From an uncultured Leifsonia sp. (GTDB taxonomy: Bacteria > Actinomycetota > Actinomycetes > Actinomycetales > Microbacteriaceae): 64,000 nucleotides of DNA. A program made the translations under genes and the position numbers. The notes under the pieces were generated by a model that saw only the letters and a list, made by a program, of their open reading frames with translations, had not been told where the DNA came from and did not search any database. The stretch is from the NCBI RefSeq assembly GCF_945957465.1, contig NZ_CAMFLC010000019.1, positions 1 through 64,000 on the forward strand, read 5' to 3'. Position 1 is the first letter of the stretch, and every line of letters begins with the position of its first letter. Shown here piece after piece: positions 1 through 64,000 of this stretch.

Positions 1-94
1 CAGGGGCCGCGGCAGGCGCAGGGACCACAGCAGGCGCAGGGGCCGCGGCAGGCGCAGGGACCACAGCAGGCGCAGGGGCCGCGGCAGGCGCCTC
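1..94. repeat. 36-bp tandem repeat in the dnaX linker
   Basis: The block beginning CAGGGGCCGCGG recurs at 1, 37 and 73, a period of exactly 36 bases. On the minus strand each unit encodes a 12-residue Ala/Pro/Val repeat of the type APAAAPAPAVVP in the tau linker. At least 2.5 units are in the window and the array continues past its edge. Confidence 0.9.
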
Positions 95-1291
95 CGCACG
101 CGACGCATCCGGGCCGCCGACGTCGCTGACGCCGATACGGCGCTCCAGGCGCTCCACGCGGGCGAGCGCGCCGCGCTCGGTGTCGTCGCTCGACGGCACC
201 AGCACGCGCGCGATCATCAGTTCGAGGTGCAGGCGGGGCGACGTCGCCCCCGTCATCTCGGTGAGCGCGGCGTTGACGATGTCGGCCGAGCGGCTGAGCT
301 CCGCCGCACCGAACTTCATCGCCTGCACGCCCATGCGGTCCAGCTCGTCCTGCGGCACTCCGCGCAGCACGGCAGAGGCGCCCTCGACGCTCGTGGCCGC
401 CACCACGATGAGGTCGCGCAGCCGTTCCAGCAGATCGTCGACGAACCGGCGCGGGTCCTGCCCGGTCTGGATGACGCGGTCGACCGCGGCGAACGCCCCG
501 GCGGCGTCGCGAGCCGCGATCGCGTCGATGACCTCGTCGAGCAGCGCGGCGTGGGTGTAGCCGAGGAGCGCGACGGCTCGCTCGTACTCGATCGAGCTGC
601 CCTCGGAGCCGGCCATCAGCTGGTCGAGGAGCGACAGCGTGTCACGCGGCGAACCGCCTCCGGCACGGACCACCAGGGGCAGGACGCCCGGCGCGACGGT
701 CATGCCCTCGCTGTCGCAGAGGCTCTGGACGTACTCCAGCATCTGAGCGGGCGGGACCAGGCGGAAGGGATAGTGGTGCGTGCGCGAGCGGATCGTGCCG
801 ATGACCTTCTCCGGCTCGGTGGTCGCGAAGATGAACTTCACGTGCTCCGGCGGCTCCTCCACGATCTTCAGCAGCGCGTTGAAGCCCTGCGGCGTGACCA
901 TGTGCGCCTCGTCGAGGATGAAGATCTTGTAGCGATCGCGTGCCGGGGCGAAGATCGCCCGCTCGCGGATGTCGCGGGCGTCGTCGACGCCGTTGTGGCT
1001 GGCGGCGTCGATCTCGACGACGTCGAGCGAGCCGGCTCCGTCACGGCTGAGCTCGATACAGCTCGCGCACTTTCCGCACGGGGTGTCGGTGGGGCCCTCC
1101 GCGCAGTTGAGGCACCGCGCCAGGATGCGCGCCGAGGTGGTCTTGCCGCAGCCGCGCGGACCGGAGAAGAGATAGGCGTGGTTGACCCGGTTGGTGCGCA
1201 GCGCCGTCATCAGCGGCTCGGTCACCTGCGATTGCCCGATCATCTCGGCGAAGGTGTCGGGCCGATATCGGCGATAGAGAGCGGTTACCAC
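1..1291 (-). CDS. dnaX: DNA polymerase III subunit gamma/tau, N-terminal part (3' end outside window)
   Basis: Clamp-loader ATPase subunit of the replicative polymerase. The protein opens with VTALYRRYRP. It carries the Walker A motif GPRGCGKTTSAR, the zinc-binding cysteines of the CLNCAEG...CGKCASC segment, the DEAH-type Walker B in ILDEAHMVT and the SRC-like sensor in a TIRSRTHHYPFR stretch. After about residue 390 it enters an Ala/Pro/Val linker encoded by 36-bp tandem repeats and leaves the window there. GTG at 1291 is chosen because it gives the conserved N-terminus; GTG at 1297 is possible. It lies 35 bases downstream of the last BAAT-type lipoprotein gene in the same direction. Family assignment is certain. 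Whether a short gamma form is made cannot be seen, because the usual slippage region is outside the window. Confidence 0.97.
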   Translation of the reverse strand, partial: MVTALYRRYRPDTFAEMIGQSQVTEPLMTALRTNRVNHAYLFSGPRGCGKTTSARILARCLNCAEGPTDTPCGKCASCIELSRDGAGSLDVVEIDAASHNGVDDARDIRERAIFAPARDRYKIFILDEAHMVTPQGFNALLKIVEEPPEHVKFIFATTEPEKVIGTIRSRTHHYPFRLVPPAQMLEYVQSLCDSEGMTVAPGVLPLVVRAGGGSPRDTLSLLDQLMAGSEGSSIEYERAVALLGYTHAALLDEVIDAIAARDAAGAFAAVDRVIQTGQDPRRFVDDLLERLRDLIVVAATSVEGASAVLRGVPQDELDRMGVQAMKFGAAELSRSADIVNAALTEMTGATSPRLHLELMIARVLVPSSDDTERGALARVERLERRIGVSDVGGPDASRAEAPAAAPAPAVVPAPAAAPAPAVVPAPAAAP

Positions 1292-1326
1292 CCACACATG
1301 CTACTTGTCGCCGCTGACATTCGACC

Positions 1327-2595
1327 TCAGCGTCCCGGCACCGACGACGGCGCCGTCAGAGCGGCGAGGATGTCGGCCCACAGAGCCTCCCTGGCGCGCT
1401 CCGTGGGCTGCGCGGCAGACCCCTCCGGCAGGAGCAGCGGCGTGTACGGCGGCAGATAGAACAGGTGGGTCGCATCCGGAGCGCGCAGGTAGGCGTCGCC
1501 CTCGCGCTGCGGGCGTTTCCGCGCCGCGGCGTCGAGCCACGCGCACCCGTTGGCGAGCATCTCGTCCTTCCCGGCGCAGCCAAGCACGACCGGCCCGGGG
1601 ATCCGCTCGATGTCCAGCACGGCCGCCGGAGCCGGATCGTGGGTCCCCGTCGTGCACGGCACCCACGCACCGTCGACGGTCACAGCGGGGCTGGGCACCG
1701 GCGATGGGCAGATCAGGCCGGTCGTGCCTCCGGGAGCGATCGCCCCGTACACCGTTCCCGGGTACGCGGCCGCCGCCCAGAGCGCGAGCGGCGCCCCGCG
1801 CGACGTGCCGAACGTGAAGATGCGCTGGTCGTCCACCCCCGGCTGCGACCGCAGCCAGCCCAGGGCGGTGAGGAAGCGCTCCGCCGAGAGGCTGCGGAGC
1901 GGCTCGAGCTGCCCGGCGGAACCGTAGGTCGACAGGTCGAGCGTCGGGAAGCCGAGGGCCGCGAGCGTCGCAGCCGCGAGTACGCCCGTCTGCTGCCCGG
2001 GGTCGGTGCCGTCGAAGACGATGATGCCCGGCCGCACGCCCTCCGCCGAGCCGGCGGGCTCGAAGTAGTCGCCGGTGATCCCGTCGTCGAACACGGCGCG
2101 CACGGGCGCCGCCGCGGTCAGCCCGACGCGCTGCACGTGCGTCTCCGCGACGGGCCGCCCTCCCACCGAGGCCCGGAGGTCGACGGAGAACGACGAGCCG
2201 CCCCAGGTCACGTCCGAGGTGGCCGCCTCGCCCGTCGCGCCCCGCATGGTCCAGAACAGGCCCATCCCGTCCGCGCCGGTGAACGGCGCCTCGAGCGGGG
2301 CGTCCGTGGCGAGGTCGACGACGCCGTCGGCGGGCACGGCGTATACCGCCTGCGACGTCCAGCTGCCGCCGCGCCGCAGCGTCGCGTGGATGGTGACCTG
2401 CTGACCGGGCGGCAGCGACACGATCCGGATGCCGACCGGCTGCCAGACCGGGCTCGGGTCGGCGCTGAGCTGGAAGCGCGGCCCTGCGGAGCCGGACGGG
2501 GACCCGCAGCCCGTCAGCGCGACCGCCGAGATCGCGACGGCGGCGAGCACGGCGAGCACGCGGTGGCGCACCGTGCGGTTCCGTTCTCTCGTCAC
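1327..2595 (-). CDS. BAAT/acyl-CoA thioesterase-fold lipoprotein, copy A (catalytic triad present)
   Basis: Predicted 422-residue lipoprotein. A basic N-terminus and hydrophobic helix end in the lipobox ALTGC, with acylated Cys30. Residues about 45-165 resemble the beta-sandwich domain of bile-acid-CoA:amino-acid N-acyltransferase/acyl-CoA thioester hydrolases. Residues about 185-420 form an alpha/beta-hydrolase. Visible triad: nucleophile Ser265 in GTSRG, Asp344 in GKDEML and His377 in ATHLF. It is therefore a plausible surface-anchored thioesterase, esterase or acyltransferase; the substrate is unknown. The GTG start overlaps the stop of copy B by four bases (GTGA), so the two are probably translationally coupled. 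The frame stays open upstream to 4041, but only this start gives a signal peptide. Confidence 0.85.
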   Translation of the reverse strand: MTRERNRTVRHRVLAVLAAVAISAVALTGCGSPSGSAGPRFQLSADPSPVWQPVGIRIVSLPPGQQVTIHATLRRGGSWTSQAVYAVPADGVVDLATDAPLEAPFTGADGMGLFWTMRGATGEAATSDVTWGGSSFSVDLRASVGGRPVAETHVQRVGLTAAAPVRAVFDDGITGDYFEPAGSAEGVRPGIIVFDGTDPGQQTGVLAAATLAALGFPTLDLSTYGSAGQLEPLRSLSAERFLTALGWLRSQPGVDDQRIFTFGTSRGAPLALWAAAAYPGTVYGAIAPGGTTGLICPSPVPSPAVTVDGAWVPCTTGTHDPAPAAVLDIERIPGPVVLGCAGKDEMLANGCAWLDAAARKRPQREGDAYLRAPDATHLFYLPPYTPLLLPEGSAAQPTERAREALWADILAALTAPSSVPGR

Positions 2596-3941
2596 GGTCC
2601 GATCGCTCCTTCCAGCAGGGCGGTCACCCGCGACCAGAATGCCACGCGAGCGTCCTCGGTCGCCTGCGCGGTCTGCGCCGGAAGGTCGCCGAGTCCGATC
2701 GGGAGCATCGGAGGCGCGCTCAGCTCGCCCGCCGACCCTTCGGCGACGAGGGTCTCCCGCGCAGCACGAGGCCCCCGGGCTCCGGCTCCCGCGGCTGTCC
2801 ACTCGCACGCGGTGGGCAGCTGCTCGTCGGCGGTGCCGCAGGCGAGCAGCAAAGGCCCAGGGATGCGGTCGAGCGGCAGGATGGGCGTGTCCGCGACGGC
2901 CCGGTCCGGGTCGGCGCACGGGACGGGCCGGCCGTCGTCGAGCAGCGACGGCGCACCCGCCGCCGAGGCGCACAGCTCGGCCGTCGGGCCGCTCGCGGCG
3001 ATGGCCCCGTACACATCCCCTGGCTCGTTCGCTGCGAACCAGAGTGCGAGCGGCGCTGCCGGCCCGGTGCCGTAGACGACGATGCGCGCCGGATCCACAC
3101 CCGGACGGCGGGCGAGCCACGCACGCGCGGCGTCGAAGGTCTGCACCGACAGCGCGGCCGACCCGGGAAGCTGCCCTTCCGGGCCGAACGCCGGCAGCGC
3201 CAGCACCGGGAAGCCGATGGCCGCGATCCGGCGCGCGGCGAACGCACCGGCCGCCGCGTCGCCGTCCCCGTCGATCAGGAGCACAGCGGGGCGCGGATGG
3301 ACGAGGGTGGGCAGCGGGGTGTAGAGCGTCCCGACCCGCAGCCCGGGTCCGTTCACCGGCGGGACCGGCTCGGGCGGCCCGTTCGCGTCGCGCGTCAGAT
3401 CGGCGATGCTCACGTCGCGTTCGACGCTCTGCGCGGCCAGCGGTGAACGCTGCACCTCCGCGATCGCGACCGGAACCCCCTGCTGCTGCGCGGTCACCTC
3501 GATGCGGACCGGGCGCTCCGCCCACGCGCGCTCCAGGTCGGTCTGGCTGACCGAGGGACCCGTCATGCTCCAGAGCAGAGCACCGGCGTCCGGCCGCACG
3601 TACGGGGCGGTGATCGGCTGCTGGGAGGCGGTGTCGACGACGCCGGTCGGCGGCACGGCGTAGAGTGCCCGCGAGCTCCAGGTGCCAGCCGCCGTCGACG
3701 CCGTGGCGGTGAGCACGACGTCCTGCCCCGGCCGCAGGCCCGTCACCGAGACGACGACGGGATCGGCCGTGGCGTTGCCGAACCGCGCGACGACGATCCG
3801 CGCGCCGCCCGCCGGGGCACCCACGCAGCCCGTGAGCGTCGCTGCCAGCACGAGCACGAACGCGGCCGCACGGAGGCGCGGCACGGAGCGCAGGCGCGGC
3901 AGCCTGCGCAGGCGCCCGGGCGGAGGCATCCGGCCGGTCAC
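2592..3941 (-). CDS. BAAT/acyl-CoA thioesterase-fold lipoprotein, copy B (triad degenerate)
   Basis: A 449-residue paralogue of its neighbours. It has an arginine-rich N-terminus and the lipobox TLTGC with Cys39, then a beta-sandwich region (about 45-170) and an alpha/beta-hydrolase domain (about 210-449). At the nucleophile elbow it reads GTGPA, so Gly293 replaces Ser. The Asp is kept (Asp372 in TADEQL), but the region that carries the catalytic His in copy A reads SAGEL. On family knowledge this copy should be catalytically dead; a binding or regulatory role is inference. It overlaps the genes on both sides by four bases. Confidence 0.85.
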   Translation of the reverse strand: MTGRMPPPGRLRRLPRLRSVPRLRAAAFVLVLAATLTGCVGAPAGGARIVVARFGNATADPVVVSVTGLRPGQDVVLTATASTAAGTWSSRALYAVPPTGVVDTASQQPITAPYVRPDAGALLWSMTGPSVSQTDLERAWAERPVRIEVTAQQQGVPVAIAEVQRSPLAAQSVERDVSIADLTRDANGPPEPVPPVNGPGLRVGTLYTPLPTLVHPRPAVLLIDGDGDAAAGAFAARRIAAIGFPVLALPAFGPEGQLPGSAALSVQTFDAARAWLARRPGVDPARIVVYGTGPAAPLALWFAANEPGDVYGAIAASGPTAELCASAAGAPSLLDDGRPVPCADPDRAVADTPILPLDRIPGPLLLACGTADEQLPTACEWTAAGAGARGPRAARETLVAEGSAGELSAPPMLPIGLGDLPAQTAQATEDARVAFWSRVTALLEGAIGP

Positions 3942-5311
3942 GACAGCACCGCCCGCAGCAGCTGCTGTCCCACCGCGTTCCAGAACGCGATGCGGGCGGC
4001 CTGGGTCGACTGCGCGTCTGCGGTGGCGGCCGCGTCTCCATGCCCGTCTCCGGTCGGGAGATCGATCGGCAGGCCCGGTGGCACGGTCACGGCGTGAGCG
4101 GCATGGGATCGGACGAGCAGCCCGTCACCGGCGCGGGTCGCGCGCGTGCGGGCGAGCGCGAGGAGGTCGTCGCAGGCTCGCGGGTACACCGCGTCGTCCC
4201 GGCCGCAGGTCAGGACGACGGGACCCGCGACCGCCTGGAGCGACGGCGGCGCGACCACCGGCCCTGGTTCGCGGACGCAGGGCAGGCCGACGCTCCCGGC
4301 GAAGACCGGCGACGCACTCGAACCGGCGAGGCAGAGCAGCGAGGACGCCCCGCCTCCCGCGAACAGCCCGTGCAACTGTCTCGGGAAACGGGTGGCCGCC
4401 CAGACGGCGAGCTGCTCGGCCGCACCCGTGCCGTACACGAAGAGGTGCCGCGCGTCGACGCCGGTGCGCCGATCGAGCCACTCCAGCACGGCGGAGACCG
4501 TGCCGCTGTCGATGACCGTCGAGACGTGCACGCCGTCCGGCGAGCCGACCGGGACGACGAACACCGACGCCCCGAACTGCGAGAGCACCGGGGCGGTGAA
4601 CGCCGCCGACGCCCCCGGCGACGGGTCGTCGAACATGAGCACCGCAGGCCCGACCGGCCGTTCGATCGACGCGGCGCTCCAGAACGTCCCGACCGGCTCG
4701 TCCTCGTGCGTCTCGTGCGGGGCCTGCCGGCCGCCGACGCCGTCATTCGCCAGATCGTGCGTGTAGACCGTCGCGGCGCGGGAGGTCGTGCCGAGTCCCT
4801 CGAGGCGGAAGGTCCGCCGGGCGACCACGCGATCGCCGTCGGCCGCCGTGAGCGTCACCGGACTCGTGTCGCGCATCCACTGCCGGGCGAGGTCTGCCGT
4901 GCTCAGCGACGGGCCGCGCAGCGACCAGAACAACCCGGCGGAGTCGGGCCGGCTGAAGGGCGCGAGCTGCGGCCGGTCATGTGCGAAATCGATCGTCCCG
5001 TCGCCGCCCACCTGGTAGGTCGCACCCGAGGTCCAGGTGCCGCGCGCCGAGGTGAGGGAGGCCGTGATCCTGAGCCGGACGCCGGGCTGCGCGCCCACCA
5101 GCTGCAGCGGAACCGGCCAGAGCACCGAGCTGAACCGGATCAGAGGCGGTGTGACGAAGCGCGGGCCGACCTGCCCCTCCGTGCTCGCGCAGCCGCTCAG
5201 CCCGCCCGTCACTGCGAGCGCCGCGACGACGAGCGCCGCCCCGACGGTGCGCAGTGCGGTCGTCCGGGTGGTCCGTCCGACCCGCCCGGCCCCATCGCCG
5301 CGCCGCCGCAT
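3938..5311 (-). CDS. BAAT/acyl-CoA thioesterase-fold lipoprotein, copy C (nucleophile missing)
   Basis: A 457-residue paralogue and the first of the three lipoprotein genes. The lipobox is GLSGC with Cys41. The beta-sandwich region spans about 50-180 and the alpha/beta-hydrolase domain about 215-457. The elbow reads GTGAA, so Gly296 stands where Ser is expected. Asp372 (GRDDAV) and His406 (AAHAV) are retained. It begins 15 bases after the ackA stop, so it is probably cotranscribed with pta-ackA. Its stop overlaps copy B by four bases (ATGA). The product is assigned to the family with good confidence; the biochemical role is unknown. Confidence 0.84.
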   Translation of the reverse strand: MRRRGDGAGRVGRTTRTTALRTVGAALVVAALAVTGGLSGCASTEGQVGPRFVTPPLIRFSSVLWPVPLQLVGAQPGVRLRITASLTSARGTWTSGATYQVGGDGTIDFAHDRPQLAPFSRPDSAGLFWSLRGPSLSTADLARQWMRDTSPVTLTAADGDRVVARRTFRLEGLGTTSRAATVYTHDLANDGVGGRQAPHETHEDEPVGTFWSAASIERPVGPAVLMFDDPSPGASAAFTAPVLSQFGASVFVVPVGSPDGVHVSTVIDSGTVSAVLEWLDRRTGVDARHLFVYGTGAAEQLAVWAATRFPRQLHGLFAGGGASSLLCLAGSSASPVFAGSVGLPCVREPGPVVAPPSLQAVAGPVVLTCGRDDAVYPRACDDLLALARTRATRAGDGLLVRSHAAHAVTVPPGLPIDLPTGDGHGDAAATADAQSTQAARIAFWNAVGQQLLRAVLS

Positions 5312-5326
5312 GCCGCACCCGCCCGC

Positions 5327-6520
5327 TCAGCCCGCGCCGACCGCCTGCAGGGACTGCCGGGCGATCTCCAGCTCCTCGTCGGTGGGGACGACGAGCACGG
5401 TCACGCGGGAGTCGTCGGCGGAGATCACTCTGGCCGCGCTCGACGTGGCGTCGTTGCGCTCGGCGTCGAGTCGGATTCCCAGCACGTCCAGCCCGGCGCA
5501 CACCTCGGCGCGCAGCCTGCGGTCGTTCTCACCGACTCCCGCAGTGAAGGTCAGCACATCGAGGCCGCCGAGGAGCGCGGTGTAGGCGCCGATGTAGTGC
5601 TTCAGCCGGTGGACCGTCGTGTCGAGCGCCAGGCGCGCGGCGGCGTCTCCCGACTCCGCAGCGTGCCGAACGTCGCGCATGTCGCCGTGGCCCGAGAGCC
5701 CGAGCAGGCCGCTACGGCGGTTGAGCAGCTCGTCGAGGTCATCGATCCCGAGACCGGCGCGGCGCGCGAGATGCACCAGCACGGCCGGGTCCAGGTCGCC
5801 GGACCGGGTGCCCATCACGAGCCCCTCCAGCGGAGTCATCCCCATCGAGGTGTCGACCGAGCGACCGCCGTCGACCGCGCACGCCGACGCGCCGTTGCCG
5901 AGGTGGAGGACGATCTGCTTCAGCTCCGCCAGCGGCCGGCCGAGGAACTCCGCAGCCGCGCCGGACACGTACTTGTGCGAGGTGCCGTGGAAGCCGTATC
6001 GGCGCACCCGGTGCCGGTCGGCGAGCGCCGCGTCGATCGCGTAGGTGTATGACTCGGGCGCGAGCGTCTGGTGGAAGGCCGTGTCGAAGACGGCGACGTG
6101 CTGCACGTCGGGGAAGGCGGCCTTGGCTGCGCGGATCCCCTCCAGGTTGGCCGGGTTGTGCAACGGCGCCAGGTCGGCGAGATCCTCGATGTTGATCTCG
6201 ACCAGGGGTGTGACGATCGTCGGCTCGAAGAACCGCTTGCCGCCGTGGACCACCCGGTGCCCGACCGCGGCGAGCGGGTTCTCGTCGAGGCTCGGACCTT
6301 CCGCGTCGAACGCGTCGAGCATCACCCGGAAGGCGGCGGTGTGATCCGGGATGGCGAGCGTCGTCTCCCATTTGCCGCGGGGACCGGTGTGCCGGATGTG
6401 CCCGGAGGCCTCGCCGATCCGCTCGATCAGCCCGGAGGCCAGAGCTTCCTCGCTGCCGGCGTCGATCAGCTGGTACTTGAGCGACGACGAGCCGCTGTTG
6501 ACCACCAGCACGGCGCTCAT
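5327..6520 (-). CDS. ackA: Acetate kinase
   Basis: Reversible transfer of phosphate between acetyl phosphate and ADP, giving acetate and ATP. The 397-residue length is standard for the family. The N-terminal signature VLVVNSGSSSLKY, the VVHGGKRF segment, FDTAFHQTL, YGFHGTSHKYV, the phosphate loop HLGNGAS and the C-terminal TAGVGEND are all intact. The ATG overlaps the pta stop by four bases (ATGA). The pair forms the classical Pta-AckA acetate/acetyl-CoA switch in the cytoplasm. Confidence 0.98.
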   Translation of the reverse strand: MSAVLVVNSGSSSLKYQLIDAGSEEALASGLIERIGEASGHIRHTGPRGKWETTLAIPDHTAAFRVMLDAFDAEGPSLDENPLAAVGHRVVHGGKRFFEPTIVTPLVEINIEDLADLAPLHNPANLEGIRAAKAAFPDVQHVAVFDTAFHQTLAPESYTYAIDAALADRHRVRRYGFHGTSHKYVSGAAAEFLGRPLAELKQIVLHLGNGASACAVDGGRSVDTSMGMTPLEGLVMGTRSGDLDPAVLVHLARRAGLGIDDLDELLNRRSGLLGLSGHGDMRDVRHAAESGDAAARLALDTTVHRLKHYIGAYTALLGGLDVLTFTAGVGENDRRLRAEVCAGLDVLGIRLDAERNDATSSAARVISADDSRVTVLVVPTDEELEIARQSLQAVGAG

Positions 6521-8655
6521 GACAGCGCTGCCTGGATCGCGGTGATCGCCACGGTGTCCACGATGTCGTCGACGGTCGCTCCGCGCGACAGGTCGTTGAT
6601 CGGTTTGCGCAGGCCCTGCAGCACCGGACCGATCGCGACGGCGCCGGCGCTGCGCTGCACCGCCTTGTACGTGTTGTTGCCGGTGTTGAGGTCGGGGAAG
6701 ATGAAGACCGTCGCGCGGCCGGCGACCTGGGACCCGGGCATCTTGGCGGCGCCGACGGCGGCGTCGGCGGCCGCGTCGTACTGGATGGGCCCGGCGACGG
6801 CGAGCTGCGGCTCTCGCTCACGGACGAGCTCGGTCGCCGTGCGGACCTTGTCGACGTCCGCTCCCGCTCCGGAGTCCCCTGTGGAGTACGACAGCATGGC
6901 CACGCGCGGCTCGATGCCGAACTGCTCGGCCGTCCGCGCCGACGAGACGGCGATGTCGGCCAGCTGTTCGGCCGTGGGGTCGGGGACGACGGCGCAGTCG
7001 CCGTAGACCAGGACGCGGTCGGCCAGGGCCATCAGGAACACGCTCGACACGACGGACACGCCGGGGCGGGTCTTGATGATCTCGAAGGCCGGCCGGATGG
7101 TGTGCGCCGTCGTGTGCGCCGCGCCGGAGACCATCCCGTCGGCCAGGCCCAGGTGCACCATCATCGTGCCGAAGTAGGAGGCGTCGGTGACGGTGTCCGC
7201 CGCCTGGTCGACCGTGATGCCCTTGTGGGCGCGCAGCTTCGCGTACTCGTTCGCGAACCGGAGCCGAAGGACGTCGTCGAACGGGCTCAGCACCTCCGCG
7301 CGGCTGAGGTCGAGGCCCAGCTCGATCGCCCGCGAGCGCACCTCGAACGGCTCGCCGAGGATCGTCAGGCGCGCGACCCCGCGCGCGAGCAGAGTGGCGG
7401 CGGCGCGGAGGATGCGGTCGTCCTCGCCCTCCGGCAGCACGATGTGCTTGTCGGCGGCCCGGGCTCGCTCGATGAGGTCGTACTCGAACATGAGCGGCGT
7501 GACGACCTGGTGGCGCGAGACGTCGAGAAGCGCCAGGAGCCGGTTCGCGTCGACGTGACGCTCGAACAGTGCGAGCGCGGTGTCGTACTTGCGCTGCGAA
7601 TCAGCGGCGAGCCGCCCGCGGGCGTGGGTGATGCGCACGACCGTCTCGTAGGTGTCGAGCGAGGTCCGCACGATCGGCAGCGGCGAGCGCAGCCCGGAGA
7701 GCAGCCGCTCGATGGGTTCGGGGAGGTCGAAGCCGCCGTTGAGCACGATGCCCGCGATGGACGGGAACGTGCCGGACGCGTTCGCCATCAGCACGGCCAG
7801 CAGCACCTCGGTCCGGTCGCCCGGCACGACGACGACGGCCCCCTCCACCAGCCGAGGGAGCACGTTGTCCATCGACATGCCCGCCACGACGACCCCGAGG
7901 GCCTCGCGCGCCAGCAGCTCCTCGTCGCCGCCGATGAGGGACCCGCCCGTGGCCTCCATGATCGAGCGGATGCTCGGCGCCACCAGGAAGGCGTCCTCCG
8001 GGATCGCCCAGACGGGAGGCAGCTCCGGGCCCGACGCCACCGCCGGCCCGGCCGCCGCCACCGCTTCGCCGACCGCGGACACGATCTCGTCCAGCCGCTC
8101 GGCGTCGGCGCGGTTCGCGATCACGGCGACCACGCCGGCGTGCTCCTCGCGCAGCTCGGCGAGCGCGAGCTCGGCCAGCTGACGCAGCTCCTCCGGCGTG
8201 CGCGGCTCGGCCTGACCGAGCCGCTCTCCGAAGCCCTGGCCGATCCGGCCGCCCAGCACCAGCAGCACCGGGGCTCCGAGGTTCGCCGCGATGCGGGCGT
8301 TGTAACCGAGCTCGGTCGGGCTGCCGACGTCGGTGTAGTCGGAGCCGAGGATGACGACGGCGTCGCAGCGGGCCTCGACGGCCCGGAACCGCCGCACGAT
8401 CTCGCCGAGTGCGGCGTCAGCGTCGGCGTGCACATCTTCGTAGGTGACCCCGATGGCCTCCTCGTAGGTGAGCTCGGCGCTCACCCGGTCGAGCAGCAGC
8501 TCCAGCACGTAGTCGCGTTCGACCGTCGAGCGGGCGATCGGCCGGAACACGGCCACCCGACCGACCGAGTGCCGCAGCGACTCGAGGACGCCGAGGGCGA
8601 CGGTCGACTTGCCGGTGTGCCCCTCCGCGGAGGTGATGTAGAGCGAACGGGCCAC
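6517..8655 (-). CDS. pta: Phosphate acetyltransferase (long, three-domain form)
   Basis: Interconverts acetyl-CoA and acetyl phosphate. At 712 residues it is the long form. Residues 1-210 are a P-loop BioD-like domain (TSAEGHTGKSTVALG). A DRTGG-type regulatory domain follows (about 215-335). The catalytic PTA domain (about 390-712) contains VLPEGEDDR, MVSGAAHTT and FPDLNTGNNTYKAVQRS. The GTG start at 8655 gives the conserved ARSLYITSAEG beginning; the same frame is open further upstream but without homology. The upstream DUF1254 gene ends two bases before it. Confidence 0.97.
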   Translation of the reverse strand: MARSLYITSAEGHTGKSTVALGVLESLRHSVGRVAVFRPIARSTVERDYVLELLLDRVSAELTYEEAIGVTYEDVHADADAALGEIVRRFRAVEARCDAVVILGSDYTDVGSPTELGYNARIAANLGAPVLLVLGGRIGQGFGERLGQAEPRTPEELRQLAELALAELREEHAGVVAVIANRADAERLDEIVSAVGEAVAAAGPAVASGPELPPVWAIPEDAFLVAPSIRSIMEATGGSLIGGDEELLAREALGVVVAGMSMDNVLPRLVEGAVVVVPGDRTEVLLAVLMANASGTFPSIAGIVLNGGFDLPEPIERLLSGLRSPLPIVRTSLDTYETVVRITHARGRLAADSQRKYDTALALFERHVDANRLLALLDVSRHQVVTPLMFEYDLIERARAADKHIVLPEGEDDRILRAAATLLARGVARLTILGEPFEVRSRAIELGLDLSRAEVLSPFDDVLRLRFANEYAKLRAHKGITVDQAADTVTDASYFGTMMVHLGLADGMVSGAAHTTAHTIRPAFEIIKTRPGVSVVSSVFLMALADRVLVYGDCAVVPDPTAEQLADIAVSSARTAEQFGIEPRVAMLSYSTGDSGAGADVDKVRTATELVREREPQLAVAGPIQYDAAADAAVGAAKMPGSQVAGRATVFIFPDLNTGNNTYKAVQRSAGAVAIGPVLQGLRKPINDLSRGATVDDIVDTVAITAIQAALS

Positions 8656-8657
8656 GG

Positions 8658-10052
8658 TCAGTCGGTCTCCTCGTCGATCGGCGGTGTGGTGTCGTTGTCG
8701 GATGCGGGGACGCGCTCGATCGGCGAGAGCCGGTAGCTGCCGTCGAGCACGGCGGGCCCCGGCGCGTACATCCTCAGCAGCGGCCGGAACGCCCCGGACG
8801 GCGCGGGCAGCCAGTTCGCGGCCGCCTTCGGGTCGGTCGGGCGGGCAGCGCTGATCGTGATGGTCAGGCCGCCGTCGTAGTCGTAGACGATCCCCGGAGT
8901 GCGGTCGCCCAGGGAGTACCGCCCGATCGGGTTGTCGACCAGGAAGTAGTGCGGGAGGTCGTACATCGTGATGGACCAGAAGGCGCCGACAGGCGGTGTC
9001 GGGTGCAGACGGAGGCGGTACGTCCGTTCGCCGGTCAGAGCCTCCCCGTCGGCATCGACGTAGGTCGGGAAGTAGGCGGCTTCGTAGGCGTGGTTGCCCC
9101 AGAGACCCCCGAGTGCGGCGGCGGCGCGTCGGGCGTACCGGGTCGCCGGGTCGGGCCGCTGCCATTGGGGGTCGTCGAGAGCGCCCACTTCGAAGTAGTC
9201 GATGTTGTAGTCGAAGACGTGGAGGTTGACCTGCCACCCGTCCACGAGCGGCACAGCGGTGTGCAGGGCGGACTCCAGAGCCTGCCGGCCGACGGCGTAG
9301 CCCTCCTCGAGCGCCGCGCGGACCTCCTCCGGAAGCTCGCCGACGGGCGTCGAGCCGGTGAGCCCGATCGGCTCGTAGGTCTCGAGCGCGCGCCGATCGT
9401 GCTCGGCCGGCGGGAACTCCTGCGACCACACCCGCATCCGCTCGAAGAAGGTGAGCGCTTCGCTCGGGGCCGCCTCGACCTCCGGGACGCCGGCCGCGGG
9501 GGCGAACGACTCGCGCGTCTGGGTCAGGGTCAGGGCGTCCTGCAGGGCGTGCACGGCGGGGAGGTCGTCCTCCCCCGCGACCGCCCAGCGGCCGACGATC
9601 GTGCCGACGCGGGTCGGGAAGCGGATGACGGTGGCGCCCTCCGGCGCGTCCTCGTCCTCCCAGGCCGGGGGCACCAGGAGATACCGGCCTTGCGCCGAAC
9701 CCGTCGCGCGCGAGCCGACGTACGCGAAGTTGTTGGTCCAGGCGTCGACGAACTGGAGGACGTAGTAGCGGTCGCCGACGGCGGGGACCTCCAGCAGCAG
9801 CGGCCCCACACCGAGATCGAGCTGGGCGACCGAGTACACGGTGTCGTTGTTGATGGAGACGAAGGTGGATTCCGGGCCGGCCAGGCTGCGGGCGTGCCCG
9901 AACACGTTGTAGGGGGTCGCGGGCACCGCGCCCAGCCCCTCCCGGGTGAACCGCTGCACTTGGTCGAGGTCGAACACGAGCGGGAACCCGACGACGTATG
10001 CTTCGGACGCCATCTCGGCGATCCCGTGCTCAACGGCTACCTGCTCGGTCAT
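8658..10052 (-). CDS. DUF1254/DUF1214 domain protein
   Basis: A 464-residue protein with the two-domain DUF1254 (about 20-170) and DUF1214 (about 320-440) arrangement. Recognisable segments are EAYVVGFPLV, SINNDTVYS, FVDAWTNNFAYVG, and in the C-terminal domain GAFWSITMYDLPHYFLVDNP and YSLGDRT. No signal peptide is visible, unlike many family members. The molecular function of the family is not established. It is the first gene of the minus-strand run that continues into pta-ackA, with a two-base gap to pta, so cotranscription is likely. Confidence 0.9.
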   Translation of the reverse strand: MTEQVAVEHGIAEMASEAYVVGFPLVFDLDQVQRFTREGLGAVPATPYNVFGHARSLAGPESTFVSINNDTVYSVAQLDLGVGPLLLEVPAVGDRYYVLQFVDAWTNNFAYVGSRATGSAQGRYLLVPPAWEDEDAPEGATVIRFPTRVGTIVGRWAVAGEDDLPAVHALQDALTLTQTRESFAPAAGVPEVEAAPSEALTFFERMRVWSQEFPPAEHDRRALETYEPIGLTGSTPVGELPEEVRAALEEGYAVGRQALESALHTAVPLVDGWQVNLHVFDYNIDYFEVGALDDPQWQRPDPATRYARRAAAALGGLWGNHAYEAAYFPTYVDADGEALTGERTYRLRLHPTPPVGAFWSITMYDLPHYFLVDNPIGRYSLGDRTPGIVYDYDGGLTITISAARPTDPKAAANWLPAPSGAFRPLLRMYAPGPAVLDGSYRLSPIERVPASDNDTTPPIDEETD

Positions 10053-10171
10053 TCGCGCACCTCGACTCGTCGGAGTGTCATTCTACAAAGCGTAGAACAA
10101 TCGGGAGGATGTTGGACAGCTGCTGTGCTGACGACACTCTACGCGGCACGCCGAACGGGAACCTGAACACG

Positions 10172-10264
10172 AAAAAGACCCCCCACGCACCCGCCAGAGC
10201 CCGGTTACCCTTGCTGCGTTTCCGCCCTGGGGGAGTTGGCCTGGATGGCGCCACGTGGGGAGCC
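10172..10264 (-). ncRNA. ffs: Signal recognition particle RNA, small bacterial type (4.5S)
   Basis: On the minus strand the segment reads GGCTCCCCACG...CCAGGGCGGAAACGCAGCAAGGGTAACC...GCGTGGGGGG followed by TCTTTTTC. The GGAAnnGCAGCAAGGG-type apical loop is the SRP54-binding site of SRP RNA. The outer stem pairs the CTCCCCACG start with the CGTGGGGGG end. A -10-like TAGACT (10272-10277) places transcription start near 10264, and the T-run serves as terminator. Exact ends are approximate. Confidence 0.88.
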
Positions 10265-10366
10265 GCGAACCAGTCTAGCGGCTCCCGCTGGGAGGCCGTG
10301 CACAACGGGCCCTCCGCCGTCCGCTAAGATATTGTGAGCCGTCGCCCGCAAGGCGGAGGCAACCCA

Positions 10367-10454
10367 GGAGAATTCGCCTAGTGGCCTATGGCGCACGCTT
10401 GGAAAGCGTGTTGGGTGCAAGCCCTCGGGGGTTCGAATCCCCCATTCTCCGCCA
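10367..10454 (+). tRNA. serT: tRNA-Ser(GGA)
   Basis: Class II tRNA with a seven-pair acceptor stem GGAGAAT/ATTCTCC, a D-arm with CCTAGTGGCCTA, anticodon loop CTTGGAAAG (anticodon GGA), a long variable arm (TTGGGTGCAAGCCC), T-loop GGTTCGAATCC and an encoded CCA. The gene symbol is given by convention only. A -10-like TAAGAT lies at 10325-10330. Confidence 0.96.
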
Positions 10455-10460
10455 TTGTCT

Positions 10461-10505
10461 TGAGTCGCGACATAGGTCTCACCTGAGTCGCGTCTTAGGT
10501 CTCAC
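10461..10505. repeat. Two 22-bp direct repeats just downstream of tRNA-Ser
   Basis: TGAGTCGCGACATAGGTCTCAC (10461-10482 as a whole unit) is followed one base later by a copy differing at two positions (10484-10505). They lie between the tRNA end and its terminator, next to an orphan gene of lower GC. They could be a remnant of a mobile-element end, but no transposase is present. Confidence 0.7.
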
Positions 10506-10512
10506 TTGAAGA

Positions 10513-10537
10513 AGCCCCCGGCCATCGGCCGGGGGCT
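10513..10537 (+). terminator. Rho-independent terminator after tRNA-Ser
   Basis: Perfect 11-bp stem AGCCCCCGGCC / GGCCGGGGGCT with a three-base loop (ATC), followed by TTCTCGTTGTT. It most likely ends the tRNA-Ser transcript. Confidence 0.85.
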
Positions 10538-10747
10538 TTCTCGTTGTTGCGCCAGTAGCTGCGGGTCGGGTCGATGGCCTGACGGAATGTGTCTCGTATG
10601 GCGAGATGGTTCCCGAGGCGGCCTCCTCACTTACACGCCCCGACAGGGGCTCGATATTGGTGCGCACCGGTGAGCGGCACACGGGAGTGCACGATGACCC
10701 GTGCCACGACCTCGCCTTTTCGGCCGCCCCGGGTATAGCGTGCGCAG
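10538..10747. other. Intergenic region, no gene seen
   Basis: No convincing coding frame. The only signal is TATAGC (10734-10739), a possible -10 eight bases before the GTG of the next gene. That spacing would make its transcript nearly leaderless. No matching -35 is visible. Confidence 0.4.
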
Positions 10748-11488
10748 GTGACTGCCGAGGCTTACGCGCGCGACGTGGCAGCGGTTGCCCGCGCCGTAGG
10801 ACCGTTGCTCGAGCACGCGCCTGAACGTCAAACGCCGCCGACGGTCGGCGTGTTCCTCATCGAAATGCACGTGCGCGCTTCACGCATTGCCGTACTGACT
10901 GCAGCGCAGCAAGCGCTTCAATTGGCATTTGACGCGGCGACCGTCGCTGTCCTCCACCCAGAGGCTGCCGGCGACCCCGAGGCAGTGTCGGAGTTGTTAG
11001 ACAACCCTGACCTCGTACTCAACATGGTCTGGGCCGGCCCGGGTTCACTCCGCCAGGTCTTCACCGTCGATCCGCTGACAGCGGACGGGCGAGAGAACAT
11101 CCTCTACATATTCAGCGCTGGCTTCTTGGCCTTGGCATTCATTCCCGGAGGACAGCCTTTTGCGGTTGCCTACGCCTTCACACTGGGGACACTCTTGCAG
11201 GTGGGCAGATGGCGCGAGCGGTATGAGACCTTGCACCCCGTGCGTGTGAGGACGATCGACAAAGCTTCATTAGAGGAATCCGGCACCGAGATTCGAATAT
11301 ATCCACCGGGCACCTCTTGGCATCCGCCGGACTCGACGAAGCCCGGCCAACACGAAGCGGAACTCTTTGCGACGCTCCGCGACCGTGTCGACAAGTTGGA
11401 AGCGCAGGCTCAACATGATCGCGCCACGATACGCCGACTGGAAATCACAGTGGCTTCGCTGAGGGCCAAGCCATCACGGCCCGAGTGA
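10748..11488 (+). CDS. Hypothetical protein, orphan, C-terminal coiled coil
   Basis: A 246-residue protein that I do not recognise. The N-terminal ~90 residues are helical and Ala-rich. Around residues 118-155 lies a hydrophobic stretch (ILYIFSAGFLALAFIPGG then FAVAYAFTLGTLLQVG) that may form two short membrane helices or a buried core. The last ~45 residues (ELFATLRDRVDKLEAQA onward) show heptad spacing typical of a coiled coil. Base composition is visibly less GC-rich than the surrounding genes and rarer codons such as TTA and ATA are used. Together with the position after a tRNA gene, this suggests horizontal acquisition. GTG start; a TATAGC box lies just upstream. Confidence 0.65.
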   Translation: MTAEAYARDVAAVARAVGPLLEHAPERQTPPTVGVFLIEMHVRASRIAVLTAAQQALQLAFDAATVAVLHPEAAGDPEAVSELLDNPDLVLNMVWAGPGSLRQVFTVDPLTADGRENILYIFSAGFLALAFIPGGQPFAVAYAFTLGTLLQVGRWRERYETLHPVRVRTIDKASLEESGTEIRIYPPGTSWHPPDSTKPGQHEAELFATLRDRVDKLEAQAQHDRATIRRLEITVASLRAKPSRPE

Positions 11489-11612
11489 CAAGCTCACTAA
11501 ACGGGCTGGCGTTCCCCCGAAACCGCGAACCTTCGCGCTCGTTTCGATCGAATCGGTGGTCCGCTCGAACAGCGGAACCCGGGGCCCATGCCTTCCCGGC
11601 GATACGCCGAAC

Positions 11613-11888
11613 TCAGATCCCGTCGAACGTGTCGTCGTCGATGCTCGACTCGGAGGCCTCTGAGCGGTCGGCCTCGGCGGCGGGGTCGCCTCCGACGTCG
11701 ATCTGGCTCCAGACCACGGGCATGCCCGGCGAGAACAGGATGTCGATGCCGGGGCCCGCGTGCAGCGGCGGGATGTTCACGTAGTCGCCGCCGGCCTGGA
11801 TCGCGGCACGGATCTTCTCGCGCAGCTCGGTCACCGAGCCGGGCAGAAAGTAGTCCTTGCCATCGACGGTCAGTCTGTTGACGATCAC
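11613..11888 (-). CDS. Hypothetical protein, third gene of the DUF7882-like operon
   Basis: A 91-residue acidic-tailed protein with an alpha/beta N-terminus (IVNRLTVDGKDYFLPGSVTELREKIRAAIQAGG), then PPLHAGPGIDILFSPGMPVVW, and an Asp/Glu/Ser-rich tail. The segment resembles a small binding domain found next to DUF7882 proteins; no function is known. GTG start at 11888 overlaps the stop of the preceding gene by four bases (GTGA), arguing that it is real and translated with it. Confidence 0.75.
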   Translation of the reverse strand: MIVNRLTVDGKDYFLPGSVTELREKIRAAIQAGGDYVNIPPLHAGPGIDILFSPGMPVVWSQIDVGGDPAAEADRSEASESSIDDDTFDGI

Positions 11889-12241
11889 TGTTCATCCATT
11901 CGGTCGGTCTGTTCCTTGGCCTGTGCGGGCGACTCTACGCCCGCCACCGGTTCGTCGACGATGCGGAGGCCGGAGACGCTGTTCGCGGTGCGCACCAGGG
12001 CCTCCACCCATGCCCGGTTGATCGGCTCGCGCACCTGCGTCGGGTAGGTGAAGCGCAGCCCCACGGTCGGGGAGATCCAGATGGAGTTGGAGCCGCTTCC
12101 CGCTGCGGCGGCGACGTCCCACGAGAACACGAAGCTCTCGCTCCGGCGCAGCTTCGTGGTGATCGCCAGCTGGAGGTGCGCCAGCAGGCGGTCGTCGAAC
12201 TCGACCGACGACAGGCCGTCGCCGTAGTAGAGCGTCCCCAT
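11885..12241 (-). CDS. DUF7882-like protein, paralogue 2
   Basis: 118 residues: MGTLYYGDGLSSVEFDDRLLAHLQLAI core, TKLRRSESFVFSWD, an isoleucine-tryptophan strand (SIWISPTVGLRFTY) and a C-terminal helix INRAWVEALVRTANS. It aligns along its whole length with the upstream paralogue and then adds a Glu/Gln/Asp tail. Small cytoplasmic proteins of this type are typical of Microbacteriaceae and lack a known role. The ATG shares one base with the stop of the preceding gene (TGATG), so translation is coupled. Confidence 0.82.
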   Translation of the reverse strand: MGTLYYGDGLSSVEFDDRLLAHLQLAITTKLRRSESFVFSWDVAAAAGSGSNSIWISPTVGLRFTYPTQVREPINRAWVEALVRTANSVSGLRIVDEPVAGVESPAQAKEQTDRMDEQ

Positions 12242-12543
12242 CAGTGCGCCGCGGGCTCGGGGACGACGCGCAGGCCGCCGACGCTGTTGGCCGAGTCCAT
12301 CAGGGCCTCCGTCCACGCCCGGTTGAGCGCCGGGCGCCGGCTGCCGACGTACTGGAAGTGCACCGGAACGGACGGGTTGATCCAGAGCGCGGTGCGGCCG
12401 CGCGAGTAGGCCTCGTCGTGGTCCCACTCGAACAGGAACTGCTCGTTGCGGCGCAGCTTCGCCGTGATGACCAGCTGAAGATGGGCCAGCAGTCGATCGT
12501 CGATCTCGATCTTCGCGCCGGAGCCGTAAATCAGAGTACCCAA
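12241..12543 (-). CDS. DUF7882-like protein, paralogue 1
   Basis: 100 residues, same fold pattern as its neighbour: GTLIYGSGAKIEIDDRLLAHLQLVITAKLRRNEQFLFEWD in shorter pieces, TALWINPSVPVHFQY and LNRAWTEALMDSANS. The start is TTG at 12543, supported by a strong ribosome-binding site (GGAAGGAG) nine bases upstream and by alignment with paralogue 2, which starts at the same residue with ATG. First gene of a three-gene operon of unknown role; it follows the Ser/Thr kinase gene in the same direction after an 82-base gap. Confidence 0.82.
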   Translation of the reverse strand: MGTLIYGSGAKIEIDDRLLAHLQLVITAKLRRNEQFLFEWDHDEAYSRGRTALWINPSVPVHFQYVGSRRPALNRAWTEALMDSANSVGGLRVVPEPAAH

Positions 12544-12625
12544 GCAGGTCGCTCCTTCCGGGGGGAGGCCGGTGCGGTCGCATCGGCCCGTCGATCATAT
12601 GATGACCCGTCGGCCGGACGGCCGA

Positions 12626-13480
12626 TCACTCGGCGTCGGGTGCGCGATGCTCGCGAAGGGCCCCGCGGGCGGCCTCGGCGACGTCCGCCGCCGACGGCCG
12701 GGCGGCAGGGTCCTGCCGCGTCATCCAGCGGATGAGGTCGCGCCAGCGTTCGGGCACGGTGTCGGGGATCTCGGGGTCGCGATCCAGCCGCGAGAGGGCG
12801 GACTCGACCGGCGCCCCGGGGAAGGCGATGGCACCGGTGAAGCACTCGAGGAGCACGAGACCGAGCGAGTAGATGTCGGAGGCCTGGGTCAGGTTCTGGC
12901 TGCGCACCTGCTCAGGGCTCAGATAGGCCGCGGTTCCGAACGTCGTGTCCTCCGACGCCTGCGGGCGGGTCGAGTGGATGGCGATGCCGAAGTCCGTGAG
13001 CTTCGCACGCGGGCGCGAGAACCGGGTGCGGTAGTCGACGATCATGATGTTCGTCGGGGTGACGTCGCGGTGGATGACGCCGCGGGCATGGATGTACTCC
13101 AGCGACTCGGCCACCTCGAACGCCATCTCACCGATCTGGCGCGTCGTCAGCTGCTCCGCCTCGAGGACGGCTCGGAGCGTGTCGCCCTCGACGAGCTCGA
13201 TGACGAGGAAGGGACGCGGGTCGGAGGGCGACGAATCGTCGACGCCGGCGTCGAGGATCGACACCACGCCATGATGACGCAGCGCGGCGAGCACACTGAC
13301 CTCGGCCCGGAACCGGGAGACGTCGTCGCTGCTGCCCGACGAGAACAGCTTCACCGCCACATCGCGGCCCAGGTTCTCGTCACGGGCACGGAAGACCATC
13401 GACGAGCCGCCGCGCGCCAGCAGCCGGCGCGGCCGGTACCTGCCGAGCAGCAGCGGGACGGCGATTTCGGGAGAGCTCAT
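12626..13480 (-). CDS. Soluble serine/threonine protein kinase
   Basis: 284 residues, almost only a kinase domain, with no transmembrane segment, PASTA or other sensor domain. It has a Gly-rich loop LARGGSSMVF, ATP-anchoring Lys44 (VAVKLF), catalytic Asp139 in HRDVTPTN, DFG 163-165 and the activation segment FGTAAYLSPEQ. The residue two after the catalytic Asp is Thr141 instead of the Lys usual in Ser/Thr kinases (HRDxKPxN). ATG at 13480 is preferred; an in-frame ATG at 13498 would add six residues. It sits downstream of the GGDEF and EAL genes on the same strand. Substrate unknown. Confidence 0.9.
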   Translation of the reverse strand: MSSPEIAVPLLLGRYRPRRLLARGGSSMVFRARDENLGRDVAVKLFSSGSSDDVSRFRAEVSVLAALRHHGVVSILDAGVDDSSPSDPRPFLVIELVEGDTLRAVLEAEQLTTRQIGEMAFEVAESLEYIHARGVIHRDVTPTNIMIVDYRTRFSRPRAKLTDFGIAIHSTRPQASEDTTFGTAAYLSPEQVRSQNLTQASDIYSLGLVLLECFTGAIAFPGAPVESALSRLDRDPEIPDTVPERWRDLIRWMTRQDPAARPSAADVAEAARGALREHRAPDAE

Positions 13481-13560
13481 TGGACTATTCTCAGGCATGT
13501 CCCGCGTCCCGATCGCCGCCGACGACCCACCCGGCTCCCGAGCGGTGCCGGATACGGCCG

Positions 13561-14919
13561 CTACCGGTCGCCGCCGTAGACGACGGCCTGGTCGCCGCCA
13601 CCCCGCTTCGCCGCGTACATCGCCTGGTCGGCCAGACGGATGAGACGGTCGATCGACGCCTCGGCGACATCGCCGTCGGTGATCGCGATGCCCACGCTCG
13701 CCGTGATGCTGAGCTCCGGCGGGATGCCGGCGAAATCCTCCGCGATGGCCGCGCGCGCCCGATCGGCGATCTCGAGCGCGACGGACGTGTCGGCGACGCG
13801 CAGGGCGGCGATGAACTCGTCGCCGCCGTAGCGGGCGATCATGTCGTCCTGGCGGAACACTCGACCGAGGCGATCCGCGACCTCCTTCAGCACCACATCC
13901 CCCGCCGCGTGCCCGAGCGAGTCGTTCACCGCCTTGAACCCGTCGAGGTCGACGAACAGCACGGCGATCTGGTCGGCATGGGAACGCTCGGTCTGCTGGA
14001 GGTTCTCGTCGAAGAGCCGGCGGTTGGGCAGGCCCGTGACCTCGTCGAGCATCGCCGCGCGCCGCAGCCGGGCCTCCAGACGCAGCCGCACGAGCACCTG
14101 TCCGGCGAGCTGGGCCAGCGCCTCCGCGAGCGGCACGGCCTGATCGTCGAAGCTCCGGGGCTGATCGAAGTAGCAGGCGAACGCACCGAACGGGAGGCCG
14201 TCCTCGATGATCGGCGCCGCGATGGCCGCTGACACGCCGGCCTTCTCGAAGACCTCCCGCAATCCGAGTCCGGGCGCGAAGGCATCGGCCTCCTTCGGCG
14301 ACTCGAACGTCACCACCCGGCCGAACTCGACGGCCATTCCTCCGCGCGGCGGGCCGTCTTCCGGCCACGCGGACGCGAGCATGTTGTCGCCCGCGACCAG
14401 CTCGAACGAGCCGGGCTCGCCGGTGTGCACGCTGCAGGCCGTCGCGTTGAACGCCCGGCGTGCGGTCTCCGAGAGCAGTTCACCGAGCTCCTCCTCGGTC
14501 CGCGTCTTCGCGAACGCGACAGAAGCCGAGAGCAGCAGCTGGAGCCGGTCGCTCTCGCGGCGCCCGAGCGCCAGCGTCCGTTCGCCGACGGCGGCCAGTT
14601 CGGGGTCGAACGCCACTATCGTGCGGCCTCCGGAGATGCGCACCGCACGGATCACGACCGAGCTCTGCGTCTCCTGGTAGCCGTGAGCGGTCGACGCCAG
14701 CCGGATGCCTCCCGGATTCCCGGTGAGCAGCGCGGCGGACAGCTCATCGGAGTCGACGCCCAAGACCGCGGCGAGCGGCAGGCCCGTCAGCTCGCCGGGC
14801 TGACGGTTCGCCCACACCTCCAACGCCAGGTTGGCGTCGATGATGGTGTGCGATCGGTCGATGAGGGCCCGAGGGAAGGGCTGCATACGCGCCACCTCGT
14901 CGAGCTCGGCGAGCGTCAC
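13561..14919 (-). CDS. Diguanylate cyclase with PAS-like and GAF domains
   Basis: 452 residues. A PAS-like N-terminal region (about 10-110) is followed by a GAF domain (about 130-275) and a GGDEF domain (about 285-452). The active site GGDEF is intact at 365-369, and the inhibitory I-site RQDD (356-359) stands exactly five residues before it, so an active and product-inhibited cyclase making cyclic di-GMP from GTP is expected. No membrane segment. GTG at 14919 is the only sensible start after the EAL gene stop. It lies 68 bases downstream of the EAL gene. Confidence 0.92.
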   Translation of the reverse strand: MTLAELDEVARMQPFPRALIDRSHTIIDANLALEVWANRQPGELTGLPLAAVLGVDSDELSAALLTGNPGGIRLASTAHGYQETQSSVVIRAVRISGGRTIVAFDPELAAVGERTLALGRRESDRLQLLLSASVAFAKTRTEEELGELLSETARRAFNATACSVHTGEPGSFELVAGDNMLASAWPEDGPPRGGMAVEFGRVVTFESPKEADAFAPGLGLREVFEKAGVSAAIAAPIIEDGLPFGAFACYFDQPRSFDDQAVPLAEALAQLAGQVLVRLRLEARLRRAAMLDEVTGLPNRRLFDENLQQTERSHADQIAVLFVDLDGFKAVNDSLGHAAGDVVLKEVADRLGRVFRQDDMIARYGGDEFIAALRVADTSVALEIADRARAAIAEDFAGIPPELSITASVGIAITDGDVAEASIDRLIRLADQAMYAAKRGGGDQAVVYGGDR

Positions 14920-14987
14920 GTACGCGACCGGTCTGAATGCATAGAGTCGAGAGTGTCGGTTGGCGCGGCGAAGGTCAAGTTCACACG

Positions 14988-15779
14988 CTAGCGGTCGCCG
15001 AAGCCGCCGGCCGCGACCAGCAGGCTGTCGACCTGCGGCTTGGTCGTCGGACGCGACAGCAGGTACCCCTGGCCGCGATCGCAGTCGAGCGCGCGGACCC
15101 GCGCCAACTGGTCGGCGGTCTCGATGCCCTCCGCGACCAGGCGCATCCCCTGCGACTTGCCGAACTCGACGGCGCGCGCCAGCTCCTCGCCGTCGCTGCC
15201 CACCGACCACTGCACGAGAGACTGGTCGACCTTCAGTTCGTTCGCCTGCAGGGCCATGACCTGCTCGCGGGACGCGTAAGCCGCACCGAAATCGTCGACC
15301 GAGATGTTCACGCCGAGAGCACGCAGCAGGTGGAGGGTGTCGATCGCCTCGGGCACGTCGGCCAGGGGCGTGCTCTCGGTCACCTCGAGCGTGAGCAGCC
15401 GCGGGCTGAGGGACATGTCGTCGAGCAGCCCCGAAACCGTGTCGACGATCGCCGACGTCCTCAGCTGCAGGATCGACACGTTCACGGCGACTTCGATCGG
15501 GCGGCCCTGATCCTGCCAGTCGCGGGCGGCGTTGCAGCCGAGCCGCAGCATCACGTCCCCGATCTCGCCGACCAGGCCCAGCCGTTCCGCCAGCGGGATG
15601 AACTCGCCAGGAGGCACCAGACCGTAGAGCGGGTGGATCCACCTGCTCAGCGCCTCGGCGCCCACGATCGCGCCGGTCGCCAGCGCGAACTGCGGCTGGA
15701 ACAGTGCGACGATCTCTCCTCGGCGGGCCGCGCCGTGGAGGTCGCGCTCCAGGCGAGCGCTGCGATCCTCAGAACGCAC
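14988..15779 (-). CDS. Cyclic di-GMP phosphodiesterase, stand-alone EAL domain
   Basis: 263 residues forming one EAL domain without a sensor or GGDEF part. The key catalytic and metal residues are present: EAL at 42-44 (AEALSRW), NVS, the Glu in LEVTEST, the loop VDDFGAAYAS, Lys in LKVDQSLV and Glu in VAEGIET, then the QGYLLSRP end. It should hydrolyse cyclic di-GMP to pGpG. The GTG start follows a good ribosome-binding site (GGGAGGTGGA). The opposing cyclase follows directly on the same strand, so both are probably made together. Confidence 0.93.
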   Translation of the reverse strand: MRSEDRSARLERDLHGAARRGEIVALFQPQFALATGAIVGAEALSRWIHPLYGLVPPGEFIPLAERLGLVGEIGDVMLRLGCNAARDWQDQGRPIEVAVNVSILQLRTSAIVDTVSGLLDDMSLSPRLLTLEVTESTPLADVPEAIDTLHLLRALGVNISVDDFGAAYASREQVMALQANELKVDQSLVQWSVGSDGEELARAVEFGKSQGMRLVAEGIETADQLARVRALDCDRGQGYLLSRPTTKPQVDSLLVAAGGFGDR

Positions 15780-15910
15780 TGTCCACCTCCCGGTTCGAAT
15801 TCGTCGTTCCAGTGTCTCGTATCGCCGACGAGGCCCCGGGGCGTTGCCTGATCGTCACCGAGCCGCTATCATGCACGATCGCGTGCGCCCCGACCCGGTT
15901 CCGTCGCCGC

Positions 15911-16198
15911 TCAGCCGCGCTCCGACCAGTAGCGGCTGACGGCGGCCTGAGCGTCCGAACGGGCGGCGAAGACCCCGAGGTCGAAACCGTCGAAGCCGGT
16001 GGCGCAGAACCCGTCGAGGTTGCGATCCACCATCCCGAGATAGTCGGTGTCGGTCGCTGCCACCCACAGCCACTTCGCCGGCTTGCTCCAGGACACGCGC
16101 TCGGCGGCCGCTGTGGTCGCGAGGGCGCCCGACGGGTCCTCCCGCATCGGGTCGGGGACGGGGCGGTCGGGGACGGGGCGGTCGAGTGCGATCGTCAT
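15911..16198 (-). CDS. Hypothetical protein
   Basis: 95 residues with no recognised domain. The N-terminus has a tandem peptide DRPVPDRPVPDP produced by a 15-base DNA duplication (around 16150-16185). The C-terminal half (SKPAKWLWVAATDTDYLG to the SRYWSERG end) is aromatic-rich and may be a small alpha/beta fold. The ATG is preceded by an AAGGAG ribosome-binding site, which supports translation. Monocistronic as far as can be seen. Confidence 0.6.
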   Translation of the reverse strand: MTIALDRPVPDRPVPDPMREDPSGALATTAAAERVSWSKPAKWLWVAATDTDYLGMVDRNLDGFCATGFDGFDLGVFAARSDAQAAVSRYWSERG

Positions 16199-16341
16199 CT
16201 GTGACTCCTTCTTCGAGGGCGATGCGGTTCTTCACCAGCGATGCGGTCGGCTGCCTCACCGCCGCGAGACGAAACTAAGACAGACCGACGGCCGACCCGG
16301 GGGCATTGACCGGACCCACCGTGCAGTGATAGCGAGCGCGG

Positions 16342-17961
16342 TCAGACGAGGGTCAGCAGGCCGCCTTCGCGGACCGCGTCCAGCGACAGCACCTTGTAGC
16401 CCTCGCCATCGAAGAACACGGTCAGCCGGTCGCCGTCGGCGTGCATGACCACCCCGCCTCCCCAGCTCTCGTGCCGCACTCGCGCGGCGGGCGGGAACGG
16501 TTGCTCCCCCGCCCCCGCGTGCTCCGTCATCCAGCGCGCGGCGCTCCCCGACGAGCAGGTGTCGCAATTGCCGCACAGCTCGGCGAGCTCCTCGCCGAAG
16601 TAGCCGAGCAGGAACTGCCGCCGGCACCGGGCGGTCTCGGCGTACTCCTGCATGAGTTGCGATCTCGAATGCTCGATGCGCTTGCGGAGCAGGGCTTCAG
16701 CGACCGCGCGCGCCGCCGCCTGCCCGGCGTCCAACGGCGCGGCCTGCAGGTCGTCGTCGGTGCCGGAGACCGCTCGCGCGTCCCGGAGCAGGCCGAGCAG
16801 CCTCCCGAGGGACCGGGGGCTCATCCCCGCGTGCTCGGCGATGTCGGCGCGCGAGGACCCCGGGCTGTGCGCGATCGAGGCGAAGACGGCCGCAAGCTCC
16901 TGCGCGTCGGGCTCGCCGCCCGAGAAGAACCGGGTGAGCGCGAAATCCTCCGGGCGATAGTGGAGCGTGATTTCCGCCGCCTCGCCGTCCCGTCCTGCCC
17001 GCCCGATCTCCTGGTAATAGCTGTCGAGCGAGTCGGTGACCGACGCGTGGAGAACGAAGCGCACGTCGGGCTTGTCGATCCCCATCCCGAAGGCACTGGT
17101 CGCGGGCACCACCCGTGCGCGGCCGGCCATGAACCGCTCGTAGACGTCCTCCCTCTCGGCCGCCGTGAGGCCCGCGTGGTAGGGCGCGGAGGTGGACCCC
17201 GCGGCGACGAGCGCCTCGGCATAGAGTTCGGTGTCACGGCGCGTGGCGGCGTAGATCAGGCCGGACCCGGCCAGCCGCACGGCCTGCGAGACGACGGCAT
17301 CGCGCTTCTCGGAGTCGCGCTCGTGCCGCGCGACCTCGAGCCGGAGGTTGGGCCGGTCGAATCCGGTCGCGAGCACCCGCGGGTGGGCCAAGTGGAGCCG
17401 CTCGGCGATCTCGGCGCGGACAGGCGGCGCGCCCGTCGCCGTGAGAGCGACGGTCGGCGGGTGCGCCAGCTCGTCGATGACGTCGCCGAGGATGAGGTAA
17501 TCGGGCCGGAAGTCGTGACCCCACGCCGACACGCAGTGGGCCTCGTCGACCGCGAAGAGCGTGACGCGCAGCCCGGCCAGGCGTTCGCGGATCGCGGGGT
17601 TCGCGAGCTGCTCGGGTGCGAGGAAGACGAACCGGGCGTCGCCCGCGGCGAGCGCCTCCCAGTCCCGCTCCTGCGCTCGCTCCCCCTCTGCGGAGTTGAT
17701 CGCCACGGCGCCGGGCACGTCGATCGCCTCGCGGATCGCACGCACCTGGTCCTCCTGCAGCGAGATGAGCGGGGAGACGGCGACGGTGAGTCCGTCGAGG
17801 ATGGTGCCGGCGAGCTGGTAGACGGCCGACTTGCCGTACCCGGTGGGCATGACGGCGAGCACGTCGCCTCCGTCGAGCAGCACCTCCACGGCTTCGGCGA
17901 GACCGGGCCGGAGCGGATCCCAGCCGAACGAGCGGGCTGCGACGTCGTGGACGAGGGACAT
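16342..17961 (-). CDS. RecQ-family ATP-dependent DNA helicase
   Basis: 539 residues. Helicase motifs in order: Walker A around Lys44 (MPTGYGKSAVYQ), DEAH in VDEAHCVSAWGHDFR, SAT-like LTATGAPP, GMGIDKPDVRFVLH and the arginine-finger motif SYYQEIGRAGRDG. The RQC zinc site is visible as CRRQFLLGYFGEELAELCGNCDTC in shorter pieces (Cys at four positions). No HRDC domain follows; the C-terminus is instead a short beta-rich segment ending LSLDAVREGGLLTLV. It unwinds DNA 3' to 5' in recombination repair. It is shorter than E. coli RecQ and typical of the actinobacterial short form, so the name recQ is not asserted. Confidence 0.93.
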   Translation of the reverse strand: MSLVHDVAARSFGWDPLRPGLAEAVEVLLDGGDVLAVMPTGYGKSAVYQLAGTILDGLTVAVSPLISLQEDQVRAIREAIDVPGAVAINSAEGERAQERDWEALAAGDARFVFLAPEQLANPAIRERLAGLRVTLFAVDEAHCVSAWGHDFRPDYLILGDVIDELAHPPTVALTATGAPPVRAEIAERLHLAHPRVLATGFDRPNLRLEVARHERDSEKRDAVVSQAVRLAGSGLIYAATRRDTELYAEALVAAGSTSAPYHAGLTAAEREDVYERFMAGRARVVPATSAFGMGIDKPDVRFVLHASVTDSLDSYYQEIGRAGRDGEAAEITLHYRPEDFALTRFFSGGEPDAQELAAVFASIAHSPGSSRADIAEHAGMSPRSLGRLLGLLRDARAVSGTDDDLQAAPLDAGQAAARAVAEALLRKRIEHSRSQLMQEYAETARCRRQFLLGYFGEELAELCGNCDTCSSGSAARWMTEHAGAGEQPFPPAARVRHESWGGGVVMHADGDRLTVFFDGEGYKVLSLDAVREGGLLTLV

Positions 17962-18014
17962 GCGTCACACGGTACCGGCCATCGGGCCGATACCGACCCG
18001 GCACGGTCTAGCCG

Positions 18015-19214
18015 CTACCGGGCGGGCCAGTGCCACGTCGGGCGGTCGAGCAGTCCCTCCTGACCGCCGACGGTCGTCTCCCCGAAGCTCTTGCGCAGTT
18101 CGACGCTCGTGAAGCCGTCCCCCATTCCCTCCCGCGCGGCGGCCGTGCGAACGGCGTCGATCAGCGGCGCGGAGTGCGTGACAACGACGGTCTGGGCGTC
18201 GCGCGACGCGGCGACGATCAGCGACCCCAGCGCGAGCACGAGGTCGGGGTGCAGGCTCGTCTCCGGCTCGTTCACGACCAGCAGCTTCGGCGGCCGCGGC
18301 GACAGGAGCGCGGCCGCCAGCAGGAGGAACCGCAACGTTCCGTCCGACAGCTCGCCCGCGCCCAGCGGCCGCAGCAGGCCGTGCTGCTGAACGGCGAGCG
18401 AGAACTGCGCACCCTCGGCGACGACCTCCACCCGGCTGCCGGGGAACGCCTCCTCGATCGCCGCGTCGAAGCGGTCTCCCCCTCCGAGCTCGCGGATGGT
18501 CTGCACGGCGGCGGCCACGTCCGTGCCGTCGGCCGCGAGGACGGGCGTGCGCGTTCCCAGCTGCGGGAGCCGGGCCGGCGCAGCGGCGTCGGTGCGGAAG
18601 TGGTCGTAGAAGCGCCAGGCGCGCAGCTGCTCGCGGACCCGAAGCACTTCCGGTGCGCGAAGGGGGTCGACGACCTCCGTGAGCACGCTCTCGAAGGGAC
18701 GCAGCGACCTGCCCAGCTCGGCCCAGCCGCCGTCATCGTCCCGCACGCGCACGTGAGCGCCATGACGGTCGACAGCGATCGCGGACGGTCGCGGGGCGCT
18801 CCCGGTCCAGATCGTCTCCACCTTGACTTCGGGATCCCGGCCGAAGGCGGAGGCGCTCTTCTGCGGCAGGCCCAGATCCAGCGCGTAGCCGAGATCGCTG
18901 CCGTCGTCGTCCAGCTGGACGCCGAGCCGGAGCGCGACGGGGCCGCGGCGCACCACTCCCCGCACGGCGTGCGTCCCGTCGCGCACCGCCCGACCGATCT
19001 GCTCGGGGCCCGCCCAGAGCGTCGAGTCGAGCCCGCCCTCTCTCGCCACCGCCTGGACGACGGCGTCGCGCCCGCACGCCGCCAGGAGCCGAAGGGCACG
19101 GTACAGCGACGACTTGCCGACGCCGTTCGCGCCGGTCACCACCGTGAGCCGGCCGAGCGGCAGCACCACATCGCGGAGCGATCGGTAACCCGAGACGGCG
19201 ACGGTGGCGATCAT
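18015..19214 (-). CDS. AAA family ATPase, RecF/ABC-like
   Basis: 399 residues with an SMC/RecF-type ATPase split by an insertion. Walker A is GANGVGKSSLYRAL near residue 30, the signature region lies around LGAGELSDGTLRFLLL, Walker B is LLVVNEPETSLHPDLV and the switch His is VVVTHSAPLIDA. Similar single proteins occur in many bacteria and are annotated only as AAA ATPases; some partner with nucleases in defence systems, but no nuclease gene is adjacent here. The neighbour RecQ gene is on the same strand after a 53-base gap, which may hint at a repair context. Confidence 0.88.
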   Translation of the reverse strand: MIATVAVSGYRSLRDVVLPLGRLTVVTGANGVGKSSLYRALRLLAACGRDAVVQAVAREGGLDSTLWAGPEQIGRAVRDGTHAVRGVVRRGPVALRLGVQLDDDGSDLGYALDLGLPQKSASAFGRDPEVKVETIWTGSAPRPSAIAVDRHGAHVRVRDDDGGWAELGRSLRPFESVLTEVVDPLRAPEVLRVREQLRAWRFYDHFRTDAAAPARLPQLGTRTPVLAADGTDVAAAVQTIRELGGGDRFDAAIEEAFPGSRVEVVAEGAQFSLAVQQHGLLRPLGAGELSDGTLRFLLLAAALLSPRPPKLLVVNEPETSLHPDLVLALGSLIVAASRDAQTVVVTHSAPLIDAVRTAAAREGMGDGFTSVELRKSFGETTVGGQEGLLDRPTWHWPAR

Positions 19215-19277
19215 GCCGGGATGCTACAGGGCGCCACCGACCATGCAGCATCCAGCCGGGCATGTTACATATGTCTC

Positions 19278-19523
19278 ATGACCGGTCGTATGTTCAGCCA
19301 GCTCTGCGCCACCGTCGTACTGGCGCTGGTGACGGTGCTGATCGGCCGATCCATGCACGATCCCGCCACGATCGTGCTGTTCGCCGTCGGAGTGCTCGCG
19401 ACCATCCTGTCGGCGTTCCGCGTGCGCTCCCTGCGGGCGCGGGCACTGGCCGAACGGGGTCGACGTGTCCCCCAAAATGCCGCTACAGACGATCGGGGGA
19501 ATCGGTCAAGCTCTAATCGATGA
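19278..19523 (+). CDS. Small membrane protein, hypothetical
   Basis: 81 residues with two predicted membrane helices (about 8-23 and 30-47) followed by a basic, hydrophilic tail. I do not recognise a family. It is supported by the ATGA overlap with the next gene, which suggests coupled translation, and by the hydrophobic pattern. A longer open frame runs upstream but lies antisense to the AAA ATPase gene. Start ATG at 19278. Confidence 0.55.
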   Translation: MTGRMFSQLCATVVLALVTVLIGRSMHDPATIVLFAVGVLATILSAFRVRSLRARALAERGRRVPQNAATDDRGNRSSSNR

Positions 19524-20086
19524 GCAGGCAGCAGGGGTCGGACGTGCAGACGGGCGTGACGCAGGACGTCGTGCTGCGTCCGCACCGCGATCTGTTCACG
19601 CGCGGGCTCACCGCCGTCCTCGCGCTGACGACTCCGGTCTTCGCGGTGCTCTACTGGCTCACCATCCCGGACGGCGCCTGGACCGTCGTGCTCGGCGCGC
19701 ACCTGCTCGTCGTGCTCGCGACGATCGTCGGCGTCTACAGATTCTTCAGCGCGACGATCACCCTGAGCGCCGAGGGCGTTCGGGAGCGCGGGTTCTTCGG
19801 GGGGACCCGGCTCGTGCGCCCCGCCGACGTGGCAGCCATCCTGCTCGTGCGGCTCTACGACGGCAGCACCCTCGACACCCTCCCTCAGCTCTTCGTCACC
19901 GGCCACGACGGCCGTGTCCTGCTGCGCATGCGCGGTCAGTTCTGGTCGACGGAGGACATCGAGCGCGTCGCCGAGGAACTCGATCGGCCGGTCACCCGCG
20001 CCGAAGACTTCATGACCATGAAACAGCTGCGGCGCTCGTCACCCGAGCTTCTCTACTGGTTCGAGCGGCTTCCGCGCCTGCGCTAG
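19520..20086 (+). CDS. Membrane protein with PH-like domain, hypothetical
   Basis: 188 residues. Two membrane helices (about 30-47 and 53-72) precede a soluble part (about 75-188) with alternating strands (ATITLSAEGVRERGFFGGTR, AAILLVRLYDGS, QLFVTGHDGRVLLRMRGQFW in separate pieces). That is the pattern of bacterial PH-like membrane-associated domains. Role unknown. Its ATG overlaps the preceding small gene by four bases, and it converges with the GNAT gene on the other strand. Confidence 0.78.
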   Translation: MSRQQGSDVQTGVTQDVVLRPHRDLFTRGLTAVLALTTPVFAVLYWLTIPDGAWTVVLGAHLLVVLATIVGVYRFFSATITLSAEGVRERGFFGGTRLVRPADVAAILLVRLYDGSTLDTLPQLFVTGHDGRVLLRMRGQFWSTEDIERVAEELDRPVTRAEDFMTMKQLRRSSPELLYWFERLPRLR

Positions 20087-20103
20087 GCGGCCGGGGTTCC
20101 GCC

Positions 20104-20712
20104 TCAGACGTCCGCGTCCGTCGCGATGCCCAGCACCGGCGCGCTCGGGCGGCTCGACGGCAGTTCGTGGAAGCCGAGCCGTCGGTAGAACGCCTGCGCC
20201 GCGGTATTCGCGGACGACACCCCCAGGTACAGGGCGGGCACCCCGCGGTCGCGGAGCTCGCGCAACTGCCGGCGGATCAGCCGGCGCCCGAAACCCTGGC
20301 CCTGCGATTCGGGCAGGAGGTCGATGTGCAGGTGCGCCGGGTAGTCGTCGACCTCGGGGACGATGGCGGCGTGCGGGTCGAGACCCCAGCCGATGACCTC
20401 CCGCTCGCGGGCGTCCAGGGCCGGGTCGAGCGGATGGGCGCTCCGGAAGCCGGGCAACCAGTTGTCGTCATACCAGCGCGCGAAGGCGCGGCTGTCCTCG
20501 ACGGCGATGACGTAGCCGGCCACGCGTTCGCCGGTGTCGACGACGAACGCGAGCTCGGGCCGGTACGCGACATAGGGGCCGGCGAAGATGTCCGGCAGCA
20601 GCGAGTCGTCGGAGTACAGCCCGGTCGCGTCCGTCCCCGCCGCCCCGGTGCGCACGCACACGTCGTAGACATCGTCGCGGTCTGCCGGTCGGTACGGTCG
20701 GATCGAACTCAC
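20104..20712 (-). CDS. GNAT family N-acetyltransferase
   Basis: 202 residues. The GNAT fold opens with SIRPYRPADRDDVYDVC; the acetyl-CoA pyrophosphate loop is ESQGQGFGRRLI (about residues 143-154), followed by the late strand/helix YLGVSSANTAAQAFYRRLGF. Substrate cannot be told; the insert around residues 75-115 is typical of GNATs related to O-GlcNAcase C-terminal domains. The GTG start lies only 17 bases from the GTG start of the divergent phosphotransferase gene. Confidence 0.9.
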   Translation of the reverse strand: MSSIRPYRPADRDDVYDVCVRTGAAGTDATGLYSDDSLLPDIFAGPYVAYRPELAFVVDTGERVAGYVIAVEDSRAFARWYDDNWLPGFRSAHPLDPALDAREREVIGWGLDPHAAIVPEVDDYPAHLHIDLLPESQGQGFGRRLIRRQLRELRDRGVPALYLGVSSANTAAQAFYRRLGFHELPSSRPSAPVLGIATDADV

Positions 20713-20729
20713 CGTGAAAGTATCGCAGG

Positions 20730-21626
20730 GTGAGCTCCTCCCACCGCGCCGGCGAGCGCGCGGCCGGCCCCGATGCCGATGCCGATGCCGCGCTGGCACC
20801 CTGGCGGAATCGGTGGGGGCTGGAGGCGGACGGCGCCGCGTTCTCGACGCCGTCGAGTGCGCTGCAACCCGTGCGTCAGCACGGGCGCGCCGCCTACCTC
20901 AAGCTGGCGACGGTCGCCGAGGAGGCCGCGGGCGGCCGCGTGCTGCGCTGGTGGGCCGGGCGCGGTGCCGCCGCCGTCCTCGCGGCGGACGGCGATGCTC
21001 TGCTGCTCGAACGCGCCGACGGCGACCGCGACCTCGTTGCGCTGGCGGCGTCGGGCGCGGCCGGCGACGACGCCGCCACCCGCATCCTGTGCCGCGCGGC
21101 GCTGCGCCTCCACGCCATCGACGACCTCCCGAGGCCCGACGGGCTCGTCGACCTGCGGCGCTGGTTCCGCGAGCTCTTCGAGCACGCCGCGGAGAATCCC
21201 GTCGCCCACGACGGACTGTTCGCCCGCGCCGCCGCCGAAGCGGAGGCGCTGCTCGCGCATCCCGCGGGAGACGTCGTGCTGCACGGCGACCTGCATCACG
21301 GCAACGTGCTCGACTTCGGCACGGAGACCGGTGCGGCAGGCGGACGTGGCTGGCTTGCGATCGATCCGAAGCACCTCCACGGCGATCCCGCCTTCGACTT
21401 CGCGAACATCCTGTGCAATCCGAAGCGGGAGGTCGCACTGGCGCCCGGTCGGTTCGGCCGCACGGTGCGGGTGATCGCGGACGAGACGGGGATCGACGCG
21501 GTGCGGCTGCTCCGCTGGGCGCTCGCGTGGGCGGGACTGTCGGCGGCGTGGTCGGAACGCAGCGGCGACGATGCGGGGACCGCCGTCGGCGTCGGGAGGC
21601 TCGCCCTGCGCGCTGCCGCCCGCTGA
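20730..21626 (+). CDS. APH(6)/hydroxyurea-type antibiotic phosphotransferase-like protein
   Basis: 298 residues. Kinase-like fold with an N-lobe reading (AAYLKL and LLLERADGDRDL), the catalytic loop VVLHGDLHHGNVLDF and the metal-binding segment LAIDPKHLHGDPAFDFANIL. These are the signatures of the aminoglycoside/hydroxyurea phosphotransferase family. Whether it gives antibiotic resistance cannot be judged, because chromosomal members often act on unknown small molecules. GTG start; divergent from the GNAT gene with which it shares the 17-base gap. Confidence 0.87.
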   Translation: MSSSHRAGERAAGPDADADAALAPWRNRWGLEADGAAFSTPSSALQPVRQHGRAAYLKLATVAEEAAGGRVLRWWAGRGAAAVLAADGDALLLERADGDRDLVALAASGAAGDDAATRILCRAALRLHAIDDLPRPDGLVDLRRWFRELFEHAAENPVAHDGLFARAAAEAEALLAHPAGDVVLHGDLHHGNVLDFGTETGAAGGRGWLAIDPKHLHGDPAFDFANILCNPKREVALAPGRFGRTVRVIADETGIDAVRLLRWALAWAGLSAAWSERSGDDAGTAVGVGRLALRAAAR

Positions 21627-21641
21627 GCCCGCCCGGCGGCG

Positions 21642-22328
21642 TCAGGCCCGACGGGCTCGACGGAGGAAGGGATGCGGTCTCGTGCTCTCTGCCGCCAACC
21701 GGTAGGCGAGCGGCGCCCAGACGATCACGGCGACTCCCGCGCCCAGCAGCAGCCCGCCGATCGTGTCGCTCAGCCAGTGAGCGCCGAGGTAGGTGCGGCT
21801 GACCGCCATCAACAGCGACCACGCGACGCCCACGCACCAGACCCAGATGCGCGGAAAGAGGATGCCGAACACGACCGCCATCGTCGCCGCATTGGCTGTA
21901 TGCCCCGACGGGAATGAACCGGTGTCGACGTGGACCAGGATGTCCGAAGGCCGGGCACGCCCGACGGTGTGCTTGAGAACTTGAACGCAGATCACCGACA
22001 CGACGCTCGCGACGGCGAAGAACGTCGCGCCCCACGGCCGCCGGAAAGCGAGCAGCAGTGCGAAGACGACGACAGGGATCACGACCGAGCCGAGGATGCC
22101 GCCCCCGACGTAGTTGAAGAACAGCGCCGGTACGGTCCACCCGGGCGAGCGGTGCTCGACGACCTCGGCCATCCACTTCAGATCGACGGCGAACGGCTCG
22201 GTCGGGCGGAAGGCGATGATCGCACCGAGCAGGATCACCAGCGCGACGGCGACGGATGCGGACACCAGCGGCCAGCGGCGCTGGATGCGCGCAGCAGCGT
22301 GGAGGTCGGTGGGTCTCGCGCCCGTCAT
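21642..22328 (-). CDS. PAP2-family membrane phosphatase
   Basis: 228 residues from ATG 22328 (a GTG at 22358 would add ten). It has five to six membrane helices. The three phosphatase motifs are complete: KHTVGRARP, FPSGHTAN and SRTYLGAHWLSD. It probably dephosphorylates undecaprenyl pyrophosphate or phosphatidic acid at the outer membrane face. Convergent with the phosphotransferase gene (15-base gap). Confidence 0.92.
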   Translation of the reverse strand: MTGARPTDLHAAARIQRRWPLVSASVAVALVILLGAIIAFRPTEPFAVDLKWMAEVVEHRSPGWTVPALFFNYVGGGILGSVVIPVVVFALLLAFRRPWGATFFAVASVVSVICVQVLKHTVGRARPSDILVHVDTGSFPSGHTANAATMAVVFGILFPRIWVWCVGVAWSLLMAVSRTYLGAHWLSDTIGGLLLGAGVAVIVWAPLAYRLAAESTRPHPFLRRARRA

Positions 22329-22433
22329 GGGTTCACCGTACCGGGCGGGGCCGGGCACGCGCGGTGCTGCACCGGCCCGCCCTGATACCGGCGACTCCCT
22401 CGCTGCCCGGCGGTCACGGTTCGTCGCGTGGGC

Positions 22434-23663
22434 CTAGTGTGCGAGCTCCGGCACGGTCCGTGGGCGCACGATGAGCCACAGGGCGGCGATCGAGACGGTC
22501 GCGCAGATCGCCATCATCGCCCCCATCGGCGCAGCGCTGCCGGTGCCGAGCAGGCCCACGATCGGCGAGAAGACACCGGCCGAGCCGAAGTTGAGCGCAC
22601 CCAGCAGGCTCGCCGCCGTTCCGGCCTCGTGGCCGTGGTTGTTCAGGGCGAGCACCTGGACGCACGGGAATCCGAAGCCGCACGCCGCGATGAAGAACCA
22701 GAGCGGGACGGCCACCCCCCAGAGGCCGACATGGGACTGGTCGAGCACGACGATGGCGAGGGAGGCGACGAGCATCACCAGCGTCGAGACGGCGAGGATC
22801 CACTGCGGTCCGACGTACTTCGTCAGGCGCGACGCCGACTGCACGCCGATGATGATGCCGATGGAGTTGACGGCGAACAGGAGGCCGTACTCCTGCGGGG
22901 TGAACCGGTAGAGGCCCTGGAAGATGAACGGGCTCGCCGAGAGGTAGGAGAACAGGCCCGTGAAGTTCGCGGCGCCCACGATGGCGATGCCGACGAAGAC
23001 GCGGTCGCTCAGCACGGAGCGGTAGCGCTGGCCGACCGTGGCGTGGCCGGCGTCGTGCCGGCGCGCTTTCGGCAGGGTCTCGGCGATCCACAGCGAGACG
23101 CAGACGATGACGAAGAGGCCGTAGCAGGCGAGCACGACGAAGATGCCCCGCCACGGCATGACGAGCAGCAGCCACGAACCGAGCACCGGTGCGAGCACCG
23201 GGGCGAGCCCGTTCACCAGGGCCAGCCGGCTGAGCATCCGCACGAGCGGACGCCCGCCGAAGAGGTCGCGCACCATGGCCATCGCGACGACGCCGCCGGC
23301 GGCCGCGCCGATCCCCATCAGGGCGCGGGCGGCCCCGAGCAGCTCGACGTTCGGCGCGGCGGCCGCCGCGAGACACGCCAGGATGTGCACCGCGGTCGCC
23401 GCGATCAGGGGCATCCGCCGGCCGACTTTGTCGGACCACGGCCCGACCAGCAGCTGGCCGAGCCCGAATCCGATCGTGGTCGCCGTCAGCGTGAGCTGGA
23501 TCATGGCCGTCGACACGTTGAAGTCGGATTCGAGGGTCGGCAGCGCCGGCAGGTACATGTCGATCGTGAACGGACCGAGTGCGGTGAGCGCGCCGAGGAT
23601 GAGGATGTACGCCAGGCGCTGGCGGCCGGAGAGCGAGTCGCCGGGGTGCACGACGGTGGTCAC
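22434..23663 (-). CDS. MFS multidrug exporter, Bcr/CflA type
   Basis: 409 residues, 12 predicted helices. The family N-terminus ILGALTALGPFTIDMYLPALP and motif A in the 2-3 loop (GPWSDKVGRRMPLI) are clear, with motif C-like glycines in helix 5. These proton-driven exporters handle chloramphenicol, bicyclomycin or sulfonamide-like compounds in other bacteria; the substrate here is unknown. GTG start with an AGAAGGA ribosome-binding site. The 5' leader contains a candidate promoter, a 14-bp palindrome and a terminator-like hairpin (separate entries). Confidence 0.93.
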   Translation of the reverse strand: MTTVVHPGDSLSGRQRLAYILILGALTALGPFTIDMYLPALPTLESDFNVSTAMIQLTLTATTIGFGLGQLLVGPWSDKVGRRMPLIAATAVHILACLAAAAAPNVELLGAARALMGIGAAAGGVVAMAMVRDLFGGRPLVRMLSRLALVNGLAPVLAPVLGSWLLLVMPWRGIFVVLACYGLFVIVCVSLWIAETLPKARRHDAGHATVGQRYRSVLSDRVFVGIAIVGAANFTGLFSYLSASPFIFQGLYRFTPQEYGLLFAVNSIGIIIGVQSASRLTKYVGPQWILAVSTLVMLVASLAIVVLDQSHVGLWGVAVPLWFFIAACGFGFPCVQVLALNNHGHEAGTAASLLGALNFGSAGVFSPIVGLLGTGSAAPMGAMMAICATVSIAALWLIVRPRTVPELAH

Positions 23664-23730
23664 GGAGAAGACGTCCTTCTGCTGGAGTGCGGGAGTGGAG
23701 GGCCGCGCCCGGCGCTGGGCGCAAAAATGA

Positions 23731-23755
23731 CAGCACCGCGGCTGTCGCGGTGCTG
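23731..23755 (-). terminator. Terminator-like hairpin in the exporter leader (possible attenuator)
   Basis: Perfect 10-bp stem CAGCACCGCG / CGCGGTGCTG with a 5-base loop. On the minus strand it is followed by TCATTTTT (A-run at 23723-23727 on the plus strand). It lies about 70 bases upstream of the exporter start and downstream of the candidate promoter. Confidence 0.7.
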
Positions 23756-23781
23756 GGGAGGTGGTGCGGGGAGATCGCCGT

Positions 23782-23795
23782 TCGAATCGATTCGA
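23782..23795. promoter_or_regulatory. 14-bp perfect palindrome, possible operator
   Basis: TCGAATCGATTCGA reads the same on both strands and lies 10-25 bases downstream of the predicted transcription start of the exporter gene. It is a typical position for a TetR- or MarR-type repressor site. No such regulator gene is adjacent. Confidence 0.55.
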
Positions 23796-23812
23796 TTGCG
23801 GGACGTGTGTTT

Positions 23813-23842
23813 ATCCTACCGCCTTCCGGGCGTTAATGTGAA
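23813..23842 (-). promoter_or_regulatory. Candidate promoter of the MFS exporter
   Basis: On the minus strand: -35 TTCACA (23837-23842), 18-base spacer, -10 TAGGAT (23813-23818). It would start a leader of about 140 bases before the exporter gene. Confidence 0.5.
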
Positions 23843-23872
23843 CGTGCACATTCCCGCGTTTTCCCTGCGGAA

Positions 23873-23931
23873 GCGAGGCGGCGCGTTCTCCGCCGCCTCG
23901 GCGCGTTTCGTGGGACTCTGCGCCGCCTCGC
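23873..23931. repeat. Hairpin after the ROK1 gene with dispersed GACTCTGCGCCG motif
   Basis: Arms GCGAGGCGGCGC (23873-23884) and GCGCCGCCTCGC (23920-23931). The right arm is embedded in GACTCTGCGCCGCCTCGCG (23914-23932), which recurs with one change at 53808-53826. It may end the xyloside operon, which finishes at 23960. The rest of 23664-23959 has no gene. Confidence 0.6.
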
Positions 23932-23959
23932 GGGGAGGCCGGGCGGCCGGCGCAGGAGC

Positions 23960-25141
23960 CTACGCGGCGGAGGGCGACGCGAGGAGCGGGCCGAAGGCGA
24001 GCTCGGCGGCGCCGATGAGGAGGATGTCGCTTCCGAGCGCGGCGCGCGTGATCGTGAGCGTCTCGGCCGATGCGGCGAGCGCCTGGGCCGCCACCAGCCC
24101 GGGCAGGCGTTCGGGCGCGAGTTCGTGCAGTGCGCCGAGGAAGCCTCCGAGCACGATGCGCTCCGGGTCGAACACGTTGGTCGCGGTGCGCAGGGCGGTC
24201 GCCAGAAAACCGAGCTGACGCTCGACCTCGGCGACGACGGCCGTGTCCCCGGCCTGCACCGCGGCACGCAGCGCTTGCTCGAGCTCGTCGGGGTCGGCCG
24301 AGGCCCGGCCGAGCACGCGCAGGAGCGCCCGCTGACTCACCTCGGTCTCCAGACAGCCGATGGCGCCGCAGTGGCAGCGCACCCCGCTCGAGTTCACCAG
24401 TGTGTGACCGAGCTCGCCGGCGTACCCGCTGATACCCGTCAGCGGCGCTCCGCCGACGATGACCCCGGCTCCGATGCCCGACGCGCCACCGTTGAGGTAG
24501 ACCAGATCGGCCGCGCCTGTGCCGGCGCCGAAGAGCCGTTCGGCGTTGGCGCCGAGGTGGGCGTCGTTGGCGGCGAGCACCGGATAGCCCGTCGCCGCGG
24601 CGAGCTCGGCGGCGAAGGGCTCCTCCGCCCACTCCAGGTGCGGCGCCAGCCGCACCACGCCGTCGTCCTCCCGCACCAGTCCGGGCACGGCGACCCCGAC
24701 ACCGACGACCCGGGATGCCGTGGCCAGGTCGGGCCGGAGCCCGTCGATCACCGCTGACGCGATGGCGGCGGCCTCCTGCGCGGTCGGCACATGCCCGGTG
24801 GGATACCGCACCCGGCGGTGCACCCGCGCGTCGAGGCCGACCACCCCGACCGTGACGGCGTCCACTTCGGGATTCACCGCGAGGGCGACCACGCGCCCGT
24901 CGGCGGCCACGACCGGTGACGGCCGACCCACCCGGTTGCTGATCTCCGGCTCCCGTTCGAGCACCAGCCCCAGCTCCACCAGCTCGCCGACCAGGGCGCC
25001 GATCGTCGACCGGTTGAGGCCGGTCGCCTGGGTCAGAGCCGAGCGGGCGACGGGGCCGCCGCGGTGCACCATCCCGAGCACGGTGGCGAGGTTGTGCCGT
25101 CGCACCGTGTCGAGGTTCGTGCCCGTCGTCCTGCCGTTCAT
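23960..25141 (-). CDS. ROK family transcriptional regulator (ROK1)
   Basis: 393 residues. The N-terminal winged helix-turn-helix (about 12-75) includes ARSALTQATGLNRSTIGALVGELVELG. The ROK sugar-kinase-like domain follows, with the zinc motif CHCGAIGCLE (about residues 260-270) that links effector binding to the helix-turn-helix. It follows yicI after 16 bases and is probably the last gene of the binding protein-permease-yicI operon, so an autoregulated repressor responding to xylose or an alpha-xyloside is a reasonable inference. Confidence 0.93.
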   Translation of the reverse strand: MNGRTTGTNLDTVRRHNLATVLGMVHRGGPVARSALTQATGLNRSTIGALVGELVELGLVLEREPEISNRVGRPSPVVAADGRVVALAVNPEVDAVTVGVVGLDARVHRRVRYPTGHVPTAQEAAAIASAVIDGLRPDLATASRVVGVGVAVPGLVREDDGVVRLAPHLEWAEEPFAAELAAATGYPVLAANDAHLGANAERLFGAGTGAADLVYLNGGASGIGAGVIVGGAPLTGISGYAGELGHTLVNSSGVRCHCGAIGCLETEVSQRALLRVLGRASADPDELEQALRAAVQAGDTAVVAEVERQLGFLATALRTATNVFDPERIVLGGFLGALHELAPERLPGLVAAQALAASAETLTITRAALGSDILLIGAAELAFGPLLASPSAA

Positions 25142-25157
25142 GGTCCCGGTTACTGTA

Positions 25158-27446
25158 TTACAGCTCGGCGCGCCCTCCGGACGAGGCCGCCCTGCGACCG
25201 GTCGCGACGTCGAGCAGGACGAAGTCGGGGCCGGTCGGCCCGACGGCCTCGAGAGCCGAGCCGTCGCGCGTGACGACGTACTCGGCGACCGCGCCGTCGG
25301 GGGTCGTCACAGTCACCGAACGGCGTCCGTCGGCGCCGGGGAACACCGCGAGCGTGAGTCCGTCCCGGTAGTCGTAGTCCGGGCGGTCGTCGCGCGCCCC
25401 GATCGGCAGCACGGCGCCCTCGCGCACGTACAGCGGGAGACTCTCGAAACCGTGCGTCTCGTGCAGCCAGCGGCCGCCCTCCACCGCCTCCACCGGCGCG
25501 CGGCCGTCGATGAGCGGGCGGAGGTCGAGCGGCAGCCGTGACCAGGTGCCCGCCGGCAGGTAGAAGTCCACGTCGGCCGCTGAGAAGACCGGCGCGACCA
25601 GCAGGTCGGCTCCCAGCAGATACTGCCGATCGAGGTAGTCGACCGCGGGGTCGCCGGGGAACTCCAGCTGCATCGGGCGCATGACCGGGGTCCCGGAGGC
25701 GTGCGCTTCGCGTCCGGCCGCGAACAGGTACGGCATCAGCCGCAGCTTCAGCTTGGTGAAGATCCGCGTGACGTCCACCGCCTGCTCGTCGAAGGCCCAC
25801 GGCACACGCACCGAATCGCTCCCGTGCAGGCGCGAGTGGCTCGATAGCAGGCCGAAGGCCGTCCAGCGTTTGAAGACGCCCGGATCGGGGGTTCCCTCGA
25901 AGCCGCCGATGTCGTGGCTCCAGAACCCGAAACCGCTGAGCGCCAGCGACAGGCCACCGCGCAGGGTCTCCGCCATCGACTCGTAGCTGGAGGTGTTGTC
26001 GCCTCCCCAGTGCACGGGCATCGTCTGGCCGCCGGCCGTCGCCGACCGCGCGAACAGCACCGCGTCGCCGTCGCCGCGCGCTTCGGTCAAGACCTCGAAC
26101 ACGGCCTCGTTGTAGAGCTGCGTGTAGAGGTTGTGCATCCGCTCGGGGCTGGAACCGTCGAAGTACGCCACCTCGGTCGGGATCCGCTCCCCGAAGTCGG
26201 TCTTGAAGCAGTCGACGCCCTGCGCCACCAGCCTGCGCAGCTTGTCCTGATACCACCGGGTGGCGTCGGGGTTGGTGAAGTCGACGAGGCCCATCCCGGC
26301 CTGCCAGAGATCCCACTGCCAGACATCGCCGTTCGGCCGCTTCACGAGGTAGCCGGCGGCCGCCGCCTCGGCGAAGAGCGGCGAGCGCTGGCCGATGTAC
26401 GGGTTGATCCACACGCACACGCGGAGGTCCTTGTCGTGCAGGCGCGTCAGCATCCCGTCCGGGTCGGGGAAGGTGCGCGGGTCCCACTCGAAGTCGCACC
26501 AGTTGAACTCGCGCATCCAGAAGCAGTCGAAGTGGAACACCGACAGCGGGAGATCGCGCTCGGCCATCCCGTCGATGAAGGAGGTCACGGTCGCCTCGTC
26601 GTACGAGGTCGTGAAGCTCGTGGACAGCCACAGACCGTACGACCACGCGGGTACGGAGGCCGGTCGGCCGGTCAGTGCGGTGTACCGCTCCAGGATCTGC
26701 TTGGGCGTCGGGCCGTAGATCACGAAGTACTCCAGGCTCTCCCCCGCCACCGAGAACTGCACCCGCTCCACCGATTCCGAGCCCACCTCGTACGAGACAT
26801 GGCCGGGGTGGTTCACGAAGACGCCGTAGCCGCGGTTGGTCAGGTAGAACGGGACGTTCTTGTAGGCCTGCTCGCTGGAAGTGCCGCCGTCGGCGTTCCA
26901 GATGTCGACGGTCTGACCATTCTTCACGAGGGGCCCGAAGCGTTCCCCGAGACCGTAGACGAGTTCGCCGACGCCGAGCGCCAGCTGCTCGTGCACGAAG
27001 GCGCCCTCGCGTTCCACCGTCAGGTAGCCGAGCGACTTGTGGCCGCTGGAGGTCAGCACGCGCTCCCGGCCCTGCTCGGCCGCAGTGAACGCGAGCGACC
27101 AGGGCGCGCCGCGCTGCACGGTCGCCGACAGCGAGCCGGCGCGCAGCGTCGCGCCGACTTCGCCCGCCTCGACCACGACGTGGCCCTCCGACCTCGCGAG
27201 GTCGAAGCCGCGCTCGGCACGCACCCCCTGCCAGTGCTCGACGCGCACGCCGATCACCTCCGGCAGCGGCGAGCTGAGGGTGACGGTGAGGGTGGGCCGG
27301 TTGAGCGTGTCGCCACGGCGCTCGATGACCTTGCCGGGCGCCGTGATCGTGACCTCCGCCTCGCCGGCGCACACGTCGTACGCCTCCTGGGCGTAGACCG
27401 GCGTGACGCCGTCGCGGAGCTGCCAGAAACCATCGGTGAACTTCAT
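25158..27446 (-). CDS. yicI: Alpha-xylosidase, glycoside hydrolase family 31
   Basis: 762 residues, the standard length for YicI. Catalytic nucleophile Asp417 lies in CFKTDFGERIP and acid/base Asp483 in HWGGDNTSS. These match the YicI active-site motifs almost residue for residue. The loop WMREFNWCDFEWD contains the aromatic xyloside-selective residues. It is a cytoplasmic enzyme (no signal peptide) that frees xylose from alpha-xylosides such as isoprimeverose. Its ATG directly abuts the permease stop codon (TAA-ATG, no gap), placing it in the ABC transporter operon. Base use resembles its neighbours. Confidence 0.96.
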   Translation of the reverse strand: MKFTDGFWQLRDGVTPVYAQEAYDVCAGEAEVTITAPGKVIERRGDTLNRPTLTVTLSSPLPEVIGVRVEHWQGVRAERGFDLARSEGHVVVEAGEVGATLRAGSLSATVQRGAPWSLAFTAAEQGRERVLTSSGHKSLGYLTVEREGAFVHEQLALGVGELVYGLGERFGPLVKNGQTVDIWNADGGTSSEQAYKNVPFYLTNRGYGVFVNHPGHVSYEVGSESVERVQFSVAGESLEYFVIYGPTPKQILERYTALTGRPASVPAWSYGLWLSTSFTTSYDEATVTSFIDGMAERDLPLSVFHFDCFWMREFNWCDFEWDPRTFPDPDGMLTRLHDKDLRVCVWINPYIGQRSPLFAEAAAAGYLVKRPNGDVWQWDLWQAGMGLVDFTNPDATRWYQDKLRRLVAQGVDCFKTDFGERIPTEVAYFDGSSPERMHNLYTQLYNEAVFEVLTEARGDGDAVLFARSATAGGQTMPVHWGGDNTSSYESMAETLRGGLSLALSGFGFWSHDIGGFEGTPDPGVFKRWTAFGLLSSHSRLHGSDSVRVPWAFDEQAVDVTRIFTKLKLRLMPYLFAAGREAHASGTPVMRPMQLEFPGDPAVDYLDRQYLLGADLLVAPVFSAADVDFYLPAGTWSRLPLDLRPLIDGRAPVEAVEGGRWLHETHGFESLPLYVREGAVLPIGARDDRPDYDYRDGLTLAVFPGADGRRSVTVTTPDGAVAEYVVTRDGSALEAVGPTGPDFVLLDVATGRRAASSGGRAEL

Positions 27447-28352
27447 TTACTTGACAGCTCCTGCTGTGATGCCGCGCGTGAGGGTGCGCTGGAAGATGAG
27501 GAAGAAGACGAGCGTGGGAATGAGGCCGAGCAGCGCCGACGCGGAGGTCGTGGTGACATCCATGAGCCGGTCGCCCTGCAGCACGCTGATGGCGACGGGC
27601 ACGGTCTGGTTGTCGTTGGAGACCAGGAACGTCAGCGGGATGAGGAATTCGTTCCACGTCCAGATGAAGAAGAAGATGAGCAGCACGCTCAGCGTCGGAC
27701 GGGAGATCGGAACCACGACCCGCCACAGGATGCGCCAGCGGCCCGCGCCGTCGAGCGCAGCGGCCTCCAGCACCTCCTTGGGGAACGTGCCGTAGACGCT
27801 CGACAGCAGGTAGGTGCCGAACGCGCTCTGGATCACCGTGAAGATGATGATCACGCTCCACACGTTGTCGTAGAGGCCCACCTGCTTGAACATGTAGTAC
27901 AGCGGGTAGAGCAGCGCCTCCTGCGGGAGCATGTTCGCCAGCAGGAAGAGCACGATGATCCAGGTTCGGGCCTTCACCCGGCCGATCCCGAGCGCGTACG
28001 CGTTCAGCACCGAGATGACGACGGCGAGGATCGACACCACGCCGGAGATGAAGACCGAGTTCCAGAGCTTCAGGGGGAAGTCCACCCGGTTCCAGAAGGT
28101 GACGAGGCCGTCGGTGTAGAGGTGCGTCGGCAGCTGCAGAGGCCCGCCCGTGTTGTAGTCCGTCGGGCTCTTGAACGAGTTGAGCAGGATCAGCAGGAAC
28201 GGGAACGCGATCGCGACGCCGATGATGACGGCGACGACGAGGATGATCCAGTCGGTCGCGGTCTTCTTCGGCTTCTGCCGCGTGAGCCGACGCGGTCGAG
28301 TGGAGGGCGCCGGGTTCGCCGGTTCGGCGCTGCGCGTGATCGTGGTGGACAT
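27447..28352 (-). CDS. Carbohydrate ABC transporter permease, MalG type
   Basis: 301 residues. Six helices and a basic N-terminal tail. The EAA loop is present (EVLEAAALDGAGRWRILWRVVVPISRP region), as is the C-terminal helix end TRGITAGAVK typical of this subfamily. ATG at 28352 shares one base with the stop of the other permease (TGATG). It forms the membrane channel with the MalF-type partner for oligosaccharide uptake. No ATP-binding subunit is encoded in the operon. Confidence 0.95.
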   Translation of the reverse strand: MSTTITRSAEPANPAPSTRPRRLTRQKPKKTATDWIILVVAVIIGVAIAFPFLLILLNSFKSPTDYNTGGPLQLPTHLYTDGLVTFWNRVDFPLKLWNSVFISGVVSILAVVISVLNAYALGIGRVKARTWIIVLFLLANMLPQEALLYPLYYMFKQVGLYDNVWSVIIIFTVIQSAFGTYLLSSVYGTFPKEVLEAAALDGAGRWRILWRVVVPISRPTLSVLLIFFFIWTWNEFLIPLTFLVSNDNQTVPVAISVLQGDRLMDVTTTSASALLGLIPTLVFFLIFQRTLTRGITAGAVK

Positions 28353-29305
28353 CAGCGCTCGTTCTCCCTGCGCTCGGCCCGGTTCTGGGCGACGATGAAG
28401 AGGATGGAGACCGCGACGATGACGACCGTGAGCGCCGTCGCGATCGTGGCTCCATAGCCCACCTGCTGGCTCTGGAAGAACTCGCTGTACGAGTAGTAGC
28501 TGGGCACCATCGTCGCGGTTCCCGGCCCGCCCCGGGTCAGGGTGTAGACCGGCCCGAACACCTTGAGGGCCGCGATCGTGCAGGTGAGCGTGACGACGAA
28601 GATCTCGGGCCGGATGATGGAGACCGTGATCGAGCGGAACCGCTGGAACCAGTTGGCGCCGTCGAGCTCGGCGGCCTCGTAGAGCTCGGGGTCGACGCGC
28701 TGGAGGGCCGCCATGAAGATGACCACGGGATAGCCGATCTGCACCCAGACCATCACGGCCATGATCGACGCGAGAGCGGTGTCCGGGCTCCCGAGCCAGT
28801 TGTGCTGGAGGTCGCCGAGTCCGATCGCGGCGAGGATCGTGTTGAGCGCGCCGTTGTCCGGCCGCAGGATCCAGCCGATGACGATGGCCGCGATGACCAC
28901 GGGGAGGATCTGCGGCAGGTAGTAGGTGGCGCGCAGGAAGCTCGCGAGCCTGCCGCCGAACTTCTTGCCCACGAGGTCGAACAGCATGGCGGCGAGCACC
29001 AGGCCGACCAGCGTCGGGATGACGACCATCGCCACGATCATGGCGATCGAGTTCCCGAACGACGTCCAGAATTTCTCGTCGCCGAACAGGCGCACCCAGT
29101 TGGTGACGCCGATGAACGTGGGCGGCCGGATGCCGCGGTAGCTGGTGAAGCTGAGATAGATGTTCCACACCAGCGGGATCAGCACGATCACCGCGAGCAG
29201 GACGAACCCCGGCAGCAGGTACCACCAGAACGACCCGCGGCCGCTGTCCGGCAGCAGCGCCTCACTGCGCTTGCGCGTCGCCCGGCGCACGCTTACAACA
29301 CTCAT
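28352..29305 (-). CDS. Carbohydrate ABC transporter permease, MalF/UgpA type
   Basis: 317 residues with six helices. The MalF-like N-terminus (WYLLPGFVLLAVIVLIPLVWNIYLSF in two pieces) is followed by the EAA loop LYEAAELDGANWFQRFRSITV and the conserved segment FGPVYTLTRGGPG. The ATG follows a strong ribosome-binding site (GGAGGAGAAG). The solute-binding protein gene lies 88 bases upstream in the same direction. Confidence 0.95.
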   Translation of the reverse strand: MSVVSVRRATRKRSEALLPDSGRGSFWWYLLPGFVLLAVIVLIPLVWNIYLSFTSYRGIRPPTFIGVTNWVRLFGDEKFWTSFGNSIAMIVAMVVIPTLVGLVLAAMLFDLVGKKFGGRLASFLRATYYLPQILPVVIAAIVIGWILRPDNGALNTILAAIGLGDLQHNWLGSPDTALASIMAVMVWVQIGYPVVIFMAALQRVDPELYEAAELDGANWFQRFRSITVSIIRPEIFVVTLTCTIAALKVFGPVYTLTRGGPGTATMVPSYYSYSEFFQSQQVGYGATIATALTVVIVAVSILFIVAQNRAERRENER

Positions 29306-29393
29306 CTTCTCCTCCGTGGGTCACCATCCGTCCCGGAGTCCTGCACGCTCCTACGCGCGTGTCGGCGTGCAGAACTCCGGAAGCGATGGATGG

Positions 29394-30704
29394 TTACTGG
29401 TTGACGATGTCGTCGACGCCGGACTGGTACTCGGAGCCGAGCTCTTTGTTCACATCGGTCGCGTTCTTGGTACCCGTGATGAGCTCCTGCAGACCGGCGT
29501 TGAGCTGGTCGTAGAAGGTCGGGGTGGGCCAGTCGGGATAGAACGCGATGCCGTCCTCACCGGTCAGGGTGTTGAAGTTCGCGATCAGCTCCTTCGACTT
29601 GGCGTCGGTGATGTCGCTCAGCTTCGCCGCGACCGGGATGCCGCCGTTGTTGCCGAGGATCGCCTGGATCTTCGGGCTCATGGTGATGTCGATGAACTTC
29701 TCGGCGAGCGCCTTGTTCTTGGCGTTCTGCGGGATGACCCACATGTTGCCGGCCGAGCCCGGCGACATCTTCGCGCCGGGGAACAGGAACGTGCCCCACT
29801 GGTAGTTCTTGATCTCGTTCACGAAGCGGCCGTACCACCAGCTGCCGGAGAAGAAGATCGGGTAATTGCCTGCGATGAACGATGTACCCGCGTCCTCGGC
29901 CTTGAGGCCGGAGGCATCCTTGGAGATGTAGCCCTTGCTCACCCAGTCGTCGATCGTCTTGGTCGCGTAGCTGAGCTCTGGGCCCTGCCAGTTCACCTTG
30001 CCCTTGTAGAGCTGGTAGTCGTCGACGAAGGAGCGGTCGGCCTTGGTCAGCGCGAGCTGGTACCAGAGCTGGCCGAGCGGGTACTCCGCCGCCGACTCGG
30101 CGAGCGGGGTGATGCCGGCGTCCTTGAACTTCTGCAGCGCCGCGACGAACTCGTCCTGCGTCTTCGGCACCTCGATGCCGTACTTCGCGAACATGTCCTT
30201 GTTGTAGTAGACCTCCACGTACTCGCCGTAGTTCGGGACGCCGTACCAGGAGCCTGAGCCCATGATGCCCTTGTCGTCGTACCGGGCAGTGGTCTGGAGG
30301 CTCTTGGCGAGCTTCTTGTCCCAGCCGTACTTCTTGACGGCGTCGTCGAGGTTGCTCAGCAGACCCTGGCTGGCCAGCAGGCCGGCCGTCGCGTTGCCCT
30401 TGTTGTACTCGAGGATGTCGGGGGCCTGGTTGGAGTTGAGGACCTGGGAGGCCGTGGAACGGATCTGCTCGAAGGCCTTGGCTTCGAAGTTGACCTTCGC
30501 GCCCGTCTCCTTCTCGAAGTCGGTGATGGCCTGAGACCAGGCCTTGCCCATCGCCGAGTCCTCACCCTCGTAGTGCCAGAGCGTGAGCGTCTTGCCCTTT
30601 CCGTCGGTGCTGCCGGAATCGGAGCCGGACGTGCTGGAGCAGCCAGCGAGCATCAGCGCACCGGCGGCCAGAATCGCGCCGATGGCGAGGTGCTTCTTGC
30701 GCAT
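29394..30704 (-). CDS. Extracellular sugar-binding lipoprotein of an ABC transporter
   Basis: 436 residues of the family 1 solute-binding type. Signal peptide with lipobox LMLAGC (Cys near residue 22), then Ser/Gly linker and mature domain opening TLTLWHYEGEDSAMGKAW. The pattern SGSWYGVPNYGEYVEVYYNKDMFAKYG in pieces and the C-terminal FYPDWPTPTFYDQLNAGLQELITG are typical of oligosaccharide receptors. ATG follows an AAGGAGG site. Context (yicI, acetylxylan-esterase-like gene, xylAB) suggests xylo- or xyloglucan-oligosaccharides, which is an inference. Confidence 0.95.
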   Translation of the reverse strand: MRKKHLAIGAILAAGALMLAGCSSTSGSDSGSTDGKGKTLTLWHYEGEDSAMGKAWSQAITDFEKETGAKVNFEAKAFEQIRSTASQVLNSNQAPDILEYNKGNATAGLLASQGLLSNLDDAVKKYGWDKKLAKSLQTTARYDDKGIMGSGSWYGVPNYGEYVEVYYNKDMFAKYGIEVPKTQDEFVAALQKFKDAGITPLAESAAEYPLGQLWYQLALTKADRSFVDDYQLYKGKVNWQGPELSYATKTIDDWVSKGYISKDASGLKAEDAGTSFIAGNYPIFFSGSWWYGRFVNEIKNYQWGTFLFPGAKMSPGSAGNMWVIPQNAKNKALAEKFIDITMSPKIQAILGNNGGIPVAAKLSDITDAKSKELIANFNTLTGEDGIAFYPDWPTPTFYDQLNAGLQELITGTKNATDVNKELGSEYQSGVDDIVNQ

Positions 30705-30769
30705 CGATTACCTCCTTGTAGTAGGAGTGGACGCGCGTCTGCAGGCCCCGCAGCCACTCCGATGCATTT

Positions 30770-30811
30770 TGTTGACGAACACAACATAAGCGAGGAATGC
30801 GTTCAATGCAA
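30770..30811 (-). promoter_or_regulatory. Promoter and overlapping operator of the xyloside transport operon
   Basis: Minus strand: -35 TTGCAT (30806-30811), 17-base spacer, -10 TATGTT (30783-30788). The -10 is overlapped by the imperfect inverted repeat TGTTGACGAACACAACA (30770-30786, plus-strand reading). A repressor bound here would block RNA polymerase. The two ROK regulators nearby are the obvious candidates. Confidence 0.65.
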
Positions 30812-30858
30812 GTCGAATTTCGACGCGTAAGCAACCGATTAGCAGGCGAAAAGCTATT

Positions 30859-30875
30859 AGTTTTCGAACACAACA
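30859..30875. promoter_or_regulatory. Second operator-like site upstream of the binding-protein promoter
   Basis: AGTTTTCGAACACAACA shares 14 of 17 positions with the site at 30770-30786, including an identical 11-base block CGAACACAACA. The two sites are 89 bases apart, which would allow cooperative looping. Confidence 0.55.
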
Positions 30876-30911
30876 ATATTCCTGGCCGGGCGGCCCGCGA
30901 TGACCGGCAGG

Positions 30912-32111
30912 CTAGGCGTCGAGGGCGCGGGCAGGGTCGGCGATGAGTTCGGCGAAGACCAGCTCGGCCGCACCGATCAGCAACTGGTCGGTCCCGAGCT
31001 CGGCCTCCACGACGGTCACGCCCTCGCGCGACGAGTGGACGACCTCGCCCAACAGGTCGGGGGCGCCGTGCGCGGTGGCCCCGCGGTAGAGCGCGGCGAG
31101 GAATCCACCGAGAACCACCACCGACGGATTGAAGACGTTGACCGCGTTGCGGGCGGCGATCCGCACGAACTCGTACGCGCGGGCGACCTCGGCGAGCGCG
31201 TGCGGGTCGCGGGTCTCCACGAGTCGATCGGCGAGCAACGGGGCATCGGCGGAGGCCAGGCCGACCGCGGCGAGCAGTTCGGACTGCGTCACCTCCGCCT
31301 CGAGGCAGCCGCGCGATCCGCACGAGCACTCCCGGCCCTCCGAATGCACGAAGGTGTGGCCGAACTCACCGGCATAGCCGGCCGCTCCGGTGAGGAGCCG
31401 TCCGCCACTGACCCCGCCCCCGCCGATACCGCTCGCGCCGCCGATCATGTACACGAGGTCGTCGACGCCCCGTCCGGCCCCGAACGCGCTCTCGGCGCGC
31501 AGTCCGAGCACCGCCGCGTTCGCCGCCCAGACGCGATGCCCCGTGGCTTCTCCGAGCAGCCCGGCCAGCGGCTCGTCCACCCAACCGAAATGGGTCGCCT
31601 CGCGCACCATGCCGTCGGAGAGCCGCACCTGGCCGGGTACGGCCACGCCGAGGCCGGCGATGCGGGTGCCGGTCTCCCCCGCGAGCATCCCGGCGATGCC
31701 GGCGGACGCCAGTGTGACGGTCTGGGCGACGGAACGCATCGGCGGCGTCTCGATCCGCACCCGCTTCAAGACGCGACCGCCCAGCCCGACGAGCCCGACG
31801 ATCACCGCGTCGACCTCGGGATTCACGGCGACGGCCGCGACGTTGTCGGTCACACGCACCACCGGGCTCGGCCGGCCGCGGCCCCCGGCGGCGGGAGTCT
31901 CGTCGACCTCCACGAGGCCGAGCCCCGACAGCTCGGCCACCAGGTCGCCGACCGTCGACCGGTTCAACCCGGTGCGCTGGGTGAGCTCGCTGCGCGACAG
32001 CGCGCCCTCACGATGCACCAGGCCCAGCACGGTCGCCAGGTTGGAGCGGCGCAGCGCGTCGGTCGCGCCGCCGCTCGCCGGGCGCACGGTGCTCAGGTCG
32101 GTGGCGCTCAT
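30912..32111 (-). CDS. ROK family transcriptional regulator (ROK2)
   Basis: 399 residues, about the same layout as ROK1: N-terminal winged helix with LSRSELTQRTGLNRSTVGDLVAEL, sugar-kinase-like domain with IGGASGIGGGG and zinc motif CSCGSRGCLE. It is the last gene of the Gfo/Idh-ThuA-Gfo/Idh group (58 bases after the preceding stop) and lies just upstream of the solute-binding protein promoter region. ATG at 32111. It probably controls one or both sugar operons. Confidence 0.92.
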   Translation of the reverse strand: MSATDLSTVRPASGGATDALRRSNLATVLGLVHREGALSRSELTQRTGLNRSTVGDLVAELSGLGLVEVDETPAAGGRGRPSPVVRVTDNVAAVAVNPEVDAVIVGLVGLGGRVLKRVRIETPPMRSVAQTVTLASAGIAGMLAGETGTRIAGLGVAVPGQVRLSDGMVREATHFGWVDEPLAGLLGEATGHRVWAANAAVLGLRAESAFGAGRGVDDLVYMIGGASGIGGGGVSGGRLLTGAAGYAGEFGHTFVHSEGRECSCGSRGCLEAEVTQSELLAAVGLASADAPLLADRLVETRDPHALAEVARAYEFVRIAARNAVNVFNPSVVVLGGFLAALYRGATAHGAPDLLGEVVHSSREGVTVVEAELGTDQLLIGAAELVFAELIADPARALDA

Positions 32112-32169
32112 GTGATGACAATAGCCCGGCGCACGGGCGCCCCCGGCTCGTCCGTCACCGCCTCGTGCG

Positions 32170-33270
32170 TCACCAGCTCTCCGGCCGCGCCCCCAGCGGC
32201 ACGGCATCGGGGCGGTCGACCGTGGAGGTCAGCGTGATCACCTCGTGCCGGGCACCGGCTGCGAGCACGGCCTCCATGATCTCGAGCACGTGGAACGCGA
32301 GGTCGCCGGAGGCGCGATGCGGGCGATCGGTCTCGATGGCACGGGCGAGGTCGGCCAGACCGTAGCCTCGGCCGGCTTCCGCGTAGCCGGCCGCGACCGG
32401 AACGTCGCGGAACTCGCGGTCGGCGGACGTCGCGATCGCCACGGCTCCCGAGAAGTGGTTGGGGTCGGGAACCGACAGGGTCCCCTCGGTGCCGTAGACC
32501 TCGAACAACGGCACCCGCGTGGCCCAGACGTCGAACGAGACGGTCACGGTCGAGATCACCCCGGAGGCGTGCTCGAGGAGAGCGGTGACGTGCGTCTCGA
32601 CCTCCACCGGGATGGCGGTGCCCGCCTGCGGACCCGTCGCGACCGTCCGCTCCCGCGCCGAGCGGGAGGTGGCGCCGGACACCCGGACGACCGGGCCGAA
32701 GAATGTCACGAGCGACGTCAGGTAGTACGGACCCATGTCGAAGAGCGGGCCGCCGCCCGGCTGGTAGTAGAACGCGGGCGCCGGGTGCCAGAGCTCGTGC
32801 CCGGGAGCCGTCCATGCGACCGCCGCTCCGAGCGGCACGCCGATCGAGCCGGCGTCGAGCACGGCGCGCGCCGTCTGGATGCCGGTGCCCAGAACCGTGT
32901 CGGGAGCGCTGCCGACCCGCAGGCCCAGGGCAGCCGCACGCTCCAGCACCGGCGTAGCCTGGGCGATGTCGAGCGCGAGCGGCTTCTCGCCGTAGACGTG
33001 CTTGCCCGCGTCGAGCGCCGCGAGCGCGATCTCCGCGTGCGCCTGCGGGATGGTCAGGTTCAGCACGACGTCGATCTCGGGGTAGGCGAGCAGGGCGTCG
33101 ACGCTCATGGCCTCCGCACCCTGATCCGCCGCGACCGCCGCCGCCCGGTCGAGGTCGATGTCGGCGATCGCGCGCAGCCTCAGATTCGGGAGGGCCGGGA
33201 AGTGCTCGAAGTACTGCCGGCTGATGTTGCCGACCCCCACGACTCCGACGTTCAGCGCCGAGCCGTTCAC
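32170..33270 (-). CDS. Gfo/Idh/MocA family oxidoreductase
   Basis: 366 residues from GTG 33270, whose GTGA overlap with the thuA-like stop suggests coupling. ATG at 33285 would add five residues and has a strong AGGGGG ribosome-binding site, so it remains possible. A Rossmann fold opens VGVVGVGNISRQYFEHF; the catalytic-site EKP motif is VYGEKPLALD; the C-terminal sheet domain contains GGGPLFDMGPYYLTSLV. It is an NAD(P)-dependent sugar or polyol dehydrogenase of unknown substrate. Part of the operon with ThuA and the second oxidoreductase. Confidence 0.92.
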   Translation of the reverse strand: MNGSALNVGVVGVGNISRQYFEHFPALPNLRLRAIADIDLDRAAAVAADQGAEAMSVDALLAYPEIDVVLNLTIPQAHAEIALAALDAGKHVYGEKPLALDIAQATPVLERAAALGLRVGSAPDTVLGTGIQTARAVLDAGSIGVPLGAAVAWTAPGHELWHPAPAFYYQPGGGPLFDMGPYYLTSLVTFFGPVVRVSGATSRSARERTVATGPQAGTAIPVEVETHVTALLEHASGVISTVTVSFDVWATRVPLFEVYGTEGTLSVPDPNHFSGAVAIATSADREFRDVPVAAGYAEAGRGYGLADLARAIETDRPHRASGDLAFHVLEIMEAVLAAGARHEVITLTSTVDRPDAVPLGARPESW

Positions 33271-33962
33271 TGCCGAGCCGCCCATAGCAGCCCCCTCTCG
33301 ATGATGGTGCGGACGGGCTGGCTCTGCACGATCTCCAGCCGGTGCCCGGGCGCGGAGACGAAGATGCGGCCCTCGCCCCACTGCCTGGTCCAGATCGCCG
33401 GCGCGGTCACCGGGCGGTTCCACGCGTCCCACGGACGCGCCTCCTGCGTGGTCGTCGCCAGCACGTCGTTGTACTCGTCCGACAGCACCCAGTACTGCTC
33501 GGTGACGAGGTCGAAGTCGGCGATGCCCTGCGTGATCGGATGCGTCTTCCCGTACTCGGTGATGTGCACCGTGTACGGGATGTAGTTGTCGGACTGCTCG
33601 CCGATCCGCTCGTCCGGGTGTTTGCCCGCGTGGTGGGCGAACTGGCCGCCGATCATGTGCAGATAGTCCGCGTTGTCGCGGTAGGAGTCGGCGATGCCGC
33701 CGTGCCAGCCGCCCATCCCCGTGCCGTTCAGCACGGCGCGCTGCAACCCGGCGAACTCCTCGTTCGTGATGCTGCTCATCGTGTTGACCTGGACGATGAG
33801 GTCGACCGTGGCGAGGTAGGCGTCATCGGTGTACACGGATGTCCCCTCCTCGACGCGCACGGCGAAGCCGTTCGCCTCCAGGAACGGGATGAAGCTGTCG
33901 GTGGTCTCGACGGGCATGTGCCCGTCCCAGCCGCCGCGGACGATCAGTGCATTCCTACTCAT
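33267..33962 (-). CDS. ThuA-like domain protein (trehalose utilisation family)
   Basis: 231 residues with the glutamine-amidotransferase-like ThuA fold. It opens NALIVRGGWDGHMP and contains LQRAVLNGTGMGGWHGGIADSYR, GQFAHHAGKHP and the terminal QPVRTIIERGLLWAAR in pieces. ThuA proteins convert or bind oxidised disaccharides alongside Gfo/Idh enzymes in other bacteria, which fits the arrangement here between two such genes. The ATG follows GGAAGG. No signal peptide. Confidence 0.9.
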   Translation of the reverse strand: MSRNALIVRGGWDGHMPVETTDSFIPFLEANGFAVRVEEGTSVYTDDAYLATVDLIVQVNTMSSITNEEFAGLQRAVLNGTGMGGWHGGIADSYRDNADYLHMIGGQFAHHAGKHPDERIGEQSDNYIPYTVHITEYGKTHPITQGIADFDLVTEQYWVLSDEYNDVLATTTQEARPWDAWNRPVTAPAIWTRQWGEGRIFVSAPGHRLEIVQSQPVRTIIERGLLWAARQ

Positions 33963-34047
33963 GGATTCCTTCCGTGCCGCCCCCGTCGAGTACGCGGATT
34001 GTCGACGTATTCGAGGGTTCTCGGCTGAATTCGGGTGTACTCGGCGG

Positions 34048-35235
34048 TCAGCGGGTGGCGGTCCAGGTGCTGTCGGCGGCGGCGCTGCGCTCGACGGCGG
34101 CGAGGACCCGCTGGATGTGGAGGCCGTCGGCGAAGGACGGTTCCGGGTCGGTGCCCTGCGTGATGGCGGTCACGAAGTCGACGACCTCGTGACTGAAGGC
34201 GTGCTCGTAGCCGATCGCATGCCCGGTCGGCCACCAGTTGGCCATGTAAGGGTGTTCGGGCTCGGTGGCGATGATCCGCGTGAAGCCCTGCTCACCCGCC
34301 GGCGCGGTGGCGTCGTAGAACTGCAGCTCGTTCATCTCCTCCAGGTCGAAGGCGATCGCGCCCAGCGATCCGGAGAGCTCGATGCGCAGGGCGTTCTTGC
34401 GGCCCGTCGCGTAACGGGTGGCCTCGAAGGCGCCGATCGCCCCATCGGCAGCGCCCCCGGCCAGCTTCGCGGTGAACCAGGCGGCGTCGTCGACGGTGAC
34501 CCGGCCGCGCTCCTGGGAGGCGGTGCCGGAGAGACCCACGGTCTCGCCGAGCAGTGGACGCTCCTCCACGAACGTCGCCAGCGTGCCGGAGACCGAGGAC
34601 AGCTGCGAGCCGGTGAGGTATTCGACGAGGTCGATCGCATGTGCACCGATGTCGCCGAGCGATCCGGAGCCCGCCGCCGCCTTGTCCAGACGCCAGGTCA
34701 TCGGGCCGGTCTCGTCGCTCAGCCAGTCTTGGAGGTAGTTCGCGCGCACCTGGCGGATCACCCCCAGCCGCCCATCCCGCACCAGCTGTCGCGCAAAGCC
34801 GATCGCGGGGACCCGCCGGTAGCTGAAGCCGACCATCGAGCGCACTCCGCGTGCGGCGGCGCGGTCGGCCGCCGCCGTCATCTCCTCGGCCTCCTGGACC
34901 GTGTTGGCCAGCGGCTTCTCGCACAGCACGTGCTTGCCCGCCTCGAGTGCGGCGATCGCCACCTCGGCATGCGAGGAGCCCGGTGAGCAGATGTCGACGA
35001 TGTCGATCGTCGGGTCGTCGACGACGCGGCGCCAGTCGGTCTCGCTGCGCTCCCAGCCGAAGCGCGCGCGGGCGGCGGCCACGCGCTCGGCGTCGCGACC
35101 CACGATCGTGGCCATGACCGGTTCGGCGTCGAGCTCGAAGAACCGTGGGGCGACGCGCCAGCCCTGGGAGTGGGCCGCGCCCATGAACCCGTAGCCGACC
35201 ATGGCCACCCGCAGCTCGCGGCCCTCTCGCGTCAT
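34048..35235 (-). CDS. Gfo/Idh/MocA family oxidoreductase
   Basis: 395 residues. N-terminal Rossmann segment RVAMVGYGFMGAAHSQGW, a DICSPGSSHAEVAIAAL stretch, EKP motif LCEKPLANTV, and the C-terminal domain with GSGSLGDIGAHAIDLVEYLTG including the Asp/His pair typical of the family active site. First gene of an operon with thuA-like, the second oxidoreductase and ROK2; the gap to thuA is 85 bases. Likely oxidises a sugar or its glycoside; substrate unknown. Confidence 0.93.
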   Translation of the reverse strand: MTREGRELRVAMVGYGFMGAAHSQGWRVAPRFFELDAEPVMATIVGRDAERVAAARARFGWERSETDWRRVVDDPTIDIVDICSPGSSHAEVAIAALEAGKHVLCEKPLANTVQEAEEMTAAADRAAARGVRSMVGFSYRRVPAIGFARQLVRDGRLGVIRQVRANYLQDWLSDETGPMTWRLDKAAAGSGSLGDIGAHAIDLVEYLTGSQLSSVSGTLATFVEERPLLGETVGLSGTASQERGRVTVDDAAWFTAKLAGGAADGAIGAFEATRYATGRKNALRIELSGSLGAIAFDLEEMNELQFYDATAPAGEQGFTRIIATEPEHPYMANWWPTGHAIGYEHAFSHEVVDFVTAITQGTDPEPSFADGLHIQRVLAAVERSAAADSTWTATR

Positions 35236-35268
35236 CCGTCCCAGCCCCTTCGCGTCCGTGATCCTGCG

Positions 35269-35329
35269 ACGCTATTCGCCGGGGTGCGGGGCGGACAAGT
35301 TTCGTCGGGCGATTGGAAAGTTTTCGTCG
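35269..35329 (-). promoter_or_regulatory. Candidate promoter with direct repeats before the oxidoreductase operon
   Basis: Minus strand: -35 TTGTCC (35293-35298), 18-base spacer, -10 TAGCGT (35269-35274). Two direct repeats, CGACGAAACTT (35297-35307) and CGACGAAAACTT (35318-35329), lie about two helical turns apart, the first overlapping the -35. The rest of 35236-35363 shows no gene. Confidence 0.45.
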
Positions 35330-35363
35330 CCGGCGGCGGGCGAGCTGCCGACGCCTCGTCCGT

Positions 35364-36329
35364 TCAGATCCGGGACGCCAGCCACTCCGCCTGCTTCTGC
35401 CAGTGCGCGAACTGGCCGCCCTCGTGGTCGTTGAAGGCGTAGACCTCGATCGCACGATCCTCCGCCGCCAGGTGGTTGTACGCGGCGAACGTCGTCGACG
35501 GCGGCACCACGCTGTCCATGAGCGCCACGGAGAACAGCGAAGGCGCCTGGATGCGGCGGGCGAAGTTCACCCCGTCGAGGTACGAGAGCGTGCGGAACAC
35601 GGTCTCCACCTGGTCCCGGTGCACCGAGAGGTAGGTCGCGAGCTCCTGGAACGGACCGCCGATGGCGACCTCGGCGCCGCGCCGGTACGCGCACAGGAAG
35701 GCGACGTCGGGCAGGACGGCCTGCACGTCCGCGAGCGCGCCCGCGGCCAGCGCGATCCCGCCGCCCTGGCTTCCGCCGGTGACCGCGATGCGGTCGGCGT
35801 CGACGAACGGCAGGGCACGGGCGGCGTCGACCGCGCGCACCGCGTCGGTGAACACCCGGCGGTAGTAGTGCGCGCGTGGGTCGTGGATGCCGCGGGTCAT
35901 GAACCCGGCCGCAGCCGGACCGGAGCCGTGCGGGTCGGCGGTGACGCCTCCCGTGCCCCACCCGCTGCCCTGACCGCGGGTGTCCATGAACACGTGCACG
36001 TAGCCGGCCAGCGCCCACTGCACGTTCTCGCCCGCCAGGCCGCGCCCGCCGTTGTAGCCCTGGTACTGCACCACGGCCGGGAGCGGCACGTCGGCCTCCC
36101 TCGGCCGCGACACCCAGGCGCGCACAGGCTCTCCGGCGAACCCGGGGAACGTCAGGTCTTCGACGATCAGCTGGGTCACCGCGGTGGAGGCGGGCACCAG
36201 AGTCGCCTCCCCACCCGCCGAGCGCGCCTCGGCGATGGTGCCGGCCCAGAACGTGTCGAAGTCGTCCGGCTCGGCGACCTCCGGGCGGAACGCGAGCAGT
36301 TCGGGCAGGGCGAGGTCGGTGAGCGGCAT
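35364..36329 (-). CDS. Acetylxylan esterase/cephalosporin-C deacetylase family hydrolase
   Basis: 321 residues, the usual length of the AXE1/carbohydrate esterase 7 family. RGQGSGWGTGG is the oxyanion-hole region of the family; nucleophile Ser lies in VTGGSQGGGIAL, Asp in SVALMDSVVPPST and His in NDHEGGQ. No signal peptide, so it acts on imported acetylated xylo-oligosaccharides in the cytoplasm. ATG with a GAGGAG ribosome-binding site. It diverges from the LacI regulator gene with an 80-base gap that holds a palindrome. Confidence 0.94.
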   Translation of the reverse strand: MPLTDLALPELLAFRPEVAEPDDFDTFWAGTIAEARSAGGEATLVPASTAVTQLIVEDLTFPGFAGEPVRAWVSRPREADVPLPAVVQYQGYNGGRGLAGENVQWALAGYVHVFMDTRGQGSGWGTGGVTADPHGSGPAAAGFMTRGIHDPRAHYYRRVFTDAVRAVDAARALPFVDADRIAVTGGSQGGGIALAAGALADVQAVLPDVAFLCAYRRGAEVAIGGPFQELATYLSVHRDQVETVFRTLSYLDGVNFARRIQAPSLFSVALMDSVVPPSTTFAAYNHLAAEDRAIEVYAFNDHEGGQFAHWQKQAEWLASRI

Positions 36330-36389
36330 GGGTCTCCTCAGCGTGGTCCAGCGGATCGTGATCCAGCGGATGGGGGTCGGGCTGCCCGA

Positions 36390-36404
36390 CATTGTGGCAC
36401 AGTG
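36390..36404. promoter_or_regulatory. Imperfect palindrome between esterase and LacI genes, possible operator
   Basis: CATTGTGGCACAGTG is a 15-bp inverted repeat with one mismatched pair about its centre, five bases upstream of the LacI-type ATG and 61 bases before the esterase start. Position and symmetry suit an autoregulatory LacI-family site, although the motif is not the classical CG-centred one. Confidence 0.5.
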
Positions 36405-36409
36405 TCTGC

Positions 36410-37444
36410 ATGCCGGAACCGACGCCGCGGCCCCACGGGGGCGACACCGCCGGTCGTCCGACGCTGGAGGCGATCGCGCGTCGCGCCGCGGTCTCGCTCT
36501 CGACGGTGTCGAAAGTGCTCAACGGCCGGGCGGGCGTCTCCGCCGCGACGCGTGCCAGGGTCGAGCAGCTGCTGCACGACTCGGGATACGCACGGCGCGG
36601 GCTCGACCCGGAGCGGGGCGGCCTGCTGGAGCTCGTCGTCGCCGACCTCACCAGCGAGTGGTCGATCGAGATCATCCGCGGTGTCGAGCGGGTCACGCGG
36701 GAGGCCGGTCTCGTGCTCGGCCTGAGCGCTCTCGACGACCACCGCCGTCCGGGCGCCGAGTGGATCGCCGGCGTGCTCAGCCGCAAGCCCGTCGCGATCG
36801 TGCTGCAGTTCTCCGAGCTCACGGCGGCGCACCGGCGCCAGCTGCGCACGCGCAACATCCCCTACGTGGTCGTCGATCCCGCGGGCGACCCGCCTGCCGA
36901 CGTGCCCGCGATCGGGGCGACGAACTGGTCGGGCGGCGTCTCGGCGACCCGGCACCTGATCGGTCTCGGGCACCGCAGGATCGCCGTGGTCTCCGGGCCG
37001 GGCGACATGATGTGCTCGCGCGCCCGGGTCGCCGGCTACCAGTCGGCGCTGCAGGAGGCCGGGCTGCGCTTCGACCCGGCGATCGCGGCGGCGGGCGACT
37101 TCAGCCGCGCGTCCGGCGAGCGGGAGGGCAGGCGCCTCCTCGAACGCGACGACCGGCCGACCGCGTTCGTCTGCGGCAACGACCTGCAGGCGCTCGGCGT
37201 CATCGACGCCGCATTCGGGCTCGGCCTGGACGTGCCGGGCGACGTGTCGGTGGTCGGGTTCGACGATGTCGCCCCCGCGCTCTGGGCGCGGCCTCCCCTC
37301 ACGACGATCCGCCAGCCGCTGCAGGAGATGGCGGAGGAAGCGGCACGGCTGGCACTGCGCCTGCGCGGCGAAGACGTCGAGAACACCCGTCTGGAGTTGG
37401 CGACCTCCCTCGTGGTGCGCAACTCGACAGCGGCACCGCGATAG
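36410..37444 (+). CDS. LacI family transcriptional regulator
   Basis: 344 residues from ATG 36410. N-terminal helix-turn-helix TLEAIARRAAVSLSTVSKVLNGRAGVS, then hinge and periplasmic-binding-protein-like effector domain ending in FDDVAPALWARPPLTTIRQPL. It sits between the divergent esterase gene and xylA, 80 bases before xylA, so it likely controls the esterase, xylAB or itself in response to xylose or an oligosaccharide. Confidence 0.93.
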   Translation: MPEPTPRPHGGDTAGRPTLEAIARRAAVSLSTVSKVLNGRAGVSAATRARVEQLLHDSGYARRGLDPERGGLLELVVADLTSEWSIEIIRGVERVTREAGLVLGLSALDDHRRPGAEWIAGVLSRKPVAIVLQFSELTAAHRRQLRTRNIPYVVVDPAGDPPADVPAIGATNWSGGVSATRHLIGLGHRRIAVVSGPGDMMCSRARVAGYQSALQEAGLRFDPAIAAAGDFSRASGEREGRRLLERDDRPTAFVCGNDLQALGVIDAAFGLGLDVPGDVSVVGFDDVAPALWARPPLTTIRQPLQEMAEEAARLALRLRGEDVENTRLELATSLVVRNSTAAPR

Positions 37445-37474
37445 GAGGCGGTGGCGCACGAGCGTCACTCCTGG

Positions 37475-37496
37475 TATAAGTTTAGTGAAACAACAA
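37475..37496 (+). promoter_or_regulatory. Candidate xylA promoter -10 and operator
   Basis: TATAAG (37475-37480) is followed by GTTTAGTGAAAC, with GTTT/AAAC arms four bases apart, and AACAACAAAT. No good -35 is visible at the matching spacing. The GAAACAACAAA part resembles the GAACACAACA block of the transport operon sites with one base missing. Confidence 0.4.
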
Positions 37497-37524
37497 ATCA
37501 CCGACGACGCTGAAGGAACCATCC

Positions 37525-38718
37525 ATGAGCCTCACCCCCACCCGCGCCGACAAGTTCTCCTTCGGTCTGTGGACCATCGGCTACAACGGCACGGACCCGT
37601 TCGGCGGCCCGACCCGCCCGCAGCTCGACGTGGTGGAGGCGGTGACCCGGCTCAGCGAGCTCGGCGCCTACGGCCTCACCTTCCACGACGACGACCTCTT
37701 CGCCTTCGGCTCGACCGACGCCGAGCGCCAGAAGCAGATCGACCGGCTCAAGCAGGTGCTCGCCGACACCGGCGTCATCGTCCCGATGGTCACGACCAAC
37801 CTGTTCAGCGCGCCCGTCTTCAAAGACGGAGGCTTCACGTCCAACGACCGAGCCGTCCGCCGCTTCGCCCTGCGCAAGGTGCTCCGCAACCTCGACCTCG
37901 CCGCCGAGCTCGGAGCCAAGACCTTCGTGATGTGGGGCGGCCGCGAAGGCGCCGAGTACGACTCCGCCAAGAACATCCAGGCGGCGCTGGAGCGCTACCG
38001 CGAGGCCGTCAACCTGCTCGGCGACTACGTCACCGACAAGGGCTACGACATCCGCTTCGCCATCGAGCCGAAGCCGAACGAGCCCCGCGGCGACATCCTG
38101 CTGCCGACGGTCGGCCACGCGCTCGCCTTCATCAACTCGCTCGAGCGCCCCGAGCTCGTCGGCCTCAACCCGGAGGTCGGACACGAGCAGATGGCCGGCC
38201 TCAACTTCGCCGCGGGCATCGCGCAGGCGCTCTACCACGGCAAGCTCTACCACATCGACCTCAACGGCCAGCGCGGCATCAAGTACGACCAGGACCTGGT
38301 GTTCGGCCACGGCGACCTCCAGAACGCGTTCGCCCTCGTCGACCTGCTCGAGAACGGCGGCCCGAACGGCGGCCCGGCCTACGACGGCCCGCGCCACTTC
38401 GACTACAAGCCCTCGCGCACCGAGGACATCACGGGCGTCTGGGACTCGGCTGCGGCGAACATGCGCACCTACCTGCTCCTCAAGGAGCGCGCAGCCGCGT
38501 TCCGCGCCGACCCCGAGGTGAAGGAGGCTCTGGAGGCGTCGCGCGTCACCGAGCTGTCGCAGCCCACGCTCGGCGCCGGTGAGAGCTACGACGACCTGCT
38601 GGCCGACCGCAGCGCGTACGAGGACTTCGACGCGAGCGCGTACTTCGGCGGCAAGGGCTTCGGCTTCGTGCGTCTGCAGCAGCTGGCCCTCGAGCACCTC
38701 CTGGGCGCCCGCGGCTGA
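37525..38718 (+). CDS. xylA: Xylose isomerase
   Basis: 397 residues, class I (actinobacterial) length. Catalytic-site segments: [11 protein letters not shown] with the active-site His, [10 protein letters not shown], metal-binding Glu in [12 protein letters not shown], Glu/His in NPEVGHEQM and the second metal site HIDLNGQRG. Converts D-xylose to D-xylulose in the cytoplasm. ATG follows GAAGGA; a -10-like TATAAG (37475-37480) and a GTTTAGTGAAAC inverted repeat lie in the 80-base upstream gap. Confidence 0.98.
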
Positions 38719-38731
38719 CCCGCGTCACGAC

Positions 38732-38788
38732 CGAGGGGCACGTCGTCGTCACTTCTCCGCCGGGGAAGCGACGACGACATGCCCCTCG
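38732..38788. repeat. Long hairpin between xylA and xylB
   Basis: 19-base arms (38732-38750 and 38770-38788) pair except for one mismatch; the loop contains a further CTTCTCC/GGGGAAG stem. The structure spans almost the whole xylA-xylB gap and has no U-tract. It may attenuate xylB or stabilise xylA mRNA. Confidence 0.8.
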
Positions 38789-38829
38789 CGGGTGAATCCG
38801 TTGAGGAGAACACAGGTGAAGGAGTGGGC

Positions 38830-40257
38830 GTGACGTACGTCGCCGGAGTCGATTCGTCGACCCAGAGCTGCAAGGTGGTCGTCCGCGACCTCGAATCGGG
38901 AGCGCTGGTGCGCTCGGGCCGGGCGGCACACCCCGACGGCACCGAGGTCGACCCGGCCGCCTGGTGGGTCGCGCTGCAGGAGGCGATCGCCGCCGCCGGA
39001 GGGCTCGACGACGTGGCGGCGATCTCCATCGCCGGCCAGCAGCACGGCATGGTGGTGCTCGACTCCGACGGGCGTGTGATCCGCGACGCCCTGCTCTGGA
39101 ACGACACCCGCAGCGCCCAGGCGGCCCGCGACCTGATCGCCGAGGTGGGCGCGGACGCCTACGCCGCACGCGTCGGAGTCGTTCCGGTCGCGTCCTTCAC
39201 GGCCACCAAGCTGCGCTGGCTGCGCGATGCCGAGCCGGAGAACGCGGCACGCGTCGCCGCCGTCGCCCTCCCCCACGACTGGCTGACCTGGCGGCTCCGC
39301 GGTTACGGCCCGGCGGACGAGAGCCCGCTCGGCCCCGACCTGGAGGCCCTGACCACCGACCGCTCCGACGCGAGCGGAACGGCCTACTGGAGCGCGGCGA
39401 CCGGCGCATACGATCTCGACCTCTTCGAGCGTGCGCTCGGCCGACCGGGCCGGGTGGCCGCAACGACCGGAGACGGAGTCGTGCTCCCCCGGGTCCTCGG
39501 ACCTTCGGAGTCCGCCGGCAGCACCCCGGCCGGCGTGCTCGTCGGCCCGGGCGCCGGTGACAACGCCGGCGGCGCACTCGGCCTCGGCGCGGCGGAGGGC
39601 GACGTCGTGGTGTCGATCGGCACCTCCGGCACGGTGTTCGCCGTCACGGCGGAGCCCGTGGCCGACGAGAGCGGAACGGTCGCCGGCTTCGCGGACGCGA
39701 GCGGCGTCTCCTTGCCGCTGATCGCCACGCTCAACGCGGCGCGCGTGCTCGACTCGATCGCCGGGCTCCTCGGCGTCGACCACGACGGCCTCGCCGACCT
39801 CGCGCTCCAGGCGGAGCCGGGCGCGGGCGGCGTCGTGCTCATCCCGTACTTCGAGGGAGAGCGCACCCCCAACCTGCCCGACGCGACGGCGAGCTTCCAC
39901 GGCCTCACCCTGGCGACGACCCGGCCCGCGAACATCGCGCGCGCCGCGATCGAGGGGATGCTGTGCGGACTCGCCGACGGCCTCGACGCCGTGCGCCGGG
40001 TCGGCGTGCACGAGCAGCGCATCCTGCTGATCGGCGGGGCGGCGCAGAACCCGGCCGTCGCCGCGGTCGCGGCGCAGGTGTTCGACGTGCCGGTCGTCAT
40101 CCCGGCGCCGGGCGAGTACGTGGCGAACGGCGCGGCCGTGCAGGCGGCCTGGGCTCTGACGGGCACGCGCCCGACCTGGGCGGTGGAGTCGGCTCCGCCG
40201 CTCGCCGTCGACACGCGCCCGGTGATCCGCGAACAGCGCGCGGCCTACCTCCCGTAG
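38830..40257 (+). CDS. xylB: Xylulokinase
   Basis: 475 residues, FGGY kinase family. N-terminal phosphate loop [16 protein letters not shown], the substrate segment [14 protein letters not shown] with the catalytic Asp region, [10 protein letters not shown], and the C-terminal nucleotide site [13 protein letters not shown]. Phosphorylates D-xylulose to xylulose 5-phosphate for the pentose phosphate pathway. GTG at 38830 is chosen for the AAGGAG site and the conserved start; a frame extension upstream runs through the hairpin and is unlikely. Confidence 0.96.
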
Positions 40258-40296
40258 GCGCGGCGCGGCGGCACCGCGCGCTCGGACCCTCCGCAC

Positions 40297-40367
40297 CGTC
40301 GACACATTCGTCACGAATCGCGTGATTCGTGGCACGAATCACGCGATTCGTGACGAATGTGTCGACG
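40297..40367. repeat. 71-bp near-perfect palindrome between xylB and the glycerate kinase gene
   Basis: 35-base arms (40297-40331 and 40333-40367) are perfectly complementary around one central base. Each arm itself contains CACGAATC-n4-GATTCGTG, so two smaller hairpins can also form. It lies between convergent genes and could be a bidirectional terminator. Confidence 0.9.
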
Positions 40368-40408
40368 CTGGGGCGCGGCGCAGCGCGCGGCGGGCGCACT
40401 GTCGGGGG

Positions 40409-41518
40409 TCAGGGGGCGGCGGTGAAGGTGCGCGCGAGCGCGGCGCCTGCGGCGTGCGCCCAGCGCAGCGGCTCCGCGATGGCGGCGGCCGAGCCGCCCG
40501 CGAGCTCGGAGAGCGATTCGGCCGCGGCGAAGCGGCTCGGCTCGGCCGCGATCGATCCCGCTGCGAGCAGAGCCGGGATCCCGGCCGCCGTCGCGAGACC
40601 CGCCACGTACTCGGGCACCTTGCCGGCCGCCGACTGGGAGTCGTAGCGCCCCTCTCCCGTCACGACCACATCGGCCGAGGCGAGAACCGACGGCAGGCGC
40701 AGCGCGTCGCCCACCGCCGAAGCACCGGGGGCCGCCAAGGCGCCCCACACCAGGAGGCCGTATCCCGTCCCACCCGCCGCACCGGCGCCCGGTGTCGCCG
40801 GATCGATATCGACACCGGCCTCCTGCACCGCCTTCACGAAGCGCGCGAGCCCCGACTCCAGGATCGCCACGTCCTCATCGCGCGCTCCCTTCTGGGGCCC
40901 GAAAACCGCGGCGGCTCCGTCTGCTCCGAGCAAGGGACTCGTCACATCGCTCAGGATGTGCGCGCCGCCCGGCGGGAGCGGCCGGAGCCCGGCGAGCTCG
41001 ACGCGCTCCACGGCGGCGAGCCCCCGGTTGCCCGGGGAGACCACCGACCCCGAGCCGTCGAGCAGCCGGGCTCCGAGAGCGGTCAGCATCCCGGCGCCGC
41101 CGTCCGTGGAGGCGCTGCCGCCGATCCCGAGCAGCAGACGCGTCGCGCCCGCGTCGAGCGCAGCCGCGATCGCCTGCCCGAACCCGACCGTCTGAGCGTC
41201 GAACGGCGCGAGCGCGGGCATCGCTGCGATGCCGCTGGCCTCCGCCAGCTCCACGACCGCGCTCCCGTCGGGCAGGGCGAGCCAACCCGCCTCGCGCTCC
41301 GCTCCGTCCGGACCGGTCACACGAACGGGGTGCCGATGGGACCCGGGAACCGCTGCCTCGAACGCATCGAGCGTGCCCTCGCCTCCATCGGCCATCGGCA
41401 CCCGCACGACCCGATCGGCCGGGCGGACTGACGCCCACCCGTCGGCGAGCGCCTCCGCCACGGCCGCGGCCGTCGCCGATCCCTTGAACGAATCGGGGGC
41501 GAACACGACGGTGGCCAT
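40409..41518 (-). CDS. Glycerate kinase, GlxK/GarK family
   Basis: 369 residues from ATG 41518 (GTG at 41527 would add three). Family motifs: VVFAPDSFKGSATA at the start, VPMADGGEGTLDAF, LLLGIGGSASTDGGAGML and VVTGEGRYDSQSAAGK. Phosphorylates D-glycerate, usually to the 2-phosphate in this class, in the glyoxylate/glycerate pathway. Convergent with xylB. Confidence 0.95.
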   Translation of the reverse strand: MATVVFAPDSFKGSATAAAVAEALADGWASVRPADRVVRVPMADGGEGTLDAFEAAVPGSHRHPVRVTGPDGAEREAGWLALPDGSAVVELAEASGIAAMPALAPFDAQTVGFGQAIAAALDAGATRLLLGIGGSASTDGGAGMLTALGARLLDGSGSVVSPGNRGLAAVERVELAGLRPLPPGGAHILSDVTSPLLGADGAAAVFGPQKGARDEDVAILESGLARFVKAVQEAGVDIDPATPGAGAAGGTGYGLLVWGALAAPGASAVGDALRLPSVLASADVVVTGEGRYDSQSAAGKVPEYVAGLATAAGIPALLAAGSIAAEPSRFAAAESLSELAGGSAAAIAEPLRWAHAAGAALARTFTAAP

Positions 41519-41589
41519 GCGTGACACCCTGCCACACGATCGCGGTCGGAGCGGGCGAGGCGCTCTGGCGCTCCGCCCACGAGCGGACG

Positions 41590-42903
41590 ATGATGTGCGC
41601 CATGGCCGCGCACGCCGGGTCGAACCCGCTGACCCCCTCCACCCGCCGGGTGCAGGGCGTCTACCTGACGCTCCTCCTGGGCAACACCCTCGCGGCGTCG
41701 TTCATCTGGGGCATCAACACACTCTTCCTCCTCGACGCCGGGCTCACGAACTTCGAGGCGTTCGCTGCGAACGCCTTCTTCACGGCGGGCATGGTCGTCT
41801 TCGAGATCCCCACCGGCGTCGTCGCCGACACCATCGGCAGGCGCGCGTCCTATCTTCTCGGGACCGTCACCCTCTCCCTCTCCACCGCCTTCTACTGGCT
41901 GCTCTGGCTGTGGCACGCCCCCTTCGTCTGGTGGGCACTCGCGTCCGTACTGCTCGGTCTCGGATTCACGTTCTTCTCGGGGGCGGTCGACGCGTGGCTC
42001 GTCGATGCGCTCACCGCCACCGGCTACACCGGGAGCCTGGAGACGGTCTTCGGCCGCGGCCTGGTCGTCACGGGCGTCGCCATGTTCACGGGCTCTGTGC
42101 TCGGCGGCGTGATCGCCCAGGCGACGAACCTGGGCGTGCCGTTCCTGCTGCGGGCGGGAGTGCTGGTCGTGATGTTCGTCTTCGCATTCGCGGCGATGCG
42201 GGACCTGGGCTTCACACCCGACAAGTCCCTGGGTCCGCTCAAGGCGACGAGGAACATCCTGAACCAGTCCATCGAGCACGGTATGCGCAAGCGCTCGGTG
42301 CGGTACGTCATCCTCTCGGCCCCGTTCGCCTCCGGCGTCGGGATCTACGCGTTCTATGCGCTGCAACCGTACCTGCTCGTGCTCTATGGCGACCCGAAGG
42401 CCTACTCGATCGCCGGGCTCGCAGCAGCCATCCTCTCGCTCGCGCAAGTGGCCGGCGGGATCGTCGCACCCCGGCTGCGGAGGATGTTCGCCAAGCGGAC
42501 GACCACGGTCATCGGCGCGTCGCTGAGCAGCATCGTCGTGCTGGTGCTGCTCGGGTTGACGGCGTTCGTCTGGTTCGCCGTCGTCCTCCTGGTGGTGTGG
42601 GGGTTCGTCTACGCCGTGGCCGGACCGGTGCGTCAGGCCTACCTCAATGACATGATCCCGTCGAAGCAGCGTGCGACGGTGCTGTCGTTCGACTCGCTGT
42701 TCGGGAGCCTCGGCGGGGTCGTCATCCAGCCGGCTCTCGGTCGGGCCGCAGACCTGTGGGGGTACGGCGCGTCGCTGGTGATCGGCGGGGCGATCGAGCT
42801 GATCGGCATTCCGTTCCTGATCGCCAGCCGTCGGCAGGGCGATCCGGCCGACACCGCGGGCGCTCGCGGCGAACAGGGCGACGCCGCGGTCGGCGCGTCG
42901 TGA
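41590..42903 (+). CDS. MFS transporter
   Basis: 437 residues with about 12 helices. It starts VYLTLLLGNTLAASFIWGINTLFLLDAGL in pieces and has the motif-A equivalent GVVADTIGRRASYLLG in the 2-3 loop. The second half repeats with MFAKRTTTVIG. It resembles the large group of uncharacterised MFS exporters. ATG at 41590 is one of three nearby Met codons (41593, 41602). Convergent with the next MFS gene (17-base gap). Confidence 0.88.
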   Translation: MMCAMAAHAGSNPLTPSTRRVQGVYLTLLLGNTLAASFIWGINTLFLLDAGLTNFEAFAANAFFTAGMVVFEIPTGVVADTIGRRASYLLGTVTLSLSTAFYWLLWLWHAPFVWWALASVLLGLGFTFFSGAVDAWLVDALTATGYTGSLETVFGRGLVVTGVAMFTGSVLGGVIAQATNLGVPFLLRAGVLVVMFVFAFAAMRDLGFTPDKSLGPLKATRNILNQSIEHGMRKRSVRYVILSAPFASGVGIYAFYALQPYLLVLYGDPKAYSIAGLAAAILSLAQVAGGIVAPRLRRMFAKRTTTVIGASLSSIVVLVLLGLTAFVWFAVVLLVVWGFVYAVAGPVRQAYLNDMIPSKQRATVLSFDSLFGSLGGVVIQPALGRAADLWGYGASLVIGGAIELIGIPFLIASRRQGDPADTAGARGEQGDAAVGAS

Positions 42904-42920
42904 GCGATGGAGGACGACGC

Positions 42921-44300
42921 TCAGCGCGCCAGGATCCGCGGCCCGCACACCCACGCGGCGAGGCACAGCAGGCCGTCGACGACGAACACGCCGGCGAACG
43001 CCGCGGGGGATGCCGCACCGCCGAGCGCGGAGAAGGCGATCGCCGTCGCCGCGAGCGCGATGGCGGAACCCGTCGAGTCGGCGATCGAGAGCGCCGAACT
43101 GTTGAAGCCCTGGTCGGCCGGCGTCGAGTACTCCAGCGTGAGCACGCCGAGCCGCGGATACAGCAGGCCCATACCGAGCCCGGCGAACGCCCAGCCGACG
43201 ACGATGACGATCGGCGAGGCGCCGGTCACCGCGGTGATCAGCAGCGACGCGATCGCGATCGTCAGCCCGAGCGCGCCGAGGCGCGCGGCGAGCCGGTTGC
43301 CGATGGCCGGGAAGCGGCCCTGCGCCCAGGAGGCGGCGGCCCAGCTCAGGCCGGCCGCCGTCAGCGCCAGACCGGCGACGGCCGGGGAGGCGCCGTACCG
43401 GCTCACCATCATCAGCGGCACGTACACCTCGGCCGAGAAGAACGTTCCGGCCACGATCGCGCGGACGAGGATCACGCTCGGCAGGCCGCGTCGCGCGAGC
43501 AGGACGCCCGCCGGCAGCAACGGTCGCAGGGCCGCGACCGCGACGGCCGCCGCGATGACGGGCACGATCCACTGCACCGGCCCGCGGGCCTCGGCCGCCA
43601 GCGTCAGACCGAGCACCGCCGCTGCGACGAGAGCGGCCAGACCCACCCGGGCGAGCTCGTGGCCTCCCGCGGGGCGCTGCTCCGGGCCGTGGACACCGCG
43701 CATGGCGGGGACGACCATCAGCATCGCCAGGACGACCAGAGCGACGACCCCGAGGAACACCCACCGCCAGCCCACCGTCTCGGCGACCGCGCCCGCGATC
43801 ACGGGCCCGATCAGCGAGGGCACCACCCAGGCGGCCGCGAAACCCGCGAAGATGCTCGGGTGCAGCCGCGGCGGGTAGACGCGAGCGACGATGACGTAGA
43901 GGGCGACGGTCAGGGCTCCCCCGCCGAGCCCGTGGATCAGCCGGCCGGTCACGAACAGCGGCATCGTCGCTGCGGTGCCGGCGAGCGTGAGGCCCGCCGC
44001 GAACAGCACGACCGAGGCGTACAGCGCCGTGCGCGGGTTGCCGCGGTCGCACCACGCACCGGCGACCACCATGCCGACGACGCCGACCGCGAGCGGCCCC
44101 GCGAACGCGAAGGCGTACAGCGCTGCGCCGTCGAGCTCGCGGCTCACGGCCGGCATGATGGTCGTGACGGCGAGAGCCTCGAACGCCGCCAGGGTGACCA
44201 GCAGGCACATGCCGATGCTCACCCAGCGGTAGCGGGGAGCCAGCACACCCTCCGGCTTCGAGAGCCGCCCGGCCTTCGTCGGTTCCCGGTCGGTGCTCAT
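42921..44300 (-). CDS. MFS transporter, DHA2-like
   Basis: 459 residues, about 14 helices. N-terminal helix RYRWVSIGMCLLVTLAAFEALAVTTIMPAVSREL in pieces, the AGAWCDRGNPRTALYAS loop as motif A, and RLIHGLGGGALTVALYVIV. Drug or metabolite export is the family norm; the substrate is unknown. Its ATG is nine bases downstream of the LacI gene stop, so it is probably cotranscribed with, and regulated by, that LacI protein. Confidence 0.9.
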   Translation of the reverse strand: MSTDREPTKAGRLSKPEGVLAPRYRWVSIGMCLLVTLAAFEALAVTTIMPAVSRELDGAALYAFAFAGPLAVGVVGMVVAGAWCDRGNPRTALYASVVLFAAGLTLAGTAATMPLFVTGRLIHGLGGGALTVALYVIVARVYPPRLHPSIFAGFAAAWVVPSLIGPVIAGAVAETVGWRWVFLGVVALVVLAMLMVVPAMRGVHGPEQRPAGGHELARVGLAALVAAAVLGLTLAAEARGPVQWIVPVIAAAVAVAALRPLLPAGVLLARRGLPSVILVRAIVAGTFFSAEVYVPLMMVSRYGASPAVAGLALTAAGLSWAAASWAQGRFPAIGNRLAARLGALGLTIAIASLLITAVTGASPIVIVVGWAFAGLGMGLLYPRLGVLTLEYSTPADQGFNSSALSIADSTGSAIALAATAIAFSALGGAASPAAFAGVFVVDGLLCLAAWVCGPRILAR

Positions 44301-44309
44301 CCCCCGAGC

Positions 44310-45410
44310 CTATGGCCTCCCTGCGACATCGGCGGGGGGAGCGGCGGCGGCGGAGGGGGTGGCGGCGGAGGGAGCGGCGGCGGAGGGAGCGGCGGCGGAG
44401 GCGCGCACGACCAGTTCGGGGACGAGACTCACCGGTCCGGGGACCTCGCCGCCCTCGATCTCGGCGATCAGGCGTTCGACGCTGCGGCGGCCGAGCTCCG
44501 TGAAGTCCTGCAGCACCGTGGTCAGCGGCGGCCAGAAGTGCGTCGCCTCGGGGATGTCGTCGAACCCGACGACGCTCAGGTCTTCGGGGATGCGCCGCCC
44601 GGCCTCCCGTGCCGCATGGTAGACGCCGAGGGCCATCTGATCGTTCGACGCGAACACCGCCGTGGCACCCGGATCGCGCAGGAGTTCGCGGGCGGCGCGG
44701 TAACCCGACTCGGCCGACCAGTCGCCCTCGCGCAGCGGAGGCACCGGCAGGCCCGCGGCCTCCAGCTCCCGCGTGTAGCCGGCGACCCTGGCCTGCGACT
44801 CGAACCATTCGAGGGGGCCGGTGACGTGGTGGATCGAGCGGTGGCCCAGGCCGACGAGGTGGGCCGTCGCGGCGCGGGCGCCGGCCTCCTGGTCGACGGT
44901 GAGGACGCGGGCGTCGTACTCGGCGCCGCCCTGCAACGTGACGTACGGCACGGTGAGGCCGGAGCCCGACAGCTGCGTCATCACGAGCTCCTGCGGGGCG
45001 ATCACGATGATGCCCTCGACGGCCTGCGAGAGCAGGTGGTCGAGCGCTGCGGCGATCCCCCGCTCGTTCAGCTCGGAGAGCTGGGCGACGGCGAGGTAGT
45101 ACCCCGCGTCGCGCGCCGCGCCCTGCACCGCGTTGATGCTCGACACCGGGCCGTAGAGCGCCGCGGCCGTGGTCGAGAGCACGCCGAGGGTCCGTGACCG
45201 TGCCGTGACGAGTGCCCGCGCGGCCGGATTGGGCCGGTAGTGCAGTGCCTCCATCGCGTCGAGGACGCGCTGTCTGGTCGAGTCGCGGATGCTGGGATGA
45301 CCGTTGATGACGCGCGAAACCGTCTGGTGTGAGACTCCGGCCAGCTGTGCCACGTCGCGCATGCTGGCCGCCCGGGCCACAGGCTCGGCGGTCGCCGGGT
45401 CATGCGTCAC
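44310..45410 (-). CDS. LacI family transcriptional regulator with Ala/Pro/Ser tail
   Basis: 366 residues. Helix-turn-helix SMRDVAQLAGVSHQTVSRVINGHPSI, the effector domain, and the C-terminal FDDIPEATHFWPPLTTVLQDF typical of the family. GTG at 45410 follows GGGAGGG and is preferred over the open frame upstream. The C-terminus ends in a low-complexity tail with AAPSA repeats coded by 15-bp tandem DNA repeats (44335-44400). It lies nine bases before the MFS gene and is its likely regulator. Confidence 0.92.
   Translation of the reverse strand: MTHDPATAEPVARAASMRDVAQLAGVSHQTVSRVINGHPSIRDSTRQRVLDAMEALHYRPNPAARALVTARSRTLGVLSTTAAALYGPVSSINAVQGAARDAGYYLAVAQLSELNERGIAAALDHLLSQAVEGIIVIAPQELVMTQLSGSGLTVPYVTLQGGAEYDARVLTVDQEAGARAATAHLVGLGHRSIHHVTGPLEWFESQARVAGYTRELEAAGLPVPPLREGDWSAESGYRAARELLRDPGATAVFASNDQMALGVYHAAREAGRRIPEDLSVVGFDDIPEATHFWPPLTTVLQDFTELGRRSVERLIAEIEGGEVPGPVSLVPELVVRASAAAPSAAAPSAATPSAAAAPPADVAGRP
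44338..44400. repeat. 15-bp tandem repeats in the LacI tail
   Basis: Repeats of the type GGAGGGAGCGGCGGC, several copies with slight variation, coding for AAPSA on the minus strand. Confidence 0.75.
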
Positions 45411-45479
45411 GGCGCCCTCCCGCGATGTTGCGCACGGGTCGCGCCCGCGCAGCTCCTCCGGGTGAGGAGCGTCCACCCA

Positions 45480-46784
45480 TTATGCGGGACGGCCCCTCCT
45501 GCGCCGCGCGAACGCTCCGACCGCCACCGCGACGACGGCGATCCCGGCCGGGAACACGAGATGCCAGCCCGCGAGCACGAGCAGCCCTGCGGCGAACACG
45601 CAGGAGAGCACCGCCATCCACCACCCGACCGAACGGGTGGGCAGGAGCACGATCGCCGAGGCGACGCCGAGGCCGTAGACCGCCGCCGCGATGCTGGTGT
45701 GCACGAGGATGAACGGCTGGAGGTCTCCACTGGTCAGCACGACCACGGAGTAGAGCGCCATCACGACCGCCGAGAGCAGCAGCCCGCGCCGCGCGACGGC
45801 GCCGTTCTCGGCGCCGCGGCCGAACCAGCGCGGGAGGTCGCCGTCGCGCCCCATCGCAGCGCCCAGCTTGCTGAACGCGGCGAGATACGCGTTGAACACG
45901 CCCGTCACGACGATCGCGGCGATCACCGCGACGACCACCCCGCCGCCGGACCCCGTGGCCACGTCGACGAGGTCGAGCAGCGGAACGGCGGACGTCGTCG
46001 CGGCGCTCCCCAGCACCGTCACCGTCACCGTCTGGATCGCCAGGTAGGCGACCGAGACGATCACCAGGGCCAGCGCGGTGGCCCGCGGGATGTCGCGGCG
46101 CGGGTTGCGGAACTCGCCGCCGATCCCTGCCACGGCCTCCCAGCCCGCGAACGCCCAGATGTACAGGCTCATGGCGAGCCCCACGCCCGGCCAGCCGTGC
46201 GGGAGCAGCGGCTCGAGGTTCTCGGCCCGGCCGTGCGGCGCGGCGGCCGCGAGGACGAACACCAGCACGGCGACCAGCGCCCCGGACAGGATGAGTTGCA
46301 CGGAGGCGGCGAACCGGACCCCGAAAGCGGTGACGACGACCGGGATCACCATGAGCGCGACCGCGATCAGTGTGGTCTGGGCGCCGCCGCCGCCGATCAC
46401 GGCGACGACGTAGCGCGCCGTCATCAGGGCGGCGATCGGGGCGCCGATCGGCGTGCCGAAGAAGAACCAGTAGCTCACGACGCGCGCCGAGGTCGGGCCG
46501 TAGGCGCGCCGGGCGAAGGTGGCGACGCCGCCCGCGTCGGGATGGCGACGCGCGAGCGCGGCGAACGTGGCCGCGAGCGGGATCGAGATGAGCGCGAGTG
46601 CGGCGACCGCGAGGATGGCGCCCGGGCCCGCGGCGGCCGCGGCCAGCGACGGCAGCACCAGGATGCCCGTGCCGAGCACGGCCGCGACGTAGAGCGCCGT
46701 GCCACCGGCCACGCCGAGCCGCCCGACATGCTCGGCGGGCTGCCCCGCCGGAGGTCGCGTGGTCGAGGGCGCTCGTTCGGTCAC
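45480..46784 (-). CDS. APC-family amino-acid permease
   Basis: 434 residues, about 12 helices. The first helix motif GTALYVAAVLGTGILVLPSLAA carries the broken-helix GxG site, followed by ARRHPDAGGVATFARRAYGP in the 2-3 loop and WAFAGWEAVAGIGGEFRNPRRDIPRAT in helix 6-7 region, all typical of APC transporters of the YjeH/CycA-like type. Substrate unknown. GTG start. Confidence 0.9.
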   Translation of the reverse strand: MTERAPSTTRPPAGQPAEHVGRLGVAGGTALYVAAVLGTGILVLPSLAAAAAGPGAILAVAALALISIPLAATFAALARRHPDAGGVATFARRAYGPTSARVVSYWFFFGTPIGAPIAALMTARYVVAVIGGGGAQTTLIAVALMVIPVVVTAFGVRFAASVQLILSGALVAVLVFVLAAAAPHGRAENLEPLLPHGWPGVGLAMSLYIWAFAGWEAVAGIGGEFRNPRRDIPRATALALVIVSVAYLAIQTVTVTVLGSAATTSAVPLLDLVDVATGSGGGVVVAVIAAIVVTGVFNAYLAAFSKLGAAMGRDGDLPRWFGRGAENGAVARRGLLLSAVVMALYSVVVLTSGDLQPFILVHTSIAAAVYGLGVASAIVLLPTRSVGWWMAVLSCVFAAGLLVLAGWHLVFPAGIAVVAVAVGAFARRRRGRPA

Positions 46785-46893
46785 CCGACCATCCTGGTAC
46801 GGCCCACCGACATCCGGCCGCCCATCGGCTGCCAGCCTTCGCCCATCCGCGGCCAGTCCCCGGTCGTCCCCGGTCGTCCCCCCGCGCTTGCCG

Positions 46894-46956
46894 CGCCGAG
46901 GGGCGCGTAGAGGCCCTCACAACGTCGTTTCAGGGGCCTCTACGCGCCCTTCGGCG
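46894..46956. terminator. Long hairpin downstream of the GT39 gene
   Basis: 23-base arms (46894-46916 and 46934-46956) with one mismatch and a 17-base loop. It lies just past the GT39 stop (46970) on the minus strand and before the permease gene, consistent with a terminator. No U-tract follows. Confidence 0.75.
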
Positions 46957-46969
46957 GAGCGCAGCGAGC

Positions 46970-49099
46970 CTAACTCGTCAGGTCGTAGACGGTGACGCCG
47001 CCGACCGTGGTGGCGGTGAAGTTCGCCTCCACCCAGCCGGCGATCCGGCTCGAGGCGTTGCTGCCTCCGTTCGACTGCCCGACGCCGCCCGCGATGAAGT
47101 AGTGGATCCGGCCCTCCGCCACGTACTGCTTGAACTGTGCCAGCGTCGGCGACGGATCGGAGCCGTTGAAACCGCCGATCGGCATCACGGCCTCCTGCGT
47201 CGCAAGCTGGTACCCCGCCGCCGAGTTGGAGCCGATGGCGGCAGCGACCCAGGTGTACTTCGCTGCGTCGGTCTTCAGGAGAGCGCTGAGCTGGGAGCTG
47301 ACCGTGCTGGAGCCGAGGAGACCGCCCATTCCCCCTGCGCCGCCGCGGGTGCCACCGTTCGTGCCGCCGTTCGTGCCGCCGTTCGTGCCGCCGTTCGCCG
47401 GCGCCCCGTTGCCGCCGGCGGATCCGCCCGGCCCACCCCCGGGCGCACCGGCGAGCCCGCCCTGGCCGCCGCCGGCCGGTGCCCTGCCCTGGCCGCCGGC
47501 CTGGCCGCCGGCGGGCACCCCGCCGAAGCCGCGGCCTCCACCTGGACCGCCCATCGCGCCGGAAACGGTCGGCCCGGCCGTGACGATCGAACCCGTGTGT
47601 GCCGTCGTGACGGTCTGCAGTGTGTACGCCGTCGGCGCCAGCAGTGCCCCGATCAGGGCGGCCGAAACGGTCGCGCCCGACAGTGTCCGGCCGCGCGGGG
47701 GAAGGAGCAGCAGCACGGACGCCGCGAGCGCGACAATGAGGACGACGACCTTCAGCCACGGGAGCCAGCCGTTCGCGCGGTCGAGCAGCACCCAGGCCCA
47801 GACCGCGGTTCCGAGCATCGTCAGGGCCGAGAGGACCCGCACCCACAGCGTCTCGCGTGCGCCCCAGGCGACTGAGGCGCCGATCGCGACCACCCCGGCG
47901 AGCGCGGGCGCGAGGGCCACCGTGTAGTAGGCGTGGAAGATCCCGGCCATGAAGCTGAACGCCAGCGCGGTCACGATCAGCCAGCCGCCGAAGAGCAGGA
48001 GAGTCGCCCGGCGGGTGTCGGTGCGCGCGGCCGCGCGCCCCAGGACGAGCGCGACCACGAACAGCACGAGCGCGGCCGGCAGCAGCCACGTGATCTGTCC
48101 GCCGATCTCGTTCTCGAACAGCCGGAGGATGCCGGTGGCGCCCCACATCCCGCCCCCGGTCGCCCCGCCGCCACCGCCGGTGACGCTGCCGGTCTCGTCA
48201 CCGGTGAGCCGGCCGAAGCCGTTGTAGCCGAAGGTGAGTTCCAGGAAGCTGTTCGTCTGCGAACCGCCGATGTACGGACGCAGTGCGGCCGGCACGAGCT
48301 CGACGATCGCGACCCACCAGCCCGCGGCGACGATCACCGCGCCGAGGGCTGCGAGCAGATGACCGAAGCGCTTGGCCCACGAGACGCGGGCCGCGGCGAG
48401 GTAGACCCCGGCCAGCACCGGAAGGATGAGGAACGCCTGCAGCTGCTTCGTGAGGAAGCCGAAGCCGACGGCGACCCCCGCCCAGATCACCCAGCGGATG
48501 CGGCCCGACTCGATGCCGCGCAGGGTCAGGTAGGTCGCGAGTGTCAGCAGCAGCACGAGCAGCGCGTCCGGGTTGTCGAACCGGAACATCAGCGCTGCGA
48601 CCGGCGTCACAGCCAGCACGCCTCCCGCCAGCAGCGCGGCGCGGGCGCTGTAGGCTCGGCGGACGATCAGGTAGACGAGCCACACCGTGGCGACACCCAT
48701 CAGCGCCTCCGGAACCAGGATGCTCCACGAGCTGAGGCCGAAGACCCGCACCGAGAGCGCCATGATCCACAGGCTCGCCGGGGGCTTGTCGACCGTGATC
48801 GAGTTCGCGGCGTCGCTGGAGCCGTAGAAGAACGCCTCCCAGTTCACCGACCCGGCCTGCACCGCGGCCGAGTAGAACGAGTTGGCCCAGCCGCTGGCGG
48901 CGAGGTCCCAGAGATAGAGGACCGCGGTGACGGCGAGGAGGCCGAGCAGCGCGGGGCGCTCCCAGGCGGCGCTGCCCTCCCCTCCCCGGACCAGGCGCCG
49001 CAAGCGGCGCCCCCGCGGGTGGTCGGGCCGCGAATCGGCGACCGGACGCTCGGCCCCGACCGGCGTGGCCGTGGGGATGGACGCGGTGGTGAGGGACAT
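46970..49099 (-). CDS. GT39-family membrane glycosyltransferase (YkcB/ArnT-like)
   Basis: 709 residues. About 12 helices in residues 50-510, with WANSFYSAAVQAGSVNWEAFFYGS and SITVDKPPASLWIMALSVR marking the acidic catalytic region of the GT39 fold (DKPP). A Gly/Ala/Pro/Asn-rich linker (about 520-600, with GTNG repeats from 12-bp DNA repeats near 47345-47395) separates a soluble C-terminal domain (about 600-709). It presumably transfers a sugar from a polyprenyl-phosphate donor to an extracellular acceptor. ATG 49099 has a GGAGAA site at good distance; the preceding gene ends at 49102. Confidence 0.93.
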   Translation of the reverse strand: MSLTTASIPTATPVGAERPVADSRPDHPRGRRLRRLVRGGEGSAAWERPALLGLLAVTAVLYLWDLAASGWANSFYSAAVQAGSVNWEAFFYGSSDAANSITVDKPPASLWIMALSVRVFGLSSWSILVPEALMGVATVWLVYLIVRRAYSARAALLAGGVLAVTPVAALMFRFDNPDALLVLLLTLATYLTLRGIESGRIRWVIWAGVAVGFGFLTKQLQAFLILPVLAGVYLAAARVSWAKRFGHLLAALGAVIVAAGWWVAIVELVPAALRPYIGGSQTNSFLELTFGYNGFGRLTGDETGSVTGGGGGATGGGMWGATGILRLFENEIGGQITWLLPAALVLFVVALVLGRAAARTDTRRATLLLFGGWLIVTALAFSFMAGIFHAYYTVALAPALAGVVAIGASVAWGARETLWVRVLSALTMLGTAVWAWVLLDRANGWLPWLKVVVLIVALAASVLLLLPPRGRTLSGATVSAALIGALLAPTAYTLQTVTTAHTGSIVTAGPTVSGAMGGPGGGRGFGGVPAGGQAGGQGRAPAGGGQGGLAGAPGGGPGGSAGGNGAPANGGTNGGTNGGTNGGTRGGAGGMGGLLGSSTVSSQLSALLKTDAAKYTWVAAAIGSNSAAGYQLATQEAVMPIGGFNGSDPSPTLAQFKQYVAEGRIHYFIAGGVGQSNGGSNASSRIAGWVEANFTATTVGGVTVYDLTS
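47345..47395. repeat. 12-bp tandem repeats coding for NGGT
   Basis: At least four nearly identical units of GTTCGTGCCGCC inside the Gly-rich linker of the GT39 gene. Confidence 0.8.
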
Positions 49100-49101
49100 G
49101 A

Positions 49102-50364
49102 TCACTTCTCCGTTTCAGTGGGGACGAGGTCGAGGGAGGCCGGCTCCGCCGACGCGGAGGGCGGAACGGACACGACCGCCGCCCGTCGCGACGCCCGGAA
49201 CACCCAGAGCCGCAGCAGCACGAATCGCAGCAGAGTCGCGGCGAGGTTGGCCGCGGTGAGCACGATCAGCTCGACACGGGAGGAGGCCGCGGGCGCGGTC
49301 GCGTGCAGCACTGCGAGCGCACCTCCGGTCAGCGCCCAGGAGATCGCGAAGACGACGAGCCCCTGGAACTGATGACGGACCATCCCAGGCCGGCCGCGCA
49401 CGCCGAACGTGAAGCGGCGGTTCGCCCAGGTGTTGGCGACCGCCGTCAGCAGCAGGGCCGCGAAGTTCGCCGCCTGGCCGCCGAGCACGCCGGACAGCAG
49501 CAGGTAGAGCAGCGCATATGCGGCAGTGGAGAGCAACCCGACGAGCCCGAACCGCACCACCTGGCCGAAGAACCCCGGCGGATTCGGCGGGGCGAACGGG
49601 CGACGCCCCAATTCGGCGTAGACGGCCTCCAACGGGATGCGGCCGCGGGCGATGTTGCTGCCGACGCGCAGCATCCCCGCCAGGTCTTCACGTGCGGTAC
49701 GCACGATGTCGACGGAGCTGTGCGGATCGTCGACCCAGTCGACCGGGATCTCGTGGATCCGCAGCCCGGCCCGTTCGGCGAGGATCAGCAGTTCGGTGTC
49801 GAAGAACCAGCCGTCGTCCTCGACGAGCGGGAGGAGGCGCTGTGCGACGTCCCGGCGGATCGCCTTGAAACCGCACTGCGCATCGGAGAACCCCACCGAC
49901 ATCGTGCGTCGCAGCAGCAGGTTGTAGCTGCGGGAGATGAACTCGCGCTTGCCGCCCCGCGTGACGCGCGAGCTCCTCCCGAGCCGGGTGCCGATCGCGA
50001 GATCGGAGTGACCCGAGAGCAGCGGGGCCACGAGCGGCAGCAGGGCGGCGAGGTCGGTGGAGAGGTCCTCGTCGAGGTAGACGAGCACCTCGGCGGGCGA
50101 GGCGCCCCATACCGTTTTGAGGGCACGACCGCGCCCTTTCAGCGGGAGGTGGACGGCCACGACTCCGCCGAGCTCGGCGGCGAGGGCGTCCGCGATGGCG
50201 GGCGTCTCGTCGGTGCTGGCGTTGTCGGCGACCGTGATCCGCCAGCTCACCTGCATCGTGTCGGTCAGGTAGGCGTGGAGCCGGCGGAGGGACGTGGCGA
50301 GTGTCGCCTGCTCGTTGTACACGGGCACGACGATGTCGAGCGAGAGGGCGGCTGGCTGGGACAT
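49102..50364 (-). CDS. Fusion of GT2 glycosyltransferase and GtrA-type membrane domain
   Basis: 420 residues. GT2 domain (about 5-240): LDIVVPVYNEQATL, DNASTDET, the metal-binding acidic site YLDEDLSTDL and GFKAIRRD. A GtrA-like four-helix membrane domain (about 280-395) follows, with VRFGLVGLLSTAAYALLYLLL and ANTWANRRFTFG. Such fusions load a sugar on undecaprenyl phosphate and flip it. Adjacency to the GT39 transferase (stop and start three bases apart) suggests a two-step modification of a cell-surface glycan. ATG 50364; GTG 50373 also possible. Confidence 0.94.
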   Translation of the reverse strand: MSQPAALSLDIVVPVYNEQATLATSLRRLHAYLTDTMQVSWRITVADNASTDETPAIADALAAELGGVVAVHLPLKGRGRALKTVWGASPAEVLVYLDEDLSTDLAALLPLVAPLLSGHSDLAIGTRLGRSSRVTRGGKREFISRSYNLLLRRTMSVGFSDAQCGFKAIRRDVAQRLLPLVEDDGWFFDTELLILAERAGLRIHEIPVDWVDDPHSSVDIVRTAREDLAGMLRVGSNIARGRIPLEAVYAELGRRPFAPPNPPGFFGQVVRFGLVGLLSTAAYALLYLLLSGVLGGQAANFAALLLTAVANTWANRRFTFGVRGRPGMVRHQFQGLVVFAISWALTGGALAVLHATAPAASSRVELIVLTAANLAATLLRFVLLRLWVFRASRRAAVVSVPPSASAEPASLDLVPTETEK

Positions 50365-50598
50365 GACAGCCACCCTGCCGCCGTTACATTCCCGTGACCT
50401 TTCGCGGCCTTATGCCGTGCAGATGCGTCTTCTGAGGTCTTGCTATGCGGCTGCCCTCAGTGCGCTGGGGCCTCCACGCGCTCCGGTCGGGGCCTCGACG
50501 ACGGCGCGCGGGGAATTCCGCGACGAGGCGTACCGTTCTCTTCAGTGCGGCCGATGCACCTCGCGGCCGCAGCATCCCGCGACTCCAAGGAGGCACCC

Positions 50599-50982
50599 AT
50601 GGCGACCGTCGAGCTGACCGCGCAGAACATCGAGTCGAAGATCACCGAGAACGACATCGTGTTCGTGGACTTCTGGGCGGAGTGGTGCGGCCCGTGCCGC
50701 ATGTTCGGTCCGATCTTCGAGAAGGCCTCGCAGGAGCACACCGACGTCGTGTTCGGCAAGGTCGACACCGAGGCCGAGCAGGCGCTCGCCGCCTCCGCCG
50801 GCATCACCTCGATCCCGACGCTGATGGCGTTCCGCGACGGCATCCTCGTCTTCTCGCAGCCGGGCGCACTGCCGGCTCCGACCTTCGAAGACCTCATCGG
50901 CCAGGTGAAGGCGCTCGACATGGACGCCGTCCGCGCCTCCATCGCCGAGGCGCAGTCCGCCGAGGCCGCCCCCGAGGCCTGA
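50599..50982 (+). CDS. Thioredoxin
   Basis: 127 residues with the thioredoxin fold: VFVDFWAEWCGPCRMFGPIF containing the redox pair Cys30/Cys33, the cis-Pro segment ITSIPTLMAF and an extra C-terminal Ala/Glu tail. Cytoplasmic disulfide reductase. ATG follows AAGGAGG. The 50-hairpin after its stop is described separately. The upstream gap to the divergent glycosyltransferase gene (about 230 bases) holds no other feature that I can support. Confidence 0.96.
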   Translation: MATVELTAQNIESKITENDIVFVDFWAEWCGPCRMFGPIFEKASQEHTDVVFGKVDTEAEQALAASAGITSIPTLMAFRDGILVFSQPGALPAPTFEDLIGQVKALDMDAVRASIAEAQSAEAAPEA

Positions 50983-50988
50983 CCTCCG

Positions 50989-51048
50989 CCGAGACGTGAG
51001 TAATCGCGGGAATCCACCACTGGATTCCCGCGATTACTCACGTCTCGG
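50989..51048. terminator. Long perfect hairpin downstream of the thioredoxin gene
   Basis: 28-base arms (50989-51016 and 51021-51048) are fully complementary with a four-base loop CCAC. It begins six bases after the thioredoxin stop and has no U-tract. Confidence 0.85.
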
Positions 51049-51115
51049 TCAGAAACCCGTGGGCGTCGCCCACCGGGAGGTTTTGCCGGTGGCCCGTTCG
51101 GCCTACCATCGCGGC

Positions 51116-51277
51116 ATGACCGATGCGAAAGAGAACTGGCCCGAGACGCCCTCCGGTGAGCCCATCGACGTCGACGCCCTCGCCGAGGGCGAAGGCGGCG
51201 GCCCGTACGATGCCGACGGCGTCTTCGAACCGGAGGACGACGCGGCGGCGGACGACGAGGACGACCCCGCGATCTGA
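51116..51277 (+). CDS. Small acidic protein, hypothetical
   Basis: 53 residues, strongly acidic, with WPETPSGEPIDVDALAEGEGG followed by runs of Asp and Glu. No family recognised. Start ATG 51116 is chosen because upstream codons would run into the thioredoxin hairpin. No strong ribosome-binding site is visible. Confidence 0.5.
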   Translation: MTDAKENWPETPSGEPIDVDALAEGEGGGPYDADGVFEPEDDAAADDEDDPAI

Positions 51278-51459
51278 CGGCGGCTGAGCCGTCCGGCCCG
51301 GTACCCAAGCCGTCCACCGCCGTTCACCTGAACCCTCTTGTCCCCCGGGCTTGTACCCCACTAGGGTCGAGTGCAGGAGCCAGTCCCGGGCTGTCGGAGG
51401 GGCGACCCGTCGCGCCTCCAGCGGAGGGGACCGGCTGCACAACTGGGGAGGAGTGCAGC

Positions 51460-51666
51460 GTGACGACCTACGAGACGCCGATCGGGAACGCGCCGAAGCC
51501 GGGGCAGGACATCCACTTGGTGCGGTGGATCCGCTCAGCGGACGGCTGGAACAGCGAGACGGTCCTCTGCACCTATCTGGCGGGGACACCATCGCACTGG
51601 GTGGTCGAGCGGCACGGCGAGCGCGTGAATCTGGCGCGAGCCGAGTGGTCGCAGTTCGCCTTCTGA
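51460..51666 (+). CDS. Small hypothetical protein
   Basis: 68 residues: HLVRWIRSADGWNSETVLCTYLAGTPSHWVVERHG core, a compact Trp-rich beta pattern. I do not recognise the family. The GTG start has a strong GGAGGAG site seven bases upstream, supporting expression. The 180 bases before it have no gene. Confidence 0.65.
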   Translation: MTTYETPIGNAPKPGQDIHLVRWIRSADGWNSETVLCTYLAGTPSHWVVERHGERVNLARAEWSQFAF

Positions 51667-51727
51667 CATCGCCGACCGGTGACCCGGCGCGGGTGACGCC
51701 GTCCCGACGCCACGTCGACGCCGGCGC

Positions 51728-51997
51728 TCAGAGCCCCGCGCGGGCGGCGAGCAGCTCGACGGCGACCCGCCAGTCGCGGGCCGGGATGCCGTCGCCGGTT
51801 TCCTCCTCGCCGGGAGGACGGGCGACGAACGACGGCCACGGGTCTCCCGCTGTGTGCGCCTCCTCGACGAGTCCGAGGTAGTCTCCGCCGAAGTACACCT
51901 CCCACGCGGCGGTCGCCGTGGGGCTGTACATCAGCGTCAGCGGAAGCGAGCCGTACGTGTAGACGGCGTGCTGGTGGGCGAGTTCCTTCCCGGTCAT
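51728..51997 (-). CDS. Hypothetical protein
   Basis: 89 residues with no known domain: HAVYTYGSLPLTLMYSP, AWEVYFGGDYLGLVEEA, then RDWRVAVELLAARAG. The alternation suggests a small alpha/beta protein. ATG 51997. No operon partner; the next minus-strand gene ends 60 bases upstream. Confidence 0.6.
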   Translation of the reverse strand: MTGKELAHQHAVYTYGSLPLTLMYSPTATAAWEVYFGGDYLGLVEEAHTAGDPWPSFVARPPGEEETGDGIPARDWRVAVELLAARAGL

Positions 51998-52056
51998 GTC
52001 CGAACCCCCATCATGTCGGAAGGATATGCGCGCGCCGGCTTCTGCGGAAGGGATTG

Positions 52057-53169
52057 CTACGCCACGAATCGGTCGTCGCCCTCTTCACCCGCGTCGTGCG
52101 TCACCGCGATGGCCTCGGCGACCACGTCGCGCATCCTCCCCCGGTGCTCGAGCGCCGCTCGCTGTCGTCCGGCGCCACCGCCGTTCTGCAGGATCCGGAC
52201 GATTCCGCGCCGGACGAGCGGAAGGTCGCCGTTCGCCTCCAGGGCGCTGGAGGTGTGCGCCAGTAGGGCGTCGATCGCGGCGACGGCGGTGCCCGCGCGG
52301 CCTGTGACCGGGTGCGGCAGCATGCCGCCGACGCCGGTGAGCGCAGCCTGCCATTCGGCGAGCCGGAGCGCAGCGGACGGGGTCGCCAACGGCGCGATGC
52401 CCGAACGCCACTCATCGGCGGCGGTGTCGACGAGGGCGCGTACCAGAGCAGCCAGCACGACGGTGTCGCGCGCGTCGAGGCAGACGTCGGCGACGCGCAC
52501 CTCGACCGTCGGCTGCCTGTGCGACACCCGGGCGTCGAGGTACAGCATCGCCTTGTCGAGGATCACGCCGGTCTCCACCAGCAGCCGCTCGAAACGGTCG
52601 TACGCCTCCACGGAGCCGAAGACATCGGTCGGCCCGGCGCTCTGCCACTGGTGCCAGGCGACGAAGCGGTAGCTGGCGTGCCCGGTGTCGACACCGCCGA
52701 CGAACGGGGAGTTCGCACTGAGCGCGAGCAGCGTCGGCAGCCAGGTGCGGATCCGGTCGAGGACGGCGACGCCCTCCTCGCGCGAACGGATGGCGACGTG
52801 GACGTGGCAGCCGCACACCAGGGTGCCTTTGGCGGTCAGCCCGTAGCGGGCCATCATCTGGTCGTAGCGCGGGTCCGGTGTGGCGTGCGGCCGCAACGGC
52901 AGGGGCGACATCGCCACGGCGACCGCGCGGGCGCCGTGGCGCCGGGCGAGGGCGTCGGCCAGGGTGCGTCCCTCGACGATGTCGGTCAGGAGGGCGTCGG
53001 AGCCGAGCTGCGGCCGGGTCTGCGTCTCGATCATCTCCTGCTGGATCTCGGCGCCGAGGCGCGCCTCGGTTCCGGCCGGAGCATCGGCCAGCGCGAACGG
53101 CGCGACGGGAATCGCGACCCCGCGCGCGTCGACCAGGAGGAGTTCCTCCTCCACCCCGAAAGTCCTCAC
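52057..53169 (-). CDS. YbdK-type carboxylate-amine ligase (GCS2 family)
   Basis: 370 residues. The opening GVEEELLLVD, the HVHVAIRS segment of the active site (CGCHVHV) and the TVEVRVADVCLDARDTVVLAAL region are diagnostic of the glutamate-cysteine ligase 2/YbdK family. The enzymes form gamma-glutamyl amide bonds; in actinobacteria without glutathione the real substrate is uncertain. GTG start overlaps the GNAT gene stop by four bases. Confidence 0.94.
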   Translation of the reverse strand: MRTFGVEEELLLVDARGVAIPVAPFALADAPAGTEARLGAEIQQEMIETQTRPQLGSDALLTDIVEGRTLADALARRHGARAVAVAMSPLPLRPHATPDPRYDQMMARYGLTAKGTLVCGCHVHVAIRSREEGVAVLDRIRTWLPTLLALSANSPFVGGVDTGHASYRFVAWHQWQSAGPTDVFGSVEAYDRFERLLVETGVILDKAMLYLDARVSHRQPTVEVRVADVCLDARDTVVLAALVRALVDTAADEWRSGIAPLATPSAALRLAEWQAALTGVGGMLPHPVTGRAGTAVAAIDALLAHTSSALEANGDLPLVRRGIVRILQNGGGAGRQRAALEHRGRMRDVVAEAIAVTHDAGEEGDDRFVA

Positions 53170-53750
53170 GCCTCCACTATCGGTGAGGGGTCCTCATCGG
53201 GCAATACCCCGAAATCCGTGAATCCACCCTCTGCCTCCGGCGCGGGGCCGAGGGAGCGTTCAAGCACCTGGCCGGGCCACGCACCGACCGTGAACGTCCC
53301 GGTCGGCCGGTAGCCGCACGACTCGTAGAACCGGATCAGGTCTCCGCTCCCTCCTGCGTAGCAGTCGACGCGCAGCAGGTCGACACCCGCGGCGCGCGCC
53401 TGTCCGTCGGCGAACCCGAGCAGCAGCCGACCCGTGCCCTTCGCGCGTGGATCACGCGAGCCGATGAGCACACGCACGTAGAGTTCCGGCTCGGTCGCCG
53501 CGGGAACGTACTCGGTCGCCTCTCCGAGCGCGAGGAACCCGACGACGCCTGCGTCCGGATGCTCGGCCACCCAGGATCCGGCCTCGTCGACCCACCCGCG
53601 CACCCGTTCCACCTGCCGGGGCTGGGAGGAGAACGGCTCGCTCCCCCACTGCCCCGTGTTGCCGATCGAGACGAACCACGCGATCGCGTCGTCGAACAGG
53701 TGGAGGACGGCGTCGGCGTCGGCGGGCGTCGCCGGGCGGATGGAGGTCAT
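53166..53750 (-). CDS. GNAT family N-acetyltransferase
   Basis: 194 residues. TSIRPATPADADAVLHLFDDA at the start, the acetyl-CoA loop RAKGTGRLLLGFA (about 120-132) and the last-strand segment DLIRFYESCGY. Substrate unknown. ATG 53750 follows GGGAG. Translationally coupled to the YbdK-type ligase through a GTGA overlap, so a shared small-molecule pathway is possible. Confidence 0.91.
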   Translation of the reverse strand: MTSIRPATPADADAVLHLFDDAIAWFVSIGNTGQWGSEPFSSQPRQVERVRGWVDEAGSWVAEHPDAGVVGFLALGEATEYVPAATEPELYVRVLIGSRDPRAKGTGRLLLGFADGQARAAGVDLLRVDCYAGGSGDLIRFYESCGYRPTGTFTVGAWPGQVLERSLGPAPEAEGGFTDFGVLPDEDPSPIVEA

Positions 53751-53795
53751 GCTCCCATCCTCGCGCCCGGCTGACACGTCGGCGGATCAAAGACA

Positions 53796-53826
53796 CGCGA
53801 GACGGCTGACTCTGCGCCGTCTCGCG
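53796..53826. terminator. Hairpin downstream of metB with dispersed motif
   Basis: Arms CGCGAGACGGC (53796-53806) and GCCGTCTCGCG (53816-53826), perfect over 11 bp with a 9-base loop. It contains GACTCTGCGCCGTCTCGCG (53808-53826), matching 18 of 19 bases of the motif at 23914-23932. Confidence 0.75.
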
Positions 53827-53868
53827 CGACCCGGGCCGAATTCGCGCCGCCTCGCGCGATCAGCGCGA

Positions 53869-55014
53869 TCAGCGCGCGAGAGCCTGCTCGACGTCGGCCA
53901 ACAGGTCGGCGACGTCCTCGATGCCGACGGAGAGCCGGATCACGTTGTCCGGGACCTCCAGTTCGGTGCCGCGCACGGACGCGTGGGTCATCTCCGACGG
54001 GTAGCCGATGAGCGACTCGACGCCGCCGAGCGACTCGGCGAGCTGGAACACCTCGGTCGACTCGGCGAACCGGCGGGCCGCGGCCGCTCCCCCGCTGAGC
54101 GCGACCGACAGCATGCCGCCGAAGCCGCTCATCTGCGCGGCCGCGAGCGCGTGCCCGGGGTGGTCCGGCAGACCGGGGTAGTACACCGCATCGACGCCCG
54201 GGCGGCCGACGAGGGCCTCTGCGATCGCCTGGGCGTTGGCGCTGTGCCGCTGCATGCGCACGTCGAGGGTCTTGATGCCGCGCACCGTGAGCCACGCGTC
54301 CATCGGCGAGGAGACCGCGCCGGCGGCGAACTGGATGAACCGCGCCTTCTCCGCGAGCTCGCCGTCGGCGAAGACGAGCGCGCCGCCGATGACGTCCGAG
54401 TGACCGCCGAGGTATTTGGTGGTCGAGTGCACGACGACGTCCGCGCCGAACGAGAGCGGCTGCTGGAGGGCCGGCGACGCGAAGGTGTTGTCCACGACGA
54501 CCAGTGCGCCTGCGCTGTGGCCGAGCTCGACCAGGGCCGCCAGGTCGCTGATCTTCATCAGGGGGTTGCTGGGCGTCTCGATCCACAGCACGCGCGTGCC
54601 GTCGACCGCGAGCGCCGCCCGCACCGCGTCGAGGTCGCCGAGGTCGACCGTGGTGTTGCGCACGTCCCAGGCCCCGTGGATGCGGTTGATCAGCCGGTGC
54701 GTGCCGCCGTACACGTCGTTGCCGAGCACCACGTGGTCGCCCGGGCGCAGCACGGCCCGCAGCAGGGCGTCCTCCGCGGCGAGCCCCGACGCGAACGACA
54801 GGGCGCTCACCCCGCCCTCGAGCGAGGCGAGCAGGGTTTCGAGCGAGGTCCGCGTCGGGTTGCCCGCGCGGCCGTACTCGTAGCCCCCGCGCAGCCCGCC
54901 GACGCCGTCCTGGACGAACGTCGACGTCTGGTAGATCGGTGGGATGATCGCGCCCGTCGTCGGGTCGAACTCCTGGCCGACGTGGATGGCGCGCGTGGCG
55001 AAACCGTGGGACAT
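53869..55014 (-). CDS. metB: Cystathionine gamma-synthase/gamma-lyase
   Basis: 381 residues, PLP fold-type I. The internal aldimine Lys200 lies in HSTTKYLGGHSD; TSTFVQDGVGGLRGGYEYGR, TPSNPLMKISD and SLGGVESLIGYPSEMTH are the family marks. It either makes cystathionine from an acyl-homoserine and cysteine or splits it. The adjacent cystathionine beta-synthase (43 bases upstream, same strand) favours reverse transsulfuration to cysteine. The ATG is preceded by the gap of the operon. Confidence 0.94.
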   Translation of the reverse strand: MSHGFATRAIHVGQEFDPTTGAIIPPIYQTSTFVQDGVGGLRGGYEYGRAGNPTRTSLETLLASLEGGVSALSFASGLAAEDALLRAVLRPGDHVVLGNDVYGGTHRLINRIHGAWDVRNTTVDLGDLDAVRAALAVDGTRVLWIETPSNPLMKISDLAALVELGHSAGALVVVDNTFASPALQQPLSFGADVVVHSTTKYLGGHSDVIGGALVFADGELAEKARFIQFAAGAVSSPMDAWLTVRGIKTLDVRMQRHSANAQAIAEALVGRPGVDAVYYPGLPDHPGHALAAAQMSGFGGMLSVALSGGAAAARRFAESTEVFQLAESLGGVESLIGYPSEMTHASVRGTELEVPDNVIRLSVGIEDVADLLADVEQALAR

Positions 55015-55057
55015 GACGATCCTTACTTCTGGACGATCGGGACGGGTGGTGGGGCGA

Positions 55058-56422
<1,365 letters not shown>

Positions 56423-56492
56423 GCCGTCCACCGTAACAGGCGCATCAGCAGGCATTCGCTGTGTTTCAGCTCGCCTGCCTAGACTCGGATTC

Positions 56493-57161
56493 ATGCCGGT
56501 GTCCGATCTCTCCCCCGTGGCACAGGATTATCTGAAGCTGATCTGGTCGGCGACGGAATGGTCGGGCGACCCGATCACGGTCAAGCAGCTGTCCGAGCGG
56601 ATGGGCGTGCGGTCGGCGACGGTGTCCGATGCCATCCGCCGGCTCGTCGACCAGGGCCTCCTGGCGCACGAGCCCTACGGTGGGATCGAGCTCACCGACG
56701 CGGGCCGTCGCGGCGCTGTGGCGATGGTCCGCCGGCACCGGCTGATCGAGACGTTCCTCGTGGAGGAGCTCGGCTACGGCTGGGACGAAGTGCACGACGA
56801 GGCCGAGGTGCTGGAGCACGCCGTCTCGGACGAGCTGGTCGACCGCATCGACCGGCGACTGGGATACCCCGCGAGAGACCCGCACGGCGACCCCATCCCC
56901 ACGGCCGACGGCACACCCCGGCGACCGGACGCCGAGCCGCTGCTGGCGGCGGCGACCGGCGTCCCGTTGACAGTCGTCCGGATCTCGGACGCGGACCCCG
57001 CCGTGCTGCGCTACCTGGGCGAGCGCGGGATCGGCCTCGATGTGTCGCTCACGGTGGATGAGCACCGCGAGTTCGCGGGAGACGTGACGGCGTTCATCGA
57101 CGGCGAGCCCGTCGTCCTGGGCGCGACCGCCGCCGCTGCGGTGTGGGTCGCGTCGCGCTGA
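56493..57161 (+). CDS. DtxR/MntR-family metal-dependent repressor
   Basis: 222 residues. Winged helix-turn-helix (about 5-70, QDYLKLIWSATEW and MGVRSATVSDAIRRL), metal-binding/dimerisation domain (about 75-140, HRLIETFLVEELGYGWDEVHDEAEVLEHAVSD with the expected Glu/His ligands) and an SH3-like tail. It should repress manganese or iron uptake when metal is plentiful; a palindromic site lies before mntH in this window. The TAGACT box at 56480-56485 ends seven bases before the ATG, so the transcript is probably leaderless. Confidence 0.93.
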   Translation: MPVSDLSPVAQDYLKLIWSATEWSGDPITVKQLSERMGVRSATVSDAIRRLVDQGLLAHEPYGGIELTDAGRRGAVAMVRRHRLIETFLVEELGYGWDEVHDEAEVLEHAVSDELVDRIDRRLGYPARDPHGDPIPTADGTPRRPDAEPLLAAATGVPLTVVRISDADPAVLRYLGERGIGLDVSLTVDEHREFAGDVTAFIDGEPVVLGATAAAAVWVASR

Positions 57162-57174
57162 CGCCCCGGCGGGC

Positions 57175-59457
57175 TCAGGCCGGCGACGCATCCGATCGCG
57201 CGCTCCACGCGGCGAGCTGGGTGCGCGACGAGAACCCGAGTTTGGTCAGGCTGCTGGCGACATGACCCTCGGCAGTCCGCGGCGAGATCACGAGTCGTTC
57301 GGCGATCTGACGGTCGGTCAGCCCCTGCCCGACGAGCGCGGCCACTTGGCGCTCCCGGGCGGACAGCGCGGTGGGGGCGCCCGATGGCGTCCGTGTGCCC
57401 GCGCCCGCAGGGAGTTGCGCGCCCAACGCGTAGGCGATCCCTTCGGCCGTGGTGAGCGCCGCGCCTCTGGCGTACGCCGCGGCGTAGGCCCGGTCTCCGA
57501 GCGCGGACTTCGTCGACTCGATGATGCGCGCGCGGAATCCCCTCGCGTTCGGCACGTAGGACGCCATGACGCCCCCGGCGCCGCCGATCCCGTCGGTGAT
57601 GCCCAGCAGGGTCGCCGCGCGGACGAAGTCCTGCGCCCCCGCGGCGACGGAGGCCAGCGATTCCTCCGACATGGCGATCGCGAACGGATCCTCGAGGTTC
57701 TGATTGAGGCTGAGCGCCTGTCGGAGCATGAGGACGGCGCTGTCGAAGTCGCCGTTCGCCGTCGCGATCAATCCCGAGTTGGTGAGCATGAAAGCGGTCT
57801 CGAACGATTCTCCGGCTCGCACCGATCGGGCGATGAGCGCATCCCGGTGCCGTGCTGCCGCCTCACGGTCACCGAGGCCGTACTCGGCGATCGCGATCGT
57901 CTCCTCCAGATTCGACCTGGCGGGATTGAGGTCGGAGCCTCCCTCCAGTCGCAGCGCCTCCCGGAACAGCTGCATCGACCCCGGGCCGTGCTCGATCAGC
58001 GCGCGCACGTGGGCCACGATCGCGCGGCTGAGGTCGTCGTCCACGTGTGCGGCCAACTCGTCGGCCGCGGCGACCCGCTCCAGACCGGTCTCCACCTCGC
58101 CCCGGCCGAATGCGAAGGCGCCGAGCATCGCCATGATCTGGGCGCCTTCGGCTGTCCGGGGGATGCCGAGGTCGAGCACGCGCAGGCCCCACCGGTACAG
58201 TTCGTCCGTGCGCCCGTGCGCCTGCCAGACGACACGCCAGCCGGTGATCAGGAGCCGCGCCGCGCCCTGCGCGTCTCGGGTCGAGAAGCAGAATTCGAGG
58301 GCCGCGCGGATGTTGGGCAGTTCCGTTCTCGTCGACGCGAGCCAGTACGCCTGGTTGGGTCCGTACCAGTCGGCTTCGAGCCGGTCCAGTCGCGCCAGGT
58401 ACCAGTCGCGCATCCGCGAGCGGGCCTCCTGGAGTTCGTCGGGCGTCGACTGCTCGATCCCGAACCGGCGCACGGTGTCGAGCATGCCGAAGTAGACGAC
58501 CTCGCCGGAGGGTCGACGCGAGATGATCGACTTGTCCAGCAGCGACTGCACGATATCGAGTGCCGCGTCGCCCCCGTCCGAGCCGCACATCCACTCCGCC
58601 GCCGCCAGGTCCCAACTGCCGGGGAAGACCGACATCCGCCGCAGGACTTTCCGTTCGGACTCGTCGCAGAGCTCGTAGCTCCAGGTGATCGCGGCCCGCA
58701 TGGTCTGCTGGCGGTCCGGAGCGTCGCGGGCCCCGCTCGACAGGAGCGCCAGGGGCTCCGCCAGCCGCTCCAGGATCTGGACCGGCGAGATCACGCGGAC
58801 CCGCGCCGCCGCCAACTCGATGGCGAGCGGAAGGCCGTCGAGCCGGACACAGATCTCGGCGATCGCCTCCAGCTCGGCTGCGCTCGGCTCGGGCAGCAGG
58901 GCGGCACATCGATCCAAGAAGAGGCTCACGGCCGGCGACGGGGCATTCCGTCTCGGGTCGGCCGGTTCGAGCGGCTCGACCTGGAAGATCCGCTCCGGTG
59001 CGATGTGCAGCCGTGCCCTGCTCGTCGCGACGACGGAGAGTCCGGGGCAGCCGTGGAGTATCCCGGCCACGAGTTCGGCGCATTTCTCTGCAACCTGCTC
59101 GCAGTTGTCCAGCACGAGCAGTCCGCGACCCTCCCCGAAGAACTCGACGATCGACTCGGCCGCATCCCCCGATGCTCCCTGCGCTCCCACGATCCGGTTG
59201 ACTTCGTCGGCCACGGACCCGCTCGCGCTCACCCCGCTGAGGTCGATGAACCAGAGTCCGTCGGGATAGAGCTTCCGCACGCTCTGGGCGAGCCGGATGG
59301 CGAACCGCGTCTTCCCCACCCCTCCTGGCCCGAGCAAGGTCAGCAACCGGGTCTCGCCCAGCGCCGTGCGGGCGGCGGCCAGTTGTGTGCGCCGGCCCAC
59401 GAACGACGAGTACTCCGGAGGCAGGGCACCGGGTCGACGACTCTCCATCGTCTTCAT
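57175..59457 (-). CDS. AAA/NB-ARC-type LuxR family regulator, copy A
   Basis: 760 residues. N-terminal VGRRTQL, Walker [12 protein letters not shown] (about 40-50), Walker [10 protein letters not shown], then the conserved [14 protein letters not shown] block. Middle TPR-like helices follow (about 330-680). The C-terminal LuxR helix-turn-helix reads [25 protein letters not shown] (about 695-745). ATG 59457 with GGAGG site. The protein is a STAND-type switch that likely activates target genes on binding a ligand. Convergent with the mntR-like gene. Confidence 0.92.
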
Positions 59458-61729
59458 TCCGCCTCCGCTGAGTTCTGCACCGTCCACGCTGCGAGTTGCG
59501 CGCGCGAGGTGAAGCCGAGCTTCATCAGGCTGCTCGCGACGTGGCCTTCCGCCGTCCGTGGGGAGATCACGAGACGCTCCGCCACCTCGCGGTCGGTCAG
59601 CCCCTGGCCGACGAGCGCCGCGACCTGGCGCTCCCGCGCCGTGAGGACGCTCGACGCGGCTGTGCGCCGCGCAGACGAGCGGGTGCCGGGACGCGAACCC
59701 CGAGTCCGTAGAGAGCGCCCTCGTGCTCGGTCATGTCCGCGCCGCTGTCGAACGCCGCCTGGAACGCGCGATCGCCGAGCTCGGCGCGAGCCATCGCCTC
59801 GATTTTTCCCCGGTAGCGCGGGGACTGAGGGAATGCCGACCTGACCAGCCCGAGCACACCCGCCGCGAAATCGGTGATCCCGAGCAGGGTGGCAGCGCTC
59901 ACCGCGTCACCGGACTCTGCGGCGGCATAAGCCAGCGCTTCCTCGGTGAGCGCGAGGATGAACGGCTCGCCGAGGTTCTGTGCAAGACTCAGTGCCTGCC
60001 TGAGCATCGTCTGCACTTCGTCGGGGGCGGTCTGCGGCGGCGCGACCAGCGCCGAGATCAGCAGCAGATAGAGGGTCTCGAACGAGTCCCCAGCACGCAC
60101 CGCCCGGTCGACGAGCACCTGCCTGCGTCGTGCAGCCTCCTCGCTGTGCCCGAACATGTACTCGCCGATCGCGATTCGCTCTTCGAGGTTCGTCCGTCCG
60201 TGGAGCGTTGCGACGCTTCCGGCGACCGCGAGTGCGCGCTTCCACCCGACCGGCATCTCGCGGTCGCGCCGGATGGTCGCTCGCTCGTCGATGATCCAGG
60301 CTCGGCAGAAGTCGTCGTCCAGCTCGTCGGCGAGCACTGCGGCGCGTTCGAGGAGCCGGTCGGCCGTCTCCCGGTCTCCGCGCGCGGCCTCCAGTGCCCC
60401 GAGCTTGATCAGCAGCTGGCAGCCCTCGACGGTCCACGGGTCGGCGAGCGCGAGGATCTGCGTCCCCCGGCGATGGAACTCGTCCATGAGCCCGTGCGCC
60501 TGCCACACCACGCGCCATGCCGATATCAGCAGCCCTGCTCCCCGAGCCGCATCGCCGGTCGAGATGCAGTGGTCGACAGCCGCCCGGATATTCGGCAGTT
60601 CGATCCTCGTCATCGCCAGCCAATACGCCTGGTCCGGGCCGTACCATTCGGCTTCGAGCCGGGCCAGGCGAGCAAGGTACCAGTCGCACAGCGACGAGAG
60701 AGCCGCGTCGCGCTCGTCGTCGGCCATCGCGTCGAGCCCGAAGCGTCTGACGGTGTCGAGCATGCGGTAGTAGACGATCTCGCTGCGCGGACTGCGCGCG
60801 ATGATCGATTTCTCCAGCAGGGATTGCACGAGGTCCAGGGCGACCTCGCCCGTGCCGTCGTCGATCGCCTCGGCGGACTCCAGATCCCAGCCGGCCGGAA
60901 ACACCGACATCCGTCGCCACAACGCCTGCTCCCGCGGAGAGCAGAGATCGTAGCTCCAGCTGATCGCGCTCCGGATCGTGCGCTGCCGGTCGGGAGCATC
61001 GCGCGCGCCGTTCGAGAGCAGGGCGAACGGCTTCTCGAGCCGGCGCAGCAACTGCTCGGGCCCGAGCACGCTCACCCGGGCCGCAGCGAGTTCGATCGCC
61101 AGGGGCAGGCCGTCCAACCGGCGGCAGATCTCCGCGATGGCCTCCCGGTCGGTCGACGAAGGGGCGGGCAGTAATGCGGCGACGCGGTCGAGGAACAGCG
61201 CCTCGGCGGGTGACCAGCGGTCGGAGCGGGGATCGACGATTTCGAGAGGCTCGAGCTCGAAGGTCGTCTCCGCGGTGACTCGGAGGATCTGCCGGCTCGT
61301 CGCGATGACGCGGAGTTCGGGGCACGCGCTCACGAGGGGCGTCACGAGCGCCGCGCACTGATCGAGCAGGTGCTCGCAGTTGTCGAGGACCAGCACGCCG
61401 TCGATGCCGCCCAGCCGGCGGATCGTCTCGGCGAGCGGATCCCCTGCCGCGCGGATGTCGAGGGTCCGCGCCACCTCGTCCACGACGGAACCCGAGGCAC
61501 TCACGGTGCTCAGATCGACGAACCAGCAGCCGTCGGGGTGAAGGCGGCGAACAGTCTGCGCCAGCCGCACCGCGAAGCGCGTCTTGCCGACCCCGGCGGG
61601 TCCCACGATGGTCAGCATCCCGCTCCGGCCCAATGCCGTCCGAGCGGCGGCGAGAGGGGTCTTGCGGTCTACGAAGGAGGTGAATTCGACCGGGAGGCTC
61701 CCTCGGCGACGCGGCTCACGGCCAGTCAC
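59454..61729 (-). pseudogene. AAA/NB-ARC LuxR family regulator, copy B, frameshifted before its HTH
   Basis: As read, frame 1 runs 61729-59597 and gives 710 residues: [15 protein letters not shown] (Walker A), LVLDNCEHLL, the [14 protein letters not shown] block and TPR-like helices, very similar to copy A. It then leaves the family near GLGVRVP and stops. The missing LuxR helix-turn-helix ([17 protein letters not shown] then [19 protein letters not shown]) lies in another frame ending at 59454, four bases overlapping the ATG of copy A. The split point fits the loss of one base in the run at 59688-59690. It may be a genuine mutation or an assembly error. GTG 61729 start. Confidence 0.85.
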
Positions 61730-61875
61730 TCCACCCGCCCCCTGACTGCTTTTCTGTATGTCAGCTACTTCAATTCTTTCGAAAATTGCGGGCGAAGGCA
61801 ATCGATCCCGGCCGCATCGTCGGAGCGAATCGCCGTATTTCGAGAGTGGACGCGGAACTGCGCGACCACGCGCGG

Positions 61876-63117
61876 CTAGGGGGATACCACCGTCAACACC
61901 ACCAGAGCGAGGTTGAGCACGATCACGAGCCCGGCGACTCCCGCGCCGACCCAGCGCACCCACACCCGGTCGGCCTGCGCGCCCATCACCTGGCGCGATC
62001 CGGTGAGCCGCAGCAACGGGATCATCGCGAACGGGATGCCGAGGCTGAGGAGCACCTGCGACAGCACGAGTGCCCACGTCGGGTCCACCCCCAGTGCGAG
62101 GATGACCACCGCGGGGATGAGCGTGACGACCCGCCGCACCAGCAGAGGCACCCGCATGTGCAAAAGACCGCTCATGATCGTGGCACCGGCGTAGCTGCCG
62201 ACCGACGCCGAGGCCAGACCCGACGCCAGCAACCCGATCGCGAAGACGGCGGCGACGACCGGGCCGAGCGCCGCGCCGATCGCGGCGTGCGCCCCCTCGA
62301 TGGTGTCGGTCCCCGCGACGCCGGGCAGTGCCGAGGCGGCGAGCAGGAGCATCGCGATGTTGACCGCCCCGGCCAGCACGAGCGCGAGCACGACGTCGAG
62401 ACGCGTGGCGCGCAGCAGGGTGCGGACACGGCCCGTGTCGCCGGTCGCACCGTGGCGATCGCGCGCGAGTGCCGAGTGCAGGTAGATCGCGTGGGGCATC
62501 ACAGTCGCCCCGAGCATGCTCGCCGCCAGCAGTACGGTGGGGGCGCCGTCGAACCGGGGGACCAGTCCGCCCGCCGCGGCCCGCCAGTCCACGGGGCTGA
62601 CGACGAGTCCCGCCAGGAAGCCGACCGCGATCACGCCGAGCAGCGCGAGGATCACCGCCTCGAAGGGCCGTTGGCCGCGACGGGACTGCACCGCCAGGAT
62701 CCCGATCGCGGCCGCGCCGACGACGAGCGCGCCGACCGGCAGCGGCAGCCCGAACAGCAGATTGAGCGCGATCGCGCCGCCGATCACCTCGGCGATGTCC
62801 GTCGCCGCGGCGACCAGCTCGGCCTGGGCCCAGTAGGCGCGGCGGCCGGCCGTGCCGAGCCGGGCGCCCAGGAGCTCCGGCAGGCTGCGACCGGTCACGA
62901 TGCCGAGCTTGGCCGACTGGTACTGCACGAAGACCGCGATCGCGTTCGCGGCGACGAGCACCCACACGAGCAGGTAGCCGTAGCGGGCGCCTGCTGTGAG
63001 GTTGGCGGCGACGTTGCCCGGGTCGACGTAGGCGATCGCGGCGACGAACGCCGGCCCGAGGAGCAACCAGAGCCGCAGGCGCGCCGGCGCCTTCCGCTCG
63101 GTGACCTCCAGCGCCAT
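61876..63117 (-). CDS. mntH: NRAMP-family divalent metal transporter
   Basis: 413 residues from ATG 63117 (ATG 63120 adds one). About 11 helices. The metal site is intact: DPGN in AYVDPGNVAANL and MPH in GATVMPHAIYLH. Proton-coupled uptake of manganese or iron. Good spacing to the GGAGG site favours 63117. An MntR-like operator lies 20-40 bases upstream. Confidence 0.95.
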   Translation of the reverse strand: MALEVTERKAPARLRLWLLLGPAFVAAIAYVDPGNVAANLTAGARYGYLLVWVLVAANAIAVFVQYQSAKLGIVTGRSLPELLGARLGTAGRRAYWAQAELVAAATDIAEVIGGAIALNLLFGLPLPVGALVVGAAAIGILAVQSRRGQRPFEAVILALLGVIAVGFLAGLVVSPVDWRAAAGGLVPRFDGAPTVLLAASMLGATVMPHAIYLHSALARDRHGATGDTGRVRTLLRATRLDVVLALVLAGAVNIAMLLLAASALPGVAGTDTIEGAHAAIGAALGPVVAAVFAIGLLASGLASASVGSYAGATIMSGLLHMRVPLLVRRVVTLIPAVVILALGVDPTWALVLSQVLLSLGIPFAMIPLLRLTGSRQVMGAQADRVWVRWVGAGVAGLVIVLNLALVVLTVVSP

Positions 63118-63137
63118 CATCGCCTCCGCTGATCCGA

Positions 63138-63157
63138 ATGTTAGGCGAGTCTAACAT
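63138..63157. promoter_or_regulatory. MntR/DtxR-type operator before mntH
   Basis: ATGTTAGGCGAGTCTAACAT: 7-bp perfect arms ATGTTAG/CTAACAT with six bases between. It fits the palindromic TTAG-n-CTAA site class of DtxR-family repressors and stands 21 bases upstream of the mntH start. Confidence 0.75.
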
Positions 63158-63198
63158 CGCAGCGCGTGGACAGCCCGCCGTCACGCGCGGGTGCGGCT

Positions 63199-64000
63199 CT
63201 AGTCTCTGTCGAGGATGGCCGTCTCGGTCTGCTCGAGGTAGAGCCGGGCGTAGGTGCCGTCGAGCTCCAGCAGTTCCCGGTGCGTGCCGCGCTCGACGAT
63301 CGCACCGTGATCGATCACGAAGATGACGTCTGCCGCGACGATGGTCGAGAGCCGGTGCGCGATCGCGATGGTGGTCCGGCCGCGGGAGGCCGTGTCGAGC
63401 GCCTGCTGCACGACGCGTTCCGAGATGGTGTCGAGCGCGCTCGTGGCCTCGTCGAGGATCAGGACCTCGGGGTCTTTCAGGAGCACGCGCGCGATCGCGA
63501 TGCGCTGCTTCTCGCCTCCCGAGAGCCGGTAGCCGCGCTCGCCCACGATCGTCCCGTAACCGTCGGGGAAGCCGACGATCGTGTCGTGGATGTTCGCCTG
63601 CTTGGCCGCCGTCTCCAGCTCCTCCTGAGTCGCGCCGGGCTTCGCATAGCGCAGGTTCTCGGCGATGGAGGCGTGGAAGAGGTACGTCTCCTGACTCACC
63701 ACACCGATGTGCGAGACGAGCGAGTCCTGCTGCAGGAGCCGGAGGTCGGTGTCGCCGAAGAGGATCCGCCCGGAGGTCGCATCGTAGAAGCGCGGGATCA
63801 GATAACTGACCGTGGTCTTGCCCGCCCCGCTCGGCCCGACGAACGCGGCGAACTCCCCCGGCTCGATCACGAACGACACGTCGTCGAGCGTGTTGCGCTC
63901 TCCTTCTCTCGCGTCGGGGTAGCGGAACACCACGTGGTCGAACTCGATGCGGCCGAGCTCGCGGCCCGGGTCGACGGGTACGGCATCGGGGTCATCGGCG
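63199..64000 (-). CDS. ABC transporter with fused ATPase, C-terminal part (5' end outside window)
   Basis: The window holds the nucleotide-binding domain: Walker A GPSGAGKTTVSYL, Q-loop VVSQETYLF, signature LSGGEKQR, Walker B VLILDEATSALD and switch His AIAHRLST. The arrangement FHASIAENLRYAKP and ERGTHRELLELDGTYARLY is that of exporter-type half-transporters (MsbA/MdlB-like). The membrane domain should lie beyond 64000. Substrate unknown. Confidence 0.95.
   Translation of the reverse strand, partial: ADDPDAVPVDPGRELGRIEFDHVVFRYPDAREGERNTLDDVSFVIEPGEFAAFVGPSGAGKTTVSYLIPRFYDATSGRILFGDTDLRLLQQDSLVSHIGVVSQETYLFHASIAENLRYAKPGATQEELETAAKQANIHDTIVGFPDGYGTIVGERGYRLSGGEKQRIAIARVLLKDPEVLILDEATSALDTISERVVQQALDTASRGRTTIAIAHRLSTIVAADVIFVIDHGAIVERGTHRELLELDGTYARLYLEQTETAILDRD

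Follow-up and report, generated by a model that had tools for sequence, protein, structure and literature searches.

A 64,000-nucleotide stretch of DNA from an uncultured soil bacterium of the genus Leifsonia (hereafter the window, to which all coordinates refer) carries three tandem genes, A, B and C, for predicted surface lipoproteins related to the ACOT/BAAT enzymes. A has a complete Ser-Asp-His triad; B and C have no nucleophile, selection maintains them and the array recurs in related genomes, so that they are very probably conserved pseudoenzymes. One locus thus presents a natural series from enzyme to pseudoenzyme, consisting of triad-bearing A, a B that probably died early (Trp or Gly at the nucleophile position) and a C that appears to have died late and still has the serine in some species. 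The retention of the dead copies suggests that they have a job of their own, and the reason for retaining them is directly testable in small bacterial proteins. The array likewise suggests that the ACOT/BAAT family includes an exported branch, for which the usual intracellular acyl-CoA is an unlikely substrate. Our best overall explanation, to which we give about even odds, is a surface acyl hydrolase or acyltransferase (A) with pseudoenzyme partners (B and C).

All of the genes concerned are encoded on the minus strand and run pta, ackA, C, B, A, dnaX. Gene C (3938-5311; ATG start, 457 aa) is followed by gene B (2592-3941; GTG start, 449 aa) and gene A (1327-2595; GTG start, 422 aa), and, as the initial annotation had described, stop and start overlap by 4 bp at both junctions (GTGA at 3938-3941 for C/B and at 2592-2595 for B/A). 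The conserved neighbours were assigned with Pfam: ackA (acetate kinase; 5327-6520) lies 15 nt upstream of C and is itself overlapped by 4 bp by pta (phosphate acetyltransferase; 6517 to approximately 8670), and on the downstream side dnaX (DNA polymerase III gamma/tau; 1-1288) extends beyond the window. Past the pta region there is a tRNA-Ser (GGA) on the plus strand, at 10367-10454. Co-transcription of the array with pta-ackA is likely; a scan of positions 1-10800 for sigma-70-like promoters returned none and carries little weight, because just 0.2 would be expected by chance. We considered a functional tie of the array to acetate metabolism through pta-ackA and rejected it, because ackA and dnaX are also adjacent where there is no array: some family members outside Leifsonia have ackA beside dnaX with the array absent (dnaX fell inside the 1.5-kb flank in 3 of 14 non-Leifsonia genomes whose 4.2-kb ackA loci were inspected). 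The ackA-dnaX interval therefore looks like an incidental landing place for the array.

The three proteins share a layout (lipoprotein start, PF04775 domain and alpha/beta-hydrolase domain) at a mutual identity of about one-third (31-37% against the window's A or B). A loose lipobox pattern places the putative lipid-bearing cysteine at Cys30 of A (LTGC; 2506-2508, minus strand), Cys39 of B (LTGC; 3825-3827, minus) and Cys41 of C (LSGC; 5189-5191, minus), in agreement with the lipoprotein starts proposed for all three, and this cysteine is present in 78 of 78 array copies across genomes. The proposed BAAT fold was likewise borne out for A and B, and membership of the family for all three. PF04775 (acyl-CoA thioester hydrolase/BAAT N-terminal region; curated cut-off 27 bits) matches A, B and C at 75.7, 57.1 and 39.8 bits, all above the cut-off, and these are the only three matches in the whole assembly. 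For PF08840 (BAAT_C; cut-off 20.9 bits) A scores 22.1 bits, above the cut-off, and B 15.7, below it; C has no match at E 1, and a whole-genome search with this family gave zero matches at E 0.001. Modelled with AlphaFold, A and B match ACOT4 and ACOT2 across both domains, the model of B retaining the two-domain ACOT fold (beta-sandwich plus alpha/beta-hydrolase), and a combined profile of A, B and C aligns to human ACOT4 at the Ser, Asp and His stretches. The active-site residues were as the initial annotation had read them: A has Ser265 (TCG; 1801-1803, minus), Asp344 and His377; B has Gly293 (GGG; 3063-3065, minus) at the nucleophile, retains Asp372 and has Gly405 at the His position; C has Gly296 (GGT; 4424-4426, minus) at the nucleophile and retains Asp373 and His406. 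B and C are thus kin of the ACOT/BAAT type I enzymes by descent and fold, and not enzymes of that family.

The initial annotation proposed looking for the triple array in related genomes, and it recurs there at the same site. PF04775 was found in 26 of the 28 Leifsonia genomes searched (the window's included), and in each of those 26, as in the two genomes sampled from a second genus (g29), the array occupies the ackA-dnaX interval; because the array and the substituted nucleophile recur genus-wide, the arrangement is not a chance one. The two Leifsonia without PF04775 (G003 and G027) are small genomes of 2.6-2.7 Mb. In G027 the gap between ackA and dnaX is about 280 bp, the array proteins match nothing in it at E 0.001, and one weak match to an array protein lies elsewhere, about 4.7 kb further on; in G003, dnaX was not found in the approximately 6 kb downstream of ackA. 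Among the 28 array genomes, B is absent from five (G001, G002, G005, G013 and G018) and C from one (G023); in G026 the C gene carries a frameshift, and in G055 it is present twice. G001, G002, G013 and G018 group together, in an analysis that left out the two C pieces of G026 and the distant relatives G229, G344 and G365. We do not use the asymmetry of retention (A in 28 of 28, B or C sometimes gone) as evidence, because the absences come to about three independent events, which is too few.

Several copies depart from the common pattern. In G004 a lone C-like copy stands off the array (L058, at about 4527-5735) with an intact Ser elbow (GTSQS) and falls inside the C clade; in G023, where C is missing, B (L054) starts with a leader resembling that of C, which looks like the product of recombination between the two genes. 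A frameshift splits C in G026 (L057), and the end of C is shifted into the frame of A in G018 (L049); both are either real decay or assembly error. The resulting 887-aa open frame running from C into A in G018 was considered as a natural fusion, and hence as evidence of a complex, and was discarded: the end of C enters A through seemingly out-of-frame sequence and the A lipobox remains, and we read the frame as a frameshift or assembly error.

The tandem arrangement was confined to these two genera in the wider samples, which overlap one another. PF04775 occurs in 18 of 398 genomes of the family sample (10 Leifsonia, 2 g29 and 6 with a single copy), in 14 of 396 of the order sample (13 of them single-copy) and in 27 of 396 of the phylum sample, and no further tandem array beyond Leifsonia and g29 was found in the family, order or phylum samples. 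Besides the window's, two genomes of the phylum sample gave two matches: those in G853 seem to be pieces of a single broken gene, and those in G1151 are about 775 kb apart.

Across these genomes the fate of the nucleophile differs by copy. For A, Ser, Asp and His are each present in 28 of 28 copies. The off-array relatives (38 proteins from 37 genomes, with L093 and L103 excluded as cut or broken and L117, L118 and L120 as unrecovered at 60 bits) have Ser in 37 of 38 and Asp and His in 38 of 38. Not one of the 23 B copies has the serine (18 Gly, 5 Trp), and C, in 27 copies, has 5 Ser, 21 Gly and 1 Ala; among B and C, Asp is universal (50 copies), and so is the His of C (27 copies). The residue losses first described for B and C are therefore true of the window and do not carry over in full to the other genomes: the His of B is lost just in a four-genome group that includes the window (19 of 23 copies retain it), and Ser persists in 5 of 27 C copies, so that the losses differ in age. 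A separate candidate pseudoenzyme turned up in the same phylum: L107 (G989), a PF04775 protein whose nucleophile position is Ala (GTARGGE) and which retains Asp, His and Glu.

In a tree of 52 rows (drawn from 16 of the 28 array genomes and including five outgroup lipoproteins), A, B and C each form one clade, and B and C are sister clades (support 99/98). Tryptophan occurs in the B copies of both g29 genomes and of three Leifsonia genomes; by parsimony, its presence in both genera indicates that B probably lost its nucleophile before Leifsonia and g29 split. C retains Ser in g29, G004 and G012, from which we infer, again by parsimony, that C lost its nucleophile later than B. The Ser codon of the G012 copy is AGC (TCN in the other Ser-bearing C copies), and this serine was either retained or regained.

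Both nucleophile-free copies are under purifying selection, since their dN/dS is far below 1. Pairwise values were 0.10-0.24 for A, 0.11-0.26 for B and 0.08-0.30 for C, over 11 chosen genome pairs (12 genomes from two Leifsonia groups, none of them among the five with Trp in B). The value exceeds that of A in 8 of 11 pairs for B and in 9 of 11 for C, and selection on B and C is thus slightly weaker than on A. The coupling of the genes is also maintained: among 50 array junctions in 27 genomes (G018 left out), the overlap is 4 bp at 44, 1 bp at 5 and unresolved at 1, where the start was taken as the codon nearest the preceding stop, a choice that favours overlaps yet fits the signal peptides. 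Between ackA and the gene that opens the array lie 12-30 nt in Leifsonia, and 58 and 84 nt in the g29 genomes. Partial correlations of tree distances among A, B and C (20 genomes) were 0.49-0.78, and we rejected these as evidence of contact between the three proteins: in the same 20 genomes each of A, B and C also correlates with ackA (0.56-0.62), so the test says nothing specific and is uninformative.

Is A itself a conventional enzyme of this family? The initial annotation saw one active enzyme plus two pseudoenzymes; the second part stands, as conserved pseudoenzymes beside a triad-bearing A, and the first is less secure, because A lacks a glutamate that is common to nearly all of its relatives, which leaves its activity uncertain. 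At the fourth residue past the nucleophile, Glu is found in 37 of 38 relatives and in none of the 28 A copies (Gln 22, Pro 5, Ala 1; Pro269 in the window), and B and C lack it in all 50 copies. In the window's A the sequence DGTDPG stands in a loop whose form is GGSEGG in 15 of 38 relatives; the first position of this loop is Asp in 27 of 28 A copies, in every B and C copy (50 of 50) and in 0 of 38 relatives (24 of which have Gly). Given the missing Glu and the altered loop, A may differ from its relatives in chemistry or substrate. It is nevertheless improbable, in our estimate, that the array contains no conventional hydrolase at all and that A, being altered too, belongs to a set of structural or binding proteins. 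The changes just described, and the fact that A barely clears the BAAT_C cut-off, speak for such a reading, but the Ser, Asp and His of A and the Arg directly after its Ser are invariant in 28 of 28 copies despite a mean distance of about 0.48 (20 genomes), and A is the probable enzyme of the array.

Other conserved features set the array apart or give B and C a character of their own. Cys351 of A is conserved in 78 of 78 array copies and in 0 of 38 relatives; of the six closest lipoprotein relatives inspected, five or six share the other three cysteines of the domain, and these conserved cysteines would form disulfides, fitting an exported protein. C carries a HETHED loop before the hydrolase domain (residues 199-204; 4700-4717, minus strand), which is perhaps a metal or ligand site ([EQ]THED in 22 of 24 Leifsonia C copies), and its Glu299 is conserved in 26 of 27 copies.

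We propose that two duplications of one exported serine hydrolase of ACOT/BAAT type would have given rise to three surface-anchored lipoproteins. On the outer side of the membrane A would likely act on an acyl ester or thioester, by hydrolysis or acyl transfer; acyl-CoA is improbable as its substrate there. B and C, pseudoenzymes preserved by selection, would join A in a complex or share its ligand, and would adjust its activity or the delivery of its substrate, as regulatory or ligand-presenting partners. The fixed gene order and the overlapping genes make assembly with A, or a shared ligand, the most likely arrangement for B and C, and we hold the partnership itself at slightly less than even confidence. 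The initial annotation had suggested a hetero-complex or a ligand-sensing role; a complex of the three proteins is plausible. A stronger version is speculative and in our view unlikely: in Leifsonia and g29 the array may encode an obligate heteromeric surface acyl-ester enzyme with the dead paralogues as activator and lipid-presenting subunits, B having died early through a Trp-plugged pocket and C later. Such a heteromeric arrangement with dead paralogues would, if true, be the first known to us in the ACOT/BAAT family. Several observations count against the proposal: B is missing from five of the 28 array genomes and C from one, with another C frameshifted, so that A can do without either; dN/dS in B and C is a little above that of A in most pairs; and A itself has lost the glutamate of its relatives.

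Partnership is weighed most closely against the idea that B and C are independent ligand-binding or carrier lipoproteins, whose emptied pocket holds an acyl compound uncleaved, with A a mere neighbour. This is possible, although we doubt it. The universal Asp of B and C and the universal His of C would suit a binding pocket, but they are weak evidence, as 15-18% of columns are invariant in C and B; the features particular to C (Glu299 and the [EQ]THED motif) and the single disappearance of B or C fit independent roles, whereas B and C accompany A in every array found, with overlapping genes. That B and C are decaying duplicates heading for loss is largely refuted, and we give it almost no credence: the frameshifts in C (G026, and its end in G018), the genomes without B or C and a dN/dS somewhat above that of A in most pairs would agree with decay, but that ratio stays far under 1 in the 12 genomes, and B, without its Ser in both genera, still has an open frame in 23 of 23 copies. 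A substitute nucleophile near the elbow of B or C is also unlikely on the aligned sequences, and we rate continued activity by this route as highly improbable. Candidates exist, since a Ser or Thr precedes the lost Ser in every B copy (23) and every C copy (27), being Thr in both genes of the window, and four cysteines of the hydrolase domain are invariant in both; no further Ser, Thr or Cys of this domain is kept as such in both B and C (50 copies). However, the residue before the nucleophile normally faces away from the pocket, the cysteines are conserved in A also and hence look like disulfides, Gly, Trp or Ala occupies the elbow itself in B and in most C copies, the Trp of five B copies would fill the pocket, and B in the window's group is without His as well. 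The preferred reading therefore remains A with pseudoenzyme partners.

The ACOT/BAAT family is already known, and within the literature covered the tandem array with inactive bacterial copies appears undescribed: the best-ranked open-licence matches held no description of a tandem array or of inactive bacterial BAAT-type copies. Human ACOT2 and ACOT4 (type I acyl-CoA thioesterases; PDB 3hlk and 3k2i) resemble the array proteins in two-domain layout, fold and aligned Ser, Asp and His stretches; they act intracellularly on acyl-CoA, and unlike them the array proteins bear lipoprotein signals and extra cysteines, and two of the three are without a nucleophile. Also comparable are single-copy actinobacterial BAAT-type lipoproteins (G167, G336, G441, G524 and G631), which have a full triad and share with the array the lipobox Cys and all but one of the four domain cysteines, but differ from the array in being single, in having other neighbours, the Glu four residues after Ser and a GGSEGG or SGSEGG loop, and in lacking the fourth Cys. 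G167 and G336 have a VanZ-like protein and a thiamine-pyrophosphate enzyme as common neighbours, the relatives in G441, G524, G631 and G775 have differing ones, and the gene neighbours in these six genomes gave no clue to a substrate.

Tandem duplication within the PF04775/PF08840 family (in which we place BAAT by its Pfam names) has a mammalian counterpart in BAAT and BAATP1. There the triad is Cys235-Asp328-His362, the nucleophile of intact genes swaps between Cys and Ser, and BAAT and BAATP1 have been lost in a largely reciprocal manner (PMC6934887); by contrast, the array has lost the nucleophile outright in B and most C, and all copies are retained instead. LipG, a single mycobacterial phospholipase/thioesterase protein associated with the cytoplasmic membrane (PMC6435540), is comparable as a thioesterase at an actinobacterial membrane tied to envelope lipids. 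The retention of an inactive paralogue beside an active one is paralleled by Fam20A and MTMR13, pseudoenzyme activators of other enzyme families in complexes proven experimentally (PMC10211241); in the array, the proposed partnership is suggested by gene overlap and co-occurrence.
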